From IMG/VR virus record IMGVR_UViG_3300008448_000001, positions 124,001-188,000 of that record: a stretch of 64,000 bases of DNA, one strand, 5' to 3'. The notes under the pieces were generated by a model. It had not been told where the DNA came from. It ran no database searches and saw only the letters and a program-made list of their open reading frames with translations. Within the stretch, counting starts at the first letter, position 1. Each line of letters begins with the position of its first letter. Source of the DNA: a virus. Shown here piece after piece: positions 1-64,000 of the stretch. A program made the translations under genes and the position numbers.

Positions 1-561
1 ACACCTACGCTTCAGCCGTATACACGAGATACAGCTACGGCTGTTGGTTTGCCTATAACGGGAGCAGCCGTGGCCGGCAGGCCTACGCTGTATCGTTTTG
101 ACGTAAGTTCCTTAGACGATGACGACTACGTAATGGACGTAGCGAACCCTGTCGGGCGTTTCGTGGTACGTCTCAGTGACCCGGATTACTTCATTGCAAA
201 CGAGTGGTGGGAAATCGACATCCTGACTGATCCGGCCAGCGATCCACACAAGGTGCTTGTCGATGTCAATTACGGCGGCACAAACAACCTGCGGTACGAC
301 TTGGACGGTGTTCCGATCGAAGACGCGACCATTGAAGTTTTCCTTTACTCGATGTACATCGCAGGCAATAAAGACGGAACGTATCGCCTTCGAGATACCC
401 GGCAGCGTGCTAACGGTACTTGGGTTTTGCCCTTTTACTTAGATCCAGGCGTCTACGTTTTCCGTTACTACCGGTCAGGCGTTGCAGGGCCCGATGCGTT
501 CCGGGTCGTTGTCAGCTTTGATCCGTCCGAAATTTCTGTCACTAAACTGCCTAGCGCGTAG
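1..561 (+). CDS. Virion/neck-region protein, 5' truncated by the window edge
   Basis: The reading frame is already open at base 1 and runs to a TAG at 559-561, so the true start probably lies upstream of the window. An internal TTG at 49 is the first possible start but has no convincing ribosome binding site. The product (at least 186 residues) is rich in aromatic residues and beta-strand-like patterns (for example YVFRYYRSG), with no signal peptide or catalytic motif. It is followed after 8 bases by the next gene, in the same direction as the neck/sheath genes. A structural role such as a head-tail joining protein is inferred from position only. Confidence 0.6.
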   Translation, partial: TPTLQPYTRDTATAVGLPITGAAVAGRPTLYRFDVSSLDDDDYVMDVANPVGRFVVRLSDPDYFIANEWWEIDILTDPASDPHKVLVDVNYGGTNNLRYDLDGVPIEDATIEVFLYSMYIAGNKDGTYRLRDTRQRANGTWVLPFYLDPGVYVFRYYRSGVAGPDAFRVVVSFDPSEISVTKLPSA

Positions 562-569
562 GAGTACCG

Positions 570-1556
570 ATGCCACTTGAGGGAACACCTGTAGAGTTGC
601 CTGTGCCCTTACCGGGAGCTGACTGCGAGCAACAGAACGTCATAAAACCTAAGCAGACCGTCGTAGATGGCTGTCCGGTTTTGCCTAAGTTGCAATGCCA
701 CGAAGTGCAGATGGGTCAGGCCGCAAGGCTGATATGGACTTTCAAAAATCCTGAAGGCCAACCGATCAACTTGCAAGACTGTGTCAACAACTGTGCAAGC
801 ATGTCGAGCCAAACTGCGGGAGACTTCGATGCCGTGGGAAACCCTGGTTGCGGCGTGGTCTTGCGTATGCGAGAGTTGTCCGGTTACGACCCGGTGAACG
901 ACCCGATTGTTCAGATCGAGGCGGAAATCTTGGACATGTCCGAGGGTGTTGTTCGCGCGAACGTTTTGCCAGATTCAATCGTAAGGGCTGCCGGAATATA
1001 TTTGGAAGAGTGGTCCTTTTTCGCTCCTGACGGCAGCATGCTTTTTAGCAACCAGTGTTGCACTTTCGTTCGGCGTGGTCTTTTCGGCGTTAGCAGCGAT
1101 TTGAACATGCGTAACGTCGGGCCTCCCACGTTGGAAGAAATACGTTTGTCGATCCGCGACAATAGCGGCGCTGATAACGTACTGTTGGATGATGTCGAAT
1201 TTGACTCCGCCGAAATCATCCAGTCCGTCATGCGACCACTGCAGTACTGGAACGAGATCCCGCCTCCGCTAAATCCGCTTTTAACGACAAAGAATTTCCC
1301 GTTCAGAGAACTTTGGTTGCAAGGCATTCAAGCTTATCTTTTCGACATTGCTGCGAACCACTACCGCAGAAATCAACTGGCTTACAGCGCGGGAGGCATG
1401 GCGATCGACGACAAGAACAAGGAACAGCAATACGTTGCAGCTAGCAACCGCATGCTGCAAATGTTCCAGGACAACGTCAAGGCGAAGAAGATCGAGATAA
1501 ACATAGCAGCTTTCAGCGGTGCTATCGGATCGCCATATTCCGGCCTTTTTTACTAG
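570..1556 (+). CDS. Hypothetical virion protein upstream of the sheath
   Basis: A 328-aa protein preceded by GGAG (about 551-554) before ATG 570. The N-terminal half is cysteine-rich (residues about 19, 35, 43, 66 and 70) and contains a low-complexity PVELPVPLPG stretch. The C-terminal 120 residues look helical and charged. I do not recognise the family. The neighbours (zinc-ribbon protein, completion protein and sheath, all same strand with very short gaps) place it in the neck/tail-completion set. That role is inference. The cysteine content resembles that of other virion proteins further downstream. Confidence 0.65.
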   Translation: MPLEGTPVELPVPLPGADCEQQNVIKPKQTVVDGCPVLPKLQCHEVQMGQAARLIWTFKNPEGQPINLQDCVNNCASMSSQTAGDFDAVGNPGCGVVLRMRELSGYDPVNDPIVQIEAEILDMSEGVVRANVLPDSIVRAAGIYLEEWSFFAPDGSMLFSNQCCTFVRRGLFGVSSDLNMRNVGPPTLEEIRLSIRDNSGADNVLLDDVEFDSAEIIQSVMRPLQYWNEIPPPLNPLLTTKNFPFRELWLQGIQAYLFDIAANHYRRNQLAYSAGGMAIDDKNKEQQYVAASNRMLQMFQDNVKAKKIEINIAAFSGAIGSPYSGLFY

Positions 1557-1563
1557 GTGAAAA

Positions 1564-2487
1564 ATGACGTTAAACGGCAGCACATCTCCCGGTGTCGACA
1601 ATTCCAGCGAGGTCAAGCAAAACCGCTACATTTCGTGCGAACCACGAGCGTGCCCGTCAACATGCGAAAGCGTGTTTGACATGGTGCACGTTTCTTACTT
1701 GATACGTGGTGGCACGCGTGTAATGTGGCAGCTCTTAGACAGCTTCAACGATTTGCAGCCTTGGGTTTTTCAGCTGCAAGCCGGTCAGACGGGTAACCCG
1801 GACGCCGACGATTGGACGGACATCGGTCTTGCCGTTGAGAACACGTGCTATGCGATAGACCCGCAGCAAAGATCTTTCACGCGGTCTCTGGCCACCTACT
1901 ATCGAGTAAAGGTTACGACACCGAACCAGACGTACTTTTCTAGTCCGGTCGCGCAGACCGGGATTTTGAACGTGCGGGATTGGCGAATAGCACGTGAAAT
2001 AGCGAGAAAAGAAAAGCTGCGGTTCATGTACACCGCACAGGACGGTTACCTTCTCAAACGAAGGCTTACAGGTGAAAACTGCCCTCGTTGCCTGGACCCG
2101 CAGACAATGGAGATCACCGATCCGTACTGCCCGCAGTGCTGGGGAACCGGCAAACTGTGCGGTTACTACTACCCGCTTGCCTGCGTCTGGGCCGACCTTC
2201 AACCAAGCTCAAGCAAGCTTAACATCGACGATCAATCTGTTCGTGGTACGGTGCAAGACGTTCGAATTAAGGCCCGGATGTTAATGCTTCCGATCATCGG
2301 CGAGCAAGACGTATGGGTGTCACGTAAAACCGACACGCGATATTACATCGAGGCCACACAAAACATTTTTGAAATGCGAGGGGTTCCGATAGTAGCAGAA
2401 GTCGTGCTTCGACCGGCTCCGGCTACGGACGTTGCCTATCGTATACCCATTCCACAGCAGGATGCTTGGCTCCAGGAGCGATGTTAA
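1564..2487 (+). CDS. Virion-associated protein with a CxxC...CxxCxGTG zinc-ribbon-like motif
   Basis: A 307-aa protein. Around residues 173-195 it carries CPRC followed by CPQCWGTG, a four-cysteine arrangement like the CxxCxGxG zinc module of DnaJ. This strongly suggests a metal-binding knuckle. The first half is beta-rich and might be a fibronectin-like fold (TYYRVKVTTPNQTYFSS). The last codons overlap the start of the next gene in an ATGTTAA arrangement. Phage neck or head-tail connector proteins near the sheath gene can carry such zinc modules, so a connector role is plausible but inferred. Confidence 0.65.
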   Translation: MTLNGSTSPGVDNSSEVKQNRYISCEPRACPSTCESVFDMVHVSYLIRGGTRVMWQLLDSFNDLQPWVFQLQAGQTGNPDADDWTDIGLAVENTCYAIDPQQRSFTRSLATYYRVKVTTPNQTYFSSPVAQTGILNVRDWRIAREIARKEKLRFMYTAQDGYLLKRRLTGENCPRCLDPQTMEITDPYCPQCWGTGKLCGYYYPLACVWADLQPSSSKLNIDDQSVRGTVQDVRIKARMLMLPIIGEQDVWVSRKTDTRYYIEATQNIFEMRGVPIVAEVVLRPAPATDVAYRIPIPQQDAWLQERC

Positions 2488-2699
2488 TGATTCCGGTCTC
2501 TCGCTTTTCACCGATGGGGTTGCGTGCGCCTCTAGGTTTGCCGCAGAATGACGAACACGCGAAAACATCGCACGTGGCAGAGAAAGCCAAGGAAAAGGAT
2601 AATACGAAAGGCAGAAATCCTTTTACTACCCGGCTGAGCATGCGAAAGTGGGATTACGATCCTTCGCAGGTGATTCAACAAATGGATAATCGCAAATGA
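2481..2699 (+). CDS. Small basic hypothetical protein
   Basis: A 72-aa protein whose ATG (2481) overlaps the upstream stop and is preceded by AGGAG at 2474-2478. A TTG 15 bases earlier is in frame but would sit on the ribosome binding site. The product is highly charged and lysine-rich in its centre (EKAKEKDNTKGRNP) and has no membrane segment. It ends in an ATGA overlap with the next gene, indicating translational coupling. Function unknown. Its position between connector-like genes suggests a small assembly factor. Confidence 0.55.
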   Translation: MLMIPVSRFSPMGLRAPLGLPQNDEHAKTSHVAEKAKEKDNTKGRNPFTTRLSMRKWDYDPSQVIQQMDNRK

Positions 2700-3421
2700 C
2701 AACGAACTGGTGCCCCACCCCTGACCCGCAGCCTTCAAAAGACAACTACGGAACGCAAAGCACCGTCGACATTCCTTTTTTGTGCGACAACGGTTGGCAA
2801 CCAATTCTCATAACGGGCTTTTTCCGCGACTTCCTTACGCGGCAATGGTCGGATGCGCAAAACATACTGACACCGGAGCTTCGCCAATATCTATGGAAAG
2901 AGCAAACTGATTCCGGTATATTGATCGAAACCGTTCACCGATGGCGGGGCGATATCGTTGAAAAACGCCCTGCGATCATGATAAAACGCAATTCGTACCG
3001 AAACTTGGCAATGGGTTTTTCCCACCAGATTCAAGGCGGAGGCTTGGCGGCTTATCAAACCGAAAAGGGGGCTATCAAGCGTTATGCCACACATTACGTT
3101 GGATCGCACACGCTTTTTTGCATACATCAGACAGGCGCTTCTGCGGACATGCTTGCAACTGAGGTCCAAAATCAGCTGATGGAGTTTTCGCCAATCGTGC
3201 GATCACACTTGAAGCTGAGACAATTTAGCGTGGCCGAGGTGGGAGCGATTCAAGAGCTAGAAGAGTCTACTGAAAATTACGTTGTACCCGTTACTGCCAG
3301 CTGGGCTTACGAGCACACTTGGGAGTTACGCGAAAAATCGCTACCACTGCAGGCTGTTTCACTATCCAGTTTCCTTGGCGAAAACGACATCTCGATGAGG
3401 AGCCGTTACCAAGGACCGTAA
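2696..3421 (+). CDS. Putative tail-completion/neck protein
   Basis: A 241-aa protein starting at an ATGA overlap. It sits 18 bases before the sheath gene, where contractile-tailed phages usually keep neck or tail-terminator genes. The sequence has a Trp/Phe-rich N-terminus and a mixed alpha/beta C-terminus ending in a polar tail. No catalytic motif, signal or membrane segment is visible. The family is not recognised, and the neck/terminator role is inferred from gene order alone. Confidence 0.6.
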   Translation: MTTNWCPTPDPQPSKDNYGTQSTVDIPFLCDNGWQPILITGFFRDFLTRQWSDAQNILTPELRQYLWKEQTDSGILIETVHRWRGDIVEKRPAIMIKRNSYRNLAMGFSHQIQGGGLAAYQTEKGAIKRYATHYVGSHTLFCIHQTGASADMLATEVQNQLMEFSPIVRSHLKLRQFSVAEVGAIQELEESTENYVVPVTASWAYEHTWELREKSLPLQAVSLSSFLGENDISMRSRYQGP

Positions 3422-3439
3422 TTCAAAAACGAGGACACG

Positions 3440-6268
3440 ATGGCAACTTACGTTTTACCGCAAGTATTGGTTTACCAGGACTTCACTTCGCAACCTGCGG
3501 TTGCTGCTAATCCCTTGTGCGCTCACATCTCTGGTGGGCACGCACATCTCGTTCGTCAGTCGCAGAGCGACGAACGTGACGATGGTCGGTTAGGCCTTTA
3601 CGACAACGTTTCTGACAACGACTACGCTTGGCCCAACAAGCCCGCCGGAAGCCTGATCGACTCAAGCTACACCAAGCTGTACATCGAAAACGCGCTGTTG
3701 GCTTACTTCAGCGATGCGCTGAGTGCGGGTAGCGATGTGGAAGTTTTGAGCGGTTTCAAAAACCGCATCCGAGCGGCCTCCATCAATTTCGCATCCAGCG
3801 GAGCTTATGCGCGAGATCCGGATCTGTACGATCGTGATGTGAAAGTCGGCGACGTTATTCGAGTTCGCGGTGTGCCGACTGGCAGCGGAACGCTCGGGGA
3901 TCCGATCAACTTGTGGACTTACGTTCAGGCGTTGGTGGCGGATGCTTTGCCTGCGACTATCGCTCCTGCGACCATAGAGCCTTCTAACGCTGACACCCAG
4001 AGCTGCACACACTCTGTCACACAGACGGCAGGTCCGGTCAACTGCGTTTCGGCGACCGTCAACGGTTGCATTTACGACGGAACACCGGATGGTAAGATCA
4101 GCGAAACTTACACCGTCAAAGTCTTGGACAGCTCGGTTAACGGCGATCACACCACCGCTCGTTTACTTGTGCTTTCTGCCAGCGGTACCGACGATCAAGT
4201 CGACGTTGTCCCCTCGGCAAGCGGTTCGCCTACTGCAATTGGAAGTCGCGGGCTTACCTTGACTTTCTCGGATGCGGATACCGCCGCTTGTTCACTCTCG
4301 GCAGACAACTCCGGTGTCAGCTCGGATGACCTGATCGCGGGCCAAGAGTTCACCGTTGTAGTCAATCAAGCGTTTACGGCAACCACGGCTTTCTCCGACG
4401 GAACGTACAACAGTCGCGAAGACACGACCTACATCGTCACGGTGACCAAAGGCGGAAGCTTCGATACCTTGCCCGAGATCTCCGTTACGACCGTAGGTGG
4501 TACCGATCAAAGCGGGCCGCACGTGGTTACTGCGACTGGCGTAGATGTCAACATCGGTACGCGAGGGGTTATGATCGCGTTTGGCGCTTCCACCAAGTTG
4601 AACAAGGGCGATCGCTTTTACGTGCCCGTTCAAGGCATCAGCAACGGACCTGTTCGCACGATCGTACTGGGCCACAACCTCGACTCGACTTTTGCTTCCG
4701 GGGACGAGGTCGGCATCGACCTGTACATCCGAAAGCCTTTGCTCGAAGTCGAAGCCAACCGGACCGGCATGGCTCCGCTCACCAACTGGGAGCAGTCGGC
4801 TACTGAGTTCACCGTTAAGTCCGGTATCGTGGCCTATGACGCGAGCTGGACTGACAGCGGCGTTGCGCTGCCCTTGGAAGTTCGCTCGGCGGCAGAACTC
4901 GACTACGGAATCCTTTTCGTCGAGTATCGCGCTTGGTTGCCTACGCTGGCAAACCAGATCGGTGGCCTTTCGAACGTCGGCGATATCGACCAGATCAGCG
5001 GACCATTGACTCCCGACAACCCTCTGAAGTGGGGTGTTTTCCAAGGTGTGTCTAACAGCAACGGGACACCAGTCCTTTACACGGCTGTGACAGACCCGTC
5101 GAGTCTTGACGCTTGGGCGGAAGTGCTCGAGGTTGCTTTGACTCGCGATGACATCTACGGTCCCGTTCCACTCACGCGGGACGCGGCTGTTTTGAGCCTT
5201 TTCCAGGCACACGTGAACGGGGCTTCGTCGCCGACCGAGGCACAATGGCGTACGGGTTGGTTCAATCTTGCGGGAATTCCCGAGATTCCGATCGTTTCCG
5301 CTGGATCCTCGATTACCGGCTACATGACGGCCACGACAAACGACGGTCAAAACGCTTTAGCTGTGTTCGAAGATGACCCGTCTACCGGCGGCACGCAATA
5401 CACGATTTGCCGTGTACCTGCCGCCAACTCCGACTTCATTAAGAACGGGGTACGGGCAGGCGATATCGTGCGAGCCATCTACAACGGCGACGGTTTCGGT
5501 AATTTCACTTACAGCGAGTACATCGTCGAAGAAGTGCAATCTGAAAACCAGCTTCGGTTAGCAGCCGGTCCCGCAGCCCCGCAGACTGTACCTGCCAAGA
5601 TTGAAGTTTGGCGAAACTTGTCGCTGGATGAAGAGTCCACAGCCATCGCAAAGGTTGCGGGTGCTTACAACGATCGACGCATCCGAGCTGTTTGGCCGGA
5701 CAAAGTCGAGGGGGCGGGTCTGATTCAGGAAGGCTACTTCCTGAACTGTGCTCTTTCCGGGTTGGCGTCCGCAGTGTTGCCGCAGCAAGGTCTGACAAAC
5801 GTACAGATTACAGGGTTTTCTGCCGTTCCCCGTTCGACGCGGTTTAACAAACTGCAACTGGACAACATGGCAAAATCCGGAGTATGGATTGTCACGCAAA
5901 GTCGCGATGGAGAGATCTATACGCGACACGCGGTGACAACTGGCGACTACGAAGACATCAATCAACGCGAAGAGATGATCACACGCAACGTCGACAGTAT
6001 CAGTTATCGCGTCAAGGACTACTTCGCGCCTTGGATCGGTGTAACTAACGTCACACCTTCCATGCGGGATATCATCCTGGGCGGTGCCGACAAACTGTTC
6101 CGTCTGTTGAAGACCGAGCGATCCACGCCGCAGCTCGGCGGGCAGCTGATAGACGCAACAATTGACAGGTTCTTCATTTCGGAGGTCTTCAAAGATCGTT
6201 ATGTCCTGTATGCGACTTACACAGTACCGTACGCGACAAACAACATCGAAGTGCACCAGGTTGTTTAA
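3440..6268 (+). CDS. Contractile tail sheath protein, unusually large
   Basis: A 942-aa protein. The C-terminal part (about residues 790-942) has the recognisable sheath pattern: a stretch like KSGVWIVTQSRDGEIYTRHA, then NVDSISYRVKDYFAPWIGV, and a final beta strand. The N-terminus (YVLPQVLVYQDF) matches the start of sheath proteins that donate strands to neighbouring subunits. The middle is expanded by two related beta modules (about 215-285 and 327-395), each with a Y-V-V strand, a GTD turn and an IG-(S/T)-RG strand. These would project from the sheath surface. T4 gp18 is about 660 residues, so the insertion is substantial. The tube gene follows, supporting the call. Confidence 0.93.
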   Translation: MATYVLPQVLVYQDFTSQPAVAANPLCAHISGGHAHLVRQSQSDERDDGRLGLYDNVSDNDYAWPNKPAGSLIDSSYTKLYIENALLAYFSDALSAGSDVEVLSGFKNRIRAASINFASSGAYARDPDLYDRDVKVGDVIRVRGVPTGSGTLGDPINLWTYVQALVADALPATIAPATIEPSNADTQSCTHSVTQTAGPVNCVSATVNGCIYDGTPDGKISETYTVKVLDSSVNGDHTTARLLVLSASGTDDQVDVVPSASGSPTAIGSRGLTLTFSDADTAACSLSADNSGVSSDDLIAGQEFTVVVNQAFTATTAFSDGTYNSREDTTYIVTVTKGGSFDTLPEISVTTVGGTDQSGPHVVTATGVDVNIGTRGVMIAFGASTKLNKGDRFYVPVQGISNGPVRTIVLGHNLDSTFASGDEVGIDLYIRKPLLEVEANRTGMAPLTNWEQSATEFTVKSGIVAYDASWTDSGVALPLEVRSAAELDYGILFVEYRAWLPTLANQIGGLSNVGDIDQISGPLTPDNPLKWGVFQGVSNSNGTPVLYTAVTDPSSLDAWAEVLEVALTRDDIYGPVPLTRDAAVLSLFQAHVNGASSPTEAQWRTGWFNLAGIPEIPIVSAGSSITGYMTATTNDGQNALAVFEDDPSTGGTQYTICRVPAANSDFIKNGVRAGDIVRAIYNGDGFGNFTYSEYIVEEVQSENQLRLAAGPAAPQTVPAKIEVWRNLSLDEESTAIAKVAGAYNDRRIRAVWPDKVEGAGLIQEGYFLNCALSGLASAVLPQQGLTNVQITGFSAVPRSTRFNKLQLDNMAKSGVWIVTQSRDGEIYTRHAVTTGDYEDINQREEMITRNVDSISYRVKDYFAPWIGVTNVTPSMRDIILGGADKLFRLLKTERSTPQLGGQLIDATIDRFFISEVFKDRYVLYATYTVPYATNNIEVHQVV

Positions 6269-6279
6269 ACGCCGCAGCA

Positions 6280-6340
6280 AAACCGACGAGAGGTTTGTTG
6301 CATCCCTTCAGTGATCAAACGTCCGCAGCTAGCTCTGCGG
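6280..6340 (+). promoter_or_regulatory. Two hairpins in the sheath-tube intergenic gap
   Basis: The 86-base gap between sheath and tube holds a small hairpin (AAACC...GGTTT, about 6281-6297) and a perfect 6-bp stem CCGCAG/CTGCGG (6323-6328 with 6335-6340). No T-run follows, so these are not intrinsic terminators. They could tune mRNA stability or processing so that tube protein, needed in similar copy number to sheath, is well expressed. The hairpins are seen; the role is inference. Confidence 0.35.
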
Positions 6341-6354
6341 CATAAGAGGTAAAA

Positions 6355-6906
6355 ATGGCTGACGTATACGCAAGGCAGAGAACAGGGTTCGGAGGCTCTT
6401 TTGCTTCCGACTTGGCAGCGATGACAATCGCAGGAAGCACGACTCCGTTAGGTATCGTGCAGAACGTGCAGATTAACTTTTCGCAGCAAGTGGCACGCAT
6501 TTATGATGTTTCCAACGGCGGATCGGCCAACGCAGGCACGGGAGGTTTTGTGCCCGTGTTCTACGTTGGAGGCCGAACGCAAGGCAACGCCAGCATTGCT
6601 CGAGTGTTGGGCCCGCAGTCCGGCGCTTTGTGCGCTTTCTATGCTGAGATCGGAAACGTCTGCTCGCCGCAGGATCTGACGTTCACGTTTGCCGGGGGTT
6701 GCGGTCCTTCCGGGCAGGGTTCAAGTCCTACCCAGCCGATCGCTTTTAACACAGCAGTCGGTAACGCGGAGGCGAATTCCGTCAAGTACACGATTCAGGC
6801 CGCGACCATGGTTAACGTAACGGTCGGTGTCGCGGCGCAAGACATGATCGTGAATGAAAACATCGCGCTGATGTTTGCCAACTTGAGCTGCGACGAAATC
6901 GTGTAA
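6355..6906 (+). CDS. Tail tube protein
   Basis: A 183-aa protein directly after the sheath gene, with GAGG ahead of ATG 6355. It has the tube-protein character: small, no cysteine-based catalytic motif, and mostly beta strands (LGIVQNVQINFSQQVARIYD, then VNVTVGVAAQDMIVNENIALMF at the C-terminus). Sheath-tube adjacency is the usual order in contractile phages, and a strong terminator follows, which fits a highly expressed sheath-tube transcript. The tube forms the rigid inner channel through which DNA passes. Confidence 0.85.
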   Translation: MADVYARQRTGFGGSFASDLAAMTIAGSTTPLGIVQNVQINFSQQVARIYDVSNGGSANAGTGGFVPVFYVGGRTQGNASIARVLGPQSGALCAFYAEIGNVCSPQDLTFTFAGGCGPSGQGSSPTQPIAFNTAVGNAEANSVKYTIQAATMVNVTVGVAAQDMIVNENIALMFANLSCDEIV

Positions 6907-6928
6907 GCGGAAACTACGATGGCAATTT

Positions 6929-6965
6929 AAGGCTAGCTCAGGTAAAAATGAGCTAGCCTTTTTTA
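6929..6965 (+). terminator. Intrinsic terminator after the tail tube gene
   Basis: A perfect 10-bp stem GGCTAGCTCA (6931-6940) pairs with TGAGCTAGCC (6949-6958), with an 8-base loop and six Ts at 6959-6964. It closes the sheath-tube transcript. The following 88 bases up to the spike gene contain TTGAGC at 6966 but no well-spaced -10 box. Confidence 0.9.
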
Positions 6966-7053
6966 TTGAGCGACGCTGCGGCGGCCAAATTGCGTTAAAA
7001 TGCGGTTTTAAGTCCGGCCAGCCCCAAACGCACCGCAAGGTGAGATACCGTAA

Positions 7054-9861
7054 ATGTCACTACCTTGGAACTCCGCGCAGAACGTTAACAGCCAACCCGC
7101 CGTATTGAATGCCAAGCAGACAGGGGCGGCTCCCAGCGATTACGCCTTTCTTTACAGCCTCTTCTCTCGAGTTCAAGAGGCTACTTCTGTCGTACAGCAG
7201 TCGATCACAGGTACGGTAGCGGAAGACCCAAAAAAGCTTGCGGTGGTGCAGAACCATACGTTCCAGCAAGACACTCCGCTTCGAATGGGTAAAGTTCTTT
7301 TCGCCATACCTTACTTGCATTGTTATGTTGTGCAGTTGGCGGGTAGGCAAGGCAAATGCATGGCCGTAGCCAGTGGGCACAATGCCATGACGCCCTTAGG
7401 TGTTCGAAGCGGAGAAGTCATTCCGCCGAATTCAAACGTCATTCTGTGGAAACCGAAGAGCTCATTCCTGGCTTATATTATGGGTACAGTGCCCTCGCCG
7501 CTGTGGTCTGACTTTTACAGCCCGGCTGAGATCCTGCAGCAAGGCGGCAACACGGGTATCAAGCAGATTCCGGCTTACGTTAATCTGATCAATTCGTCGA
7601 CGGACGGTTTGGGTGTCAGGGCCCACACAGCCGGAAGGCCTCTAGACGGAACCGTTGGCGAATACGTTCGAATGTCGGAGACAGGTATTGGCTTGCTAAT
7701 TGACTCGTTCCAGGCTTACTTGCGAGTGAACGAAGCGACCGGGCTTTTCCTCAACTATTTCGACGACTACGCCAAGCTTTCCGGCGTTTCGCTCGATGTT
7801 CAATCTTATGCAACGCACGTTTCTCAGCGACTAGACGAGGGTGAAATTTACTCTCGCATCGGGCACGCCATCTACCCTTGGGAAGCTACCGGCATGTACG
7901 GGCCGGATGCCAACTTCACAAGTAGTAATGACCCGGCTAAAGTTCAGCTCGACCGTGATTTTCCGCTCGCCGAGATAGACGTGAACAATCCAGGTCAAAC
8001 CCCGATTCATCGTTTGACCGAGTACGGCGGATACCTGGGACAAGGCTATCAGCGGATGTTGATGCGTCCGTCAAAGACCAGCGGCATTCGAGTTGCGACC
8101 GATGCAGCGTCGAATGTGGATACGGGTCTTTTCCACGAGATGTTGAGCTTGGACGGAAGTTACGGCGTCCGCACTGCTAAGAGTTACTCAATCGTCAAGT
8201 ATCCTGCAATTCCTGTCCCGCAGGAGCTTCGAAAGCCGGAGGACGCGAAAGGCGACGACCTTGCCGAGAATAACAACTACCGTTTCAGTGGAGTATACGG
8301 TAGCGGCGACGAGCACAAGGTTCGAGACTGGGACGATTCGTCTGTAACCGACGTGCCGTCAATTCTCAGGGCTGCGGGCGTGATGGACATGCTATCGCAC
8401 CAGTTCAACTGGAAAGGTACGCATGCCTTTGCTTACCATGCGAAAGATTACCATTACCCGCAGGAAAAGAACGGGGGTAGTGTTCTGGCCGCGGGTGTCG
8501 AGTTTTATCGCGGCAGCATGTCTCAAGCGTACGTGCAGGTAGAACCGAAAAAGCTGGAGATCGACAAGCGATACGGCGACTCAAACTACTACAACACCAT
8601 GTCTTTTTTCCGGCTCGAAGAAGACGGAAGCGTGATCATCGCAGACGGTTTTGGTTCGCAGCTAACCATGACCGGCGGGCAGATCCGGCTGGAGGCAGGT
8701 GGCGACGTAATGATACTGTCCGGGTCCCGTGCAATCACCATGGCCGATGATGTGATTTTGCGTGCCCGATCTAACGTAGACGTGTCCGCAAGTGACAAAG
8801 ACGTCCGCATCAAGGCGGAAAACAACATACAGGTACTGGCCGGGAATGGCGGTTATGGTGGTATCTTGCTAGAAACGAAGGGGCAGGGAACGTCTCAGAA
8901 TTACCAACAAAAGATTGGCGAAGAGGTGCAATCCGCAGGCATCACGTTGTTAGCCAAAGGCTCTGCGGTTAACGCTATTTCGCAAGACAATTACATCCGC
9001 ACCGGTGTCACGAAAGAGGTCGCCGAAGGCTACGGTACGTTTATTGTGGACTGCGGCAGTGGTCGCGGCGATTGTATCAACTACGCCAGACAGCACGTTT
9101 TTGTGAACAGCATAGGACTGGGTATCTACCATAGCGCACCGGGCCAAGGCGAAGCGACCATCAACAAGTCGCACTTCTTCGGCCCGTCTTTTTCAAAGAT
9201 AAACGGCCCAACGGTATTTACTAAGAACGTTGTCATCACCGAGAACGGCGCACTTGGCGTCGAGGGGAGCGTTTACTCGAAGGGCCAGATCTTCGCTCTG
9301 CGAGCCATGGCCTGTTACAAAGGGCGAGTTGGCGACAGCTCGCAGGGAGAGACTCCGACAGCAATTCGGGACTTTATCGACGCGTACGAAGAAGCAGTTC
9401 CTAAATTCAATACCGCCGGACAGACGGCAATACAGTATCTGCAAGAAAGAGTGTGGGCCGAGAACCGTGTAGGTAATAACACGTTCCTGTTGGACGAGGT
9501 CGGATTTTCGTACCGTGACAACAGTCAAAGCGGAAACGCTTACGGGTACGCAGAAGGCAAGTTTTTCTTGCTGGAAACGCGTTGGCAGCAGCTTGATCGG
9601 ATGGGGCTGACGCAGGTCTCGTCTTCGACTTGGCAAGAGAACCCCGTGTTCTACCAAGGAAATAGCCTGTATCCTTGGCCCGGAAAGAAAAACTGGGCTG
9701 GTGACGAGACGTTTTTAGCTTACAGTAACACCGACGATTTTGTGGTTTTTGACAAGGGTGCGAAAGCCGCTAAGGACCGTGACGCGAGTCAAACGGATTA
9801 CGAGTCGCCTGTGTTTAAACCTTGGAAGCAACGTGTCTGCGATGGCAATTACAAACTATAG
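7054..9861 (+). CDS. Large spike-like tail protein with a gp5/VgrG-type beta-helix segment
   Basis: A 935-aa protein with AAGGTGAG before ATG 7054. Residues about 530-610 form a run of short alternating strands (for example GDVMILSGSRAITMADDVIL), in the style of the C-terminal triple-stranded beta-helix of T4 gp5 and VgrG. The N-terminal part (about 60-160) is beta-rich and could be an OB-like domain. The C-terminal 250 residues are alpha/beta and unassigned. No obvious lysozyme motif was found. The position, between tube and tape-measure genes, differs from the common site beside the hub. Membrane-puncturing spike is the best reading; a baseplate scaffold is an alternative. Confidence 0.6.
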   Translation: MSLPWNSAQNVNSQPAVLNAKQTGAAPSDYAFLYSLFSRVQEATSVVQQSITGTVAEDPKKLAVVQNHTFQQDTPLRMGKVLFAIPYLHCYVVQLAGRQGKCMAVASGHNAMTPLGVRSGEVIPPNSNVILWKPKSSFLAYIMGTVPSPLWSDFYSPAEILQQGGNTGIKQIPAYVNLINSSTDGLGVRAHTAGRPLDGTVGEYVRMSETGIGLLIDSFQAYLRVNEATGLFLNYFDDYAKLSGVSLDVQSYATHVSQRLDEGEIYSRIGHAIYPWEATGMYGPDANFTSSNDPAKVQLDRDFPLAEIDVNNPGQTPIHRLTEYGGYLGQGYQRMLMRPSKTSGIRVATDAASNVDTGLFHEMLSLDGSYGVRTAKSYSIVKYPAIPVPQELRKPEDAKGDDLAENNNYRFSGVYGSGDEHKVRDWDDSSVTDVPSILRAAGVMDMLSHQFNWKGTHAFAYHAKDYHYPQEKNGGSVLAAGVEFYRGSMSQAYVQVEPKKLEIDKRYGDSNYYNTMSFFRLEEDGSVIIADGFGSQLTMTGGQIRLEAGGDVMILSGSRAITMADDVILRARSNVDVSASDKDVRIKAENNIQVLAGNGGYGGILLETKGQGTSQNYQQKIGEEVQSAGITLLAKGSAVNAISQDNYIRTGVTKEVAEGYGTFIVDCGSGRGDCINYARQHVFVNSIGLGIYHSAPGQGEATINKSHFFGPSFSKINGPTVFTKNVVITENGALGVEGSVYSKGQIFALRAMACYKGRVGDSSQGETPTAIRDFIDAYEEAVPKFNTAGQTAIQYLQERVWAENRVGNNTFLLDEVGFSYRDNSQSGNAYGYAEGKFFLLETRWQQLDRMGLTQVSSSTWQENPVFYQGNSLYPWPGKKNWAGDETFLAYSNTDDFVVFDKGAKAAKDRDASQTDYESPVFKPWKQRVCDGNYKL

Positions 9862-9869
9862 GACCGAAC

Positions 9870-10739
9870 ATGAGTAATAGTTTTGAGGCGGAAAAAGAAC
9901 TACTGGCTGCGGTAGCCAAGTCGCAGGGAATTACTGTCGAACAGCTGCTTGAGCAGCAAGGTAAGACCGTTGCGAAGCCGACAAGCGAAGATTCGACGGT
10001 TGTTTTCAGCGAGGTTCCCTCGCCGATCGCGGAGACAGCCACGTTGGCACCGGCAGATCCCACCGTCACTTTCGTGCCAAATCTCCCGGACTTGGCACCG
10101 CCGCCGCCGGCTGCCGTAGAAGAAAGCGTTTCGGAAACCTCGGCGGCCTCCGTCGCACCTATCTGTACGCATTGCGGCTGGGATCAGCGACGCCCTCCGC
10201 TTGATCCGCCTGACAAGCAGGACAAACTGGTTTTCCTCGCAACCGTACTCGGACAAAAGGTTTTCACCAAGGACTACAGCACGCTTGGCGGCAAACTGAA
10301 AATGTCTTTTCGCGGTCTGACAGTGCAAGAGCTTGACGCCCTGTACACTTCGGCCTACCGGGAGCAGCGAGCGGGACGCATTGAATCCACACAAGAGTAT
10401 TACGACTATCTGAATCGGCAGCGTCTTTTCCTGCAGCTTCAAACTTTAAATGCTTCGGCTAGCGCGATGCATTTTGTGCTTCCAGACGGCTTGTCGAAAA
10501 AAACAAACAAGCTGTGCGGAATAGATTGGGAAGATTTCTTGAAGGACAAGGCGGAATACGACGCGGAGGATGAACTGATTCCGCAGATTGAAGCATACGT
10601 GCTTAAGGAAGTCTTGTGCACTGAGCATTTGCAACGAATTGTTTCCCACTACTGCGCTAAGTTCAATCAGCTGGTGGCCAAGTTGGAGGTTTGCATAGAC
10701 GACGAAAATTTTTGGAAAGAGACCGCGACGCCGCTCTAA
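9870..10739 (+). CDS. Tail assembly chaperone, G-like (0-frame product)
   Basis: A 289-aa protein with GGA (9861-9863) before ATG 9870. It lies directly upstream of the tape measure and overlaps a -1 frame reading frame, the classic place of lambda gpG. Residues about 30-95 are a Pro/Ala/Thr/Val-rich linker, followed by a CTHCGW motif (around residue 98) and a helical C-terminal domain. A slippery heptamer AAATTTT near the 3' end (10706-10712) would allow a minority of ribosomes to shift -1 and make a longer G-T fusion. The chaperone would coat the tape-measure protein during tail assembly. The call rests mainly on gene order plus the frameshift site. Confidence 0.75.
   Translation: MSNSFEAEKELLAAVAKSQGITVEQLLEQQGKTVAKPTSEDSTVVFSEVPSPIAETATLAPADPTVTFVPNLPDLAPPPPAAVEESVSETSAASVAPICTHCGWDQRRPPLDPPDKQDKLVFLATVLGQKVFTKDYSTLGGKLKMSFRGLTVQELDALYTSAYREQRAGRIESTQEYYDYLNRQRLFLQLQTLNASASAMHFVLPDGLSKKTNKLCGIDWEDFLKDKAEYDAEDELIPQIEAYVLKEVLCTEHLQRIVSHYCAKFNQLVAKLEVCIDDENFWKETATPL
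10706..10712 (+). promoter_or_regulatory. Programmed -1 frameshift site, slippery heptamer A AAT TTT
   Basis: In the G reading frame the codons are GAA AAT TTT TGG. The heptamer A-AAT-TTT fits the X XXY YYZ rule exactly, so both tRNAs can re-pair on AAA TTT after slipping back one base. The new frame continues AAA TTT TTG GAA and stays open to 11239. The 0-frame stop lies 25 bases beyond the heptamer (10737). This is the expected design for tail chaperone G/G-T pairs. Confidence 0.85.
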
Positions 10740-11239
10740 CGCTAAAGGCTGCCATGCGTGGTGCGTTGGACTTTTCGCAGGCTAACGTAAAAGATCACGG
10801 GTGGTGGCTTAAATGGCGTTACGTCACACGGTCTCTTGCAGCTGAAGAGCACACAGAGCTGGTTGGTAACTTGTACAGTCTAAGCCTGGCACTGTTGTCC
10901 AACTCGAGAATAGACACGGCGGCACAGCACAAGAGTACGCTTGAGCGGTACAGCACGTTGCGGGAAAGCAAGCAACCTTGGGCGGCAGCTTTGGAGTCGC
11001 AATATTTACGCAGCGAAGCCGACGAGTATGCTGTACAATGGGAAAAACTCACCGGGTGGAAACCGAACGACGCGGAGGCCTTGGCAAAGTGGGAAGAGGA
11101 AATTCGAAACGCTACGAGCGGCAAACGCGAAGAAAGAGAGCGGCAGGCAAGACAAGAGCAGAATCGGCTTGACACCTTCCACGCAGCTGTCGAAGAGATA
11201 CGTAAAAAGCGCTTAAAGCAGCAAGGACGCCGCCGATGA
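10706..11239 (+). CDS. Tail assembly chaperone T extension (-1 frame of the G-T fusion)
   Basis: This -1 frame (open from 10691) lacks a good start at its 5' end. It is best read as the C-terminal part of a G-T fusion of about 455 residues made by slippage at 10706-10712. An ATG at 10754 with AAAGG upstream could also start it independently. The product is helical and strongly charged, ending in a Lys/Arg/Gln-rich coil (EERERQARQEQNRLD). That suits a domain that binds the tape measure, whose gene starts in an ATGA overlap with this stop. In lambda, gpT is translated only as gpGT. Confidence 0.8.
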   Translation, partial: KFLERDRDAALTLKAAMRGALDFSQANVKDHGWWLKWRYVTRSLAAEEHTELVGNLYSLSLALLSNSRIDTAAQHKSTLERYSTLRESKQPWAAALESQYLRSEADEYAVQWEKLTGWKPNDAEALAKWEEEIRNATSGKREERERQARQEQNRLDTFHAAVEEIRKKRLKQQGRRR

Positions 11240-14200
11240 ACTACATGAACGACCCGAACATCCAGCTGTATTTGATGCAGCAGACCGGGTACTCCGGTTT
11301 CCCGGGTTTGGGTATGCCCGGACCCGGTGGAAACAACTTAGCCGCTACTGCAAACATGCACGGTCCGGCAGTTTTCGGTGCCGGTAGTGTAGACACCTCG
11401 CCTTTAGCGCCTTTCGGTCTCCACAACTACGGTCTTCCGGGGCAGTTATTAGGCGCCGCAGGCAACATATACCTGTCTCAACGCCTGCAACAAGCCGGTT
11501 TAATTTCGACCGGAAACGCGGCGTCTATGCAGCAAGCAATCGACGCAAGACAGATGCAAGCCACACAGCTTCAGGTAATGAACGGGGTCGCAAGCCAGGA
11601 TGCGGCTAACATCTACCAGTTTTTCCGGGGAAGCGCGGCAATCGCCGGGGTTCCGATGACATCTAGTCAGCGGTTTGCGGCACAGCAGATGGCGGGAAAC
11701 ATTGCCCAGCAAAGCCCGATGATTTCGATGCTTGTGCCCGGCGGATCCGAATTTCTGGACATGATGTCGGGTCCGTCCGGCAGCGTGCAGGCTATGGCGT
11801 CGCAGATGATGGAAGCCAACAGGTACCGCATCGACCCGGTCACGGGAAAGTACGGCTTAGGTGCGGATGCTAACACCGGACTCATTAAAAACGTTTTTAG
11901 CAACATGTTTGCCGCCGACAACATTCCTAGGATGCAAGGTCTGCGGGCTGGCGACGTAGGGCAAATTTATCGCACGTTGTCCGCAGAGGGATTGGCCGGT
12001 CCGACAACAAGTCTTCGAAACCGCACGCTTGACGCTATCGAAGCTGCAAGGCAAACGGGCGTCAGCGCGGAGGACCTGGCCAACGGTACCGGTATAAGTG
12101 CGGAAGCCCTTTCCGGTAACTTGAACGGGCTAAGCAACGCACAACTTGGACAGTTGCGTAAAAACTCTTCCGTGCAGGAGCAACTCACGAAGGCTGACGC
12201 GCAGCAGATCTCCAGTCAGCTTCAGGAATACGTGGGTGCAATCTCGGCTATGCGGGAAGTGTTTGGTGAAGCCGGAAACCCCAATGCACCCGTGCCACAG
12301 CTTATAGGCGCATTGAAAGCGTTGACCGGTGGCCAGATGCAGAAGTTCGACCCCGCGTCGCTTGCGAATATGGTTCGAGACATGCAGGCCATGAGCCAAA
12401 TGTCGGGCAAGAGCGTGGATCAGCTTTTGGCAATGAGCCAAACCGCTAACTCAATGAACACGACGATGCTCGGATCGCACGCAGCTAATTTCAATCCTGC
12501 AACGATGGCCGCGGGCGTGGCAGGCGGTATGGCTTTCTCTCAGGCCGGAGGCGCTACGGGATTCGGTGCGCTTAATCGACAACAAGCAGAACAGGCCACG
12601 ATGAGTTTGTTCAGTCGCGGCCTAGGCTCTGAAACGGCGCAAGCCATGGGTGCCTTGTTGCGTGTACGGCAGGCTGGTGGCTTTTCAAACAACGCCGCCG
12701 GGCAACAGCTTCAGGCGATTATGAACGCGGCGGCTGCTGGCGAGGACACGTACACCTTCAACGGAACCACTCACAACATGCCGACTAAACTTACCGAGTT
12801 TAGGTCTTTGGCAGCCGCAGGTGGTCTGGCAGGAGGCGATGCAAACACCTTTAACATGATGCTCACCGACACCACTGCGAACATGCGAGCGCTGGCGGAA
12901 AACCCGGAAATGCAACAGGTGGCTTTTCAGCAACAACGCCGTGAAATCAACCAGAAACTTAATCAAGTCATGGGCTTCAGGCTCAGCGGCGAAACGATTT
13001 TAAGGACGGGCATTCCCGATAATGCACAAAGGGCAGATGCTTCTCGTGCAATAAGTGCCGCCGGGCTTGACGCGTTAAACACGCTTTCTCCGGCTGAAAT
13101 GCAGAACCCGGAATTGCGAATAGGTGCCATGGCAGAGGCTATTCGCGCGGAAGCTGCAACCTACAACGTTACGATGTCGGACGAGCAGGCTCGAGCCGTT
13201 GCTGCGGGGCAATTTGGGCAAGCGGAACAGACGGTAAAAGGCTACGGCTTTGAGTCTTTTACGGCTTACTCGCAAGTTCACGGAAGCCAGGTTTCACAGG
13301 CACGCAATGCGGCGCAGCAAGCTGCGGCTGTGCGAAGCTCGGTAAATGAATCCATGGCTAAGATGCAGGGTGTCGGCGGTGTGCAGGGTCGTATCGGCTC
13401 CGCCATCATGCGTCAAGCCGATCGAGCAGCGGGCGGTCAGCCCGTTAACATGGATACGTTGCTACAGGATGTATTCGGCGGTGCCTTTTTGCCGGAGCAG
13501 CAGCAAATAAGCGGACCGCTTGCGCGGGTGCAAGCTGCGTACGAGAAGGCGCGAGCGTTAGAGGCGCAATTCGCTGAGGCTTCAACGCCCGAGGAGCGAC
13601 AACGTTTGCAAGAAGAAGCGAAACAAATAAAGACCGAACTCGATACGGCGATCGAGGAAGCCGGAAGCGCTATCGAGGTCAGCGGGCTGGGTGCTGCACA
13701 AAACTTGGCCAAGTTGACACTTGGGAATTACGACGAAGACGCCAAGAAGCTTGGCATGACGCCTGAGCAATACCTGGAAGCCGTCAAGTCCGGGAAAATG
13801 CCTTCATCACTTTTGGCGATCTCGGACAAAGAAGTTCTAGCCAAAGCCAAAAACGCAGAATCGATTATTTCTTCAACGGATCGCGATATCTCGCGTTTCG
13901 ATGCTGACCTGCAATCGAAAGACCCGGAAGTCCGACGGCGAGCGTCAGCTTCGGTTGCTGCTATCAGGGCTAAACGTGAAGTTGCTTTACGCGACAGGAA
14001 TGCCGGTATGCTGGCCATGGGTTTGACTCCGGGCGATCCGAAAGACGAGGCCGAGTATAAGAAACAGCTGGCTAATCAAGGCTCGATCGGCTTACTCGAA
14101 AGGCGAGCTAAAGACTACGAGGCGGGTCGAGAAGCGTTGCGGTCTCAAGGCCTCAGCGAGAAAGAAATCGACAACAAGATAGAAGAGTCCGTGAAGCTGG

Positions 14201-14760
14201 AGCAGACGGCAAGGGACAACGAAGCCGAAGCGCAAGCCAGGGTTTTGCCTACCGAAGAGCTGAACACGCTGGCTGACGCCTTCGGATTAGAGGCAGCGGA
14301 CGATCGCAAAGGTTTTGCCGAAAAGCTGAAAACGGAAGAAGGCGACTCGTCTGCAAATCAAAAAATGCTGGCGACCGTGCTTAAAAGGCTGGACAAAAAC
14401 AAGAACGTAGACGGTGCTAACGCAATTGAAAAGCTGGATTCTTTAACGGACAAGTATGCGGAAGCGAAAGGTGATCCCGAGAAACTTAAGCAGTTGGCTA
14501 AGTCTTACAACATGTCGGTCGGAGATTTGAACAAAATGATGCAGCAGACGGAGTTCTTGGGTATGCGGGAGGAAACCGGGACTTACACACAGGAAAAGCT
14601 TGCAAAGGAAATGTCTGCGGTTGCGGGACGAGATATCGCAGCGGAGACGGCGAGTGAAAGTGCTTCCACTCAGCATATTTCCGGCGAAATTCGAGTTACG
14701 GGTGACGTAGTAAACGGTACCGGTACGCTGCAAGGTGTTACAACCTCTCTGGGGAGCTAA
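11236..14760 (+). CDS. Tape measure protein
   Basis: A 1174-aa protein starting at ATGA overlap with the chaperone. It is almost entirely Ala/Gln/Met/Leu-rich predicted helix, with coiled-coil heptads in the second half (about 770-1130), a glycine-rich N-terminus and a beta-prone C-terminal tail (HISGEIRVTGDVVNGTGTL). Length, composition and location after the G/G-T pair identify it. Using the usual rule of about 1.5 angstrom of tail per residue, the tail would be roughly 175 nm, a long myovirus tail. No lysozyme or peptidase motif was noticed inside it. Confidence 0.9.
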   Translation: MNYMNDPNIQLYLMQQTGYSGFPGLGMPGPGGNNLAATANMHGPAVFGAGSVDTSPLAPFGLHNYGLPGQLLGAAGNIYLSQRLQQAGLISTGNAASMQQAIDARQMQATQLQVMNGVASQDAANIYQFFRGSAAIAGVPMTSSQRFAAQQMAGNIAQQSPMISMLVPGGSEFLDMMSGPSGSVQAMASQMMEANRYRIDPVTGKYGLGADANTGLIKNVFSNMFAADNIPRMQGLRAGDVGQIYRTLSAEGLAGPTTSLRNRTLDAIEAARQTGVSAEDLANGTGISAEALSGNLNGLSNAQLGQLRKNSSVQEQLTKADAQQISSQLQEYVGAISAMREVFGEAGNPNAPVPQLIGALKALTGGQMQKFDPASLANMVRDMQAMSQMSGKSVDQLLAMSQTANSMNTTMLGSHAANFNPATMAAGVAGGMAFSQAGGATGFGALNRQQAEQATMSLFSRGLGSETAQAMGALLRVRQAGGFSNNAAGQQLQAIMNAAAAGEDTYTFNGTTHNMPTKLTEFRSLAAAGGLAGGDANTFNMMLTDTTANMRALAENPEMQQVAFQQQRREINQKLNQVMGFRLSGETILRTGIPDNAQRADASRAISAAGLDALNTLSPAEMQNPELRIGAMAEAIRAEAATYNVTMSDEQARAVAAGQFGQAEQTVKGYGFESFTAYSQVHGSQVSQARNAAQQAAAVRSSVNESMAKMQGVGGVQGRIGSAIMRQADRAAGGQPVNMDTLLQDVFGGAFLPEQQQISGPLARVQAAYEKARALEAQFAEASTPEERQRLQEEAKQIKTELDTAIEEAGSAIEVSGLGAAQNLAKLTLGNYDEDAKKLGMTPEQYLEAVKSGKMPSSLLAISDKEVLAKAKNAESIISSTDRDISRFDADLQSKDPEVRRRASASVAAIRAKREVALRDRNAGMLAMGLTPGDPKDEAEYKKQLANQGSIGLLERRAKDYEAGREALRSQGLSEKEIDNKIEESVKLEQTARDNEAEAQARVLPTEELNTLADAFGLEAADDRKGFAEKLKTEEGDSSANQKMLATVLKRLDKNKNVDGANAIEKLDSLTDKYAEAKGDPEKLKQLAKSYNMSVGDLNKMMQQTEFLGMREETGTYTQEKLAKEMSAVAGRDIAAETASESASTQHISGEIRVTGDVVNGTGTLQGVTTSLGS

Positions 14761-14764
14761 CCGT

Positions 14765-15280
14765 ATGCCGTTAATATTTGCACAAAACACAGGTCGAGTC
14801 GCGGCTATCAACGATGCAGTGGCGGCGGGATCCCTTTCGCTTGTTTCGCTGGTAGGAGACACTCGCGTAAACTACCAGGTACACAACAGCATCTTCACTA
14901 GAGTAGGCGTCTCTGCTGGCGGTAACTTTCAATTCTTGCACTCGATCGCTAACGACGTGTTCATGTACGTGTTTGGCGATCGCATGGGGCAAGTTGTGCT
15001 GGATGGCATAAGCTTTGCAAACAAATGCGAGGTGAACGGTGGTACTGTTGCGCAGTTTAATCCAGGGCAGCAAAGCTTCAAACACGGCATCGAGGAGATG
15101 CTGAACTGGTACGAGAAAAACAGACTATCGGCTAGAAAAGACCCGGTTTTTGTGACGGTTGGCAGAAGCAAGGCTTTCGCTGGGTTTATCACAGCCATAT
15201 CGAGCAACGTGCAGGACCCGGTACACAGAACAGTTAATTTCCAACTTACTGTATCCCTTTTACCCGATTCGGTTTTCTAA
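14765..15280 (+). CDS. Putative distal tail/baseplate protein downstream of the tape measure
   Basis: A 171-aa protein, ATG 14765 four bases after the tape-measure stop. The pattern is beta-rich (SLVSLVGDTRVNYQVHNS, VNFQLTVSLLP), resembling small tail-tip or tail-hub adaptor proteins that follow tape measures. Its stop overlaps the next start as TAATG. There is no catalytic motif. The baseplate/hub-adaptor role is inferred from order and fold impression. Confidence 0.6.
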   Translation: MPLIFAQNTGRVAAINDAVAAGSLSLVSLVGDTRVNYQVHNSIFTRVGVSAGGNFQFLHSIANDVFMYVFGDRMGQVVLDGISFANKCEVNGGTVAQFNPGQQSFKHGIEEMLNWYEKNRLSARKDPVFVTVGRSKAFAGFITAISSNVQDPVHRTVNFQLTVSLLPDSVF

Positions 15281-16071
15281 TGTACAACCACGCAAGAACT
15301 TTGCTGTTGAACCAATCCGGAGAAGGCGGTTCACAGCTCATTTATCCGGGCGATGAACTTATTCCCGAGGATTTTAGACCTGTAAAGCTGCCGACTTATC
15401 TGCAAGTTGTGCGGTCTATATTGTTTGGCATCAGCCCGGACCGCGTCATGTTGAACTACCGAAGCTGTCAATTTTTACGATTGATCCAGTCAACGGAGCT
15501 GCAGTCGCACATCGCAGAATTAGACAAACGAATCACGTACAGCCCTTTCGATTCGCGGCTGTTGGCGACGGAACTGTTCCAGCCCTCAGCGGTTGCAAGC
15601 CAGCCTGTCGAAGATGCTGCTATCTATATTAACGGAAGCGATCTGTCTCCGGACGCCTCAGGTCGGTGCGAGTATTCTTATCTTGTCTCGGTCTTAAGTG
15701 GCGACCTCGTTGTACAGCGTACAGTTTCTCCGGAAGCGAACACTATTACGTCGTTGACATTTACAGCCGGTCTAAGTCAGGAGGTCGAGCTGCCGTACTC
15801 GGCTTATCGGGTTCGCGTAAACGAACTTTCTGAAGGTTGCACGTGGCGGGTTCAAGGGTACTACCGTCCGTCGCGATCTCTGTCGGAAATCGACGAAAGC
15901 CTGCGAAGTATAGGCCAAGAAAACGTTTTACAGTTGTTTGGAGAATCTCCGGCAGAGCCGTACATGACCTTTTACAACTGCTGGCAGAAGCATCCTGAAT
16001 TTGCCTACCGGCTGGGCGGTATTTTGTTGGCGCACATTTACCGAACAGAGGAAACGCGTAATGGTGGGTAA
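15280..16071 (+). CDS. Putative baseplate protein
   Basis: A 263-aa protein in a TAATG overlap with the preceding gene and overlapping the hub gene by 11 bases. The N-terminal third is helical (PTYLQVVRSILFGISPD). The centre is a beta domain with a clear AAIYINGSDLSPDASG strand-turn pattern like a carbohydrate-binding or Ig module. The C-terminus is helical. Family not recognised. It is sandwiched between the tape measure and hub genes, so a baseplate role is likely. Confidence 0.55.
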   Translation: MYNHARTLLLNQSGEGGSQLIYPGDELIPEDFRPVKLPTYLQVVRSILFGISPDRVMLNYRSCQFLRLIQSTELQSHIAELDKRITYSPFDSRLLATELFQPSAVASQPVEDAAIYINGSDLSPDASGRCEYSYLVSVLSGDLVVQRTVSPEANTITSLTFTAGLSQEVELPYSAYRVRVNELSEGCTWRVQGYYRPSRSLSEIDESLRSIGQENVLQLFGESPAEPYMTFYNCWQKHPEFAYRLGGILLAHIYRTEETRNGG

Positions 16072-17770
16072 ATCTAACACGTATGCAACTGTCGACTTGT
16101 CTGGCAAACAAGGCGGTGCGAAAATTGTAATAAAGGTTGCAGACACCGAGATACCTGCGTCTATGTTCTCGATGAACTATTCGCTTAACTCTATCCCAAC
16201 GGCCACCGCAGCGGTACCGCTTGGACGCGACGCAAGGACAGGTAAGCCGTCTGCCGTCTACTCGATCGCCAAAGACCTGAAGCAGATGGCACCGGTGGTT
16301 GTGACGCTTGTCGGAAGCCTTGGCGACTGGGCTCCCGCGGGTCTGAATGCGGCAAAGCAACAGTTTCCACGAGGTGAATTTGTGCTGTTCACGGGCTACA
16401 TAGCCGGCACTTCTTACCGCCGAAGTAACGGAAGCATTGCGCTTGTTCTTAGTTTAGTGAACACGCTCGTTGATTTGGCTTTGTCTTCCTGCGGTAGCCG
16501 CGACGCTGTGCCAGGTGCCCCGCACGATCTTATGCTCCCAATACTTCACCAAGACTCCGGTGCTAAGACTTACATGGACGCTGCAAGTCGTTTTATCAGT
16601 GAGCTACCTATCGCGATGAACCTTGACATCGCGGAAGGGTTGCTCACGGTGCTCACCAAGATAGCTAAAGACAACCTGATACAGGCGACTTCTGCTTGGT
16701 GTAACAGTGCGCCACCGTCCGCGTTAGTGGATAACTTGCTGTCAAACACGCGTGCGTTGCAGGCGATATCGGGCGTTCTCGAGTGGAAAGGGTTCATTAA
16801 TCTTCTCGACAACAATCAACCGACATACGTTAAGGACTACCCTTTCGAGGTTGATTTGAACGCTAAGCAAGCCCTTTCAAAGAGTATTGGGAATCGCTTA
16901 AACGCCTCATTTGCCGGGACAAGCATGTGGCACACGCTGATAGGCTCCCTGCTGCCAGACATCGGGCTTTCGGTCGTGCCGCTCGCAGACTCCGCCATCA
17001 TTGCACCCGCCTTCGAAATGGCTCGGGAAGCTGGCGCCGTAATCTGGACGTCCGACGTAGCCGACATGCACTTATCCGTGCGATCGCAGCGTCCGCTCTT
17101 CGGAGTAGGCGTGATGCACGAGCAGCACATGGGAAGCCTACCTGCACAATCTAAACAGTGCGTTGGCGGGTCCTACACCGCAAGCCTGGACGGCGTGGTG
17201 GACGGGATGTGGCTTTTCGTGCCCGCTCCGGACTGGCTTTCGGCCTGGGACAGCCTCGACGACAATGCGGTCAACGGCAACGGAAGCGTAAACAACTTGT
17301 TGACGCAAGTTGTGAACACTGCTGTGGGAAGCGACAACTCAGCGGTGCAAGAGCAAGCCGAGACAACGGTTGTCGACTGGAATGACGTGTCCAACAAGTA
17401 CGCTCAAATGATTTACGCTGCGAACGCTTTGCAAGGCCGCGAAGGAACGTTAACGGGAAAGTTGCGTTTCGACATAGCGCCCGGCAGCACAGTCGTAATC
17501 CGTGCGGACGCCGCAACCAAAAGTGCAGGTATTGACGACCTTGCGACAGATATTTACGGTTTCGTGAACCGTGTTACCGTTACTATCAACGCCCAGGATG
17601 CCAGTGCGACAACGTCTTTCAACCTAGCGAATTTGCGAACGGCGGAGGAGAATGACTTGTCGCGGTTCTCAATGGATTCGCACCCGTTTTACGGGGTAAA
17701 GTATTTCAACTACGCGCCATTGATCCCGGGCTTCGAAAAGCTGACGGAAGCCGAACGCAAAGCAATTTAG
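16061..17770 (+). CDS. Putative baseplate hub protein (gp27/late-control-D-like)
   Basis: A 569-aa protein; ATG 16061 was chosen because upstream in-frame codons lie inside the previous gene. The C-terminal part (about 450-545) has the hub-type pattern RFDIAPGSTVVIRADA, then VNRVTVTINAQDASATTSFN and an LR...EEND segment, as in gpD/gp27-like hubs, where a short beta barrel binds the substrate channel. The N-terminal 130 residues are beta-rich (TEIPASMFSMNYSLNSIPTA), as expected for the first tube-like domain. The hub links the tube end, spike and wedge. Identification is by pattern and position, not by search. Confidence 0.65.
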   Translation: MVGKSNTYATVDLSGKQGGAKIVIKVADTEIPASMFSMNYSLNSIPTATAAVPLGRDARTGKPSAVYSIAKDLKQMAPVVVTLVGSLGDWAPAGLNAAKQQFPRGEFVLFTGYIAGTSYRRSNGSIALVLSLVNTLVDLALSSCGSRDAVPGAPHDLMLPILHQDSGAKTYMDAASRFISELPIAMNLDIAEGLLTVLTKIAKDNLIQATSAWCNSAPPSALVDNLLSNTRALQAISGVLEWKGFINLLDNNQPTYVKDYPFEVDLNAKQALSKSIGNRLNASFAGTSMWHTLIGSLLPDIGLSVVPLADSAIIAPAFEMAREAGAVIWTSDVADMHLSVRSQRPLFGVGVMHEQHMGSLPAQSKQCVGGSYTASLDGVVDGMWLFVPAPDWLSAWDSLDDNAVNGNGSVNNLLTQVVNTAVGSDNSAVQEQAETTVVDWNDVSNKYAQMIYAANALQGREGTLTGKLRFDIAPGSTVVIRADAATKSAGIDDLATDIYGFVNRVTVTINAQDASATTSFNLANLRTAEENDLSRFSMDSHPFYGVKYFNYAPLIPGFEKLTEAERKAI

Positions 17771-17786
17771 ACCGGAGACCTTTCGC

Positions 17787-18521
17787 ATGATGAACGATTA
17801 TTTAGAAGACGAATTTCGCCCGGCCTTTCAGACGTGGCAGGCCGATAAGACGCCAACCGGTAATGCCGCCTTTTTGAAAGCGATCGACCCTGTCATTAAC
17901 CAGGGCCTTCAAGCTTACGGTGACGACAGCCCTTTGCTGCGAAGCCGCGCAAGGTTATTGGCCTTAGACGCTGCGAACAAGTACGATCCTAAAAGGTCTA
18001 GGCTGCGGTCGCACATTGTTACAAATATGCAGGGACTCAGGCGGATATCTCGTCAACAAAACCAGATTGTCAACGCTCCCGAGCGTATTGTGCTTGAAAA
18101 CCACAAGCTTCGGTCGGCTACGCAAGAGCTTGCCGATGAGCTGGGGCGAGAACCAACGGATGCAGAGCTTTCCGATTTCATGCGGGTTTCGATTCCGCGT
18201 ATCGCCAAGATAAGGAAGTACCAGCCGGGATTCAGCACGGGTCAAGCCGAAAGTCCGGAATCAAATTTTGAAAGCATGGCCAGCAGGCTTCCTGGCGACA
18301 CCGGTGCCTCGGATCTCTGGTTACAGGTGGTGCATCAAGATTTAGATCCGATTGACCAGCAAATTTTAGAAATGACTCTCGGTATGAATAACAGGCGTAA
18401 GTTTTCCAACCTAGAGATCGCAAAAGCGCTGAACCGAACGCCAGCGGCTATTACGCAGCGGAAAGAAAAAATCCAACGTCTTTTAGACCAAGAACAAGCT
18501 CTTTCACCTTTTATCTCGTAA
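17787..18521 (+). CDS. Sigma-70 family RNA polymerase sigma factor-like protein
   Basis: A 244-aa protein. Residues about 112-150 read ATQELADELGREPTDAELS then IPRIAKIRK, the hallmark of sigma region 3. Residues about 198-236 form a region 4 helix-turn-helix (FSNLEIAKALNRTPAAITQR). A helical segment before them (about 50-100, DAANKYDPKRSRLRSHI) resembles a reduced region 2. It is embedded between the hub and wedge genes and transcribed with them. It could direct host RNA polymerase to phage late promoters, or it may be a structural protein reusing the fold. The transcription role is inferred from the family. Confidence 0.75.
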   Translation: MMNDYLEDEFRPAFQTWQADKTPTGNAAFLKAIDPVINQGLQAYGDDSPLLRSRARLLALDAANKYDPKRSRLRSHIVTNMQGLRRISRQQNQIVNAPERIVLENHKLRSATQELADELGREPTDAELSDFMRVSIPRIAKIRKYQPGFSTGQAESPESNFESMASRLPGDTGASDLWLQVVHQDLDPIDQQILEMTLGMNNRRKFSNLEIAKALNRTPAAITQRKEKIQRLLDQEQALSPFIS

Positions 18522-18525
18522 CAGC

Positions 18526-18990
18526 ATGGCACAACAAAGTCTTATAGACCCGAATTTGAGCAAAGTCCTGGTTCAGCTTGCGAAGCTTAAAAAGAAAGCC
18601 GCGCAAGCTCGGCGACAAAACAAGCCCGTGGGTTGGTTACGCCCTGCTGTGGACATAGCGAACATTGACATCACTACGCTGAACGGCTTAAAAGGCCTTA
18701 GAGCCGTCTTCAACACGGACAAAGCGGAAGAAGCGTTGATAAAGGCTGCTACGCCCGGCAGTATTGGAAATTCATCGGACATGATCGTTTTACCTTCCCA
18801 AATAGACTACATGCAGCAGTTGGAACGAGCATACCGGGCCCGGTATCAGACCTTTCCTCGAGCGGTTGCGCACTTGGCGGGAAGAGAGCTCGGTCACGGT
18901 AGTGACAACGGGGTCATCGCCGGTTTACCTATCCGTTACTTCACTGATTTGATTTCCCAAGGTGCGACAGGCGACGGAGGTGCCGTATAA
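18526..18990 (+). CDS. Hypothetical protein in the baseplate operon
   Basis: A 154-aa protein starting five bases after the sigma-like gene and overlapping the gp25-like gene by one base (TAATG). The N-terminus is a basic helix (VQLAKLKKKAAQARRQNK), then a mixed segment. The C-terminus contains HLAGRELGHGSDNG and a Gly-rich tail. No family recognised. Its place directly before the wedge genes suggests a baseplate or assembly role. Confidence 0.5.
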   Translation: MAQQSLIDPNLSKVLVQLAKLKKKAAQARRQNKPVGWLRPAVDIANIDITTLNGLKGLRAVFNTDKAEEALIKAATPGSIGNSSDMIVLPSQIDYMQQLERAYRARYQTFPRAVAHLAGRELGHGSDNGVIAGLPIRYFTDLISQGATGDGGAV

Positions 18991-19478
18991 TGTATTTTTC
19001 TGGAAGTGTTCAGCAATACAAAGGGAAAACAGTCGATTTTCTCATGTACGATGGGGCGAAACCCTCCGGTGACACGCAAGTCTTGCCTGCACTCGTACAG
19101 GAAGGTCAAAGCGGAGCGTTGATAACTGGCCCGGCTAAGCTGGCTCAACGATTTTTGCTCGAGCTGCTTACCGATAAGGGTTCGCTGCAGTACGACATTA
19201 ATCGCGGCACTTTTTTCATGACGCAGATCCGGAGCGGGTTAGCCCGGACGTCCGCCGACCTGTTTCAAATTTTCGCAGCTAGCGAACTGGACTTGCGAAA
19301 CAATTTACGCTTAGAAGATGACACCTCTTTTCCAGACGACGAGCGGTATGCTTCTTCGGAGCTTTTGGATGCCTCTTTCATAGGGGATGCGATTTACCTT
19401 AGAATACAGCTCAACAGCGTGGCTGGTGAGTCGCGAGAAGTTCTGTTTCCACTACGAATCCCGGCGGTTCAGCTATGA
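18990..19478 (+). CDS. Baseplate wedge protein, gp25-like (putative)
   Basis: A 162-aa protein directly upstream of, and overlapping by 4 bases, the J-like gene, the standard order of gp25/W then J in contractile systems. The pattern LLTDKGSLQYDINRGT near residue 57 resembles the conserved start of gp25-like domains. It is followed by helices and a C-terminal strand pair ending in FPLRIP. The gp25 family forms the core wedge that triggers sheath contraction. Moderate confidence because the sequence is divergent. Confidence 0.65.
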   Translation: MYFSGSVQQYKGKTVDFLMYDGAKPSGDTQVLPALVQEGQSGALITGPAKLAQRFLLELLTDKGSLQYDINRGTFFMTQIRSGLARTSADLFQIFAASELDLRNNLRLEDDTSFPDDERYASSELLDASFIGDAIYLRIQLNSVAGESREVLFPLRIPAVQL

Positions 19479-21142
19479 CTCTAACCTATTCCGACTTTGA
19501 AATCTCCGATCTTTCGCAATTGGATGCAGCCGATGTGCAACAGACGCTGCTGCGGACTATTGCGCAGCTGCAAGCGTTGAATCCGACGTTGGATTTACGC
19601 CGAGGAGCTTTCCGCGACACCATTGCTTACTTGCAGTCAGTTTTGGGTACTGCCGCTCGCGTAAACTTGGAGCGGTACCAGTCTGCAAGAAGTCTACAAC
19701 GCATTCAAGAGGATCCGACGCTCGCTGACGAAACTGTGGTCAGCGAAGTGCTTTCCAACTGGGGTATTGTGCGAAAGACCGGCACCAAGGCAAGCGGGCC
19801 GGTCACGATCGAACTTTCAGCACTTCGACCGTTAACGATACCGCAAAACAGCGTGTTTGAAGCTAACGGCTTCCAATACTTGGCCACGGCGACTTTTATC
19901 GGAAGAATATCGGCTGCCCAAATACTGGGGAGCAACGACCGGCTGCTGGTTCCACTTAGCAACGGCAACTACGCTTTCACGATCGAGGTAGAAGCCGTGG
20001 ATATCGGTGCCGACAGGAAGCTGAATGCAGGCGACCTAATAGTCCCCAACCGCGCGGTCGTTAACTACGTCACAAGCTATGCCACGTCTTCTTTCGAGGA
20101 CGGAACCAACACCGAGACAAACGAAGAGCTTATTAACGAGTTGCAGCTGGGTGTCGCGGCAAAAACGCTCTCGAACCGCACGAACATGCGCGCCTACTTG
20201 CGAAGTCTGCCGCAGTTCGAGTCGGTCACAAATCAATCCATCGTCGGTTGTGGCGATCCCGAAATGCTGCGGGACAAACACACCATCTTCCCGACGCTTA
20301 CCGGCGGTAGGGTAGACTGGTACATACGCGGGCAATCTGCGTTGCAACGAAAAACGGTTGCAGTCGTGGCCACCTGCATGTCGGTATCAACGCTTACAGG
20401 AACAAGTGAGTGGCAGTTTGCTGTTCCGGCGACAACTCTTCCCGGGTTTTACGAGGTGGACAAGATACGCAAGGCAACCGACTCTGCTGTCGTGTCAGGC
20501 TTCGGTATCGTATCGGACACGCGTTACACCGCGTTACCTGCAAGCGGTTTCTCCCCGGACATTGCAACAGCAGAGGAGAGCGCATATTCCGCTTTCCAGT
20601 CCGCAATTATCCTTTTCACAGATACGGTCACATCGGTTGCAGATTTAGCCGTCGGTCAGACCGCAGAGTATGTTTACGAGATAACGGGCACGCCACATGT
20701 CCGTGAACTGCAGGATCTTGTTTCCAGCCGAGATATCCGGCACTACGGCGCCGATGCCTTGATCAAAGCCCCTGTCCCGTGCTTTGTCAGCGTGACTCTT
20801 ACGATAAACAAGGCTGCTGACGATGTTTCTCCGTCGCTAGAGCCTATTCGGTCCGCCATTGTGACGGCGATTAACTCCGTCGACTTCCAAGGCGTGTTAC
20901 CTGGTTCTTTGATCGTGGATACCGTGCACAACTACCTGCAAGGTCGATTGAACGTCACGGAACTGGATCTTTTGGGTCGGATTCGCATGCCGGACGGCAC
21001 CATCAAGTATTTACGCAGCGATGACGCCTTGATAATACCAGAACTTCCTGGAAAAATGGTAACCTCCAAGACAGTTCAGTTTTTTGCCGAAGCGATAGAC
21101 GTAAACTTGAACGTAATCTCCTCAATACCGGTTGCAACCTAA
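19475..21142 (+). CDS. Baseplate J-like protein (gp47/gpJ type)
   Basis: A 555-aa protein. The N-terminal helical region (about 10-85) ends in a segment about 90 residues long leading to KASGPVTIELSALRPLTIPQ, the typical J-like beta domain (about 110-190) that begins with a low-barrier strand and IPQNS turn. The C-terminal third has AIVTAINSVDFQGVLPGSLI and LNVTELDLLGRI, also J-like. J/gp47 proteins connect wedges and clamp the sheath. It follows the gp25-like gene with an ATGA-type overlap. Confidence 0.8.
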   Translation: MTLTYSDFEISDLSQLDAADVQQTLLRTIAQLQALNPTLDLRRGAFRDTIAYLQSVLGTAARVNLERYQSARSLQRIQEDPTLADETVVSEVLSNWGIVRKTGTKASGPVTIELSALRPLTIPQNSVFEANGFQYLATATFIGRISAAQILGSNDRLLVPLSNGNYAFTIEVEAVDIGADRKLNAGDLIVPNRAVVNYVTSYATSSFEDGTNTETNEELINELQLGVAAKTLSNRTNMRAYLRSLPQFESVTNQSIVGCGDPEMLRDKHTIFPTLTGGRVDWYIRGQSALQRKTVAVVATCMSVSTLTGTSEWQFAVPATTLPGFYEVDKIRKATDSAVVSGFGIVSDTRYTALPASGFSPDIATAEESAYSAFQSAIILFTDTVTSVADLAVGQTAEYVYEITGTPHVRELQDLVSSRDIRHYGADALIKAPVPCFVSVTLTINKAADDVSPSLEPIRSAIVTAINSVDFQGVLPGSLIVDTVHNYLQGRLNVTELDLLGRIRMPDGTIKYLRSDDALIIPELPGKMVTSKTVQFFAEAIDVNLNVISSIPVAT

Positions 21143-21143
21143 A

Positions 21144-22067
21144 ATGCCAAAGAAAGTCAGTGGTAAGTCGGAAGTCGTCAGAATTTTAACGAAATCCGAC
21201 ATGGCGACGTCAAAAACGCGCCAAAACAAGCAAGCTATCACGTTTGCCACCGATTACTTGGTTTTTTTCGGCTATTTGACCGTCGAACTGCTGAAAAGCG
21301 TGAGTATGGACGATATTCACGCTGGAATTAAGGTTTTTCAACGATATTTTGGCATAAAAGCAGACGGAATGCTCACCGAGGAGACACTTCGCGCCATGCA
21401 GGTTCCTCGCTGCGGTTGCCCGGACAAGTTGGACAAATCCAACGGAAAGCACGTAGAATTCTTGCGTGCTGCCGAAGTTGCAGCTGAAAGACGTGATCGA
21501 TGGAACAAAACAGGTTTGACTTACTTTGTTGCAGACTACGTCGGAGGCAAAATACCTAAATCCGAGCAACGCCGCATTTTCCAGGAAGCCTTCAAGGCTT
21601 GGGACGACGTGTGCGGTTTGGACATTTCCGAAAGTAAGGACGTCGAAACCACGGACATCGTCATCACCACAGGGAAAGGCCTTCAACATCAGTTTGATGG
21701 AAAAGGTGGGACGCTCGCTTGGGCTTACATGCCAAGAGGCGACAACGAAAAGCTACTGATGCGTTTCGACTTGGAAGAAACCTGGGTGGCAAACAAAGGC
21801 GAGCGGGGTATACTGTTATCTAACGTTGCATGCCACGAGTTCGGCCATCTGCTTGGGCTACTCCATTCGGATAGGAACCAGGCCTTGATGGCACCGTACT
21901 ACAACCCGTTCGTCGGAACACCACAATCGGTCGATGACATCTCTCGAATACAGAAGCTTTACGGGCCCAACCAAAACCCAGAGAAGCTCAAGTCGAACAT
22001 TGTTCAAACCAAAAATACCATCGAGGTAAAGTTACAACCGGGTCAGAAGTTAATCGTTACCAATTGA
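21144..22067 (+). CDS. Matrixin-type metalloproteinase with pro-domain and cysteine switch
   Basis: A 307-aa secreted-type zymogen without an obvious signal peptide. Residues about 35-87 form a peptidoglycan-binding-like helical pro-domain (AGIKVFQRYFGIKADGMLTE). It ends in PRCGCPD (88-94), nearly identical to the PRCG(V/N)PD cysteine switch of matrix metalloproteinases; Cys90 would cap the zinc. The catalytic zinc site HEFGHLLGLLH (231-241) and a Met-turn (LMAPYY, about 248-253) follow, then the family-typical SRIQKLYG. The enzyme could digest host surface protein or processed virion protein. It lies between baseplate and membrane-protein genes. ATG 21144 overlaps no upstream stop but is four codons after an in-frame TTG. 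Confidence 0.92.
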   Translation: MPKKVSGKSEVVRILTKSDMATSKTRQNKQAITFATDYLVFFGYLTVELLKSVSMDDIHAGIKVFQRYFGIKADGMLTEETLRAMQVPRCGCPDKLDKSNGKHVEFLRAAEVAAERRDRWNKTGLTYFVADYVGGKIPKSEQRRIFQEAFKAWDDVCGLDISESKDVETTDIVITTGKGLQHQFDGKGGTLAWAYMPRGDNEKLLMRFDLEETWVANKGERGILLSNVACHEFGHLLGLLHSDRNQALMAPYYNPFVGTPQSVDDISRIQKLYGPNQNPEKLKSNIVQTKNTIEVKLQPGQKLIVTN

Positions 22068-22077
22068 AAGGAAGTTT

Positions 22078-22419
22078 ATGCTTGCTGAACTTACGCTGGA
22101 TTTAGAGACGCTGGTCAACGCTGTAAAGGCTGCCGCAGCTGTCGGTCTTTTGGGTGCCGCAGCTTTTTTCAGTTACCGGCATTTCGCCCCGAGACGCAAA
22201 GTGAATGCGAACGCGTTCCGTGAAGAATACAAACGAAAGGACTCCGGTCGCAGCAGCGATGCGCCGCCTCCGGTAGGTTTTGCGGAACACTTGCAGATCA
22301 TAGAAAACACGGCTCCAAACGCGGGACCGGAAGTTTGGTGGAGCTACGCAAAGGGCGAGCTCACCGAGGCAGAAGTCGCGATAGCCGAGGCCAAGCTGGC
22401 CACGCACAACAAACAATAA
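22078..22419 (+). CDS. Small single-pass membrane protein
   Basis: A 113-aa protein with AAAGGAAG before ATG 22078. One transmembrane helix lies at about residues 15-34 (VKAAAAVGLLGAAAFFSYRH), followed by a basic stretch (APRRKVNANAFREEYKRK) that would stay inside. The C-terminal half is acidic. It sits between a metalloproteinase and another small membrane protein, so a role in the host envelope during entry or lysis is plausible but unproven. No holin family was recognised. Confidence 0.6.
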   Translation: MLAELTLDLETLVNAVKAAAAVGLLGAAAFFSYRHFAPRRKVNANAFREEYKRKDSGRSSDAPPPVGFAEHLQIIENTAPNAGPEVWWSYAKGELTEAEVAIAEAKLATHNKQ

Positions 22420-22430
22420 GGGCAATCTTG

Positions 22431-22817
22431 ATGAATACTGCACGGATCGCAGGCGAAGAAAATACACCCAGCTTCCCGTGGGCCATTTTGGTTTGCGGTT
22501 TGCTGGGTGTTTTGTTATTGGTTCCGACCAGCTGGTTTTCGCCAAACCGAAAAACGCTAAATGCGGATTTAGCGAATGAAGCTTTTGAAACCTACGAAAG
22601 TCTTTGGCGAATCCACCAAGGAAAAGCTGCCGACAGGTTAAGCACAGGCGAACTGCAAACTGAACAAGAAGTCTGGGAGTTTCAAGCCGCCGGGCAAGAA
22701 CCTGCTCGCAAGCTTGCTTTCGAAAAACTGGCCCGAGCCGAGGCCGACTACTTCAAAAACAAAGGCGGCTGGTCCAAAGAGTCGCACGAGTCCCTGTTAC
22801 GGAGCTATGCAAAATAA
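22431..22817 (+). CDS. Small single-pass membrane protein
   Basis: A 128-aa protein from ATG 22431 with an N-terminal transmembrane segment at about residues 15-33 (FPWAILVCGLLGVLLLVP) and a charged helical C-terminal domain. Its size and layout resemble spanin-like inner-membrane proteins or phage envelope proteins, but no specific family is recognised. The stop overlaps the peptidase start at 22817 (TAATG). Neighbours are the matrixin and the papain-like peptidase. Confidence 0.6.
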   Translation: MNTARIAGEENTPSFPWAILVCGLLGVLLLVPTSWFSPNRKTLNADLANEAFETYESLWRIHQGKAADRLSTGELQTEQEVWEFQAAGQEPARKLAFEKLARAEADYFKNKGGWSKESHESLLRSYAK

Positions 22818-23773
22818 TGATTTTTACGAGTTACAATTTCGAGCGAGAAGATCGCAAGTACTTGAAGTCGCTGCCTGTTTTACCGATGCAAAGTAGTGTG
22901 TGGCGGTCTTTCCGGCGGCCCTCCGAAGTGGCTATCGACTGGCACCGCGAGGAAAATCAGTTTCAGATCGGAAGTTGCCAAGGCAACTCGCTTTCCTCGG
23001 TACTAGAACGCTGCGCTTTCGTGGCCGGCAAGAAGGTGCAGCTCTCCAGAATCTTTGCGTACCTGGCAACACAGAAGATCGACGGGCTTCTCGGGTCTGA
23101 CAACGGGTCAACGGTTTCCGGCGGCGCGAAGCTGGCGATAGAGACCGGGTGTCCGCTGGAGAAGTTGACAGGGTACCCTCGGGCATACCCTGGCCGAGCC
23201 GAACGCAACGAGATTTTGAGTGAAGCTAATTACAAGGCGGGTGCTGAGTACAAGGCAAAATCTGCGTGGCAGGTTTCTCCCGATCACGACGAATTACTTG
23301 ACTTCATTGGTGGCGGGGGTGCCATCAACTTCGGTATTCGTTACGGGGGTTCGACAATACCCTCCGACCGAGTGATCCGTCGTTTCGTTCCAGGTCGCGG
23401 CGGTCACGCCATGTGCATCCTAGGCTACACCCGTGACGGCGACCTTCGTGCAATGAATTCGCACGGGGATGGGCAGTACTTGATCACGCCGAGCGCTTGG
23501 AAGGCCATGCTTGCTGACAGTTGGACTACTGCGATCGGCCTTATGGGATCCAAAGAGCCTGTGCCTGTAGATTGGTACAGTAATTCGCCATACTTCAAGA
23601 TAACGGAAAAGTCCGCCGAAGTCGAAGCGGAAGAAGAGCGAGAGCATCTGGCGGAAGAAGAGCGAGAGCATCTGCTCGAGTTACTCCACATGCATGAGGC
23701 GGACAGTCACGAAGAACCGACGAATGAGGCAGATGACTACGAGGAGTTTGACGATGAAGAAATTGGTAGCTAG
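22817..23773 (+). CDS. Papain-like (C1) cysteine peptidase
   Basis: A 318-aa protein with the C1 triad in order: an oxyanion glutamine and nucleophile in NQFQIGSCQGNS (Cys54), catalytic histidine in GGHAMCILGY (His197), and asparagine in AMNSHGDG (Asn214). The pattern matches the bacterial DQGxxGSCxAxA subgroup. The C-terminal 50 residues are very acidic with a near-duplicated (EEEREHL)2 element, a likely protein- or ion-binding tail. No signal peptide. It probably acts in the virion or the host envelope together with the neighbouring matrixin. The substrate cannot be named from sequence. Confidence 0.85.
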   Translation: MIFTSYNFEREDRKYLKSLPVLPMQSSVWRSFRRPSEVAIDWHREENQFQIGSCQGNSLSSVLERCAFVAGKKVQLSRIFAYLATQKIDGLLGSDNGSTVSGGAKLAIETGCPLEKLTGYPRAYPGRAERNEILSEANYKAGAEYKAKSAWQVSPDHDELLDFIGGGGAINFGIRYGGSTIPSDRVIRRFVPGRGGHAMCILGYTRDGDLRAMNSHGDGQYLITPSAWKAMLADSWTTAIGLMGSKEPVPVDWYSNSPYFKITEKSAEVEAEEEREHLAEEEREHLLELLHMHEADSHEEPTNEADDYEEFDDEEIGS

Positions 23774-24359
23774 TTTTTTTACCGCCGCTTTACTGTTCTT
23801 GCTAGGGTGCTCACCTTCACCGCAACCGTTGAAAGACGATCTCGTTGAACGCTTCAACGCTGCGGTCACGGAATCCATCCAACAGTCCCACAGCGAGACA
23901 ATGTCGGAGTTGCAAAGTTACCGTTCGACACTGGAACGTATCGAACAAGCCGTCAACGATCTTCAAGCGAAGGCGAAAGAGCCGCAAGCGAATACAGTGC
24001 TTGCAAAGCCTGTGCAAGCGGCTAACGTACGCGTTGACGCTCCGACATTTTCAAACGGGAGCGTAACACGCATGCCGGGCTCAAACTGGAACGTAGAAGG
24101 TGACTGGAACTACACACTCGTTGAGCTTGCGGATCACCTTCGGCAAGTTCACGGTTTGAACGTAGACGGAAAAACCATGACCGAACTGCAAGCCATGCAC
24201 GATAATTTGCATAACGGCTACTCGGCTTATGGCTCGCAGATTCGATCCGTGAACGCTGCCCCTGTGACTCAATACTACGCAACAAACCGAGCCCCGACAG
24301 TTTTTCGCAGAAATCGTACCTACAGCACATGCCCGCAAGGGCAACCGTGTCCCCAATAA
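23754..24359 (+). CDS. Predicted lipoprotein
   Basis: A 201-aa protein. ATG 23754 was chosen because it begins a clean lipoprotein signal: MKKL, a hydrophobic core, then LLGC with Cys19 as the lipidation site. GAGGAG lies upstream at 23741-23746. The gene overlaps the peptidase stop by 20 bases. After the signal come an amphipathic coiled-coil-like region (about 25-75) and a repeated QAANVRVDAP-type turn, ending in a Tyr/Arg-rich tail (RNRTYSTC). It would be anchored in the host envelope. Possibilities are an outer-membrane spanin-like partner or a superinfection factor. Confidence 0.75.
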   Translation: MKKLVASFFTAALLFLLGCSPSPQPLKDDLVERFNAAVTESIQQSHSETMSELQSYRSTLERIEQAVNDLQAKAKEPQANTVLAKPVQAANVRVDAPTFSNGSVTRMPGSNWNVEGDWNYTLVELADHLRQVHGLNVDGKTMTELQAMHDNLHNGYSAYGSQIRSVNAAPVTQYYATNRAPTVFRRNRTYSTCPQGQPCPQ

Positions 24360-24646
24360 TGTTAAACTACCCGGTCGGCATACCCGAGAAGTTGCATTCC
24401 ACCCTGTCGCAATTGTTGCAAACAGGGTGCGTAGATTTCAACGGCGGTACGGCGGACTTTTCCAACTTGCAGGAAGTAACTTTGCAGGCAGGTGTCCTTC
24501 GCTTCAATCCTCCCGTGAAGGTGCGAGTGAAAGTCGGCCCGATAATGGTAAAGACGACGATATCTGGTGTAAAAAACGTCGGCGGCGGCCTTAAGGTCGA
24601 AATCGATAACTCGCCCATCGACGTGCTTTTGAAAGCAGAGGATTAG
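24359..24646 (+). CDS. Small hypothetical protein
   Basis: A 95-aa protein in a TAATG overlap with the lipoprotein gene. A short beta-rich domain (VDFNGGTADFSNLQEVTLQA; VKVRVKVGPIMVKTTI) with no membrane segment or signal. Not recognised. Its tight coupling to the lipoprotein suggests the two products act together. Confidence 0.5.
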   Translation: MLNYPVGIPEKLHSTLSQLLQTGCVDFNGGTADFSNLQEVTLQAGVLRFNPPVKVRVKVGPIMVKTTISGVKNVGGGLKVEIDNSPIDVLLKAED

Positions 24647-24647
24647 T

Positions 24648-25001
24648 ATGGATTGGGAAAAGACGGCGACGGCATTCTGCGCTTCGCGCAACCTGGACGA
24701 TTTAACCTACATGCAAGCCGTAGGCAAAAATCGTAGCCGGGAAATATTTCGCATTGAAAAGGAGCGGGCAGACGTTCGCAGGGCAATGGACGCGGTCAAA
24801 CAAGCTTGGGAGGAAAACCCAAACGCTAATCGCGCTCAACTTGAAAAGAAGGCCTACAAGTTCATCACGGGCGGCGTCATTCTAACGCTATTACTGCAAG
24901 TTCTGCTGTCGGCTACAATGAAGCTTGCTATCGATTACTTTCTAGACAAGCTATTCCAAGAAAAAGCCGATGCCGCAACTTTACAAGTATCCTCAGAATG
25001 A
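24648..25001 (+). CDS. Small membrane protein with a C-terminal transmembrane helix
   Basis: A 117-aa protein preceded by GAGGAT (24639). The N-terminal 70 residues are a charged coiled-coil (RSREIFRIEKERADVRRAMD). One membrane helix follows at about residues 75-98 (FITGGVILTLLLQVLLSATM). Holin-like topology is possible given the nearby peptidases, but no specific holin family is recognised. The 3' end overlaps the next gene by 32 bases. Confidence 0.55.
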   Translation: MDWEKTATAFCASRNLDDLTYMQAVGKNRSREIFRIEKERADVRRAMDAVKQAWEENPNANRAQLEKKAYKFITGGVILTLLLQVLLSATMKLAIDYFLDKLFQEKADAATLQVSSE

Positions 25002-26529
25002 CTTCGATAGACCTGACTCGCTGCTGAGCGTACTGGGTAGCTTTTGGGCTTCGCTTTACCAGGGTAACGGCCTGGTTTCGGATATCAGTAACGTTGTCGG
25101 GCAGCTATACCAGCAAGTCAACACGCAGTTCCTTGAGCTAGTAAACAGCGTTTCACGAAAAAACGTGCCTGTCTATCATCAAGACGACTGGTACGCAGTG
25201 CAGGTAAGACGTTCAGCTCTTAACACCGACATAAGTTTGCTTGCGCGTTATCTCACGGGAACAGCCTACAAGTACAAAAGCCAAGCTGAACTTTTCTACG
25301 GACAAATACCGACTTCTCGTTATTACGCGATCAGTAAGCCTCGCGAGCTTGTAGAGTGCTCCGTCGTATTTGAACAGGTCACGCAGCCTACGGTGCAGAT
25401 GCTTAACGGCATCGACTTCTGGCTGGAAGAAAACACAGTTGTTTTTGTCGCTAACCCGTTCGACAACCCGGACATTCCGAAGAAGGAAATATTGAACGCG
25501 GTTGGGGAGATCGTTGACACTGAAATTACCTTGTGGTTTTATCGATCTAAGTGGGACTGGAATTACATTTACGACCAGTTCGGTTACGCTCTGAATTTGC
25601 CTATGCGATCCAGCGCAGGCTACAAGACGCTGGTGAACGCTGTACTCGAAAGCTTTAACGAGGGGACCAGCGCTCGTTCGCAGCAACAAGCTTTGGCCGC
25701 TGTCTTTGGCATACCTCTAGTGATCGATGCAACGGAAGTTGTCGAAGCCATTGCCACCGACGCAACAGGTTTGAAAGTGATAACGAACTCAAACGTGTAT
25801 GCATATCCTTCCACGGCAACGCCTGTCGTTTCCGTCGGGCAGACGGTTTACGCAGGCCAGTCGCTCACTGACACGTTCGAAATCATTGAGCTTAACCGGG
25901 GATTCGACGTTAATTGCGGCGTCGACAGTTTAACGATGGACACCGGTATGCTGACGAAGGGGTATCACGACGGCCTCGTTTTTTCGAACGCAAACGTCCC
26001 GGTACAAACAGAACTTGATGTCGACGGCTATACCAAGGTCACCTGGGATTTGGGCGGCTTTCCGCGAGACGTTTCGAAGTTTTGGGAGGATGTCCACGCA
26101 AACGGCATAGCTAAGAACGAAACATTAGCGATGCTGCTAGACGTGCGGGAGAACCCTGTCGGCCAGCCGACGGCTGACTCTTTGCCTGCGGAGATCAACC
26201 CGTTGAAGTTTCTGGTAGACAACCTGCTCCGGTTCAACGTTTTCATCGTGAAAGTTAAACCTGGAAGCAAACTGCAGAATAGGCTAGAATTTGTGCCTGT
26301 GTCGCAGCTTCGAAAGGTGATGCCACCGCACACGTTGATGATCTTGCTGGTGGACTTAGCGTATGCCGACAACCCTATCATCATGGAAGGTTACGGTACG
26401 CCGGAGTCGCCAGGGTACACTGAAAGCTTTGAAAACTTCCAGTGTTTAACCGTTTCCGAGTCGCTTGGATACGAAGCATACGTAACTGAAGAGTCAAAAA
26501 TAAAATCAATCAGTGGAAGGTGCGTTTAA
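24970..26529 (+). CDS. Baseplate/tail-tip structural protein (putative)
   Basis: A 519-aa protein that begins the adhesion part of the virion cluster. The N-terminus is helical (SFWASLYQGNGLVSDISNVV) and mentions no signal or catalytic motif. The middle contains a helix-rich YKTLVNAVLESFNEGTSARS segment and beta stretches, and the last 200 residues hold further beta elements. It precedes several cysteine-rich tail-tip genes, so a baseplate-rim or fibre-connector role is inferred. Not recognised beyond that. Confidence 0.6.
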   Translation: MPQLYKYPQNDFDRPDSLLSVLGSFWASLYQGNGLVSDISNVVGQLYQQVNTQFLELVNSVSRKNVPVYHQDDWYAVQVRRSALNTDISLLARYLTGTAYKYKSQAELFYGQIPTSRYYAISKPRELVECSVVFEQVTQPTVQMLNGIDFWLEENTVVFVANPFDNPDIPKKEILNAVGEIVDTEITLWFYRSKWDWNYIYDQFGYALNLPMRSSAGYKTLVNAVLESFNEGTSARSQQQALAAVFGIPLVIDATEVVEAIATDATGLKVITNSNVYAYPSTATPVVSVGQTVYAGQSLTDTFEIIELNRGFDVNCGVDSLTMDTGMLTKGYHDGLVFSNANVPVQTELDVDGYTKVTWDLGGFPRDVSKFWEDVHANGIAKNETLAMLLDVRENPVGQPTADSLPAEINPLKFLVDNLLRFNVFIVKVKPGSKLQNRLEFVPVSQLRKVMPPHTLMILLVDLAYADNPIIMEGYGTPESPGYTESFENFQCLTVSESLGYEAYVTEESKIKSISGRCV

Positions 26530-27122
26530 TGACTGCCAAGTTTTGTACGGGCGTGGCTGGACGAGTTCGAGCTTACAAGGTTGAAGATTTAACGCTGCCT
26601 CCGTTTAAGTGGGCTCCGACAACGGACTTTAAGCCTAACTTGATTCTTTACCAGTGGGCAACTATCGCAGCAAAGCTGTTGACGAGCGGAGATAGCCGGT
26701 ACCGGATTAGCGGCATGTACTTGGAGTTTGAAAACACGGACAATCCTGGCGACCCGGTAAGTCCGCCTACCTTCGATCGCACGCGAGATGTCAGCTACTA
26801 CAACGGTCTCTCGCTTAGCTCGAACCGCGACTATCTGCGTATTCCGGTCATCTCGGCGGAGCTCAGCTCGGACGGCGAAGGTCTTACGGATAACCGGATG
26901 TCCTATTTCGCAAGAAGCAGCGGCTCGGTCGGCGTGCACGGGAAACCTTTTTCTGCCGCAGCGAACTCGGTCGTGTTCGGTGGTAGCCTTGTGGCACTTG
27001 TTGACGCCACGGATTTTACGCAAGACTTGCTTTATAGCAGCTGGTATTACACCACGGCGGATCAGCAACAAAAATTGCCTTCCAGCCAGATCGGAATTGA
27101 ATGGCAAACCACTTTGAGCTAG
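26529..27122 (+). CDS. Tail-tip structural protein, hypothetical
   Basis: A 197-aa protein from ATG 26529, overlapping the previous stop by one base. Mixed alpha/beta with several aromatic strands (YRISGMYLEFENTDNP) and no membrane or enzymatic motif. It sits between two large tail-tip genes with 10-base spacing. A structural role is inferred from context only. Confidence 0.55.
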   Translation: MTAKFCTGVAGRVRAYKVEDLTLPPFKWAPTTDFKPNLILYQWATIAAKLLTSGDSRYRISGMYLEFENTDNPGDPVSPPTFDRTRDVSYYNGLSLSSNRDYLRIPVISAELSSDGEGLTDNRMSYFARSSGSVGVHGKPFSAAANSVVFGGSLVALVDATDFTQDLLYSSWYYTTADQQQKLPSSQIGIEWQTTLS

Positions 27123-27132
27123 GGAGCAGCAA

Positions 27133-28950
27133 ATGGGATTAAATCGTTTCATTCAGTACATAAAAGAGAACGAGCCCGTCGCACCGGGAACTGCCAACCG
27201 GCCCATGAGCCAGCTGGACCAAAATCTCAAGTACATGATAGGCCTGCTCGAGGCCGCCAACATCGGATCAACCGTTTACGCTAGATCGCAAACCGTTGTT
27301 TCCACGATCCAAGTCGGACAGCCTGTGTTCTTTAACCCTGCAACGTCAAGGTTCGAGCCCGCTTTCGCTACAAGCGAGTCCGATTCCGCCACAGGGTACC
27401 TTGTCGTACCGAACCAATCCCAAGTGTGGGGCGTGGTCGCAGAGAAGCTTAACTCGACGCTGGCCGACATCTTGCTTTTCGGCTACGCGAAAATCGACAT
27501 AACGGCTGCGGTCGGAACTGACTTGGACAACGACGGGAATGTCCCGCCTGGATTATGGTATCTTTCTGGCGTTAGCGCCGGGAAGCTAACCCGGCAGTCG
27601 CCGCCTTTGTCGATACCGGTCTGCAAGACAGATAACGCCGGTAACGTGTACGTTAATCCTTCTTTCGTCGATTTTCTGGAAAACCACAGGCATTACGTCT
27701 TCGACTTGACCGCGATGCCTGCCGGGCAGGTTACGCCTCCCGACGCTGGCGATCCGCACGTGATCACTTCTGCAGACGCGGACTTGCCCGGGTGGTTACC
27801 GGCTGACGATGTCGTGTTTGAAGGGAAAGCACCGACCGGAGCCAAGTTCGGCTATAACTTGGCCGCCGATGCGTCGCTGCAGAGCGTGTTCCCGCCTGTT
27901 CCCCTGCAGTCTGCTTCGGTAATCATGCAGCGACCCAGCATCTACGACACGCTTGCGGAGCGTAAGTGGTACGGGCAGCAGCTGCTCTCAGATCTTGTTG
28001 TCGTTAACCGCGACGGTATCTGGTGGATGAGCGATTGTTATGACGAAGTTCCATGGGCAACGGATCTCGACACTACTGTCTCGATGAGCAGTGTTTACAC
28101 CGAGTGCGACCCTGCCTCCAAGCCTATAAGCATCAAACTTTATTTTACTCGAGTAGGCTTTGCCACTGACAACAGCTCGGTAACAAGTCTGCGATCGCTG
28201 GATCCTAGGCTGAAAGTTCTTTGCGCAGGCAAAACAGACGTTGCTTTCTCCGGCGATCTCGACATCGACTTGGACTTGTCGCTGATGAACGGCCCTGCGA
28301 ACGTGGCCGGTTACTCGGTATTGAAAACGTTTGACCCTGTCACCAACGAGTTCAGCAGCGGAAAAGTTGTTGAAGGCGTGTATGCCACGTCTGCGAACGT
28401 CTTGCTCAGTGGCGACACTAGCTTTATCGCTGGCGGCAACACGTATTACCAGGGGAAGATTGGGGTTGGGGTGCTCAGCCAGCCTTCTCGCGAGTTGTCG
28501 AGTCAGCTGGTTCGGTTGGAGGGCGTTACGGAAGAAAGTTATCCGGTTTTGTATCTCGGGATGCCGAACGATACGGCGACAAGCTACGTCGTCAAGTTCG
28601 AGGTACCCGGAGACGCACCGGCTAACTCTCAGTTCCGTTTTCGGCCTCGGATACTGGGCAAGGCAGCGGGCACACTGCCGCAGCTTGCGGTCAGCTACTT
28701 TAAGACAGGCAGACCCGTGGACGGCTTAAACATACCGATCACGGTGAGCCAATCTTATGTCGCGCTAACCATTGTTACCGTGGCCACGGTAACGGCAAAC
28801 CAAGCCGTTGAAGCACTAAGCAGCGCCGTCGAGGTGGATCCGGGAGACATCGTGTACCTTCGCGTGACACGCAACCCGGGCGACCCGAGCGACAACTACA
28901 CTGGCGAAGTCGGCATCATGCAGCAGATCGGAGTCTTAACGTCTTCCTAA
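27133..28950 (+). CDS. Large tail-tip/fibre-type structural protein
   Basis: A 605-aa protein, beta-rich with helix-poor composition and many Asp/Thr/Val turns. The N-terminus (GLNRFIQYIKENEPVAPGTA) is short and helical. The remainder looks like several beta domains, for example SNVLLSGDTSFIAGGNTYYQ-type strand-loop patterns near residue 420-440. No cysteine cluster like its downstream neighbours. Not recognised. It probably forms part of the receptor-contact apparatus. Confidence 0.55.
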   Translation: MGLNRFIQYIKENEPVAPGTANRPMSQLDQNLKYMIGLLEAANIGSTVYARSQTVVSTIQVGQPVFFNPATSRFEPAFATSESDSATGYLVVPNQSQVWGVVAEKLNSTLADILLFGYAKIDITAAVGTDLDNDGNVPPGLWYLSGVSAGKLTRQSPPLSIPVCKTDNAGNVYVNPSFVDFLENHRHYVFDLTAMPAGQVTPPDAGDPHVITSADADLPGWLPADDVVFEGKAPTGAKFGYNLAADASLQSVFPPVPLQSASVIMQRPSIYDTLAERKWYGQQLLSDLVVVNRDGIWWMSDCYDEVPWATDLDTTVSMSSVYTECDPASKPISIKLYFTRVGFATDNSSVTSLRSLDPRLKVLCAGKTDVAFSGDLDIDLDLSLMNGPANVAGYSVLKTFDPVTNEFSSGKVVEGVYATSANVLLSGDTSFIAGGNTYYQGKIGVGVLSQPSRELSSQLVRLEGVTEESYPVLYLGMPNDTATSYVVKFEVPGDAPANSQFRFRPRILGKAAGTLPQLAVSYFKTGRPVDGLNIPITVSQSYVALTIVTVATVTANQAVEALSSAVEVDPGDIVYLRVTRNPGDPSDNYTGEVGIMQQIGVLTSS

Positions 28951-28962
28951 GAGGTTTACAGG

Positions 28963-29919
28963 ATGCCTATAGCCAATTGGAACTTGGAGTTCCTGAATCA
29001 CAATTCGCAAAGAAGCTATCCGTTAGTCGCCGAGGCGACTAAGACGGATACTAGCGGTGCGTTTATTCTACCCGACGATTTCTTGGTAGGGCTTGATCTA
29101 CCGGTCTCGCCTGCAATGGACATGTCCACCGGGACTTTCTTTATCCGGCAGGTAGGTTTGTTTGCATCCGGAGTTCAACTCATTCTTGCGTACGATTCTG
29201 GCGTCGGCATAGTCGACGTGGCTTCGACGCTGATCCCGGCTTATCAGTTCACTCGGAACAAGGTTTTCACGCTCGGTGGAATTGATCCGTTCGACGACGT
29301 GACGGGCAAGGTCGTGATCGGAAAGCTGGAATCCATTCAACTACAACCCACAGGTCTTTTCAATTTCGAGCTGGCAGCCACAAGGATAGAGCCACAAGCA
29401 ATCCGGCCCATGATACGCGGCATATCGGCGATCCGCGTCGCCAGCTCCAACGGTGTACTAGGCGATCGGTTGTACGGGGATATCGAGCTTGTCGCAGGTC
29501 GAAACATACAGTTGACAACTGTCAACACGCTCACTGACACCAAAGTCGTTATCAGTGCAATTAGCGGTGAAGGAACCATCTCGGATTGTACGTGCACGGG
29601 AGAAGCGTCCAGTGCCCCTTGTATCAAGACAATCAACGGAATAGCTCCTACGCCCGATGGCAATTTCAACCTGATCGGTGACGACTGTCTGACTTTTGAA
29701 GAAATCGCCAGCGGATTAAAACTTACGGACTCCTGCTGTGCACCGTGCTGCGGATGCGCGGAGCTTGAGTCGATAACACAGAACTTGGAGTTGTTCAACG
29801 CACAACGCGCCGCATTGGATCAATTCGTAAACAGGCTCGCTGCAGAAAACGCGGCCTTCTCGGCTACCGTGTTGGGTGCCCGGCTGGGCGACAAACGTTG
29901 CATCAATTGCGAGGAATAG
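28963..29919 (+). CDS. Tail-tip protein with shared N-terminal YP module and C-terminal coiled coil
   Basis: A 318-aa protein. The N-terminus LNHNSQRSYPL is shared in kind with two later genes (see findings). The middle has INGIAPTPDGNF, again a family motif, followed by a cysteine cluster CCAPCCGC (about 258-266) and a C-terminal coiled coil (about 265-305). The coil probably trimerises the product and the cysteines could bind metal or form disulfides. Virion adhesion role inferred. Confidence 0.6.
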   Translation: MPIANWNLEFLNHNSQRSYPLVAEATKTDTSGAFILPDDFLVGLDLPVSPAMDMSTGTFFIRQVGLFASGVQLILAYDSGVGIVDVASTLIPAYQFTRNKVFTLGGIDPFDDVTGKVVIGKLESIQLQPTGLFNFELAATRIEPQAIRPMIRGISAIRVASSNGVLGDRLYGDIELVAGRNIQLTTVNTLTDTKVVISAISGEGTISDCTCTGEASSAPCIKTINGIAPTPDGNFNLIGDDCLTFEEIASGLKLTDSCCAPCCGCAELESITQNLELFNAQRAALDQFVNRLAAENAAFSATVLGARLGDKRCINCEE

Positions 29920-29920
29920 C

Positions 29921-31567
29921 ATGACTCACCCACGCGGCAGGCAGGCCATAGGCTTAAATCAGCCGCCAAACAGCGGTAACCTATATCCTTTCGTTAATCC
30001 TTCGTCGGACATACAGCAGCTTTTTTCCGACTTCTTTGTGTCTTTCGAAAACAGCTCGGGATCTGTCAAGTACCCGCTCAAGGTAGCCTGGCTTTACGGC
30101 TTCGGTTCCAACAGTGTTTCGCCTTTCCCTGGAAGACCTACGCCGTCGCACGCTTACGACCTGATCGTGGAAGATGCGAACGGGGAGATTGTCTTTGACT
30201 CGACCGAGGCTTCCGTTTACAAAGTAGTCGACTGGGATTCTCGTCTGCGGGTCATCGAGTGGGAAAGCAACATGGCTGTTTGTCGTTGCGTGATTCACAC
30301 GCAGTGGACGCAGGAAGATGTCACAGACGGCTTAGCAATCACGTACGACGACAACATAGAACCGGAAAACGGGGAGCTTTACGCCGAGTGTGGCTATGAA
30401 TTGCCGCGTCGCGTGAAATCCATCCAAATCGGAAACGAGATAGTCACAGCAAAAGCCTTGACCCTGCAAAGCGGCTACAACTTCGCCATGGAAACCGTCT
30501 TGCCGATTGAAGTCGAGTCACCGGCTATCGATCTTTTCGGAGAGGTCGGACTTATTGAAGGGAGTCGCAGGGCTACAAAGATCCAGCTCAGCGCGGAGCC
30601 GGGATCGGGGCTTGGAGTTTTCCCTGGCTGCGTGGACACTGCGACTGTCCTGCGTACCTTGAACAAAGTAAGGTCGGACAGCCACAACAACTTTACGTTG
30701 GACAGCGAAGGTTGCATTCGGCAGCATCGACCATTGTCCCTATCGTCTACAACCCCTAGGGTTTTCAGCTACTCGGCAAGTGCGATGTCGACCTCGCAGG
30801 CTGCGGCCACTATAAAGCTCAGCAACGACTGTCGCAACTGCTGCGACTGCGAGTACTACGCAAGAACCTACCAAGGTTTGAAGCGGCAATGGTCGCTGTA
30901 CAAAGACATAGCGCACACCGCCGAAGAGGCAAGAGATTTTTACCGCGACAACAAAGACCGGTGGCTTGTCGAAAAAGCTATGCGGGAAAAGGACTTCATT
31001 CGCGTCAGCGTGGCAACCGATGCGGATTGCAAGGTGCGGTGGGGCGTGGCGGTATGTAATCCGACAAACTGCTGTCTGATCAATTTGAAAATACAAGTAT
31101 TTTTTCTGCCTTACGTCTTTGGCGGCTTGTCTTATGGCGTCAACGCTTTTCACTGCCCTGACACCTACCTGGAAGGCTCTTCGACGTGCCAAGTGCCTGT
31201 GGCAGTGTCGCCAGAGATATTGGACTCCGAGAATCACGTGCACTTGTACACTGTAGATTACGCCGACCCTCAGTCCATGACGCTTCTCTATGGAAAACAA
31301 TGCTTACCGAGCTGTTACGACGAACCGGGAAACACCAGTGTGGCAATAGCCGTGGTAGCTTACTGGGAAAACCAAGCGCCGGTCGGCAGCCAATGCAAAC
31401 CGGTGACTAATATTGCAACGGACCTCGTGGGTGATATAGTTTCATTCTGCGGTCTTGCTTCAATTCCGGTTCCCACGGAAGTTTACGGGCAGGCTTTGTC
31501 GCAGAAGCGAGAAATGCTCGGAAGCACCAGTAGCTGCTTGTCCTGTAACTGTCAGCCAGAGATATAG
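29921..31567 (+). CDS. Cysteine-rich tail-tip protein
   Basis: A 548-aa protein; ATG 29921 chosen over an upstream in-frame start because it follows the preceding stop by one base. It contains about two dozen cysteines, including CRNCCDCEYYA (about 303-313) followed by a helical segment (RTYQGLKRQWSLYKDIAHTA), and a CSCNC-like C-terminus. Metal binding or disulfide stabilisation is likely. Beta-sandwich-like blocks occupy the first 280 residues. No enzymatic motif was recognised. Probable host-contact structure. Confidence 0.55.
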   Translation: MTHPRGRQAIGLNQPPNSGNLYPFVNPSSDIQQLFSDFFVSFENSSGSVKYPLKVAWLYGFGSNSVSPFPGRPTPSHAYDLIVEDANGEIVFDSTEASVYKVVDWDSRLRVIEWESNMAVCRCVIHTQWTQEDVTDGLAITYDDNIEPENGELYAECGYELPRRVKSIQIGNEIVTAKALTLQSGYNFAMETVLPIEVESPAIDLFGEVGLIEGSRRATKIQLSAEPGSGLGVFPGCVDTATVLRTLNKVRSDSHNNFTLDSEGCIRQHRPLSLSSTTPRVFSYSASAMSTSQAAATIKLSNDCRNCCDCEYYARTYQGLKRQWSLYKDIAHTAEEARDFYRDNKDRWLVEKAMREKDFIRVSVATDADCKVRWGVAVCNPTNCCLINLKIQVFFLPYVFGGLSYGVNAFHCPDTYLEGSSTCQVPVAVSPEILDSENHVHLYTVDYADPQSMTLLYGKQCLPSCYDEPGNTSVAIAVVAYWENQAPVGSQCKPVTNIATDLVGDIVSFCGLASIPVPTEVYGQALSQKREMLGSTSSCLSCNCQPEI

Positions 31568-31569
31568 GC

Positions 31570-33258
31570 GTGATACGAAACAACCATTGGTACAACCTCA
31601 ACGAGCAAAACGCCTACCCTGTCGACGACACGGCTTCGTGCCTGTCGAACGCCGGTTTAAGACTGCCCTCGGCTATCGTTGCAGACTTGCAGCTACGTTG
31701 GCCACGTGAGCTCGGTAAATACGCTTTTATAAGTGCTGTCACGTGCGGCGAAGAGATAGTCACGCTGCTGATTGAAACCGCGGAGCAGCTTGACAACTCC
31801 GGCGGGCAAAGCAGGTTAATTGCCGGGATATCGCTTGGACGATCCGAGCTCACGGCTTACCGCACCTACAAACTGGATGCATTCGAGAAAGGTGTTGCAG
31901 GTTTTATTGCTTTCGGTGCTGGCACTTCGGAGCTTTTCCGTGGCGTCTTCAGCTCTCCGTTGCAGTCCCTGCTGACCGCAAGAGCCGCTCGTCCGATCCG
32001 CAAGCCACCTGTCGAAACGCTTGGAATAGCAAACGTTGAAAGCGTTTTGGCCGGTGTTGTCCGTCTGGCCACCGAGCAGCCGCTGGAAATCGTACGCGAA
32101 CCTCGAATAATCAACGGCGTTGCATACGATAACGTTATTGTTTTTCGGCTGCGAGAACCTCCGTCCGACACAACCGTCCAAAACGTACAGTCTGTTTTTT
32201 CGCAGTTCGCCGGACCTTGTGGACGCCGTGTCGGCTCAAGGTCTTGCGTCGACCCGCAACCTATCGAAACGATAAATGGGCTTGCTCCGGATTGCGATGG
32301 AATTTTCACCTTGGATTTCCAAGGATGTGCCGTCGTGGGTAAGAACACTGCGGACTGCGGCGTAGTCGTAGATTGTCAACGCGGTTTGTCCGATACGTGT
32401 GCGCCTCCATTTTTGCCTGACCTGGCAACAGGTAAGCTGCCGTCTGAAGTGCCACCGGTTATTATTCCTCCACCGCAGCCTCCCGAGCCGCCGGTACCTC
32501 CGGATACTAGCATTAGCGACTCCATGAGCACCTTGCTGTCGCTGCCTTACTGCGATACGTTTGATGACGGTTTCGCTTACAGCTTCTCGCCTATGGATTC
32601 GTCCACTTGGGGCATGAGCAACGATGACAGCCCGGGCGAGGCCTACTGCTGCGTTGGACCGCCGCCCAACTTCACCGCTTACGGCTGCGACTCGTCGTTA
32701 AGCGCGAGTCAGTCTTTCTCGGTCGGCCTTTCGTCTTACAGCTACGGCACAGCCAATCTTCCAAGCCTGTCGAAAACGAATCTGTCGCTTTTCACGTTAG
32801 ACGTGCAGTCGCTGTATCGGCGTTACACGACGGACTTCAAAGTGATTGCTTTGAACCCGACAGGTCAGCTCAATGCAGGTATTGTCGTCAATTACAGGAT
32901 AAACAGCGCGGACTTGCACACATACGTCTTCGCAGCCTTGGACGTGACTAACAAAACGTTCGGAGTGTACTTCTTCAACGGAATCAACGCCGTTCCGCTG
33001 TCGACCGTTGCCGTTCCTTTGGCTTCCGTCGACGAATGGTACCGCTTGGAATTTACAGTCGTCCCGAATGAATTAACGCGTACGAGCGTCAACCTGCAAG
33101 CCGTACTCAAAGGGGTTGTAAACCCGGCAATTGACGTTGCTATTGCTACCAGTTTGTCCGGTACGCTCTGGGAACAAGACGCCGGAAATGCAGGGTTTTA
33201 CACGCGACGTTCCGCAAGCTATTTCTCCTACTGGCGAGTTGACGAGGCTATTCCGTGA
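31570..33258 (+). CDS. Tail adhesin with proline-rich linker and lectin-like C-terminal domain
   Basis: A 562-aa protein starting at GTG 31570. Its N-terminus WYNLNEQNAYPVDD belongs to the recurring tail family. After an INGLAPDCDGIF motif there is a proline-rich linker (PPPQPPEPPVPP, about residues 299-310) that separates the base from a C-terminal beta domain. That domain (about 330-560) ends in a strand pattern (EWYRLEFTVVP; FYTRRSASYFSYWRV) typical of LamG/concanavalin-like jelly rolls, which often bind glycans. Receptor binding is the leading inference. Two-base spacing to the previous gene. Confidence 0.6.
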   Translation: MIRNNHWYNLNEQNAYPVDDTASCLSNAGLRLPSAIVADLQLRWPRELGKYAFISAVTCGEEIVTLLIETAEQLDNSGGQSRLIAGISLGRSELTAYRTYKLDAFEKGVAGFIAFGAGTSELFRGVFSSPLQSLLTARAARPIRKPPVETLGIANVESVLAGVVRLATEQPLEIVREPRIINGVAYDNVIVFRLREPPSDTTVQNVQSVFSQFAGPCGRRVGSRSCVDPQPIETINGLAPDCDGIFTLDFQGCAVVGKNTADCGVVVDCQRGLSDTCAPPFLPDLATGKLPSEVPPVIIPPPQPPEPPVPPDTSISDSMSTLLSLPYCDTFDDGFAYSFSPMDSSTWGMSNDDSPGEAYCCVGPPPNFTAYGCDSSLSASQSFSVGLSSYSYGTANLPSLSKTNLSLFTLDVQSLYRRYTTDFKVIALNPTGQLNAGIVVNYRINSADLHTYVFAALDVTNKTFGVYFFNGINAVPLSTVAVPLASVDEWYRLEFTVVPNELTRTSVNLQAVLKGVVNPAIDVAIATSLSGTLWEQDAGNAGFYTRRSASYFSYWRVDEAIP

Positions 33259-34058
33259 CAGACATTCGGCACGCAGAACTAATTCGTTCGCTGAGAGAAA
33301 CCAAGTACCCGTTTGTACCGACCGCGAGTTTGAGCAACGGGAGTGTGTTTTTCGTCGAAGATACCTTCTTGGACGCCCACATTTACGCCGTCGAGGGGTC
33401 GGGGCGTTATTACGTTTCGCAAGTTATCGTGCAGTCGGATAAGTTCGTGCTGTACGTTGGCGACACAGCTTTTCCGTTGCGTTTGAAGGGTGAGGTTAAT
33501 CTCCCCATTTCAACGGGTTCTATCCGCCTCACGGACGAGCACGGGAGACCGGCGGGTTTGCTAGTCTCAACTCCCGACAGACTGGCTTTGATCTCCGCCT
33601 GGGGGATTCGAACGCACGTCTTTGAGCAGGGTCAAACGGAGTTTTGTGTTACGTGTCAGGTTCCAGCGGCTTACCCGGGCGTCACGGGCATGCAAACGCC
33701 TGACGGGCAGCTTTCAACGGGCAAAGTTTGGCTTGTGGGTGAAGACGGTGTGGTTCTCCGCACGGATAGCTACATCAACAAACAAGGTGAAGACGTTCCG
33801 GTGGTTCGCGTCGACGTCGTAGGTGATCCTTTGAACTTGCAGAGGTTGTGCAACCCGGCAGACTTGTTCGTTCCAGTTAACCCGATACGTGTCATACGTG
33901 TCGTTAACGGCGATTACACCTACGATTGCTACCCGGACGAACAAGGCAACTTCAACATTCAGATGAACGATGATTTGGCCCCGGATCCTGCGTTAAGAAT
34001 CCGCACTACTGCCGCAGGCATAGTCTTTTCCGTAGAAGGCTCGGTGATCAACAAATAA
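33255..34058 (+). CDS. Tail-tip protein of the same recurring family
   Basis: A 267-aa protein from GTG 33255, in a GTGA overlap with the adhesin stop. The start RSLRETKYPFVPTA resembles the YP module of its neighbours, and the C-terminus has a matching QGNFNIQMNDDL motif. The middle is beta-rich (VIVQSDKFVLYVGDTAFPL). No catalytic motif. Probably an accessory part of the receptor-binding assembly. Confidence 0.55.
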   Translation: MTDIRHAELIRSLRETKYPFVPTASLSNGSVFFVEDTFLDAHIYAVEGSGRYYVSQVIVQSDKFVLYVGDTAFPLRLKGEVNLPISTGSIRLTDEHGRPAGLLVSTPDRLALISAWGIRTHVFEQGQTEFCVTCQVPAAYPGVTGMQTPDGQLSTGKVWLVGEDGVVLRTDSYINKQGEDVPVVRVDVVGDPLNLQRLCNPADLFVPVNPIRVIRVVNGDYTYDCYPDEQGNFNIQMNDDLAPDPALRIRTTAAGIVFSVEGSVINK

Positions 34059-34059
34059 A

Positions 34060-35094
34060 ATGCCACGTCCTAACTTTTTCAACGACAACCTGAACCGCGT
34101 CTATCCTTTCAAAGAAGGAAGCTCGGGCGTTAATACGCCTGACTCCGGGCTTTTCGATTTTTACGCTTTGCCGGACAACGTGATAGTTGATTTTGGCGTT
34201 ATCATGGGCCCCGAGTCCGGCTTTGACGCCGAGATCGACGAAGTCTTCTTGTATCGCATCACGCGAGTAAACGCATCGGTATTCGAGTTTGAATTCCGCT
34301 GCACTGCTAGCAATTTGATGCATGCACCACTTATCTTTACCCGTTCGACCACCGCGGAACTATTCGAGACGGAGTTTGTCGAAAGCTTCACGCTTGACGA
34401 GGCGGCAATAAGCCTTTCAATGTCCGGCCAATTACCTGTGTCGACTTCCGACTCCGGTGTCGCGGAAGAATGCGGAGAGCCCCTTTGGTCCGGATTCATG
34501 GTCTCGGGCGACATGCAAAGCCTAGCTGCCCGAATACCAGCAGGCACAAGCCTTACCCGCGAAGACGTCTACTCGGCAATCATTGAACCGTGCCTGATAC
34601 AGAACTTGTACCTAAACCAAGTCGTGTCCGTTAACATCGCGAATTCAGACAGGACGCGAGCTCTTCGCCCGGAGACTTGCCCGCAGAACCAGTGGGACTT
34701 TGACGTCGGTCAGACTTACGTGTACGAAACGTGCTTGACCGGCAATATCAAGTTTAAAGCCGGTTTCAACATGTCTATAAGCCAAGACGTTGCCAGCTCT
34801 ACACTGGTTTTTGCGCCTACGCTCGGTGCGGGAGACGGTCAGCCTTGCGAGGAGATCGCAATCTTCCCTGGAGAAACTCCACCCGTTGGGTCCGATAACG
34901 GCTTGCTTGCAGGTGACTTTTATTGCAATGAAGCCTTGCGTTCGATTAACGGTTTGCAGGGACCGACTTTGACGTTCTTCGGGGAGTCGGGTGTTTCTAT
35001 AATAACGGACGTTGTAAACAAAAAATTAGTCATAGACATCAACTTAGCGGATTTGGCTGTCTGCGATTTTTCATTCAACTCCGTATCACTATAA
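34060..35094 (+). CDS. Tail-tip protein with N-terminal NxNxxRVYP module
   Basis: A 344-aa protein. FFNDNLNRVYPFKE at the start repeats the module seen at 28963 and 31570, and INGLQGPTLTFFGE near residue 290 parallels the INGxAP motif of the paralogues. Several cysteines (for example CLIQN and CPQNQ) fall in the second half. It is the last gene before the collagen-like fibre, so a fibre-attachment role is possible. No enzymatic motif. Confidence 0.6.
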   Translation: MPRPNFFNDNLNRVYPFKEGSSGVNTPDSGLFDFYALPDNVIVDFGVIMGPESGFDAEIDEVFLYRITRVNASVFEFEFRCTASNLMHAPLIFTRSTTAELFETEFVESFTLDEAAISLSMSGQLPVSTSDSGVAEECGEPLWSGFMVSGDMQSLAARIPAGTSLTREDVYSAIIEPCLIQNLYLNQVVSVNIANSDRTRALRPETCPQNQWDFDVGQTYVYETCLTGNIKFKAGFNMSISQDVASSTLVFAPTLGAGDGQPCEEIAIFPGETPPVGSDNGLLAGDFYCNEALRSINGLQGPTLTFFGESGVSIITDVVNKKLVIDINLADLAVCDFSFNSVSL

Positions 35095-35104
35095 GGCATA
35101 GGAC

Positions 35105-37882
35105 ATGGCGCCTACGACGCAGTGCCCACAGGGACCGCAGTCACCCGTGTTTGACATCGTCAAATGCGACGTGCCTTGCATTTTCCCTATTCCAGGTGGA
35201 AACTGGCTGATAAACCCACAGGTTCCGCAAGCCCCAGCGGATATCTTTGATTGTCCGTCGCTGCCTGTTCCGTTGCTCGACCCGGATCCAATTTGCCCAA
35301 TTCTTTCCGCCCAAGACGACATCACCACCAACGTGGTACCGATCGGAAGCGAAAGAGTTATTTTTACAGTGACAAAGGGTCAATGCTGCGATTACGTGTT
35401 GAACTTGCAGGTAGACTTTCCCTGTCCGGAAATAACGGGAGAGGCGAACGTCACTACCGTAGGACCTGGCGGAGCACCCTTTGCCAATTTAAACGTCAAC
35501 AAGTCTGGCGATTGCTCCTTTGACATTCAGCTGAACATCGGCTTGCCCAGCCCGCAGCTTGGACCGCAAGGACCGCAAGGACCGCAAGGCCCACAGGGTG
35601 CAGAAGGCCCACAAGGTGCAGAAGGGCCGCAGGGTGCAGAAGGCCCACAAGGACCGCAGGGGCCGGCTGGCCCACAGGGCCCACAAGGCCCGCAAGGTTT
35701 AATCGGACCACAAGGTTTAATCGGACCACAAGGTTTAATCGGACCGCAAGGAGCGGAGGGACCTCAAGGTACGGCAGGCCCGCAAGGTACACCCGGCCCT
35801 CAAGGCCCAATAGGCCCTGACGGTAATCCCGGGCCCGACGGCAATCCTGGGCCTGACGGTAACCCTGGACCGGACGGCAACCCCGGTCCTGACGGCAATC
35901 CCGGAGACCAAGGACCCCAAGGCGACCGCGGACCCCAAGGTCACCGTGGCCCGCAAGGTTACCCTGGCTACACGGGGGCCACCGGCTATCGTGGACCACA
36001 AGGGTATCGAGGTCCGCAAGGTTATCGCGGCCCTCAAGGATATCGCGGAGCGCAAGGCTACAGAGGTCCGCAAGGCTACAGAGGTCCGCAAGGTTACGAG
36101 GGTCCGCAAGGGCCACAGGGTCCCCAAGGAAAACGCGGCCCACAAGGCTATCGCGGACCACAGGGCCACCGTGGGCCACAGGGTTACCGTGGTGCGGAAG
36201 GCCCGCAAGGCCCTTGTTGCGAGGGATCGACAGGTACCACTGGGCCAACTGGTCCAACCGGTCCTACAGGTCCAACCGGGCCTACGGGTCCAACCGGGCC
36301 GACCACGCCTACTTACGAGTTACTCATCAGTTGGGAATTCAACGATCAACTGACGCCCGAGGTTGACCCGCCAGCCCCGTTAAAGTACGCCGGAGACAGC
36401 GAACTTTTCTACGCGGACCCCGACGCGGAATCGGCAAGGCAACAAGCTTTCTCGTTGCACGGTCAGATTTACTTCAACAACGCTTCGCTGGCTGCGGTCA
36501 CGCACATCTATGTCGAGAAATCAAACTACAACAGCGTAGACATATCCGCGTTGCTCGCCACAGCTAAACCCACCGACACGTTAAAAACTCGCGTGATGTC
36601 CGACGTCAACAAGTTCGGCATTTATCGAGTCTTGGCCGTCACGGAAGAAACAACGCTTTTCGACTACACAGTTGAAGCGATAACAACTAACGGCGCTTAC
36701 ACGTTGCTGGATCAGGTCGTTCTCGAAATTCAACCCACAGGTGCCCAGGGTGCAACGGGTGCGACCGGCCCAACGGGTAGCGGTGTGCCGGCGGGCGGAT
36801 TGACCGGGCAGGTGCTGGCGAAAAACACTGACACAAATTACGACACGGTTTGGATAGACAACTACGCCAAGGAACTACGCGTCACCGTCAAGAACATGTC
36901 CGGCGGTGTCATCAACAAAGGCCAAGCCGTTATGGCCACCGGGGCGACAGGGGATACGATCGAAGTTACTCTGGCAAACGCGGACGGTACTGTTCTTCCA
37001 CGTTACATGCTCGGCATAGCATCTGAAAACATAGCCAGTGAAGCCTCGGGTTACGTTACCCTGATTGGCGACATGCAACACCTGAATACCCTCAGCTACA
37101 CTGTGGGTACGGTGCTGTGGTTGAATCCGAGCACGCCTGGCGGGTTAACGGCGACAGAACCGGCGGCGAGCACTATACGCATGCCGGTGGCCATCGTTAC
37201 GCGGCAGCATGTCGAGAGTGGTCGAATTTATGTCCGCATGTATTTGCAGCAGACGGCTTTGCATGAGCTTTTTGACGTTAAGTTCAGCAGCCTGCAAAAC
37301 GGTAATTACCTTCGCTACGATAGCACGCTTTCGGCTTGGAAGAACGATGCAACCAGTCCCACGGGGGCAACCGGAACACAGGGCGCTACAGGGGCCACGG
37401 GCCCAGGCACAACAGTAAATGCGACTGCGACAAACACCGACGCCACGTTCTATCCCGTGTTCGTCGCAGCCGCTGGGAGTAACCAGACACCGAGTGTCGA
37501 CACAACGGCACCGTCGCTGAGCTACAACCCGAGCACCGATTTGCTCAACGTTGGCGGTTTGACCGCGAACAAGTACGCAACAGGTACCGGCATAGTTTCG
37601 GTGGTAACGGGTACAACTCGATCGCTGAGCAGTGCGGACAACGGTATTGTCTTAGAGTGCAGCAGCAGTTCGGCAGTGACAGTCACGGTTCCCACCGGGC
37701 TTCCAGTGGGTTTCACACTTACAATAATTCAAACTGGAACAGGTCAAATATCGTTTAGCGCGTCTGGGACCACGATAAACAACCGTCAAAGCCACACCAA
37801 GACCGCCGGGCGATGGGCCGTGGTATCGCTGATTCAACGTAGTACTAACAACTTCATTTTGGCTGGGGACACTGCCGCATAA
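35105..37882 (+). CDS. Collagen-like tail fibre protein
   Basis: A 925-aa protein. Residues about 153-398 are collagen-type Gly-X-Y triplets ([21 protein letters not shown]), about 80 triplets. A near-C-terminal GPCCEG break (Cys371-Cys372) resembles the cystine-knot GPCCGG of type III collagen, which cross-links three chains. The N-terminal 150 residues are a cysteine-bearing globular domain and the C-terminal 500 residues are a beta-rich tip. The latter has an [20 protein letters not shown] segment of the kind seen in fibre domains, plus two short GATGATGP collagen breaks. The trimeric fibre probably contacts the receptor. Confidence 0.9.
35562..36303 (+). repeat. Collagen-coding triplet repeat tract
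   Basis: The DNA encodes ([12 protein letters not shown])n with near-identical short units. Examples are GGTTTAATCGGACC repeated three times around 35696-35745, five GGxCCxGACGG units at about 35815-35900, and nine-base GGTCCAACC units at about 36246-36300. Such tracts are prone to slipped-strand changes in fibre length. The minus strand is also open here but mirrors the tract. Confidence 0.85.
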
Positions 37883-38301
37883 TGATTCCCTTTTCTGGTT
37901 TCTTTAACTCGCATCCACCGGCGACTACGGGGCCTACGGGCACGGACTGGGCCAATTTGACCTACAGCTACGGAACAGCTAGCAGCAACATAACCAGTCG
38001 GCAGCTGGCTTCGGCGATCACGCTTAAGGTTGTCAATCTGACGAACCCGTCGGCCATCCAACTTTTCTACAGCATCTCCGCGACCGAAGTCACCGGCAGT
38101 CAGTTCGGTTTACCGTTCTCTCCCCCGTGGGATCCAGTTGCGGCCAGCCCCGGAAGCACTTTCTCCGTTTCGGCAGGGCAGTGGGTCAGCTTCACTTGTT
38201 ACAGCGATTCTCTCGCAACAGTGGCACCGCAAACCATCGAAGTCCGAAACAATGCAGACAACACGCTTATCGACACTTTCACTATCCAAGTGACAGCTTA
38301 A
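37882..38301 (+). CDS. Small beta-rich fibre-associated protein
   Basis: A 139-aa protein overlapping the fibre stop by one base (TAATG). It starts with a short collagen-like ATTGPTGT and continues as a beta-sandwich-like domain (LKVVNLTNPSAIQLFYSISA; AGQWVSFTCYSDSLATVAPQ), recalling Ig-like or fibre tip modules. It probably caps or chaperones the collagen fibre. Not recognised beyond this. A 61-base gap separates it from the next gene. Confidence 0.55.
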   Translation: MIPFSGFFNSHPPATTGPTGTDWANLTYSYGTASSNITSRQLASAITLKVVNLTNPSAIQLFYSISATEVTGSQFGLPFSPPWDPVAASPGSTFSVSAGQWVSFTCYSDSLATVAPQTIEVRNNADNTLIDTFTIQVTA

Positions 38302-38362
38302 AACCAGTCACTTGCAACGGCGACTGCGTCTGCTAAAGTGAATCTTTTCACGGGAGTTCTAC

Positions 38363-38701
38363 ATGCTAGATCTAGTGTTAGAAGTGGATCTTCGCGATCC
38401 AACAGAAGTTGATACCGTTAAAGCGTATTGCGTGCTTACGGAAATCAGCCTTAAACTGGATACGAAAGACGTTTGTTGCGTCTTCACCTGCTGGAAAAGC
38501 CTGGAAGCGAGAACGCACGGCTGTAAACCTTTTGCGGTTTTACCTGTTGTAGTCGAGCAAGATGCGGTTCTCCGCGCAGTATTCGACCGCCACTTTGAAG
38601 GCCTAACCGCGATGTGCGATGAACTGGTGCAGTCCTTAAGACAACCGGAAAAGAAAGCAAGGATAGAACAGAATGCCAGAAAAAATACCGTTGGTGCTTA
38701 A
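38363..38701 (+). CDS. Small hypothetical protein upstream of the glycosyltransferases
   Basis: A 112-aa protein with GGGAG (38352-38356) before ATG 38363. Mostly beta in the first half and helical with a lysine/arginine-rich end in the second. It overlaps the glycosyltransferase start by 29 bases. No family recognised. The coupling suggests it acts with the glycosyltransferase. Confidence 0.5.
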   Translation: MLDLVLEVDLRDPTEVDTVKAYCVLTEISLKLDTKDVCCVFTCWKSLEARTHGCKPFAVLPVVVEQDAVLRAVFDRHFEGLTAMCDELVQSLRQPEKKARIEQNARKNTVGA

Positions 38702-40655
38702 ACACGGTCACCCGCACGCCATGGGTGATACGATTCTTTTTACTTCCATTGTGCGGGATCTGCACGCGGCCTACCCTGGAAAATACGAGACCGAGGTTGT
38801 TACAAATTTTACGAACGTGTGGTGGAACAATCCGCACGTTGTGAAGCTTTCCGCCTCGCAACGATCCTTAGCACGAATTGTCACGATGGACTGGGGAAAA
38901 GCAATCAAGCAGCACGCGATCGACGAAAAGGGAAACAAGCGGCACATACTCTCCTGGTACCACCATAACTTCGAAGAGAAGACCGGAATAAGGGTTCCCG
39001 TCACGAAGCCTAAAGCAGACTTGTATCTGTCGGACGACGAAAAGACACGTCGTTTGGCCGGAAGGTACTGGGTGGTCGTATCGGGCGGTAAACTCGACGC
39101 CACAGTAAAACACTGGCACGCTCACCGCATGCAAGAAGTCATCGACAAACTTAAAGCTGAAGGAATAAGCTGTGTGCAAGTGGGTGCAACACAAACCAAT
39201 CACGTTCACCCGCCACTGGAGCGAACGCTCAACCTCATCGGGCAGACGGATAATGTCCGGGACTTGTGGAACATCATATTGCATGCGGACGGCGTGATAT
39301 GCGGCATCACGGGTGCAATGCACATAGCCGCCGCGTTCGACAAGCCTTGCGTGGTGTACGCGGGAGGGAGGGAGGACCCTTGGTTCGAAGCCTACACGAA
39401 TGAGTACAAAGCCTTCGGGCCGGAAGCTTCGGCAGTCAATGTGCCGCATCGTTACCTGCACACCGTGGGCAAGCTACCGTGCTGCGAAACGTACGGGTGC
39501 TGGAGAAACAGGGTAGTTCCACTGGATCCTTCCGACAGGAACCGGAAGGTACATTTGCTTTGTCAAAATCCCGTGAAACCGGTTGAAACCCATCCCGTGG
39601 CCGGCTGCCAGGACTTGATACTACCCGCTGACGTGGTTTCGGCTGTGATGTCTTACTATTCCGATGGCACGATTCCGGCGGTCGATAAGTCTTCCGTTGT
39701 AAGCCAGAGTCTTCAAGTACCGGTTGTTGAGCTGGTGGAGTACAAGGAATCCCCTGTGCAGCTTATACGTGAACCGTCACGGCCCGAGGTACCGCAGAAG
39801 CAGCACCAGATGTCGCACCCCTTGGAGCTCAAGGCGAATCATACGGGACGAATCGCAAAGACAATTCAAGGCATAGATGATCCGGCAATTGGCGGAAAGG
39901 TCACGATCTTCGTTCTGTGCTACGGTCCGTACACGTCTCTTGCGACGCGTTGCATCGACGGCATACTTCGAACGGTGCCTGCCGACAAGCTGGACCTTCG
40001 CGTTGCGACTAATCAAGTGCCCAAGTCCACCTTGAATTACTTGAAAACAACACCTGCTACGAAAATCTACGAGCACAGTGCTAACGACTTCAAGTACCCG
40101 GTAATGCGGCAAATGTTTTACGACGAAGAGCACCCGATTAAGACCGAGTACATGGTCTGGTTCGATGACGACACGTGGATTTCTAACCCTGCTTGGCTCA
40201 GCGACCTGTGCACGACCATTGCTGCAAATCATAAAAACGGCTTTAGACTTTACGGCAACATGATGTTCCACGATCTCGGCATTTACGCGAACGCCGGCTA
40301 CCGTCCAGACAGCTGGTTCAAAGGAGCGACCTGGCATAAAGGCAAACCACTTAGATCGAAAACTGGCGGCGAGGATGTTTCGAACGGATCCGTAATTGAT
40401 TTCGCGGTCGGATGGTGTTGGGCGCTGCACACGCAGACGATGCGACAGGCGGACATTCCCGACTGCCGGCTGCTTCACAACGGCGGCGACATTACAATCG
40501 GCGAGCAGTTGCACCAGACCGGCTACGGTATAAAGCAATGGAACAAAAACAAAAGTCTTGTTGCCTGTCCGTCTCGCGAGCAAGGCGGAAGACGAGGGGC
40601 AAGTCAGCGTTTTCCGTGGGACCCTAAATTCGAGATGTCACAAATTAGGCGATAA
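38673..40655 (+). CDS. Bifunctional glycosyltransferase: GT9-like plus GT2-like domains
   Basis: A 660-aa fused protein. The first half (about 1-330) looks like a heptosyltransferase-type GT9: an N-terminal HGHPHAMGDTILFTSIVRDL loop and a donor-site ADGVICGITGAMHIAAAF (about 207-224). The second half (from about 405) opens with KVTIFVLCYGPYTSLATRC and has a metal/donor DDD motif in VWFDDDTW (about 495-499), as in GT-A fold GT2 enzymes. It would move sugars from activated donors onto a protein or glycan. It lies three genes after the collagen fibre, so fibre or host-surface glycosylation are both possible. Domain calls are by motif only. Confidence 0.8.
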   Translation: MPEKIPLVLKHGHPHAMGDTILFTSIVRDLHAAYPGKYETEVVTNFTNVWWNNPHVVKLSASQRSLARIVTMDWGKAIKQHAIDEKGNKRHILSWYHHNFEEKTGIRVPVTKPKADLYLSDDEKTRRLAGRYWVVVSGGKLDATVKHWHAHRMQEVIDKLKAEGISCVQVGATQTNHVHPPLERTLNLIGQTDNVRDLWNIILHADGVICGITGAMHIAAAFDKPCVVYAGGREDPWFEAYTNEYKAFGPEASAVNVPHRYLHTVGKLPCCETYGCWRNRVVPLDPSDRNRKVHLLCQNPVKPVETHPVAGCQDLILPADVVSAVMSYYSDGTIPAVDKSSVVSQSLQVPVVELVEYKESPVQLIREPSRPEVPQKQHQMSHPLELKANHTGRIAKTIQGIDDPAIGGKVTIFVLCYGPYTSLATRCIDGILRTVPADKLDLRVATNQVPKSTLNYLKTTPATKIYEHSANDFKYPVMRQMFYDEEHPIKTEYMVWFDDDTWISNPAWLSDLCTTIAANHKNGFRLYGNMMFHDLGIYANAGYRPDSWFKGATWHKGKPLRSKTGGEDVSNGSVIDFAVGWCWALHTQTMRQADIPDCRLLHNGGDITIGEQLHQTGYGIKQWNKNKSLVACPSREQGGRRGASQRFPWDPKFEMSQIRR

Positions 40656-40657
40656 AC

Positions 40658-41272
40658 ATGAAAAAAGTTTTTACGTATTATGAACCCGTTAGTCAGCTTG
40701 AACGTCAACTTGAACAGATTGATGTCTGCCGCCAATCCTGGGAAAGAAACGGTTGGAAGTTGGAAGTGATCGGAGAATCTGTTGCAAGCAGATCCGCTTT
40801 TTACGCCCAATACGTTGAAGCCATAACCAAGCTTCCGACCGTAAATCCCGGCAAATACAACTATCACTGTTACATGCGTTGGTTGGCCATGGCCGAGATC
40901 GGCGGCGGCATCATGATAGATTACGACGTCGTGAATATCTCTTTGATGCAGCCAGATGTCTTCGAACCTTCAGCGATCGCGGTTCACTGCGGCCACGTAC
41001 CTTGTACTGTGTCCGGCTCTGCCGAAAATTATCTGCGGGTTTGTCGGGAATTTTGCGACCTGGCGAAACGACCTTGGCATTTTATTGAAATTTTCGGCAA
41101 ACCCCACACTTCTGACATGGTTATGCTGGCCACCGGGCTTATCCAGTTCGACGAAAAATACACCGTAACGGAATACCCGGTGCCGGGGCAACTTATACAC
41201 TGCAAGACGGACGCCTGCAATCTTGCAAAAAAACCAAAATTAGAGATAATGAAATCGTTGCTTGGCACATAA
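40658..41272 (+). CDS. Glycosyltransferase, GT32-like
   Basis: A 204-aa protein two bases after the bifunctional enzyme. It carries YMRWLAMAEIGGGIMIDYDV (about 72-91), the RxxALxxxGGxYxDxD pattern typical of DXD sugar transferases (GT32 or related). The protein is short for that family, roughly the catalytic core only. With its neighbour it makes a two-enzyme, three-domain glycosylation set. The acceptor is unknown. Confidence 0.75.
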   Translation: MKKVFTYYEPVSQLERQLEQIDVCRQSWERNGWKLEVIGESVASRSAFYAQYVEAITKLPTVNPGKYNYHCYMRWLAMAEIGGGIMIDYDVVNISLMQPDVFEPSAIAVHCGHVPCTVSGSAENYLRVCREFCDLAKRPWHFIEIFGKPHTSDMVMLATGLIQFDEKYTVTEYPVPGQLIHCKTDACNLAKKPKLEIMKSLLGT

Positions 41273-41287
41273 TTTGAGGCGAAATTG

Positions 41288-41725
41288 ATGGCTAGACGGA
41301 TCCAGCTTACAAAGTCAGAAACCGGAACTGTCGTATTCCCTAACTACGGTGCTTACCGCTTGCGTGTCGACGTGACGGACTTCGAGGGAAACGACATAGA
41401 CGGTAACGTGTTCATTTATCGTCGAAACCCGCCTAGCCCGCACACGGATCTTAGCACGGATATATTTGAAGCGGTTGCAGGACCACCGCAACTTGCAGAC
41501 ATACCTGCAGGTGCACCGGATCCGGATCAAAGCTGGCCCTACTATCGCTTGAGCTACGTGGAGCTCGACGTCGCCTCGACGGCTCAAGCGACGGCCATTT
41601 GGGATGAGATACAGCACGAAGTCGGGGTGTTGGTCGCGGCGATGAACCGATTGGACACACTGCAGCCAACGCAAGTCGTCTGGATACCCGATGCACCTGA
41701 AACCTCCACATCAAGTTCTATCTAA
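41288..41725 (+). CDS. Hypothetical beta-rich protein
   Basis: A 145-aa protein with GAGGCG upstream of ATG 41288 (an in-frame TTG at 41285 is less likely). N-terminal beta strands (TGTVVFPNYGAYRLRVDVTD) suggest an Ig-like domain, followed by a proline-rich turn and a helix. The C-terminus ends in a Ser/Thr tail. No family recognised. It is probably still part of the virion/glycan cluster. Confidence 0.5.
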   Translation: MARRIQLTKSETGTVVFPNYGAYRLRVDVTDFEGNDIDGNVFIYRRNPPSPHTDLSTDIFEAVAGPPQLADIPAGAPDPDQSWPYYRLSYVELDVASTAQATAIWDEIQHEVGVLVAAMNRLDTLQPTQVVWIPDAPETSTSSSI

Positions 41726-41726
41726 C

Positions 41727-42023
41727 ATGGCAACACACAAACTGCTGGTACTCGAGGACACAGTTCTCCTTACACTTGCGACAAACCCGAATTTTGTACG
41801 GGAATTTCCGTTCCTTGCGAGCGGTGCCGTGCCCACAGCAAAGAAAAGCTGCAAGCCCTGCAATCGGGCGGCGTCCAAACGCGTGCAGGCGATGCAAACC
41901 ATAAAGCAGTCTATTGTCAACATGGGTGTTGAGAAGAAGAAACGGCTGAAAGAGATGCTTAGCGCGGAGAAGCTTCGCCTTCGTGTTGCTCAAAACGGTA
42001 AGGTCGTAGAGTACACTTTTTAG
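41727..42023 (+). CDS. Small basic protein with CxxC motif
   Basis: A 98-aa protein starting one base after the previous stop. It has a CKPCNRAA segment (about 46-53) that could bind zinc, followed by a lysine-rich helical region (VEKKKRLKEMLSAEKLRLRV). No family recognised. It ends immediately upstream of the first large non-coding region. A nucleic-acid-binding role is possible but unproven. Confidence 0.5.
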   Translation: MATHKLLVLEDTVLLTLATNPNFVREFPFLASGAVPTAKKSCKPCNRAASKRVQAMQTIKQSIVNMGVEKKKRLKEMLSAEKLRLRVAQNGKVVEYTF

Positions 42024-42039
42024 ACCTTAATTTAGGGTA

Positions 42040-42911
42040 AAAACGTGTCAGAATAATATGCAGACGACTTATCGTTTGCAGGTCGGTCGAAGTACAAAGG
42101 CAAACGTACTTTCACTGGCTGAAGTCGAGTATCGCAAAGACCGCACTCACTTGATGTAAAAATCAAGCCGAGGGTAACAGCGTCTTTTGTCTTTGCGATA
42201 TTTGCGGGCGGCTAGCACTTGTGTCGTCCTCACCGAGATCTTCTCTATATGGGTCTTGTGAAGCATTACTGTGTGGCGTGTAAAAGTACACGTGGCACGG
42301 TTTCGGGGTTGAACTAAAAGTCTGAAAAGACATCCCCCAGTTAGTGAAAAACTGTTCTGATGAAAAGTCCTAAATTTCTGTGGGCTTCTTCGTTGGCGTC
42401 TTGTTGTATCTTTTTACGCAAGGCGAAGCCAAAAAGCAGTGAACGTTCCGAGAACATACCTTCTCGTTAAAACATAGGTAACGTGGTTACTAGCTCCACT
42501 AAAAAAAGGCTAGCAGATGTTTTGATCAAAAACGATTAAAGCACCCAGTGCGAGTCTGGCGTTTTGTCCAACGTAAAACGATACGCAAAGCTACCGCGAA
42601 GGAGCCATTAATAATCCGGGGAAGTTCTGGATCGCTTAGCAAGCGGCAACAGCTCGTACCCTTAGGCTAACAACCTAAGCTAGCCTGGGCATACAGGTAA
42701 AAATGCAGAGCTCACTCTTTTAGGGGTCCTAGTTACAGGATTCGATTACCGCAAGCATAAAGACTGGTGAGAGTCTTTACTGAGTAAGCGGTATACGGCA
42801 CCATGAATCAGCCTCTACGTGGCGGTGCTAGATAACCAACCGATGATTCATTCCGCGTGTTTTACCACGCAAGCTCTACCGCATTCAGTGGATGCGGCGG
42901 TGGGGCTTTTT
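42040..42911 (+). ncRNA. Candidate large structured non-coding RNA (about 870 nt)
   Basis: No supported coding frame fills the 914 bases between two genes, yet the plus strand is dense in exact structure. There is a hairpin TGCAGACG/CGTTTGCA (42059-42080). A perfect 12-bp helix, 42130-42141 with 42189-42200, encloses CTTGAT/ATCAAG. Hairpins sit at 42661-42679 and 42747-42793, where TACCGC/GCGGTA encloses the perfect 8-bp TAAAGACT/AGTCTTTA. An H-type pseudoknot has GCACC (42798-42802) pairing with GGTGC (42824-42828), and ATGAATCA (42803-42810) with TGATTCAT (42844-42851). A hairpin at 42855-42870 and a terminator end it. Size and phage setting recall giant RNAs such as GOLLD or ROOL, but no family is assigned. 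The 5' end is estimated. Confidence 0.75.
42872..42911 (+). terminator. Intrinsic terminator ending the first large RNA
   Basis: GCTCTACCGCAT pairs with ATGCGG...GGTGGGGC (G-U pairs and a small bulge), followed by five Ts (42907-42911). It lies 27 bases before the next start and marks the probable 3' end of the structured RNA. Confidence 0.75.
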
Positions 42912-42937
42912 ACTTTTGCATTCACAAGGATAAAATT

Positions 42938-43414
42938 ATGTTTTCTTTTTTGTTCAAAAAGCAAACCCCGGCAGCGACTCCCGTCAAGCGGAAAACCAAG
43001 TTTGAGCAAGCTGTGGCGTTTGCAAGATCCGCATGGCCGTTGCCGTCCGACTACTCCGATTGGTTTGCTCATAACCATTTCGACGTGCTAGTAATGCGCG
43101 GTTTGGATGAGCCAAGGGACTCGCAATCTCCGTTACATCGTGTAATGGAGGCATGGCACGCTAGCGTGCCAAAGGAGCTGCGTGACGAGCTGCTCGCTTC
43201 GGAAGAGTACCGCCAAGCGGTACTGCATGTGTTCTCGAGGCAGACGGAAGAAAGCCTTTCCAAGTTGCTTTCAAAAATGGGCGATCACGGCTACTGGGCG
43301 CCGATGGCGGCTTGTGTCCGGGATGTCCTGGCTCGCAAATGGTACGGGGCGATGCGAATTGTCCGTCTCAACGATGACGGGAAAATTCATTACAACTACA
43401 CCGTACGCGACTAG
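42938..43414 (+). CDS. Hypothetical protein after the first non-coding region
   Basis: A 158-aa protein with AAGGA (42926-42930) before ATG 42938. The first 25 residues (FSFLFKKQTPAATPVKRKTK) are short, basic and not a full membrane helix. The rest is helical with many charged residues and several Trp (FARSAWPLPSDYSDWFAHN). No known family was recognised. It lies between a terminator upstream and three stacked terminators downstream, so it is a small independent unit. Confidence 0.6.
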   Translation: MFSFLFKKQTPAATPVKRKTKFEQAVAFARSAWPLPSDYSDWFAHNHFDVLVMRGLDEPRDSQSPLHRVMEAWHASVPKELRDELLASEEYRQAVLHVFSRQTEESLSKLLSKMGDHGYWAPMAACVRDVLARKWYGAMRIVRLNDDGKIHYNYTVRD

Positions 43415-43451
43415 GCTCGAGTCCTGGGCAGGACGTTAAAAGGCTCAAAAG

Positions 43452-43517
43452 AAATCAAATCAAAATTCGCGAGTTGCTTACGCGAACACCTTCTGATTTG
43501 ATTTTTATTTGCAACTC
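43452..43517 (+). terminator. Hairpin with pseudoknot potential; first of three stacked terminators
   Basis: Perfect 11-bp stem AAATCAAATCA (43452-43462) with TGATTTGATTT (43494-43504) enclosing TTCGCG/CGCGAA (43466-43471 with 43481-43486). A T-rich run follows (TTTTTATTT, from 43502). The apical-loop GAGTTGC (43471-43477) is complementary to GCAACTC (43511-43517), so it could fold into a pseudoknot. Whether it acts as terminator or attenuator is unclear. Confidence 0.6.
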
Positions 43518-43518
43518 C

Positions 43519-43566
43519 AGGAGGAGTACCGTCAAAGCAATAAACTTTGATGGTACTCCTCCTTTT
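43519..43566 (+). terminator. Second stacked intrinsic terminator
   Basis: Twelve-bp perfect stem AGGAGGAGTACC (43519-43530) with GGTACTCCTCCT (43552-43563), extended by a G-U pair and TCAAAG/CTTTGA, giving 19 bp in all. Only four Ts follow (43563-43566). The sequence AGGAGG inside the stem is itself a strong ribosome-binding consensus that would be hidden when paired. Confidence 0.75.
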
Positions 43567-43605
43567 GCGTAAACGATCTAACAAGATCGCTTACGCTTTT
43601 TTTTT
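43567..43605 (+). terminator. Third stacked intrinsic terminator with nine Ts
   Basis: GCGTAA/TTACGC (43567-43572 with 43591-43596), an A-C mismatch, then CGATCT/AGATCG (43574-43579 with 43584-43589) and loop AACA. Nine Ts (43597-43605) follow. A TTGACA lies at 43611 but no well-spaced -10 box was seen. Confidence 0.9.
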
Positions 43606-43635
43606 AACTGTTGACAACCAAAATTGGATTTAAAA

Positions 43636-44004
43636 ATGCGCACAATTGCTTTGATCGTTTTCACTTTTTCGATGTTGTTTTCCCTTTCGGTCATGCAAGG
43701 GGAGGAAGGCAAGCTTCCCGCCAAAAATCGGGAGAAGGTGGAAGCACAAGTTACACGGGAGTTTCAGAATTCCTTTTGGATGGCGTTCGTCATCCAACGC
43801 GGAGAACCGGGCCCGGTTTTCAGACGTTCAATGGACAAGGTTCTCGCGAAAAAAATTCGCGAGTTGACGGACGACGAGCTTGTCATCCTTAACAAGAGGA
43901 TGGCGGATCTGACCGAAGAAGAGACGGAGGTTGTTCGAGCTTTTACAGCTCGAACAACGTGGAATGTGCTGTTTACCATTGTCTTCATGGACGCAAATAA
44001 ATAA
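43636..44004 (+). CDS. Small secreted or membrane-anchored protein
   Basis: A 122-aa protein whose N-terminus (ALIVFTFSMLFSLSVMQG) is a Sec signal or anchor. The remainder is helical with charged residues and ends in LFTIVFMDANK, which may be a second hydrophobic stretch (about 107-116). No family recognised. There is no obvious ribosome binding site, so the start is uncertain. It is the first gene after the stacked terminators and the start of a cassette with pentapeptide-repeat proteins. Confidence 0.55.
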   Translation: MRTIALIVFTFSMLFSLSVMQGEEGKLPAKNREKVEAQVTREFQNSFWMAFVIQRGEPGPVFRRSMDKVLAKKIRELTDDELVILNKRMADLTEEETEVVRAFTARTTWNVLFTIVFMDANK

Positions 44005-44016
44005 GGCTGGGGACAC

Positions 44017-44811
44017 ATGAAACCTGAAGAACTAGCAACGATTTTAACTGAGCACGCGAAGTGGTTAAAGGATGAAGGTGGCAAAAGGGCCAACCTGCAC
44101 AGGGCCGAACTTCGCGGGGCCAACCTTGGTGGGGCCGAACTTGCCATGGTCAAACTTGCCGGGGCCGACCTTCGCGATGCCAACCTTCGCGGGGCCAACC
44201 TTGGTGGGGCCGAACTTGCCATGGTCAAACTTGCCGGGGCCGACCTTCGCGATGCCAACCTTGCCGGGGCCAACCTTCGCGGGGCCAACCTTCGCAGGGC
44301 CTTCCTTTTAGGAGCCAGCCTTATCGGGGCCGACCTGGAAGGGGCCAACCTTTACAAGGCCAACCTTATCGGAGCCAACCTTGCCGGGGCCAACCTTCGC
44401 GGGGCCAACCTTTACAAGGCCAACCTTATCGGAGCCAACCTTGACGGGGCCGACCTTCGCGGGGTCAACCTTCGCGGGGCCAACCTTCGCCGGGCCAATC
44501 TTGAAGGGGCCGACCTTCGCGGGGCCAACCTTAACGGCGCTGACCTTGACGATGCTAATCTTACTGGGGCAAGAATCGACACCCTGGTTTGTCGCATGGA
44601 TATCGATCGTTGGTCGATCTGCGTTTACGCGGACCGAACATCCATCGGTTGCAAAACACAACCTAATGAAAACTGGTTGGCTTGGACATCGGAAAGCGAA
44701 GAGATCAAGAAGATGCACTCCGATGCGGCTTCTTGGTGGGCAACGCACGGCGAGTTTATCAAAGCAGCAATCCGCCACGTGATAAAAAATTCGAAAGGCA
44801 ATAACACATGA
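44017..44811 (+). CDS. Pentapeptide-repeat protein 1
   Basis: A 264-aa protein. Residues about 27-190 are A(D/N)LxG-type pentapeptide repeats (around 30 units), forming a right-handed quadrilateral beta-helix. Some family members mimic DNA and bind gyrase. The first 17 residues (MKPEELATILTEHAKWL) are identical to those of the next gene, and the C-terminal 70 residues (SICVYADRTSIGC; WLAWTSESEEIK) are shared too. The helix repeats are also visible at DNA level (GGGGCCAACCTT). A gyrase-protecting or host-interaction role is an inference. Confidence 0.9.
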   Translation: MKPEELATILTEHAKWLKDEGGKRANLHRAELRGANLGGAELAMVKLAGADLRDANLRGANLGGAELAMVKLAGADLRDANLAGANLRGANLRRAFLLGASLIGADLEGANLYKANLIGANLAGANLRGANLYKANLIGANLDGADLRGVNLRGANLRRANLEGADLRGANLNGADLDDANLTGARIDTLVCRMDIDRWSICVYADRTSIGCKTQPNENWLAWTSESEEIKKMHSDAASWWATHGEFIKAAIRHVIKNSKGNNT

Positions 44812-45467
44812 AACCTGAAGAACTAGCAACGATTTTAACTGAGCACGCGAAGTGGTTGCGTGGCGAGGGCGGAAAGAAAGCCAACTTTTACAGTGCCAAC
44901 CTGGTTAGTGCCAACCTTTGCGGTGTTTATATGCGACATTGCGACTTTCGCCTGGCTGAGCTTGTACGGGCCAACCTGGTCTATGCCAACCTTGGCGAGG
45001 CCAACCTGCGAGGTGCCAACCTGTTAGACGCTAAACTGTTCGAGGCTAACCTGGAAGGTGCCGACTTGCGGCATGCCAACCTAAGCGAGGCCAACCTTCG
45101 AGGTGCCGACCTGCGGCATGCCAACCTGGAAGGCGCCAATCTGTACCGTGCAAACCTGGAAGGCGCCAATCTGTACCGTGCAAACCTGAAAGGTGCAAAC
45201 CTGAGCCGCACCGTCGTGATCGGCGCTTGCATCAACGCCGCAATTTGTAGGATGGATTTTGGAGGTTGGTCGGTCTGCGTTTACGCGGACCGAACAGCTA
45301 TCGGCTGCCAGCAGCGCATTAACGAGGACTGGTTAGCGTGGACGCCTGAAAGCGAAGAGATCAAGCAGATGCACGAAGATGCGTCTGCTTGGTGGAAGTC
45401 GCACGGCGAAATGATTAAAGGCGTGATACGGGGTGTGATGGCAAAAGCGAAAGGCGGTGACACGTGA
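44808..45467 (+). CDS. Pentapeptide-repeat protein 2 (tandem paralogue)
   Basis: A 219-aa protein starting in an ATGA overlap with the first copy. The 17 N-terminal codons match the first copy base for base, and the C-terminal domain (CVYADRTAIGCQQRINEDWL) matches strongly. The central repeat block is shorter and the repeat codons differ (GCCAACCTG rather than GCCAACCTT). This indicates a duplicated gene with independent repeat expansion plus homogenised ends. The overlap suggests both are translated together. Function as in copy 1. Confidence 0.9.
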   Translation: MKPEELATILTEHAKWLRGEGGKKANFYSANLVSANLCGVYMRHCDFRLAELVRANLVYANLGEANLRGANLLDAKLFEANLEGADLRHANLSEANLRGADLRHANLEGANLYRANLEGANLYRANLKGANLSRTVVIGACINAAICRMDFGGWSVCVYADRTAIGCQQRINEDWLAWTPESEEIKQMHEDASAWWKSHGEMIKGVIRGVMAKAKGGDT

Positions 45468-45976
45468 GAACGGAAGATTTGATGGCCGGGTTGAAGCCTG
45501 GCACGTGCCTTTGGCGGGATTTTTCCGTCAACAAGAACCACGAAGTTAAATTGGCTAACGTCCCGTTCACGCAAACCGACAAAGGTAATTTTACCGCCCG
45601 TTTGCTGTTCTACGGATCCTGGCTTTTCGAGCCTACGGTGTGGAACCGGGCGGCTAAACCGCACGGGTTTGTGATCTTTGTGGACGAGCTTCCACCCGAC
45701 GACTGGACGCACCTAACGGTGCAAAGGGTCGCCGGTAATCGAAAATCGCTCACAGCAAAGTACGGAGGATTGCTACCAAGTTTGGAAGAGTACTTAGTAT
45801 TCTGCCAGCAGTCCTTCAAGTTGAAACAAGAAATCGTGAATGAAACGCCAAAAAGGAAAATTCAAGCCGGTCTTTCGCTGAAGGTTTCACTTCCGAAGGA
45901 ACAGCACCGCATGGTTGTCGTTCATCACTTCGATGAATCGGATTTAGTCCCGACTTTTCAATATGTCGAAAGGTAA
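45464..45976 (+). CDS. Hypothetical protein downstream of the pentapeptide pair
   Basis: A 170-aa protein from GTG 45464, which overlaps the preceding stop (GTGA). The sequence has a conserved-looking beta/alpha pattern (GNFTARLLFYGSWLFEP) and two Cys only. No membrane segment. Not recognised. Probably part of the same cassette as the pentapeptide proteins. Confidence 0.5.
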   Translation: MRTEDLMAGLKPGTCLWRDFSVNKNHEVKLANVPFTQTDKGNFTARLLFYGSWLFEPTVWNRAAKPHGFVIFVDELPPDDWTHLTVQRVAGNRKSLTAKYGGLLPSLEEYLVFCQQSFKLKQEIVNETPKRKIQAGLSLKVSLPKEQHRMVVVHHFDESDLVPTFQYVER

Positions 45977-45979
45977 GAA

Positions 45980-46225
45980 ATGGCAGAAATTGACGCGATC
46001 GCACTCGACGCAGTAATGAACAGTTTAAAACGCGCAGGTCTTTCCTGGCCGCACGGCGACCGAGAAATGCTTAAAGGTTTGATCCGAATTTACTTCGGGG
46101 ATATTTCAACTCGGCTCATTGCCGAGCTGGAAAAAATCGACAAGCAATGCGCAGCGGCACAACGTGCTGTTGACAGCCTCCAGGTTGCTTGGAAAAAAGA
46201 TAAGAATCGAAAGCGAGCCTTTTGA
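45980..46225 (+). CDS. Small helical hypothetical protein
   Basis: An 81-aa protein four bases after the previous gene. Mostly amphipathic helix (EKIDKQCAAAQRAVDSLQVA) with a basic C-terminus (KKDKNRKRAF) suggesting nucleic acid or protein contact. No family recognised. It precedes the tRNA gene. Confidence 0.55.
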   Translation: MAEIDAIALDAVMNSLKRAGLSWPHGDREMLKGLIRIYFGDISTRLIAELEKIDKQCAAAQRAVDSLQVAWKKDKNRKRAF

Positions 46226-46234
46226 TTTAGTGTG

Positions 46235-46308
46235 GTGACCGTAGCTCAATAGGTTAGAGCAGGAGACTCATAATCTCTCGGTTCCCGGTTCAAGTCCGGG
46301 CGGTCACA
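46235..46308 (+). tRNA. tRNA with CAU anticodon (Met or Ile2)
   Basis: A full cloverleaf. Acceptor GTGACCG/CGGTCAC (46235-46241 with 46301-46307), D-stem GCTC/GAGC, anticodon stem GGAGA with loop CTCATAA (anticodon CAT at 46269-46271), T-stem CCCGG with TTCAAGT loop, discriminator A. The 3' CCA is not encoded. Whether it is elongator Met or lysidine-modified Ile2 cannot be told from sequence alone. It is the only clear tRNA in the window and lies between the two large RNA candidates. Confidence 0.95.
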
Positions 46309-46316
46309 CTGCTGAC

Positions 46317-46338
46317 AACTGCTACGTAGCAGCTGTTA
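46317..46338 (+). terminator. Palindrome after the tRNA, possible weak terminator
   Basis: A perfect 14-base palindrome CTGCTACGTAGCAG (46319-46332), extended by ACA/TGT after a mismatch. It is followed by the T-rich TTACCTTGTTTGTT. Weak as a terminator since no long T-run follows, but well placed to define a tRNA transcript end. A protein-binding site is an alternative. Confidence 0.4.
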
Positions 46339-46371
46339 CCTTGTTTGTTAGACCCTTTCACAGGAGTTGAT

Positions 46372-46623
46372 ATGATAGGTTTAATGAAGAAGAAGAACCG
46401 CAAGGAGTGGTTCGATAAAATTGCGAGAGAGTCGCGACGTCTCGGAAGCTACATGGTGAGCTACAATCCGCAGAAAAAAAACGGAGCCTCGGAAGAGGAA
46501 ATCGTTTGGGAGTTGAAGAAACGAGGAGTGCAGTCAGTGCAGTTTTACTCCGCCTTTTTCGACGTGTTTACCCCGTTTAAACCCGCGGAAAACGAGCAAC
46601 CGCTGACGGAAGCGTGTTCCTAA
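46372..46623 (+). CDS. Small hypothetical protein
   Basis: An 83-aa protein with AGGAG (46362-46366) before ATG 46372. The N-terminus is very basic (KKKNRKEWFDKIARESRRLG) and the protein is helical with no membrane segment. It resembles a small nucleic-acid-associated or ribosomal-type protein but is not recognised. A TTG upstream is in frame and rejected for lack of a binding site. Confidence 0.55.
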   Translation: MIGLMKKKNRKEWFDKIARESRRLGSYMVSYNPQKKNGASEEEIVWELKKRGVQSVQFYSAFFDVFTPFKPAENEQPLTEACS

Positions 46624-46645
46624 CGCAAGACTTCAGGGAGGAAGT

Positions 46646-46807
46646 ATGCTCCGATTGATTTTGATTTTTACGTTTCTGGCGGGCGGTTGCGCCGCCCCCA
46701 GACAACAAACATTAAGGGTGGACGTCTACGCACGTAATGTAGATGTCCTTGCTGATAAGTTTTCAGGGAACGGCGATGTTGCGGTTTCCTATTCATCCGT
46801 TTGGTAA
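46646..46807 (+). CDS. Very small predicted lipoprotein
   Basis: A 53-aa reading frame with AGGGAGGAAG (46634-46644) directly before ATG 46646. It begins LRLILIFTFLAGGC, a basic N-region, hydrophobic core and a Cys15 in an AGGC context that fits a slightly atypical lipobox. The mature part is about 38 residues. Its stop lies 13 bases before the next start. A lysis role such as o-spanin is possible, but no partner is adjacent. Start and signal make it a convincing gene despite its length. Confidence 0.6.
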   Translation: MLRLILIFTFLAGGCAAPRQQTLRVDVYARNVDVLADKFSGNGDVAVSYSSVW

Positions 46808-46820
46808 GAAAGACAGAATC

Positions 46821-47054
46821 ATGATCTCCACAGTTGAAAAGTCCCGTGACACCTTCGTGGCGGCGAGAAGCGTAATCGTCGTGCGACGAAAAACCTTGAA
46901 GGCGTTCCAGGCCGAACCGCAAGATCCGTGGAAGGTCGGTTTAGAAAGTACGACAGACCAACTGTCGCCAGAAGAGCTGGTTTCCTGGTTTCGCCAGGGT
47001 TACTCGCCCGCTGATATCAACAAGACGAAACCTTCACGTCTTACCTTCGAGTAA
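46821..47054 (+). CDS. Small hypothetical protein
   Basis: A 77-aa protein; ATG 46821 chosen over two upstream in-frame ATGs that would overlap the lipoprotein gene. Beta-leaning N-terminus (FVAARSVIVVRRKTLKAFQ) and an acidic middle. No membrane segment or recognised motif. Adjacent to other small genes of the accessory region. Confidence 0.5.
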   Translation: MISTVEKSRDTFVAARSVIVVRRKTLKAFQAEPQDPWKVGLESTTDQLSPEELVSWFRQGYSPADINKTKPSRLTFE

Positions 47055-47088
47055 CAAAAGAACCTGAGAAAGGATTTTGATTTTGCCT

Positions 47089-47466
47089 ATGTCAGATACA
47101 AAGCTATCGAAGTTATCGATTACCCGTCGCGTTTGCATGGGGTCGAAACCCCCAGATGAAAGCTGCTTTTTGTTGGGTGAGACGGAGTTTCAGGTGCGAG
47201 CTTCGTCGCAAAATACCGCGCAAATTTGTGTCGTACCTCCGGGCGGTAAGCCGAGTTACCTGCGGTTTCTCGCTAAAGACAAGCCGTTGAAGCACGGGCA
47301 GTGCTTGATCGAACTTGTCGAAGGAGGATCGAATATCAGGCTCCGGTTCACCGCGACTCAGTCGGTGGCGATCGACCGCAAGGAAGTTCGGCGAGCAAAG
47401 TTGGCGTCAGCTAACCGTCAACGGGCTACCGCGAAAACCGTAGACACGGTTGTCGCAAGCAAGTAA
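47089..47466 (+). CDS. Hypothetical basic protein
   Basis: A 125-aa protein from ATG 47089; in-frame TTG codons at 47077 and 47083 sit closer to the AAGGA at 47070-47074, so the start is uncertain by four codons. It has a beta-rich core (TAQICVVPPGGKPSYLRFLA) and a basic tail (KEVRRAKLASANRQRATAK) that suggests nucleic-acid contact. Not recognised. Confidence 0.5.
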   Translation: MSDTKLSKLSITRRVCMGSKPPDESCFLLGETEFQVRASSQNTAQICVVPPGGKPSYLRFLAKDKPLKHGQCLIELVEGGSNIRLRFTATQSVAIDRKEVRRAKLASANRQRATAKTVDTVVASK

Positions 47467-47508
47467 AATCCCCGAAAGTTCAACCCTTTACTCGAGAGGT
47501 ATACACAG

Positions 47509-47835
47509 ATGATTGAAGTAGTGCAGTGCCAACTAGCTAGTGACGGCACGCGGGCCATCGTTTCGGTGCGGTCCGACAAAAAGTCGTTTACCGAGCAGAT
47601 CGAAGAGCTTGGATCGGCTGCGGCCCGTAACGAGGCCCTAAGAGCCGCGAGTTCCGCTGGCATTAAGGGGTCTCCCGGCATTTCGGGAGCCGCCCAGGCG
47701 ATTCACCCGCGAAACAAAGAAGGCAAGTCGTTAGACGACCTTCGCGATAGCGAAGGGAAACCGCTTGACTTTTCGAGCCCGGAAATGCAACCAGCCTATT
47801 ACCAGGCTGCCTTTGAGATCACCGCCAAGGTGTAA
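47509..47835 (+). CDS. Hypothetical protein
   Basis: A 108-aa protein with GAGAGG (47494-47499) before ATG 47509. An N-terminal beta/alpha domain (QCQLASDGTRAIVSVRSDKK) is followed by a glycine/alanine/serine-rich stretch and a helix. No recognised family. It is the last gene before the second large non-coding region. Confidence 0.5.
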   Translation: MIEVVQCQLASDGTRAIVSVRSDKKSFTEQIEELGSAAARNEALRAASSAGIKGSPGISGAAQAIHPRNKEGKSLDDLRDSEGKPLDFSSPEMQPAYYQAAFEITAKV

Positions 47836-47894
47836 TCGCAGGTAATGCCAATTTCGACAGCAATCAGCTAGCCATTTCGGTGGCTAGCTAACGC

Positions 47895-47917
47895 AAGGCG
47901 GCAACAGCCTAAGTTGC
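47895..47917 (+). repeat. 23-base pseudoknot motif, copy 1
   Basis: AGGC (47896-47899) with GCCT (47907-47910) forms stem 1, and the loop GCAAC (47901-47905) pairs with GTTGC (47913-47917) as stem 2: an H-type pseudoknot. Copy 2 at 48103-48125 is identical except for one A/G change in the spacer, so the paired bases are fully conserved. Confidence 0.7.
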
Positions 47918-48102
47918 ACTAACAAATAAGCCGACCGGGTACGCGAACAAGTTCCGACAGACGGTCAGGTCTAGGTCTCAAAGAATAGCCCTGACGCCCG
48001 TTAGGCCACCACAGGCAAGCGATTCGGATAGCAAAACATGAGGAGAACAGTCATGAAGCGATGATGATTACAAGACGAGCCGAACTCGGAGGCAAAACCG
48101 AT

Positions 48103-48125
48103 AAGGCGGCAACAGCCTGAGTTGC
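48103..48125 (+). repeat. 23-base pseudoknot motif, copy 2
   Basis: Repeats copy 1 (47895-47917) at 22 of 23 positions; the difference lies between the two stems. It lies directly upstream of the first cloverleaf-like element (48128), so the two modules may function together. Confidence 0.7.
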
Positions 48126-48127
48126 GA

Positions 48128-48252
48128 GGATCGGCGGCGTGGACAACGACACGCGGAAAGCTGTGCAACGCCTAAACGCATAGACGCAACGGATTCGGAA
48201 CAGATCGAATACCGCCAAGTATGAAAAGCAGGTGTAATTCCTGCCCGATCCT
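48128..48252 (+). repeat. Cloverleaf-like repeat element 1
   Basis: Closing 7-bp helix GGATCGG (48128-48134) with CCGATCC (48245-48251). Inside are a hairpin GCGTG/CACGC and a 3' hairpin GCAGG/CCTGC (48228-48244) with a 7-base loop TGTAATT in the T-arm position. Not a standard tRNA: the loop is not TTCxAxT and no anticodon arm is evident. The terminal parts match element 2 closely while the middle (48156-48221) differs. Confidence 0.6.
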
Positions 48253-48413
48253 TTGCATATGCGAAACCTGCTACTGGTAGCCTACGGGCATGCAGAGTCC
48301 AGTGAAATGGTTAATTTTGTGCCGCAAGGATCTGCTTCCGGAGATAATTCGAAAGGAGCAGGGAGCGGGTAATCGGGTCGTGCCGAGCAAAGACACAGCC
48401 GGAGAGACGGCGA

Positions 48414-48507
48414 GGATCGGCGGCGTGGACAGTGACACGCTCACCAACACTCCTGCAAGTATCCAATTGAGTGCAGGCGACAGCAGGTGCTAATTCCTGC
48501 CCGATCC
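48414..48507 (+). repeat. Cloverleaf-like repeat element 2
   Basis: GGATCGG (48414-48420) pairs with CCGATCC (48501-48507). The inner arms are GCGTG/CACGC (48423-48440), CCTGCA/TGCAGG (48452-48477) and GCAGG/CCTGC (48483-48500), giving a four-way junction. It lies 286 bases after element 1 with matching ends and is 31 bases shorter. Four Ts follow. Confidence 0.6.
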
Positions 48508-48588
48508 TTTTCGGAGCGGTACGAAAGAAAGATAGTAAAAGGTGCGAAATGACACCAGATAAGCAACCGCTTGTGAGGCTGGTAAATT

Positions 48589-48672
48589 GGATCGGCGGCG
48601 CGGGACCACTGAAAAGTAATCCGCGATGGTGCTCAAAGAGCGGTCTAACATGTTCGAATCATGGCCGGTCCG
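48589..48672 (+). repeat. Cloverleaf-like repeat element 3 with TTCGAAT loop
   Basis: Starts with the same GGATCGGCGGCG as the others, then diverges. GGATCGGC (48589-48596) pairs with GCCGGTCC (48664-48671, one G-U pair). The 3' hairpin CATG/CATG (48649-48652 with 48660-48663) holds TTCGAAT, the canonical tRNA T-loop. No convincing D or anticodon arm was found, so it looks tRNA-derived or tRNA-mimicking rather than a working tRNA. Confidence 0.5.
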
Positions 48673-48676
48673 CTGA

Positions 48677-48699
48677 GTTATTAAGGCGTTCTTAATAAC
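48677..48699 (+). terminator. Stem-loop at the end of the second structured region
   Basis: Nine-bp perfect stem GTTATTAAG (48677-48685) with CTTAATAAC (48691-48699), loop GCGTT. No contiguous T-run follows, only a T-rich stretch to about 48725, so it is a weak terminator or an RNA 3' end stabiliser. Confidence 0.5.
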
Positions 48700-48735
48700 T
48701 GGATGTTTGTTGGTTTGTTTTGAAAGGGTTTGGTT

Positions 48736-49401
48736 ATGCGTTTTGTTTGTTTTTTGGTTTTAGCATTGGCGAGTTCGCTGGTCTCGGCGCAGACACCGCT
48801 ACCGGTTCGATTTGTTGAGGCCGGTCAAACTGTGACGGTTCCCAAGGGCAATTACCTGCAGACGCAAGAAGTCATCGTCCGCAAGGGAGGTGCTCTCATT
48901 CTTGAGGCCGGTGTAACTATCCAGGTGAAAGGCCTTGGATTGCCCATGCAGGTCTATGGTTCGCTTTCAGTTAACGGTACCGAGGCTGAACCTGTGGTGG
49001 TCGGCCCCGATGCCGCCGGTGTTTGTGGCACACTGGCAGCGTACCCATCTGCTGACGGCACTAGGCCGCAAGTAACAATTGATTACCTCGAATGGGCCAC
49101 TACCCAAAACTCAAACTGCCTGTTTTTCTCAAGGTGCGACTTCGCTGTCGCCAATAGCGTATTTTTGAGCAATGGTGCTAGCAGCACCAACAGGGTTTGC
49201 GTCCAAGCAACAAACGACTCCGCCGGGAGCGTCAACGATTGCTTATTGGAATGCGTTAAGGCGACCGGAGTGACGACGAACGGGATCGTTGTGAACGGAA
49301 GCGGTGCAGCGGTTGACCTGTGGAACATAACCACAGTTAATTGCGACAATCCGCTAAGGATCAACAAGTTTGTTGCTAAGGTTACAGGAAGCGTTCGCTA
49401 G
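48736..49401 (+). CDS. Secreted beta-helix-like protein
   Basis: A 221-aa protein with GAAAGGG before ATG 48736. Residues 1-18 form a Sec signal ending VSA|Q. The mature part has repeated short strands ending in Val/Ile (EAGVTIQVKGLGLPM; VTIDYLEWATTQ; VNDCLLECVK), consistent with a right-handed parallel beta-helix like pectate lyases or adhesins. No catalytic Asp/His set could be identified. A phage-encoded exported protein might modify the infected cell's surface. Paired terminators follow. Confidence 0.65.
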   Translation: MRFVCFLVLALASSLVSAQTPLPVRFVEAGQTVTVPKGNYLQTQEVIVRKGGALILEAGVTIQVKGLGLPMQVYGSLSVNGTEAEPVVVGPDAAGVCGTLAAYPSADGTRPQVTIDYLEWATTQNSNCLFFSRCDFAVANSVFLSNGASSTNRVCVQATNDSAGSVNDCLLECVKATGVTTNGIVVNGSGAAVDLWNITTVNCDNPLRINKFVAKVTGSVR

Positions 49402-49425
49402 TTGCGGATCGCAGGTAATAATTGT

Positions 49426-49472
49426 CGCAGGAGCGACTTGTTTATCTAAAACATAAACAAGTTTCTCCTGCG
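49426..49472 (+). terminator. Long hairpin, first of two stacked terminators
   Basis: CGCAGGAG (49426-49433) pairs with CTCCTGCG (49465-49472). A small internal loop leads to ACTTGTTTAT/ATAAACAAGT (49436-49445 with 49453-49462) and loop CTAAAAC: 18 bp in total. Pyrimidine-rich sequence (GCTTCTTTCTCTTT) follows in place of a pure T-run. Confidence 0.75.
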
Positions 49473-49491
49473 GCTTCTTTCTCTTTCCCAC

Positions 49492-49516
49492 GTCGCGGTT
49501 CACGCGACTTTTTTTT
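49492..49516 (+). terminator. Second stacked intrinsic terminator
   Basis: GTCGCG/CGCGAC (49492-49497 with 49503-49508), 5-base loop, then eight Ts (49509-49516). Directly beyond it is AGCTATTGACC, closely matching the AACTGTTGACA found after the other stacked terminators at 43606. Confidence 0.9.
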
Positions 49517-49527
49517 AGCTATTGACC

Positions 49528-49932
49528 ATGGACCCGAACAAAATCAGACGTTTAGACCGGGCAACGGGCTCGTGCCACGACCACGTGGTTTGGTTCATGC
49601 TGTGGCTTGAACACTTGAATATGTTCTCTGAGGCACAAGTTTACGATATAATCAAATTCGTAGGTACGGAAGCCTTGGTCGCACGCGAAGCACCCCAGCT
49701 TCCGTCGCATGCAGTTTGCGTTTTCAACGTTGTCGTTTGCGATAGTCGCTGGGTCACTTTCTCCGGCGGCGTTTCCTTCTGGGACACGGCGACCGCCGAA
49801 GAAATTAAAACACTGCCTCAGCCTGCAATCACGCATGTTACTTGTGACTTCACGGCCTTACTGCAGCGAAGAAAAAATGGATCAAAAAGCAACGTCGATG
49901 CTACTTCAGACACTAATCAAGCAAGCCAATAG
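49528..49932 (+). CDS. Hypothetical protein
   Basis: A 134-aa protein from ATG 49528 (no clear ribosome binding site). The first 40 residues look helical (DHVVWFMLWLEHLNMFSEAQ). A beta segment (VFNVVVCDSRWVTFSGGVSF) and a basic Ser/Asn-rich C-terminus follow. Its last 56 bases overlap the next gene. Not recognised. Confidence 0.5.
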   Translation: MDPNKIRRLDRATGSCHDHVVWFMLWLEHLNMFSEAQVYDIIKFVGTEALVAREAPQLPSHAVCVFNVVVCDSRWVTFSGGVSFWDTATAEEIKTLPQPAITHVTCDFTALLQRRKNGSKSNVDATSDTNQASQ

Positions 49933-50647
49933 TTCGACAAGCCAGCCGCAAGTCGCCAAGCTGGCCCAGCGAACTTTGCTTGCCGCGGAGGAAGCTTACG
50001 CTACGCCTTTGATCCTGCTTGTACTAGACAAGTACGGCACGGACGCCCTTTCCTGGTCCCCTGCGACCATAAGAATGGAGTTAGAGCAGGACTTTCAGCT
50101 GAAGTTGCCGAAGATCACGCTAGATAAAATCATGGCGGCGGTGACAATTTTGACTACGAATTACTTCTACAAAGACGTAACGCGATTTGTCGAAATCTGC
50201 AATATATTGTCCGGTGACGATTTTCAACCGAACGAGTTTGAACCGGCGGACGCCGGTGAGATGTTGGTCGGAATTACGGAAGCTCTGCTGCTGTATCCCC
50301 CCAACGACGATCCCGAAGACACCGAGTTTTCGGCTGAAATTCAGGAGTACATCAAACAGGTACTCCGTGAAGAGGGTATTTTAAAACCCTTTGACGTCCT
50401 GAAATTTGCAATGAGTGACGACAGTGCAAGCAAAGTAGATGCGGATTACGCCGACGACCCGGAGATGTACTCGGCTATCTACAAAATGCAACAAAGCAAG
50501 ACAGGAGATCTGCGTACGATTTACCTGGAAAATATGCAGGGCTTGATGGATCAACTGCGTATGTTACCATTGAGCAACGGTTCGACAGAAGTTGTAGTAC
50601 GTCAGCTGCAACAAATAGTATCCTTATCGGGAGCAGAAGAAGAATGA
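49877..50647 (+). CDS. Hypothetical acidic protein
   Basis: A 256-aa protein whose ATG 49877 sits 56 bases inside the previous gene, after an A-rich GAAGAAAAA. Mostly helical and acidic (DPEDTEFSAEIQEYIKQVLR), with no membrane segment or catalytic motif. Its stop overlaps the next start as ATGA. Not recognised. The overlap pair suggests coupled translation. Confidence 0.55.
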   Translation: MDQKATSMLLQTLIKQANSSTSQPQVAKLAQRTLLAAEEAYATPLILLVLDKYGTDALSWSPATIRMELEQDFQLKLPKITLDKIMAAVTILTTNYFYKDVTRFVEICNILSGDDFQPNEFEPADAGEMLVGITEALLLYPPNDDPEDTEFSAEIQEYIKQVLREEGILKPFDVLKFAMSDDSASKVDADYADDPEMYSAIYKMQQSKTGDLRTIYLENMQGLMDQLRMLPLSNGSTEVVVRQLQQIVSLSGAEEE

Positions 50648-50928
50648 AGATTACCCCCTGGAAGTACTTGCTTTTAGTTGTTGCCAGTTCCAGTTTTGCG
50701 TCGGCGCAAGACTGCGGCAGCGGTACCTGCCGTAAGCCTGTACGAAACACGGTTACCGCAGTAGCAACGCCGGTATTCGAGGCAACCGAGACCGCTGTAC
50801 ACGCTGTCGAGCACGTTGTACAGTCCACGGTGCAGTCCGCAACCTGCGCCACGCAAAAGGCGGTTGCAGTTGCAACTCGTCCCGTGAAACGAGTATTTAC
50901 GACACGGCGAGCTCGTTGCTGCCGTTAG
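50644..50928 (+). CDS. Small exported protein
   Basis: A 94-aa protein in an ATGA overlap. Residues 1-21 are a Sec signal (KYLLLVVASSSFASA|Q). The mature part begins QDCGSGTCRK and is helical with repeated Val/Ala/Thr and a basic cysteine-containing end (TTRRARCCR). The helix with paired cysteines suggests a small disulfide-bonded periplasmic or surface peptide. Followed by a strong terminator. Confidence 0.6.
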   Translation: MKITPWKYLLLVVASSSFASAQDCGSGTCRKPVRNTVTAVATPVFEATETAVHAVEHVVQSTVQSATCATQKAVAVATRPVKRVFTTRRARCCR

Positions 50929-50949
50929 TCTAGCACCCTTCAACGCGTG

Positions 50950-50985
50950 ACCACCCGGCTAGGTTTCTGGCCGGGTGGTTTTTTT
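50950..50985 (+). terminator. Intrinsic terminator
   Basis: Nine-bp stem ACCACCCGG (50950-50958) with CCGGGTGGT (50971-50979), 12-base loop, then seven Ts (50979-50985). It separates the accessory region from the Ycf35-like operon. Confidence 0.9.
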
Positions 50986-50996
50986 ATGGAGTCAAC

Positions 50997-51695
50997 ATGA
51001 GCCATTTAGTGAACGGTTTTTGTGTTAAGGACATCACTGCTCTCTCGCAGGTGGTAAAAGAGCAGTGTCCGCAGCTTGAGTTGGTCGAAGGTACGCAGTA
51101 CCGCACGTGGATAACCGACCACGGCAGGCTGGCCGGAGATTATCCTATTCCTGGGTTTTACCAGGCCATCTTGGCAAACGAACTTAGCCTGGAAGGGTTC
51201 GACCTTGCCGTTATTGCAAAAGAGATGGGCGTAACGCTTCCAGCTAAGCTTTCCGACCTGGAAAGCCAACCTTGGAATCTGGCTACGCAGAAAAGACTTT
51301 TGCAGAACGAGAAAGTGCACGCTGCGTACACGAGAATTGTCAAGGAACGCATGAGCAAAGATTGTCAGTACGTCATTCGTTACAAGGCGGGCGAAGGCAA
51401 CAAGGGGGCCTACGAGATTGGTGTTATTCCGCACCCGTTCCGCAACGGCGAATTCGTGCTGATGATGGACTTTTTCAGCCAGGGTAACGGGTTGCTGAAC
51501 GCCAAAGGTCTCGGCAAGCACGAGTCGAAGGCAGGCGTAGACAATTGGGCTAACCAGCTCAAGCAAGGTTACGCCGCGAGGGCCACTGAGCGAGTCATTC
51601 AACAACAAATGGCTATGGGCAACCCTGCCTACGGTCAAGTCACACGTGTCGCAATGCCTGACGGCAGATTAGTTTATCAAGTGAAAGGTCGCTAA
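50997..51695 (+). CDS. DUF1257/Ycf35-like protein (putative)
   Basis: A 232-aa protein with GGAG (50988-50991) before ATG 50997. The opening MSHLVNGFCVKDITALSQVV has the MSHxxxxxxxIxDxxAL pattern of the DUF1257 (Ycf35) family, and a KGAYEIGVIPHPFRNGEFVL stretch follows. In cyanobacteria and others DUF1257 is often followed by a small DUF2997 protein and a Ycf46-type AAA ATPase. Precisely such genes follow here. Biochemical role unknown. Identification is by pattern, and the neighbours raise confidence. Confidence 0.65.
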   Translation: MSHLVNGFCVKDITALSQVVKEQCPQLELVEGTQYRTWITDHGRLAGDYPIPGFYQAILANELSLEGFDLAVIAKEMGVTLPAKLSDLESQPWNLATQKRLLQNEKVHAAYTRIVKERMSKDCQYVIRYKAGEGNKGAYEIGVIPHPFRNGEFVLMMDFFSQGNGLLNAKGLGKHESKAGVDNWANQLKQGYAARATERVIQQQMAMGNPAYGQVTRVAMPDGRLVYQVKGR

Positions 51696-51697
51696 GC

Positions 51698-51895
51698 GTG
51701 GAAAAAACAATCACAGTCACCATTCAACCGGACGGTCAAACAAGCATCGAGGCGAGCGGGTTTACCGGCGGAAGTTGCGTGAAGGCCACGCAGCCGCTTA
51801 AGGAAACGCTCATCGGAGAAGCTCCGGCGGCTCAAGTTTTGAAACCGGAGTACCACATACCTCAACCGCCTATCGCCGAAAGGATGAGGCAGTGA
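51698..51895 (+). CDS. DUF2997-like small protein (putative)
   Basis: A 65-aa protein from GTG 51698, two bases after the Ycf35-like stop. It has the DUF2997 pattern: ITVTIQPDGQTSIEASGF then GSCVKATQPLKETLI, a beta hairpin plus one conserved Cys and helix. The last stop overlaps the next ATG (TGATG). Paired function with DUF1257 is known only from gene association. Confidence 0.65.
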   Translation: MEKTITVTIQPDGQTSIEASGFTGGSCVKATQPLKETLIGEAPAAQVLKPEYHIPQPPIAERMRQ

Positions 51896-52314
51896 TGTCG
51901 GACTGGTTTAAAAAGCTGCAAGAAAGCATGAAAAAAGATAACAAAGATGGGGCAGTCGATAAACAACAGTTTGTCGACTGCCCCATTCGTCAAAAAATGC
52001 TCATCGGATTGCCCGCAATACGAAAAAGGCTTATGGAGGACAAACGATTTCGGTTGGTGGCCGAGGTCAATCACGTAGACAACTTCGTGCTAGTCGCTCG
52101 CGCCAGGTTAATCGACGATTTAATGTCGCTGATATGCGACGACTTATGCGGATCGTCTTCAGAAAAAGACAAGGATTGGTGGCACTCAGGTTTTTCGGAC
52201 AGCGAGGTAACCTCATCCAGAACGCCTGATCACCGCGAAATCTACGCAATAGCCGGAGATACTGCGACCTCTGTTTACTACGAATTAAATGGAAGACGAC
52301 AAAGTGGAAGCTGA
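51895..52314 (+). CDS. Hypothetical protein with internal inverted repeat
   Basis: A 139-aa protein from ATG 51895. Basic helical N-terminus (WFKKLQESMKKDNKDG) and an alpha/beta body. Its early codons contain a perfect 13-bp inverted repeat at 51947-51986 (separate feature). No family recognised. It overlaps the next gene by 26 bases. Confidence 0.55.
   Translation: MSDWFKKLQESMKKDNKDGAVDKQQFVDCPIRQKMLIGLPAIRKRLMEDKRFRLVAEVNHVDNFVLVARARLIDDLMSLICDDLCGSSSEKDKDWWHSGFSDSEVTSSRTPDHREIYAIAGDTATSVYYELNGRRQSGS
51947..51986. repeat. Perfect 13-bp inverted repeat within a gene
   Basis: ATGGGGCAGTCGA (51947-51959) and TCGACTGCCCCAT (51974-51986) are exact reverse complements with a 14-base spacer. 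This would be a stable mRNA hairpin 53 bases into the gene, or a dimeric protein-binding site on DNA. Confidence 0.8.
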
Positions 52315-52636
52315 AAAAGTGGAAGACGAAAAGATAGAGAGCTGTAAGCCGCAGCATCCATCGTGCGAAAGCTGCGTGTTTGCTGCGGAGTTCAAACATC
52401 CCGGGGAGCAGCCTGCGGTAACCCCAGCGACCGTTACCCGCAGGTTCCTTTGGTTCAAGTGGCAGGCCCCTGTTGATTCGGATATTGCGTTTATCGACGA
52501 ATATCGGCTTGACCTGTGGAAAAAACAACTGGAAAAGCACGAAAAACGCGTGCTTTGCTGTCGTTACCCTTTAGTGGTTGAAAAACTTAAAAAATCTCTT
52601 TGTGGTGAATACATACGGGAAGAAGAACATGCTTAA
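52289..52636 (+). CDS. Cysteine-containing hypothetical protein
   Basis: A 115-aa protein. The N-terminus is very acidic (EDDKVEAEKVEDEKIESCK) and then CKPQHPSCESC (about 19-29) forms a possible metal site with VLCCRY further on (about 88-93). It ends in a charged helix (VVEKLKKSLCGEYIREEEHA). Not recognised. Overlaps both neighbours, consistent with operon coupling. Confidence 0.5.
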   Translation: MEDDKVEAEKVEDEKIESCKPQHPSCESCVFAAEFKHPGEQPAVTPATVTRRFLWFKWQAPVDSDIAFIDEYRLDLWKKQLEKHEKRVLCCRYPLVVEKLKKSLCGEYIREEEHA

Positions 52637-54428
52637 AACGATTTTGAAGTACTTGGCGTCCGGTCAGGCAGGCATTTGCGTAACCTCTGTTGAACCGGAG
52701 GACGTGCACAACGAACTACTGGGCTACGCCCTTGAACACGCTCGAACACCCGGTCCGGAAGGCATTATCTTGATTAGCTGGGATGCTGTCGACGGTCTGA
52801 CGGATATTCAAGGCCGCGCGGTAAAGCTCGACGAAGGCCTTGCCCTTGGAAAGACGTCGCTATACAGCTCGCTTGAATACGCGATAAGCAACGCCCGCAA
52901 CCGTATCGCACTGGAGCAGGAAGGCATCGCCCCGGAAAACATGGCTGACGATATGGTGAAGAAGCTTGTCCTCATCGTACGCAACTACGACCGGCACCTG
53001 TTTCCGAACGGGATGGCTAGCGGTCAAGTCGACCCACTCATTCTAGCGCAAACGCAAAAGCTGATCGCCGAAGGGCAAAACGCTCGAGTTTTCTTGATCG
53101 CTCAAACGTCGCCGGACTTCGAGTTGCCTTACGAGTTGGTAGAACATTTCGAGGTTTTGCAGCACAACTTGCCGGACGAAGACGAGCGGAAAGAACTGCT
53201 GCACGCACTGGACGAAGAATCAGATGTGGAAGCAACGACGATCGAAGCCATTGCAGGTTTGTCACGAGCCAAGATCCAGCAGTACGGCGCCGAGTCGCTT
53301 GCCGAAAAGGGTGTCTTTGATCCGCCTTTCCTTTTTCACAAAAAGGCGATGCACTTGAGTCGCAGCTCGAAGCTGGACGTGTGGTCTCCGGCGTTTCAAC
53401 AGGCCATCAAGCTGTGGCCCGAGGAAACTGTTGAGGAACTCCGCGACGCTGTGGACGTCACGCTGTTGTCTGAAGAGTATCCCTCACAGCAAGAGTTGCG
53501 TGCGCGTATCAGTTTCACGCAAGGGGGTAAGAAAGTCGATCGTTGGCTAGACCCAATGCCGGCGGAAGACTTCAACAAGCTTTACCGTCCCGAGCGGAAC
53601 TTCTACACCTTTGACTCGATTATCGGGCTGACGAGCTTGAAGTCGTACCTTAAAAACGGCTTTAGTCCAGCGGTGCCGGATCGCTCCAAGCTGCGACACG
53701 TTTTCATGCTCGGTGTTCCAGGTACCGGAAAGTCGATGACCCCGAAGTGCTGCTCCGGGGAGTTTCGACTGCCGTTGTCCTCGATGCAGGCTAGCAACCT
53801 GTATTCGAAGTGGGTTGGCGACACCGACAAAATCCTGGCGAACATGCTTCGCACGGTGGAAGAGATCGGTGGGATCTTGGCTATCGACGAGTTTCAAAGA
53901 TTTCTCCCGCAAGGCGGAAGCTCGGGGGAAGCCGGAGGTTTGGAAAACCGTATGTTAGGAACGCTGCTGACCTGGTTTAACGATCAGAACAGCACAGTTA
54001 TCCTCTCGGCGGCAAACAACATTGCGAATCTCCCTGACGAGATCACGCGGTCCGGTCGCGTCGATGCTTTGTTTTTCGTCGGCTTCCCCGGAAGCGAAGC
54101 GAAGAACCACGCATGGGAGATGTACATGGCAAGGCACGATCTTCAACCGCAAGAGCTTCCGAAGGATCAATTTTGGACTCCTGCAGACATCGCAGCGTGC
54201 TGTCGGCTAGCTGAAATGCAACGTGTACCTGTTGCAACCGCCGCTAAGTGGGTAACACCCTCTTACGAGAAGAACAAAGAACAAATGGATAACTTGTTGG
54301 GATGGGCCGAGGCCGCCGGCTGCATCTGCGCTGAGACAGGTGAACGCTTCCAGAAAAAGGCAGCGATGGATGCAGTAAACTCCGTGAAGCCACGCGTCGT
54401 TCGAAAACTAACACGAGCAAAGGAATAA
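52629..54428 (+). CDS. Ycf46-like AAA+ ATPase (putative)
   Basis: A 599-aa protein from ATG 52629. The first 230 residues have the Ycf46 N-terminal pattern (LKYLASGQAGICVTSVEPED; KKLVLIVRNYDRHL). The AAA domain has Walker A GVPGTGKS (about 362-369), Walker B ILAIDEF (about 416-422), a sensor-like VILSAANNI and an arginine-finger-like DEITRSGRVD. Ycf46 is a chloroplast/cyanobacterial family of unclear function. Here it sits in one operon with Ycf35/DUF2997-like genes. It could remodel a partner protein with ATP hydrolysis. The family call is by eye. Confidence 0.75.
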   Translation: MLKTILKYLASGQAGICVTSVEPEDVHNELLGYALEHARTPGPEGIILISWDAVDGLTDIQGRAVKLDEGLALGKTSLYSSLEYAISNARNRIALEQEGIAPENMADDMVKKLVLIVRNYDRHLFPNGMASGQVDPLILAQTQKLIAEGQNARVFLIAQTSPDFELPYELVEHFEVLQHNLPDEDERKELLHALDEESDVEATTIEAIAGLSRAKIQQYGAESLAEKGVFDPPFLFHKKAMHLSRSSKLDVWSPAFQQAIKLWPEETVEELRDAVDVTLLSEEYPSQQELRARISFTQGGKKVDRWLDPMPAEDFNKLYRPERNFYTFDSIIGLTSLKSYLKNGFSPAVPDRSKLRHVFMLGVPGTGKSMTPKCCSGEFRLPLSSMQASNLYSKWVGDTDKILANMLRTVEEIGGILAIDEFQRFLPQGGSSGEAGGLENRMLGTLLTWFNDQNSTVILSAANNIANLPDEITRSGRVDALFFVGFPGSEAKNHAWEMYMARHDLQPQELPKDQFWTPADIAACCRLAEMQRVPVATAAKWVTPSYEKNKEQMDNLLGWAEAAGCICAETGERFQKKAAMDAVNSVKPRVVRKLTRAKE

Positions 54429-54432
54429 TTCA

Positions 54433-55659
54433 ATGGAAAACCAAGTCACATACCTTACCATCAAGTACACGGTCGGTTGGTTGCCTTCGTCACTCGGCCT
54501 GACTGAGCAGGCGAAAGCCGTACTTGCCCGCGAACAGAACGTCGACGCCAAGGTGCTGCGAGGATCTTACGCGATCCTCGGTGCGTCTAACGACGATCTC
54601 ATCAAAGAAGGAGCGGGGCTGCGGCGACTCCTCAACATCATCCGGGACGAATACACCATTCCGGAGTACACCTTGGTCGGAACTGCCGCAGACACGGAAA
54701 ACCTGAAACCAGAAAAGGTTCCAGGCTCTTACCTGATCGAGGCGGCGAGGCTGGACGATTTTCTTTCACGGTTCAACGCCATGCGGGACCAGTACCTTGC
54801 GTGGGGTAAGCGTGTTGCTTCACCCGAGAATTACGAAAAGATTCGCGAAAGCGACCGCATAAAACTCGGCAAGGACTGGGCAGTTGTCGAACGCAAATAC
54901 CCGACTGCCGAGGAAATCGCGGACGCGATCACTTGCGACGTGCCGCGAATTGAGCAGTACAATGCGACAATCACCGTGGACAGTCTGGCTCCTGCAACAA
55001 GCGAAAAGCTTCGCGTACAGGCCGAGCAAAGATTGCAAGCGTCGGTCAACGGTGCGGTCGGAGAGCTCGTCTTTGAGCTCAAAGAAATGGTTGCAACCGT
55101 TGCTCGCAACTGCGGGAAACGCATTCGACTGTCGCCCCCTATCGACGGTCAGTACGCTAGTCTGCGTGACGCCGAGGTTCGCGAGATCCTGCGGAACAGC
55201 GATAACCCAGAGATACCGACAGGCTACGTGCAAGTTGTTGTGCAACAATGCGTGCAGAACGGCAAAGGCGGTTTCAAGCAGACGGGCAAAGAACAAAGTG
55301 TTTTGCTTACCGAGCAAGAATACTTGGCGTTAAGGCCTTACGAGACCGACGAGCACCGGACCCTGACGCAAAGCGGTTTCAGCAACTTGCAATGGCTTGC
55401 GGATAAAATCTCTTCCGTCCAGAACATGCTGGGCGAGGAAGGCAAACCCGTTATCGATCTCGCCAAAGAGATCCAAGACACACTGTCCGGTATGGGTAGC
55501 TCCGCAGACAGCGTCACCCGAAACATTCGGGACAACGGCTATGCTCGAGCTACGGCGAAACAAACCTTCACCTCGCTTCTTAATCGAATTTCCGAAAAGG
55601 AAATCGAGATAAGGAAAGTGCAAAGGGTCGGACGAAAGATTGACCGGGCATGCGCATAA
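54433..55659 (+). CDS. Hypothetical protein in the Ycf46-like operon
   Basis: A 408-aa protein four bases after the ATPase. It is largely helical with charged coiled-coil-like ends (LRVQAEQRLQASVNGAVGEL; VQNMLGEEGKPVIDLAKEIQ) and no visible catalytic motif. Some phage ATPase operons carry DUF3150-like helical partners, and the region LNIIRDEYTIPEYTLVGT is vaguely similar. That similarity is too weak to assert. It is likely an ATPase partner. Confidence 0.5.
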   Translation: MENQVTYLTIKYTVGWLPSSLGLTEQAKAVLAREQNVDAKVLRGSYAILGASNDDLIKEGAGLRRLLNIIRDEYTIPEYTLVGTAADTENLKPEKVPGSYLIEAARLDDFLSRFNAMRDQYLAWGKRVASPENYEKIRESDRIKLGKDWAVVERKYPTAEEIADAITCDVPRIEQYNATITVDSLAPATSEKLRVQAEQRLQASVNGAVGELVFELKEMVATVARNCGKRIRLSPPIDGQYASLRDAEVREILRNSDNPEIPTGYVQVVVQQCVQNGKGGFKQTGKEQSVLLTEQEYLALRPYETDEHRTLTQSGFSNLQWLADKISSVQNMLGEEGKPVIDLAKEIQDTLSGMGSSADSVTRNIRDNGYARATAKQTFTSLLNRISEKEIEIRKVQRVGRKIDRACA

Positions 55660-56048
55660 TCATCCATCCTGACGGAAAAATCGAGAGCCTGGAGAACGAA
55701 GTAACGCGGGCTCTCGGTTTGACGGATCGAAAGCGAGTCAGCCACGTCGAACCTGCAAACCGGTTTCTACGCTTTGTCTTCCGAACGATACGAAACCGCG
55801 TCCGCGACGATTCGAAAATAGCTTGTTGGACCAGAACTTGGCGATGCCGCTGGCAAGCCAACATTTTTGACGGCCCCACGCTAGGGCCGTACGCTCGGCG
55901 GCAGGATGCAATTGCCGCTGAAATCGAATTCATTGAAGAACGACTACTTGGAGAAACACATGAGTTTAACGCCGTCGAATGCAACCATAACGCTAGAGGA
56001 TCTGGTTGCCACAATCAAACTGCTGGAAAAGCTGAAGGAGGATTTTGA
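55650..56048 (+). CDS. Small phage-type basic protein
   Basis: A 132-aa protein whose ATG 55650 lies 10 bases inside the preceding gene. A conserved-looking core (RVSHVEPANRFLRFVFRTIR, then WTRTWRCRWQANIF) is rich in Arg and Trp, followed by an acidic helix (DAIAAEIEFIEERL). The pattern is of a small phage protein that I have no firm name for. The last 89 bases overlap the next gene, with a Cys/His-containing end. Confidence 0.5.
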   Translation: MRIIIHPDGKIESLENEVTRALGLTDRKRVSHVEPANRFLRFVFRTIRNRVRDDSKIACWTRTWRCRWQANIFDGPTLGPYARRQDAIAAEIEFIEERLLGETHEFNAVECNHNARGSGCHNQTAGKAEGGF

Positions 56049-56454
56049 AAAGAAGAAGAAATTGAAGTTGCCTCCGCAAGCCGTAAGCGGCAAGATCGTC
56101 CTCGGTGTCGACTATCATCTCGTCAAGGCCGAGCCCAGTTCCGCGTGCCCGCCATTCAAACTTGACCAACACCTCGCCCCGACAATTTTGCTTTACGCGC
56201 AGTCGCTGGACAGCGGTAGTGCGCCTCGCGAGAGTCTCGCGTGGCTAAGTAATCTATTCGGTGACAGCGGTGTCATGGGTACACTGATAAAGGCAAGCCG
56301 GCCAGTACCCGTCAACCCGCTGATCGAAGCGCACTTCAAGGCGGAGGTCGAGAAGTGCAAGGTAAGCTTCCAGTCGAAAAGCGGCAAGCAACCGAAAGAA
56401 GGTAACACCACGGTGAGCGGAACCGTAGAGCTCCTTAGCGGTATTTGGAAATGA
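55960..56454 (+). CDS. Hypothetical protein
   Basis: A 164-aa protein; GGAG (55950-55953) precedes ATG 55960. N-terminal coiled-coil (LEDLVATIKLLEKLKEDFEK), then a lysine-rich stretch and a beta-leaning C-terminus (EKCKVSFQSKSGKQPKEG). No family recognised. Overlaps the preceding gene by 89 bases. Confidence 0.5.
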   Translation: MSLTPSNATITLEDLVATIKLLEKLKEDFEKKKKLKLPPQAVSGKIVLGVDYHLVKAEPSSACPPFKLDQHLAPTILLYAQSLDSGSAPRESLAWLSNLFGDSGVMGTLIKASRPVPVNPLIEAHFKAEVEKCKVSFQSKSGKQPKEGNTTVSGTVELLSGIWK

Positions 56455-56495
56455 CAGATCCAGCTAACGCTGGCACCAAAAAGAGGTAAGTAAAG

Positions 56496-56708
56496 ATGGA
56501 AGGTAGCGAATTGTGTTCCGGTATTAATTGTGGTTTTAGAGAACATTGCAAACGGTACCAGCCGAAAGCAAAAGGCCAAAAAGGATTAAAACCGCCGGGG
56601 TCGCTGCCTGCGTCTTGTTCGAACTTTGTACCAAGGACAAGTTACGGTAGCTGCTCACCTGGTGCTGGTGAGCAGCTCTTTTGTGAAAAGAAAAATGGAA
56701 AATCTTAG
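56496..56708 (+). CDS. Small cysteine-rich protein
   Basis: A 70-aa protein with GAGGT upstream of ATG 56496. Six cysteines at about 7, 12, 18, 41, 53 and 63 (for example CSGINCGFREHCKRYQ) suggest a zinc knuckle or disulfide-stabilised fold. No signal peptide. Overlaps the next start by 14 bases. Not recognised. Confidence 0.5.
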   Translation: MEGSELCSGINCGFREHCKRYQPKAKGQKGLKPPGSLPASCSNFVPRTSYGSCSPGAGEQLFCEKKNGKS

Positions 56709-56997
56709 TTTTGAGGCGTTTGCCACTCGGTACTGCGAGACACAGCAATCGACTCCGGAAAGCCTGGCAACAGTTCTCGAATCCCAGGTCAATAAGTTTC
56801 AGCCGGCAGGGTGGTTTTTGAGTCAATGCGAAGACATGTGCTCGTCTAAGCTTGGAAACCAGGTAATCCTTCCGTACGGCCCGGCCAACACTTTCAAGGA
56901 GATACCCGCGAGTAGGTTAGTTCGACCGCACGCTGGATCCGCCTGCACGTATTCCGTCGTGGCCAATTTATCCTTAGGAGAATTCAATGCAAGGTAA
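56695..56997 (+). CDS. Small hypothetical protein
   Basis: A 100-aa protein whose ATG 56695 lies in the previous gene. Mixed fold with three cysteines (SQCEDMCSSK; SACTYSVV) and no membrane segment. It overlaps the next gene by 11 bases. Not recognised. Confidence 0.45.
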   Translation: MENLSFEAFATRYCETQQSTPESLATVLESQVNKFQPAGWFLSQCEDMCSSKLGNQVILPYGPANTFKEIPASRLVRPHAGSACTYSVVANLSLGEFNAR

Positions 56998-57211
56998 AGA
57001 ACCTGTGCGACTGGAAGGCACGGTAAAGCGAATGACGCACAAAGCCATACTTGTGGCCTTGACGTCGCCAAAGGTCAAAGAGATCTGGATACCGTCGAGT
57101 CAGTTGAAAGACACGGACTGTCTGGCGGAAGGGGACGAGGGTTACTTCGTCATTCCAGGTTGGCTGGCTGAAAAGAACGACCTTTTGGAAGACGAGGAAG
57201 ATGACGAGTGA
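56987..57211 (+). CDS. Small hypothetical protein, OB-like
   Basis: A 74-aa protein with AGGAG (56975-56979) before ATG 56987. Beta-strand pattern (VRLEGTVKRMTHKAILVALT) then a polar turn and acidic tail, like a small OB or SH3-like fold that could bind nucleic acid. The C-terminus is very acidic (DLLEDEEDDE). It overlaps the GP88 start by four bases. Function unknown. Confidence 0.5.
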   Translation: MQGKEPVRLEGTVKRMTHKAILVALTSPKVKEIWIPSSQLKDTDCLAEGDEGYFVIPGWLAEKNDLLEDEEDDE

Positions 57212-58110
57212 AACAGGGAAACACGAAACTTGGTAAATTGATTTGGCAATGGAGCTTAATCGCCGGCCTGGCGGCTATCTGTATTGGTGCTACGTCCGCC
57301 TGCCTGGAAGTTTGCTACGCTATGCGAAGCCACTACAGGTACAAAACGGTTCAAGACAGCCTCTACAAAAATTATGAGCTGTCGCTAACCGACTTTTTTG
57401 TCGGTTTCATACTAGGTTGTTTGTTTCTCTTCAAAATTCGGATCGCCCGCATACACGCCTCCGGAGATTTCTATAGTCCGGAGTATGTTGGAAAGTGGAC
57501 GGAAATTGCGCAGCGTAGGCCTGACGTTACATTTTACGCCTACACTCGCAGCTGGCGAAACCGGGACGGCAGTTTAAACGAGCCGATGTTGCAAGCGTTC
57601 ACCACTTTGGCTGCGTTACCAAACGTACGCCTGTGGTACTCTTGCGACAAGAACACCGGAGAACCGCCATTGACTTCGCATGTTATGCGATGCTACCTGC
57701 AGGGCAACGACGAAGACATACCGAACTACGATGTCGATCTCTTTTTCCGAAATTCGCGAAAGAGTATCGTCAAACGGGTTAAGGGTAAGATAGTCTGCCC
57801 CGTGGAAAACGGTGCTACGTCGACAACATGTAGTGCTTGTAAGTTGTGTTACACTCCGGTCTTGTTACACCGGATAAACGCAAAAGTTGTCAAAAGTAAC
57901 TCGGATATCGGTTCAAGCGGTTTAACCGATTCCGTCTTTTCAAGCGACCGCAAATATAAACAGAAATTTAAACAGGAAGAAACTGAGAATGAAAACTGCA
58001 TATCTGACAAACAACTATCGCGCAAATCGCCCAAGCCGAAAAGCCGTCGGAAATACGGAAAACCAAAGTCCGCGAAATCCAGGCGTCCGCGTCTATTCGC
58101 TGGACGGTAA
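57208..58110 (+). CDS. GP88-family protein with membrane segment
   Basis: A 300-aa protein from GTG 57208. It matches the phage GP88 family: an N-terminal SLIAGLAAICIGATSACLEVCYAM (cysteine pair, residues about 16-39 in two parts), IARIHASGDFYSPEYVGKW (about 78-96), TFYAYTRSWRNRDGSL, and NVRLWYSCDKNTGEP. A short hydrophobic stretch lies at about 61-75 (DFFVGFILGCLFLF). Conserved cysteines near the end (CPVENGATSTTCSACKLC) may bind a metal or iron-sulfur cofactor. The C-terminal 70 residues are Lys/Ser/Arg-rich and overlap the next gene. Function of GP88 is unknown. Confidence 0.8.
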   Translation: MKQGNTKLGKLIWQWSLIAGLAAICIGATSACLEVCYAMRSHYRYKTVQDSLYKNYELSLTDFFVGFILGCLFLFKIRIARIHASGDFYSPEYVGKWTEIAQRRPDVTFYAYTRSWRNRDGSLNEPMLQAFTTLAALPNVRLWYSCDKNTGEPPLTSHVMRCYLQGNDEDIPNYDVDLFFRNSRKSIVKRVKGKIVCPVENGATSTTCSACKLCYTPVLLHRINAKVVKSNSDIGSSGLTDSVFSSDRKYKQKFKQEETENENCISDKQLSRKSPKPKSRRKYGKPKSAKSRRPRLFAGR

Positions 58111-58516
58111 GCTGATTGCCGTTTACGGCCAGGCTAACCACTGGTGGGCGGAAGAGGTTCGCGCAAAGTACTACGACGAGAACGGTAGACTCGGCACAAT
58201 GGCCGAGGCTGAGCTCGCACGCTGGAAGTACATGGCAGAACTTGTTGACCTACCTCGTCGTACGCCTTTAAACGAGGCCGAGCCGCAAGATTCGCAAATA
58301 CCCTACGCTATTCGACTACTCTGGGGCATCCGCAACTCCGACGATTTGAAAGTAGCCCTCTCGAGTCATCGTTGCGGACAGTGCGAAGATTGCCGAAAAT
58401 TCGGCGACACGGGTAGCAACTGCGAAGACCGTAAACTTCTACGGGCGGTAGCGATCGAGCACGGCTTCAAGCCCGCAGGTGTCCGTGCTCGACCCAAGTC
58501 GCTCATTCGACGCTAG
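57989..58516 (+). CDS. Hypothetical protein with CxxCxxC cluster
   Basis: A 175-aa protein with AGGAAG (57976-57981) before ATG 57989, overlapping the GP88 gene by 122 bases. The C-terminal part has CGQCEDCRKFGDTGSNC (about 131-147), a strong metal-binding cluster, and a basic end (RARPKSLIRR). No family recognised. The overlap region is the variable C-terminus of GP88 and the start of this protein. Confidence 0.55.
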   Translation: MKTAYLTNNYRANRPSRKAVGNTENQSPRNPGVRVYSLDGKLIAVYGQANHWWAEEVRAKYYDENGRLGTMAEAELARWKYMAELVDLPRRTPLNEAEPQDSQIPYAIRLLWGIRNSDDLKVALSSHRCGQCEDCRKFGDTGSNCEDRKLLRAVAIEHGFKPAGVRARPKSLIRR

Positions 58517-59676
58517 TAAGCGGCGGCTGCTTTCTCTAAATCCACATCCGCCAAAGGGCTGCTTGCGACTTTCGACCGGGCGGGAAACTGCCCGGCGGAT
58601 TTCAAAAGCTTTTCAAGCAGTTCTGCGTCTGGTTTGGGTAACGTGTGAGCGATAGCCGCCAGTTTTTCTGGATCAACTTCCAAGCCGACACATGACTCTT
58701 TTGCGAATTCATCGCCCATGAATTCCACGAGGTCTTGCCTTGCCAGTTTTGCAAGTTGATCCTTCCCGTAAACGTTTCCTGTCTGCAGTTCGCACATTTC
58801 GTCGCAAGCTGCAGCCGCTTTGGAGAATGAAACCGCGAAAACGATATCCTCTGGCCGAGGTATTGATTCCGTGTACTTTCCTTTTAACCCGATGGCGTAA
58901 TCCATCTCGTCGATAGTTGCCGCGAGCTTTAACGCTGTGTCTCGGTCGAGAAACAACTCGGGCCGCTCGTTGATTACCTCGGCTAACTTCTCAATGCGGT
59001 CACGGTGCGTTCCGTTCTTGGCGAGCATCGCGCGTGCGTACAAGGCGCTCTGCACTTTCGGCAGATCCGGAAGACCGTAACCGGCTTGCTTTTCAAGTCG
59101 GTCCGCTATGGCATTCCCAAGAGCGACTCCGCAAGCCGCAGCTTTAGTCAGAATCTTTCCCGCCACGATGCAACGATCTTCAAAAATAAAATTGTCCTTA
59201 TTTTCATCGAGCCAGGCTGCTGCGGCTTTGATCTCGTCCGCATCGGTCAGCGGGTAATGTCTTTCAACAATGAAGTCCTTCCCCTGCTTTGTTTTGTAAA
59301 CGTATGCGTAGTCGCTGTCGTCCAGCGACGGCAACGCAACTTCTTTGCTGAGAACTTTGTCGCAATCGGCTTTAACTCCGTGGTAAGCAGCCGCCTTTTT
59401 CAGGTTTTCTTCGATCCTTTTCTGCTCCTTGGAACTGAACGAAGCACGCTTAAACTGAAAATAAGCCGAGGAAAGCCAAGTTGCAGCCGCCGTATGACAA
59501 GGGTACCTTAAACTATGTGGGTAATCCGCATACGCAGTTTTCGCTATGTATGCAGTGTTCGCCACCGTGTCCATTTCTGCTGCCTTGACGAAGTCCGGAA
59601 GTTCGAAAGTCTCTGCGACCTTGATCAAGCCAGATTTGTTTTTATCGTTGGTCGGGTCAAGTACAGGGTAAGTCAT
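58513..59676 (-). CDS. Hypothetical alpha-helical protein (minus strand)
   Basis: A 387-aa protein from ATG 59676 (minus) with AGGAG upstream. An ATG 21 bases earlier is also in frame but has no binding site. Mostly Ala/Lys/Asp/Glu helices and repeated AAA motifs (IKAAAAWLDENKDNFI; KILTKAAACGVALG). No signal or catalytic motif. Its stop shares CTAG with the plus-strand gene at 58516, so the two are convergent. Prohead-scaffold or DNA-packaging functions are possible, but none can be shown. Confidence 0.55.
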   Translation of the reverse strand: MTYPVLDPTNDKNKSGLIKVAETFELPDFVKAAEMDTVANTAYIAKTAYADYPHSLRYPCHTAAATWLSSAYFQFKRASFSSKEQKRIEENLKKAAAYHGVKADCDKVLSKEVALPSLDDSDYAYVYKTKQGKDFIVERHYPLTDADEIKAAAAWLDENKDNFIFEDRCIVAGKILTKAAACGVALGNAIADRLEKQAGYGLPDLPKVQSALYARAMLAKNGTHRDRIEKLAEVINERPELFLDRDTALKLAATIDEMDYAIGLKGKYTESIPRPEDIVFAVSFSKAAAACDEMCELQTGNVYGKDQLAKLARQDLVEFMGDEFAKESCVGLEVDPEKLAAIAHTLPKPDAELLEKLLKSAGQFPARSKVASSPLADVDLEKAAAAY

Positions 59677-59677
59677 C

Positions 59678-61912
59678 GTGTCTAGTCTCCTCGACATTCA
59701 CTCCAGTTTAACGTATTCCGTGATAGCCCCCTACATAGGGCTAGAGCCTTTTGACATATACACGGCTGCGGGAAAGTGCCCGTATTGCGGTGAAAACGCT
59801 TGGAACATATACCAAGATAGCAGATATCTGGAAGAATCGCACTACTGTTCTGACTGCAAAAAAGCCGGGACCGTGCTGAGTCTTGCGGCTTCTCGGCTTA
59901 AAATGTCTCAAGTTGAGACGATCAAGTATTTGTACACCAAGCTTGAGTACCGGGTACCCGAAAAGTTTGTAGTGGATTTTGATCGGGTGCAGAACCGGCA
60001 AGAACGCGTTAACCACATCTGGCACACCGCGCAAAACGAGATGATGAAGCCGACTGCACCAGGGATGGAGCTCCTGCATTATTACGGTTTGCGACCAGAT
60101 CGCATGAGCCGTGAACGCTTTTTAGCCGGTCCCGGTTCGCTTTTCGGAACGATAACCGGTAGCGAGATCCGGAAACTTTTCCTCGAGCCGCAATTTAGAA
60201 CACACAAACGCGCAATACTTGTCGTCCCTTGCTACAGGAACCCGAAAGACATCGGCTACGTGACGCTCACCACGCAAGACGGCGAGATCGCACCGGGCGT
60301 CAAACTGTGCATCAGCGACATTGCCTTCTCGGGGCTTCAGCTTCTGCACCGTTTCCAGGCTCCTTTCGTAATCGTCACGTCGATGATGACGAATTATTTG
60401 CAGCTGCAAAACATGAATTTTACGACAAGCGACGTGCCTTTACCGCTTTTTGGCTGGACAAAACCGGCAAGGTCTTTTTGTAAGTCACAATGGTGCATCG
60501 CTGAAGGTAAGTTACCTATCTTTTGGGAAAAGTACCCTACTCCCATAATTCTGCACCAGGCGATGATGCTCGGCGCCAAATTGTCTTTTGTGGGACCGGA
60601 ACAGCTTCGGAGGCAGAACGGGCAAGCGTCACGCGAGAATTGGAACAGTTGGCTTCGGCACGACCCGCCAGCGGAGATAGTTCGACGAATCGCCAGCAAC
60701 GCCAAGCCCTATGAAAAAGCCTTGTCGGATTGGCTGAAAACCGCATCGCACGACAAAAAAGCCCAGCTGATGGCCGACTGTGACAACTACGGCGAAAGCG
60801 TTTCGAAGTTAGTCCGGTCGCACCTGGATCCAAACTTCAAATCCTCTTTCTCTCGTCGTGTGAATGTTCCAACGCGACACGGTGCCGGTAACCGGTTTAC
60901 GCACGGACACACTGTCGTCATCGAGCGAGACGGTAAGTGGTTCAACCTGCAGAATGTCGTCAAGTTTCCAGGGACGCTTCGCGTAAGTCACGTGGTGGTG
61001 CGACCTGACGGCGAAAAAGAACACGTTGGCGTTTTTAGAATAAACGGGAGTGAAATACCTTTTCGCGTCGAGGAAAGGAAGGGCTCGCTTCGCTATTTTG
61101 TTGAGCTGGCGCTTTCCAACGAGATACCCGTTTTTTTACCGCACGAAGCCCCGTTATGGACAACTAAAGCTTGCGAAAGCTTCGAACCGTTGGCGGTGGC
61201 TTGCCGCATCGAAGAACCGCAAATCGTGAAAGGACTGGAACGCATCGGGTGGGATCCGGAGGGCTTTCAGTTGTACGGAACAAAGGTCGTTAAGGGCGTC
61301 TTCAAGACAACGGCACCTTACACCTTCTCCGATGCAGTACCCGGTCCGCGACAGAGTTACTGCAAGCTGACAGAGGACGTGCAGGAATCACTGCAGAAGT
61401 CGGGCCCTGAGATGGAAATAGTCTGGGCGACAGCCATGGCTGTTTGTGCACAGATAACGGCCAGCGTTGGCAAGAAAACTCCGCACGGCGTAGCAATTAC
61501 GCGAACGGAATACGACTCGTTTCTGCACCAGCTATTCGTCCGCTTTGACCTGCGAGAAGGGCCCGCGGGTCTGTGGAAACACCATTGGCCGCGTAAAGTG
61601 GAGAAGTTGAGCGTAGCTGTTAAAAAGTGTGCCGACAACTATTTTGTGGCTTTTAACGACAAGCCCGGGGCGTCGGAAGTTGTCGAGGTGGCTGCAGAAG
61701 ACGAGAACCTTGAGGCTCGCCTGTTGTCGCACAGTGCGGACAAGATAGCGATGAATTACTTGAAGCACTTTACCCGGCAAGAACCGCCTAAGGGGGTTCG
61801 ACTGTACAAAGGGTGGTTGGAACTTACTCGCAAGCTTTTCGGCGAATTGTTTGACTTTGTACCTGCTGAGATGCTAGACAGAGCCTATCGTAGGCTAAAA
61901 GTGAACTCCTAG
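59678..61912 (+). CDS. Primase-like protein with N-terminal zinc finger
   Basis: A 744-aa protein starting at GTG 59678, two bases beyond the minus-strand ATG. Residues 34-60 contain CPYCG and CSDCKKAG, four zinc ligands in a DnaG-type primase zinc-ribbon. The middle (about 185-260) is a mixed alpha/beta region that could be a TOPRIM-like fold, but no clear catalytic Asp/Glu set was assigned. No helicase Walker A motif was seen. In large phages such proteins prime replication. The call is moderate because the catalytic core is not recognised. Confidence 0.6.
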   Translation: MSSLLDIHSSLTYSVIAPYIGLEPFDIYTAAGKCPYCGENAWNIYQDSRYLEESHYCSDCKKAGTVLSLAASRLKMSQVETIKYLYTKLEYRVPEKFVVDFDRVQNRQERVNHIWHTAQNEMMKPTAPGMELLHYYGLRPDRMSRERFLAGPGSLFGTITGSEIRKLFLEPQFRTHKRAILVVPCYRNPKDIGYVTLTTQDGEIAPGVKLCISDIAFSGLQLLHRFQAPFVIVTSMMTNYLQLQNMNFTTSDVPLPLFGWTKPARSFCKSQWCIAEGKLPIFWEKYPTPIILHQAMMLGAKLSFVGPEQLRRQNGQASRENWNSWLRHDPPAEIVRRIASNAKPYEKALSDWLKTASHDKKAQLMADCDNYGESVSKLVRSHLDPNFKSSFSRRVNVPTRHGAGNRFTHGHTVVIERDGKWFNLQNVVKFPGTLRVSHVVVRPDGEKEHVGVFRINGSEIPFRVEERKGSLRYFVELALSNEIPVFLPHEAPLWTTKACESFEPLAVACRIEEPQIVKGLERIGWDPEGFQLYGTKVVKGVFKTTAPYTFSDAVPGPRQSYCKLTEDVQESLQKSGPEMEIVWATAMAVCAQITASVGKKTPHGVAITRTEYDSFLHQLFVRFDLREGPAGLWKHHWPRKVEKLSVAVKKCADNYFVAFNDKPGASEVVEVAAEDENLEARLLSHSADKIAMNYLKHFTRQEPPKGVRLYKGWLELTRKLFGELFDFVPAEMLDRAYRRLKVNS

Positions 61913-61950
61913 TCGCGTGAAAATTCGATAAGCCGCAAGCGAGGATATCG

Positions 61951-63918
61951 CTAGTACCAGTCCATGTCGCGAACACCCTGTGTCGAAGCTACCACGTCCT
62001 CGCTTAGTGTTATGTCCTTGTAGGCAGAAAGGTCCGGAAATCTTCCGGCCATTTGGAACAGCATCATGGAACCCATCGTGACGGCTTGCGCGAAATCGTC
62101 GGGACCGGCAGGGTCTCGCAGAATCTTATAAGTGTCACGACCGGAAGCCGACTCGCTTTTGTCTTCTATGAGGTTCAAAAAGTCGTGAAGCAATCCGACG
62201 TCGTCCGAACCACGGTAATCGTATTCAAAGAACCGCAACACCCCGCTTTTCACGAACTGGCAGCAGTAGTTTAACGCTCTGTTACGGTCCATCGCATAAT
62301 GCGCACGCGGATGCTTTCCGGTTGCAGGCTTGAAAATGATCAAACCACCCTTAGCCGGGCCAGTGTATGCCACGGGCAAAATACGATCACGGGGTAACCC
62401 TTCTTGGACAAGCAGTGTCTCGCGGACGGTACCTGCCCCAGTGTAATCGTGCACGACGTGCGAGCAGCGGAAGGCCGACATGATGTTCAGGATCAAGCGA
62501 GCCTCCCTCTCGTGTTCGTGCGGATGCAAGCTGCGGTAACCGTAGATAATGTCAACCCGCCCGTCCGGGCAAAGTCCGCACACGGCTATCGAGGTGTAAG
62601 ACTGCAGAGCAAGGTCGCTCTTACCGTTGCTTACGCCGCCTCCGCCCCAGTCGACCGAAACAAAACGATACAGGTAGCTGTCGATGTTCGTCTTCGCCGT
62701 TTCAAGTGAGTTTCTCCAAGGTAAGCAGGCGGCACGCTTGAGGTCTGTGATGGTGACAAGTTTACTGCCACTGTCCCACGACTCGCCGCACACCTCGTTG
62801 TAAAAAACGTGAATCGGCGTGTTTCCTTTACCGTCCCGCTTGTCGACCAGCGTTTGCCACTTTTCGCGGTTCGCGTAGTGCATAGGCATGATGATCTGCG
62901 GCACGTGGTAGCCTGCAAAACTCCAGCGTTTGTCACCGTAGCGATGCAACCATCGACCCGTTCCACCTTGATAGGCAGGCCTAGGATTTATAGGTTTTGT
63001 GCACTTAGCACAGCTGACTCCCGGAGCCGTTTCGCTGATATCATCCCGGACGGGCCCTATCATTTTGAGTAAGTCATACTCGAGCGAAGGTATGTTCCAG
63101 TGGCCGCAACCTCCGTGCGGACACTTTATAATCCACTCGGCCATGGAGCTATCGATCCAAAGTCTTTCGATCGTGTTGTCAAGCGTCTTTGGAGTTCCCG
63201 CGTACTGCTTGATACCCCAGCTACGCGAAGCCGAAATGGTTTCGTGGATGATCGGTAAAAACGAAATATCCATGTCCTGGATTTCATCGATACAATTCTT
63301 GTCGGCGGAGATACCACGTGTTCTTTCCGCGTCGAGGTACGCGAAAGAGAAAAGCATTTGCGACCGGTTTTTAAACGATCGTTGCAGCACGTTGTTCACC
63401 GTTTTCTCATCGGTGAACAACTTGCCGACGGGGCTGGTTTCAATGAAAGGGGCGACGTAGTTCTGCGAAAAACGCCGAATCATTTCGAACAACGGCGTAA
63501 GGAAAAGCGTGCTAAAATACGGAATACAGTTTGAGAAGAGGACGCCTTGTGCTGCCAGCGACGTGCTTTTAGACACTTGTCGCCCGGTCTTCAGCAGCGT
63601 TGTCCTTGCCATTCTAGTCCTAAAGAAAGGAGCGAAAGGAAAGTGATCGTGTAAATGATAAGGCTTGCCACGGATGGAAAGCAGCAGCGGCAGCAACGGC
63701 TGAAGCGTCGGATAACCTGACGACCTGAGCATAAAAGCTGCCAAGTGAAGTCTACGATCCAGCTGGTTTTTTAACGCTGGCGATTTGTAGCCCATTTCCT
63801 GGGCGACAGCGGTCAGCCTGTTTTCGCTGATTATGTACGGGTCGTGTGCCTGTTCTTCCGCCAAAACCTGGCTGGAAGTTTTTCTGGCGTTTTTGATTTG
63901 ATCGTAGGAGGATGTCAT
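61951..63918 (-). CDS. terL: Terminase large subunit (GpA-type) on the minus strand
   Basis: A 655-aa protein from ATG 63918 (minus). The frame is open to 63999, so an earlier start outside the window cannot be excluded. ATPase: Walker A-like TGRQVSKST (about 111-119) and Walker B CIDEIQ with Asp/Glu at 211-212. A GpA-type zinc ribbon, CPHGGCGHW and CAKC, lies at about 266-306. Nuclease: SVDWGGG (Asp423), HDYTGAG (Asp491) and a C-terminal DPAGPDDFAQ acid, three acidic residues of the RNase H-like fold. It packages DNA into proheads. A small-subunit partner was not found in this window. Confidence 0.88.
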   Translation of the reverse strand: MTSSYDQIKNARKTSSQVLAEEQAHDPYIISENRLTAVAQEMGYKSPALKNQLDRRLHLAAFMLRSSGYPTLQPLLPLLLSIRGKPYHLHDHFPFAPFFRTRMARTTLLKTGRQVSKSTSLAAQGVLFSNCIPYFSTLFLTPLFEMIRRFSQNYVAPFIETSPVGKLFTDEKTVNNVLQRSFKNRSQMLFSFAYLDAERTRGISADKNCIDEIQDMDISFLPIIHETISASRSWGIKQYAGTPKTLDNTIERLWIDSSMAEWIIKCPHGGCGHWNIPSLEYDLLKMIGPVRDDISETAPGVSCAKCTKPINPRPAYQGGTGRWLHRYGDKRWSFAGYHVPQIIMPMHYANREKWQTLVDKRDGKGNTPIHVFYNEVCGESWDSGSKLVTITDLKRAACLPWRNSLETAKTNIDSYLYRFVSVDWGGGGVSNGKSDLALQSYTSIAVCGLCPDGRVDIIYGYRSLHPHEHEREARLILNIMSAFRCSHVVHDYTGAGTVRETLLVQEGLPRDRILPVAYTGPAKGGLIIFKPATGKHPRAHYAMDRNRALNYCCQFVKSGVLRFFEYDYRGSDDVGLLHDFLNLIEDKSESASGRDTYKILRDPAGPDDFAQAVTMGSMMLFQMAGRFPDLSAYKDITLSEDVVASTQGVRDMDWY

Positions 63919-64000
63919 CTTGAAGTTAAGCGATACTGTGTTTGACTTACTGTCTCTCACAGCCAAGAGTATAATCGGAGTAGCGGCCCTAACCGCCAAG

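Follow-up and report, generated by a model that had tools for sequence, protein, structure and literature searches.

Organization of the locus

The window analysed here, a stretch of 64,000 nucleotides covering positions 124001-188000 of a 204.8-kb virus record, contains a contractile-tail gene cluster in which two overlapping open reading frames (ORFs) lie directly before the gene for the tape measure protein (Table 1). Close to the end of the first of these, the codons GAA AAT TTT TGG (10704-10715 in the frame of ORF 9870-10739) hold the heptamer A AAT TTT in the exact X XXY YYZ phase that a preliminary description had given for it. The same description had the −1 frame running unbroken to the tape measure, and this too was borne out: the frame is free of stops from 10661 to a TGA at 11237-11239 that overlaps the tape-measure ATG at 11236, ending four bases into the tape-measure gene. 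A −1 shift at the heptamer would yield a predicted G-T fusion of ∼456 residues. Heptamers of the X XXY YYZ form occur at 0.38% of positions, giving an expectation of ∼0.10 over the ∼25 in-phase positions of the overlap. The heptamer in the window alone is therefore weak evidence, not beyond chance in that ∼10% of such overlaps would have one; it is conservation across relatives that lifts it far above chance.

Table 1. Features of the putative chaperone and tape-measure locus in the window.
Feature	Position (strand)	Length	Remarks
Contractile tail sheath	3440..6268 (+)	942 aa	PHROG tail sheath, E 2e-6; syntenic in relatives
Upstream ORF, putative tail assembly chaperone 'G'	9870..10739 (+)	289 aa	Frame 0; syntenic homologues in all mapped relatives
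Shine-Dalgarno-like GGAGGT	10685..10690 (+)		15 nt upstream of heptamer; possible stimulator
Slippery heptamer A AAT TTT	10706..10712 (+)		X_XXY_YYZ phase exact; P-site AAT to AAA, A-site TTT to TTT
−1 frame 'T' extension	10712..11239 (+)	175 aa	Joined to upstream product by predicted frameshift
Long extended hairpin, candidate frameshift stimulator	10717..10837 (+)		Begins 4 nt after heptamer
Zero-frame stop TAA	10737..10739 (+)		24 nt past heptamer
ATG, only plausible independent start of second ORF	10754..10756 (+)		AAAGG five bases upstream; inside hairpin; not conserved
Tape measure protein	11236..14760 (+)	1174 aa	Counterparts in relatives (by homology or by position) have 397-2044 aa

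The surrounding gene order is shared. All 16 of the 16 mapped relatives have a tube-like gene, a spike-like gene, the pair, a long ORF and the same downstream tail genes, with the sheath gene preceding them in those relatives where a match turned up within the stretch. The long ORF matched the window tape measure by BLAST in 11/16 and was placed by position in the rest; variation in its length is what a tape measure would show. That length spans a roughly fivefold range (397-2044 residues; L081-L096) although the other tail genes match, so that tails of widely differing length are predicted among relatives.

Several other genes of the cluster deserve mention. The 935-residue protein encoded at 7054-9861, between the tube gene and the pair, is DUF2345-like (spike-type; weak Pfam match, E 0.0014), and this unusual position of a spike-like gene is kept in all mapped relatives. 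A protein resembling sigma-70 region 3 (17787-18521; Pfam E 1e-7) has its gene within the tail/baseplate cluster. BLAST homologues occupy the same place in G012, G013, G016, G018 and G024, and in Arash the annotation of gp10 is RNA polymerase sigma factor. Taken with the RNA polymerase that the phage encodes, the sigma-like protein suggests a sigma factor that is co-packaged or expressed late. Collagen-like triple-helix repeats are encoded at 35105-37882 (Pfam E 3e-36), and L008 matches tail-fibre and collagen-like minor-tail PHROGs at 15286-16824; both products are likely to be tail fibres.

Identity of the upstream protein

Searches of Pfam, PHROGs and PDB sequences gave no family match for either protein of the pair. 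A structural model of the upstream protein, of modest confidence (pLDDT 63) and ordered at about residues 131-280, matched no PDB structure, and Foldseek comparison with viral models gave best E values of 0.002-0.03, none below 0.001. The best named matches (E 0.02-0.6) were Gp181 and Gp182 of Bacillus phage G together with tail assembly chaperones of Rhodococcus, Gordonia, Arthrobacter and other phages. The pair is putatively assigned as chaperones by its position, the predicted frameshift and the similarity of fold rather than by sequence homology. Residues 99-105 of the upstream protein form a motif of the CxxCGWD type, equivalent to one half of a zinc-ribbon-like pair, which is conserved in the near clades, takes related forms in G022 and G024, and is missing from G012, G013, G016 and G019.

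Conservation of the slip site

When viral and genome contigs were scanned directly with the pair, only two were recovered, one identical and one (L003) with 69% protein identity. Tblastn of the pair against phage records gave no matches, DNA-pattern searches added no genomes, and wide alignments of the pair were too diverged to serve for locus scans. The wider search therefore used as its marker an RNA polymerase beta-like protein (L009) encoded upstream in the same genome, with which 29 contigs were gathered; profile searches of these, together with L003's own record, recovered the pair in 17 records, all of them metagenomic contigs. By RNA polymerase the nearest named phages are Salmonella phage Arash and Vibrio phages D69, D181 and D148, and two of them, Arash and D69, are in the comparison set of 19 distinct genomes, in which G007 and G015, identical at the site, were counted once. 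The phages compared are members of an RNA-polymerase-bearing jumbo-phage family, mostly uncultured.

The second ORF is in the −1 frame in 19/19 of these genomes, and the two ORFs always meet at one homologous codon pair. The heptamer there is A AAT TTT/C in 13 (A AAT TTT in G000, G001, G003, G004, G005, G008, G010 and G014; A AAT TTC in G006, G018 and G019, among others), G GAT TTT in five (G012, G013, G016, G022 and G024) and G ACT TTT in one (G007/G015). The conserved slippery sequence in the overlap is hence A AAT TTY or G GAT TTT in 18/19, and a requirement for exactly AAATTTT was rejected, the conserved property being N NNT TTY in which the first bases match. L003 has the same heptamer as the window, in unchanged surroundings. 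In Arash the gp2/gp3 site reads GCA AAT TTC TAA and in D69 TTA AAT TTC TAA, in both cases an A AAT TTC heptamer with the stop immediately next; since the −1 frame of D69 opens just one codon ahead of the heptamer and the stop follows directly, the shift there cannot be elsewhere. As to conservation of the heptamer in relatives, then, the site and the arrangement are kept throughout, but the exact letters vary (GGATTTT, AAATTTC, GACTTTT). At the level of sequence, A-type and G-type heptamers interchange at one homologous site, an observation that is new here. In the G ACT TTT lineage (contigs L062 and L063) only the Phe codon can re-pair cleanly in the −1 frame, yet the two-ORF layout is retained.

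The preliminary description had proposed that a comparative alignment should find synonymous changes sparing the heptamer, and this was the case. The codon preceding Phe ends in T in 19/19 genomes, and the wobble base preceding that codon equals its first base in 18/19. Calculated for 13 representatives from the codon usage of each genome separately, the joint probability of a P-site codon ending in T is ∼10^-7.5 and that of a preceding wobble base matching the first base of the P-site codon is ∼10^-7.2, although both figures treat the representatives as independent and are made too small by shared ancestry. The slippery synonymous positions are retained even at rare codons, G019 keeping AAT (6% of Asn) and GCA (4% of Ala) at the site. 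These patterns point to selection acting at the nucleotide level on the synonymous positions of the heptamer.

Downstream RNA structure

The region immediately after the heptamer is strongly folded. Positions 10713-10872 have a minimum free energy of −64.6 kcal/mol, compared with −50.2 for shuffles (z −3.7), and form mostly one extended hairpin. A permutation test, in which synonymous codons after the zero-frame stop were shuffled with the protein unchanged, gave a z of −3.9 for the hairpin region of the window. L003 retains a comparably large hairpin, with 5 of the 47 window pairs broken against 9.7 expected (P 0.0135; folding energy P 0.01). Over the 19 sites, which are not fully independent, the mean codon-permutation z was −1.86 (Stouffer −8.1), whereas 145 control windows from the same genes had a mean z of −0.19 and a minimum of −2.82; five slip sites reached −3.5 or lower. 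A stem starts ∼6-8 nt after the heptamer in G006, G007, G008, G010, G016, G019 and G022, and in G012 the main part of the stem does. By the permutation test G004, G006, G013 and G016 showed no excess of structure (z near zero or positive). Stable structure close downstream of the heptamer, which in a canonical −1 signal starts about 5-9 nt behind it, is accordingly present in the window and enriched group-wide, without being significant in every genome.

A second candidate stimulator, the GGAGGT upstream of the heptamer, was rejected as a clade-wide conserved element: it is found in G000, G001, G003, G004 and G005 and as GGAGGC in G024, and is absent from G014 and the distant clades.

Translation of the second frame

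Conserved −1 frame residues, [LY]E.DR...L.....G..D[FY]..A, begin right after the slip. In G004 no ATG, GTG or TTG occurs before 50 nt past the zero-frame stop, that is, beyond the conserved motif. In G001, G006, G010, G012, G016, G019, G022 and G024 starts are absent from the motif region save for the slip-site TTG or starts upstream of the slip site. The TTG found in most other relatives is a product of slip-site TTTTG, and G003, G004 and G005 are without even that. Because several relatives have no start codon in the conserved stretch after the slip, ribosomes must enter it through the first ORF. A structure prediction for the extension agrees with this, its first helix (residues 2-15) starting at the slip point; a start at 10754 would remove most of that helix.

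The position 10691, previously listed as the beginning of the second frame, is merely the first TTG of the −1 frame and is unusable as a start because it lies directly on GGAGGT. The earlier statement that the −1 frame has no strong start is correct at its 5′ end, but the ORF as a whole does offer the ATG at 10754 with its AAAGG.

Alternative explanations

We consider programmed −1 ribosomal frameshifting, yielding two tail-assembly chaperones from one start, to be the correct reading of this locus with a probability of about 0.95. The most serious competitor, which we nonetheless regard as improbable, is translation of the second ORF alone, by initiation or termination-reinitiation at the ATG at 10754, shortly past the stop of the first ORF. 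A convincing independent start, in combination with the absence of a fusion product, had been named beforehand as an observation that would speak against frameshifting, and the window does contain this plausible ATG with AAAGG five bases ahead of it; ATG, TTG or GTG also stands at the equivalent place in G005, G003 and G014, and the annotations of Arash and D69 put the start of the second gene further on. The ATG is not conserved, however, being GTC in the 69%-identical L003 and missing in most others, and conservation of the −1 protein reaches upstream beyond every possible start, with its predicted first helix beginning at the slip point. An independent start would, moreover, leave unexplained both the selection on the synonymous positions of the heptamer and the −1 frame that always overlaps.

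The same fusion could arise if RNA polymerase slipped on the A4T5 tract and added a base to some mRNAs. The window has a short homopolymer tract, GAAAATTTTTGG, and the phage encodes its own RNA polymerase, yet the run is not kept among relatives (AAATTTC, GGATTTT), while codon-phase features relevant only to tRNA re-pairing are; homopolymer runs of 3-5 are also short for polymerase slippage, and we judge this explanation very improbable. That the heptamer is a coincidence, accompanied by a sequencing error or an accidental overlap of unrelated genes, could draw on the ∼10% of overlaps expected to have such a heptamer in phase, but is negligibly probable with the same arrangement in 19 distinct genomes, cultured or named phages included.

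Under programmed frameshifting, most ribosomes would end the 289-residue 'G' product at the TAA at 10737. A minority, probably slowed at the large downstream hairpin, would move back by one base at A AAT TTT, where we propose that tRNA-Asn re-pairs on AAA and tRNA-Phe on TTT, and would read 175 further codons in the −1 frame to give the 'G-T' fusion. If lambda is a guide, the short and the fused protein would together cover the tape measure and bring in subunits of the tail tube. That frameshifting takes place, how often it does so, how the tRNAs behave and that the products act as chaperones are what we infer. For the G ACT TTT lineage one could imagine slippage mainly via tRNA-Phe on T_TTT together with the hairpin, with P-site pairing tuning the ratio of products, an idea that we hold to be rather unlikely; if true, the swaps between A AAT and G GAT would be a natural series for the tuning of the chaperone ratio.

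Comparison with known systems

The lambda heptamer is G GGA AAG, and the phage described here differs from lambda in using another heptamer, in being a contractile-tailed jumbo phage, in having a spike-like gene between tube and chaperones, and in the lack of a detectable sequence-family match for its pair. It resembles lambda G / G-T, a frameshift that is widely conserved, in that two overlapping ORFs precede the tape measure, the −1 slip site lies late in the first ORF, and the fusion would share its N-terminal domain with the short product (PMC5009743). The suggestion, made from the window alone, of lambda G/GT logic in a large contractile phage is supported by the 19-genome comparison, by the enrichment of RNA structure and by the place of the pair, immediately ahead of the tape measure among the genes of a contractile tail. 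Bacillus phage G is also large and contractile-tailed, and its gp181/gp182, described as a frameshift pair (PMC8570332), are the best named fold match to the upstream protein; its record lists the two as tail assembly chaperones, with gp182 as a joined product, and the tape measure comes next. A profile search of the present pair against phage G gp181/gp182 gave no sequence match.

The sites themselves also have counterparts. G_GAU_UUU followed by UGG is the established frameshift site of pea enation mosaic virus RNA 2 (PMC5009743), and the heptamer and UGG context of G012, G013, G016, G022 and G024 are identical to it. As pea enation mosaic virus RNA 2, like the G_GA-type sites of dianthoviruses, belongs to a plant RNA virus, where a replicase gene is read by a eukaryotic ribosome, the likeness is one of analogy between sites, not of homology. 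Among the non-canonical backward motifs used by PRFect is 'twoonefour', found mainly in actinophage chaperones (PMC10885494), and GGATTTT appears to fit this motif by its name.

Significance

The kind of system is known, whereas the clade is new and unannotated. The comparison identifies a putative chaperone pair and a tape measure in a family of large phages with tail proteins that fall into no chaperone or tape-measure family. It also provides a corrected annotation for Arash gp2/gp3 and for Vibrio phage D69 genes 2/3, which are listed as separate hypothetical proteins. The conservation of the predicted frameshift across proteins that are only ∼20% identical, with slippery codons kept against codon bias, suggests selection on the ratio in which the two products are made.
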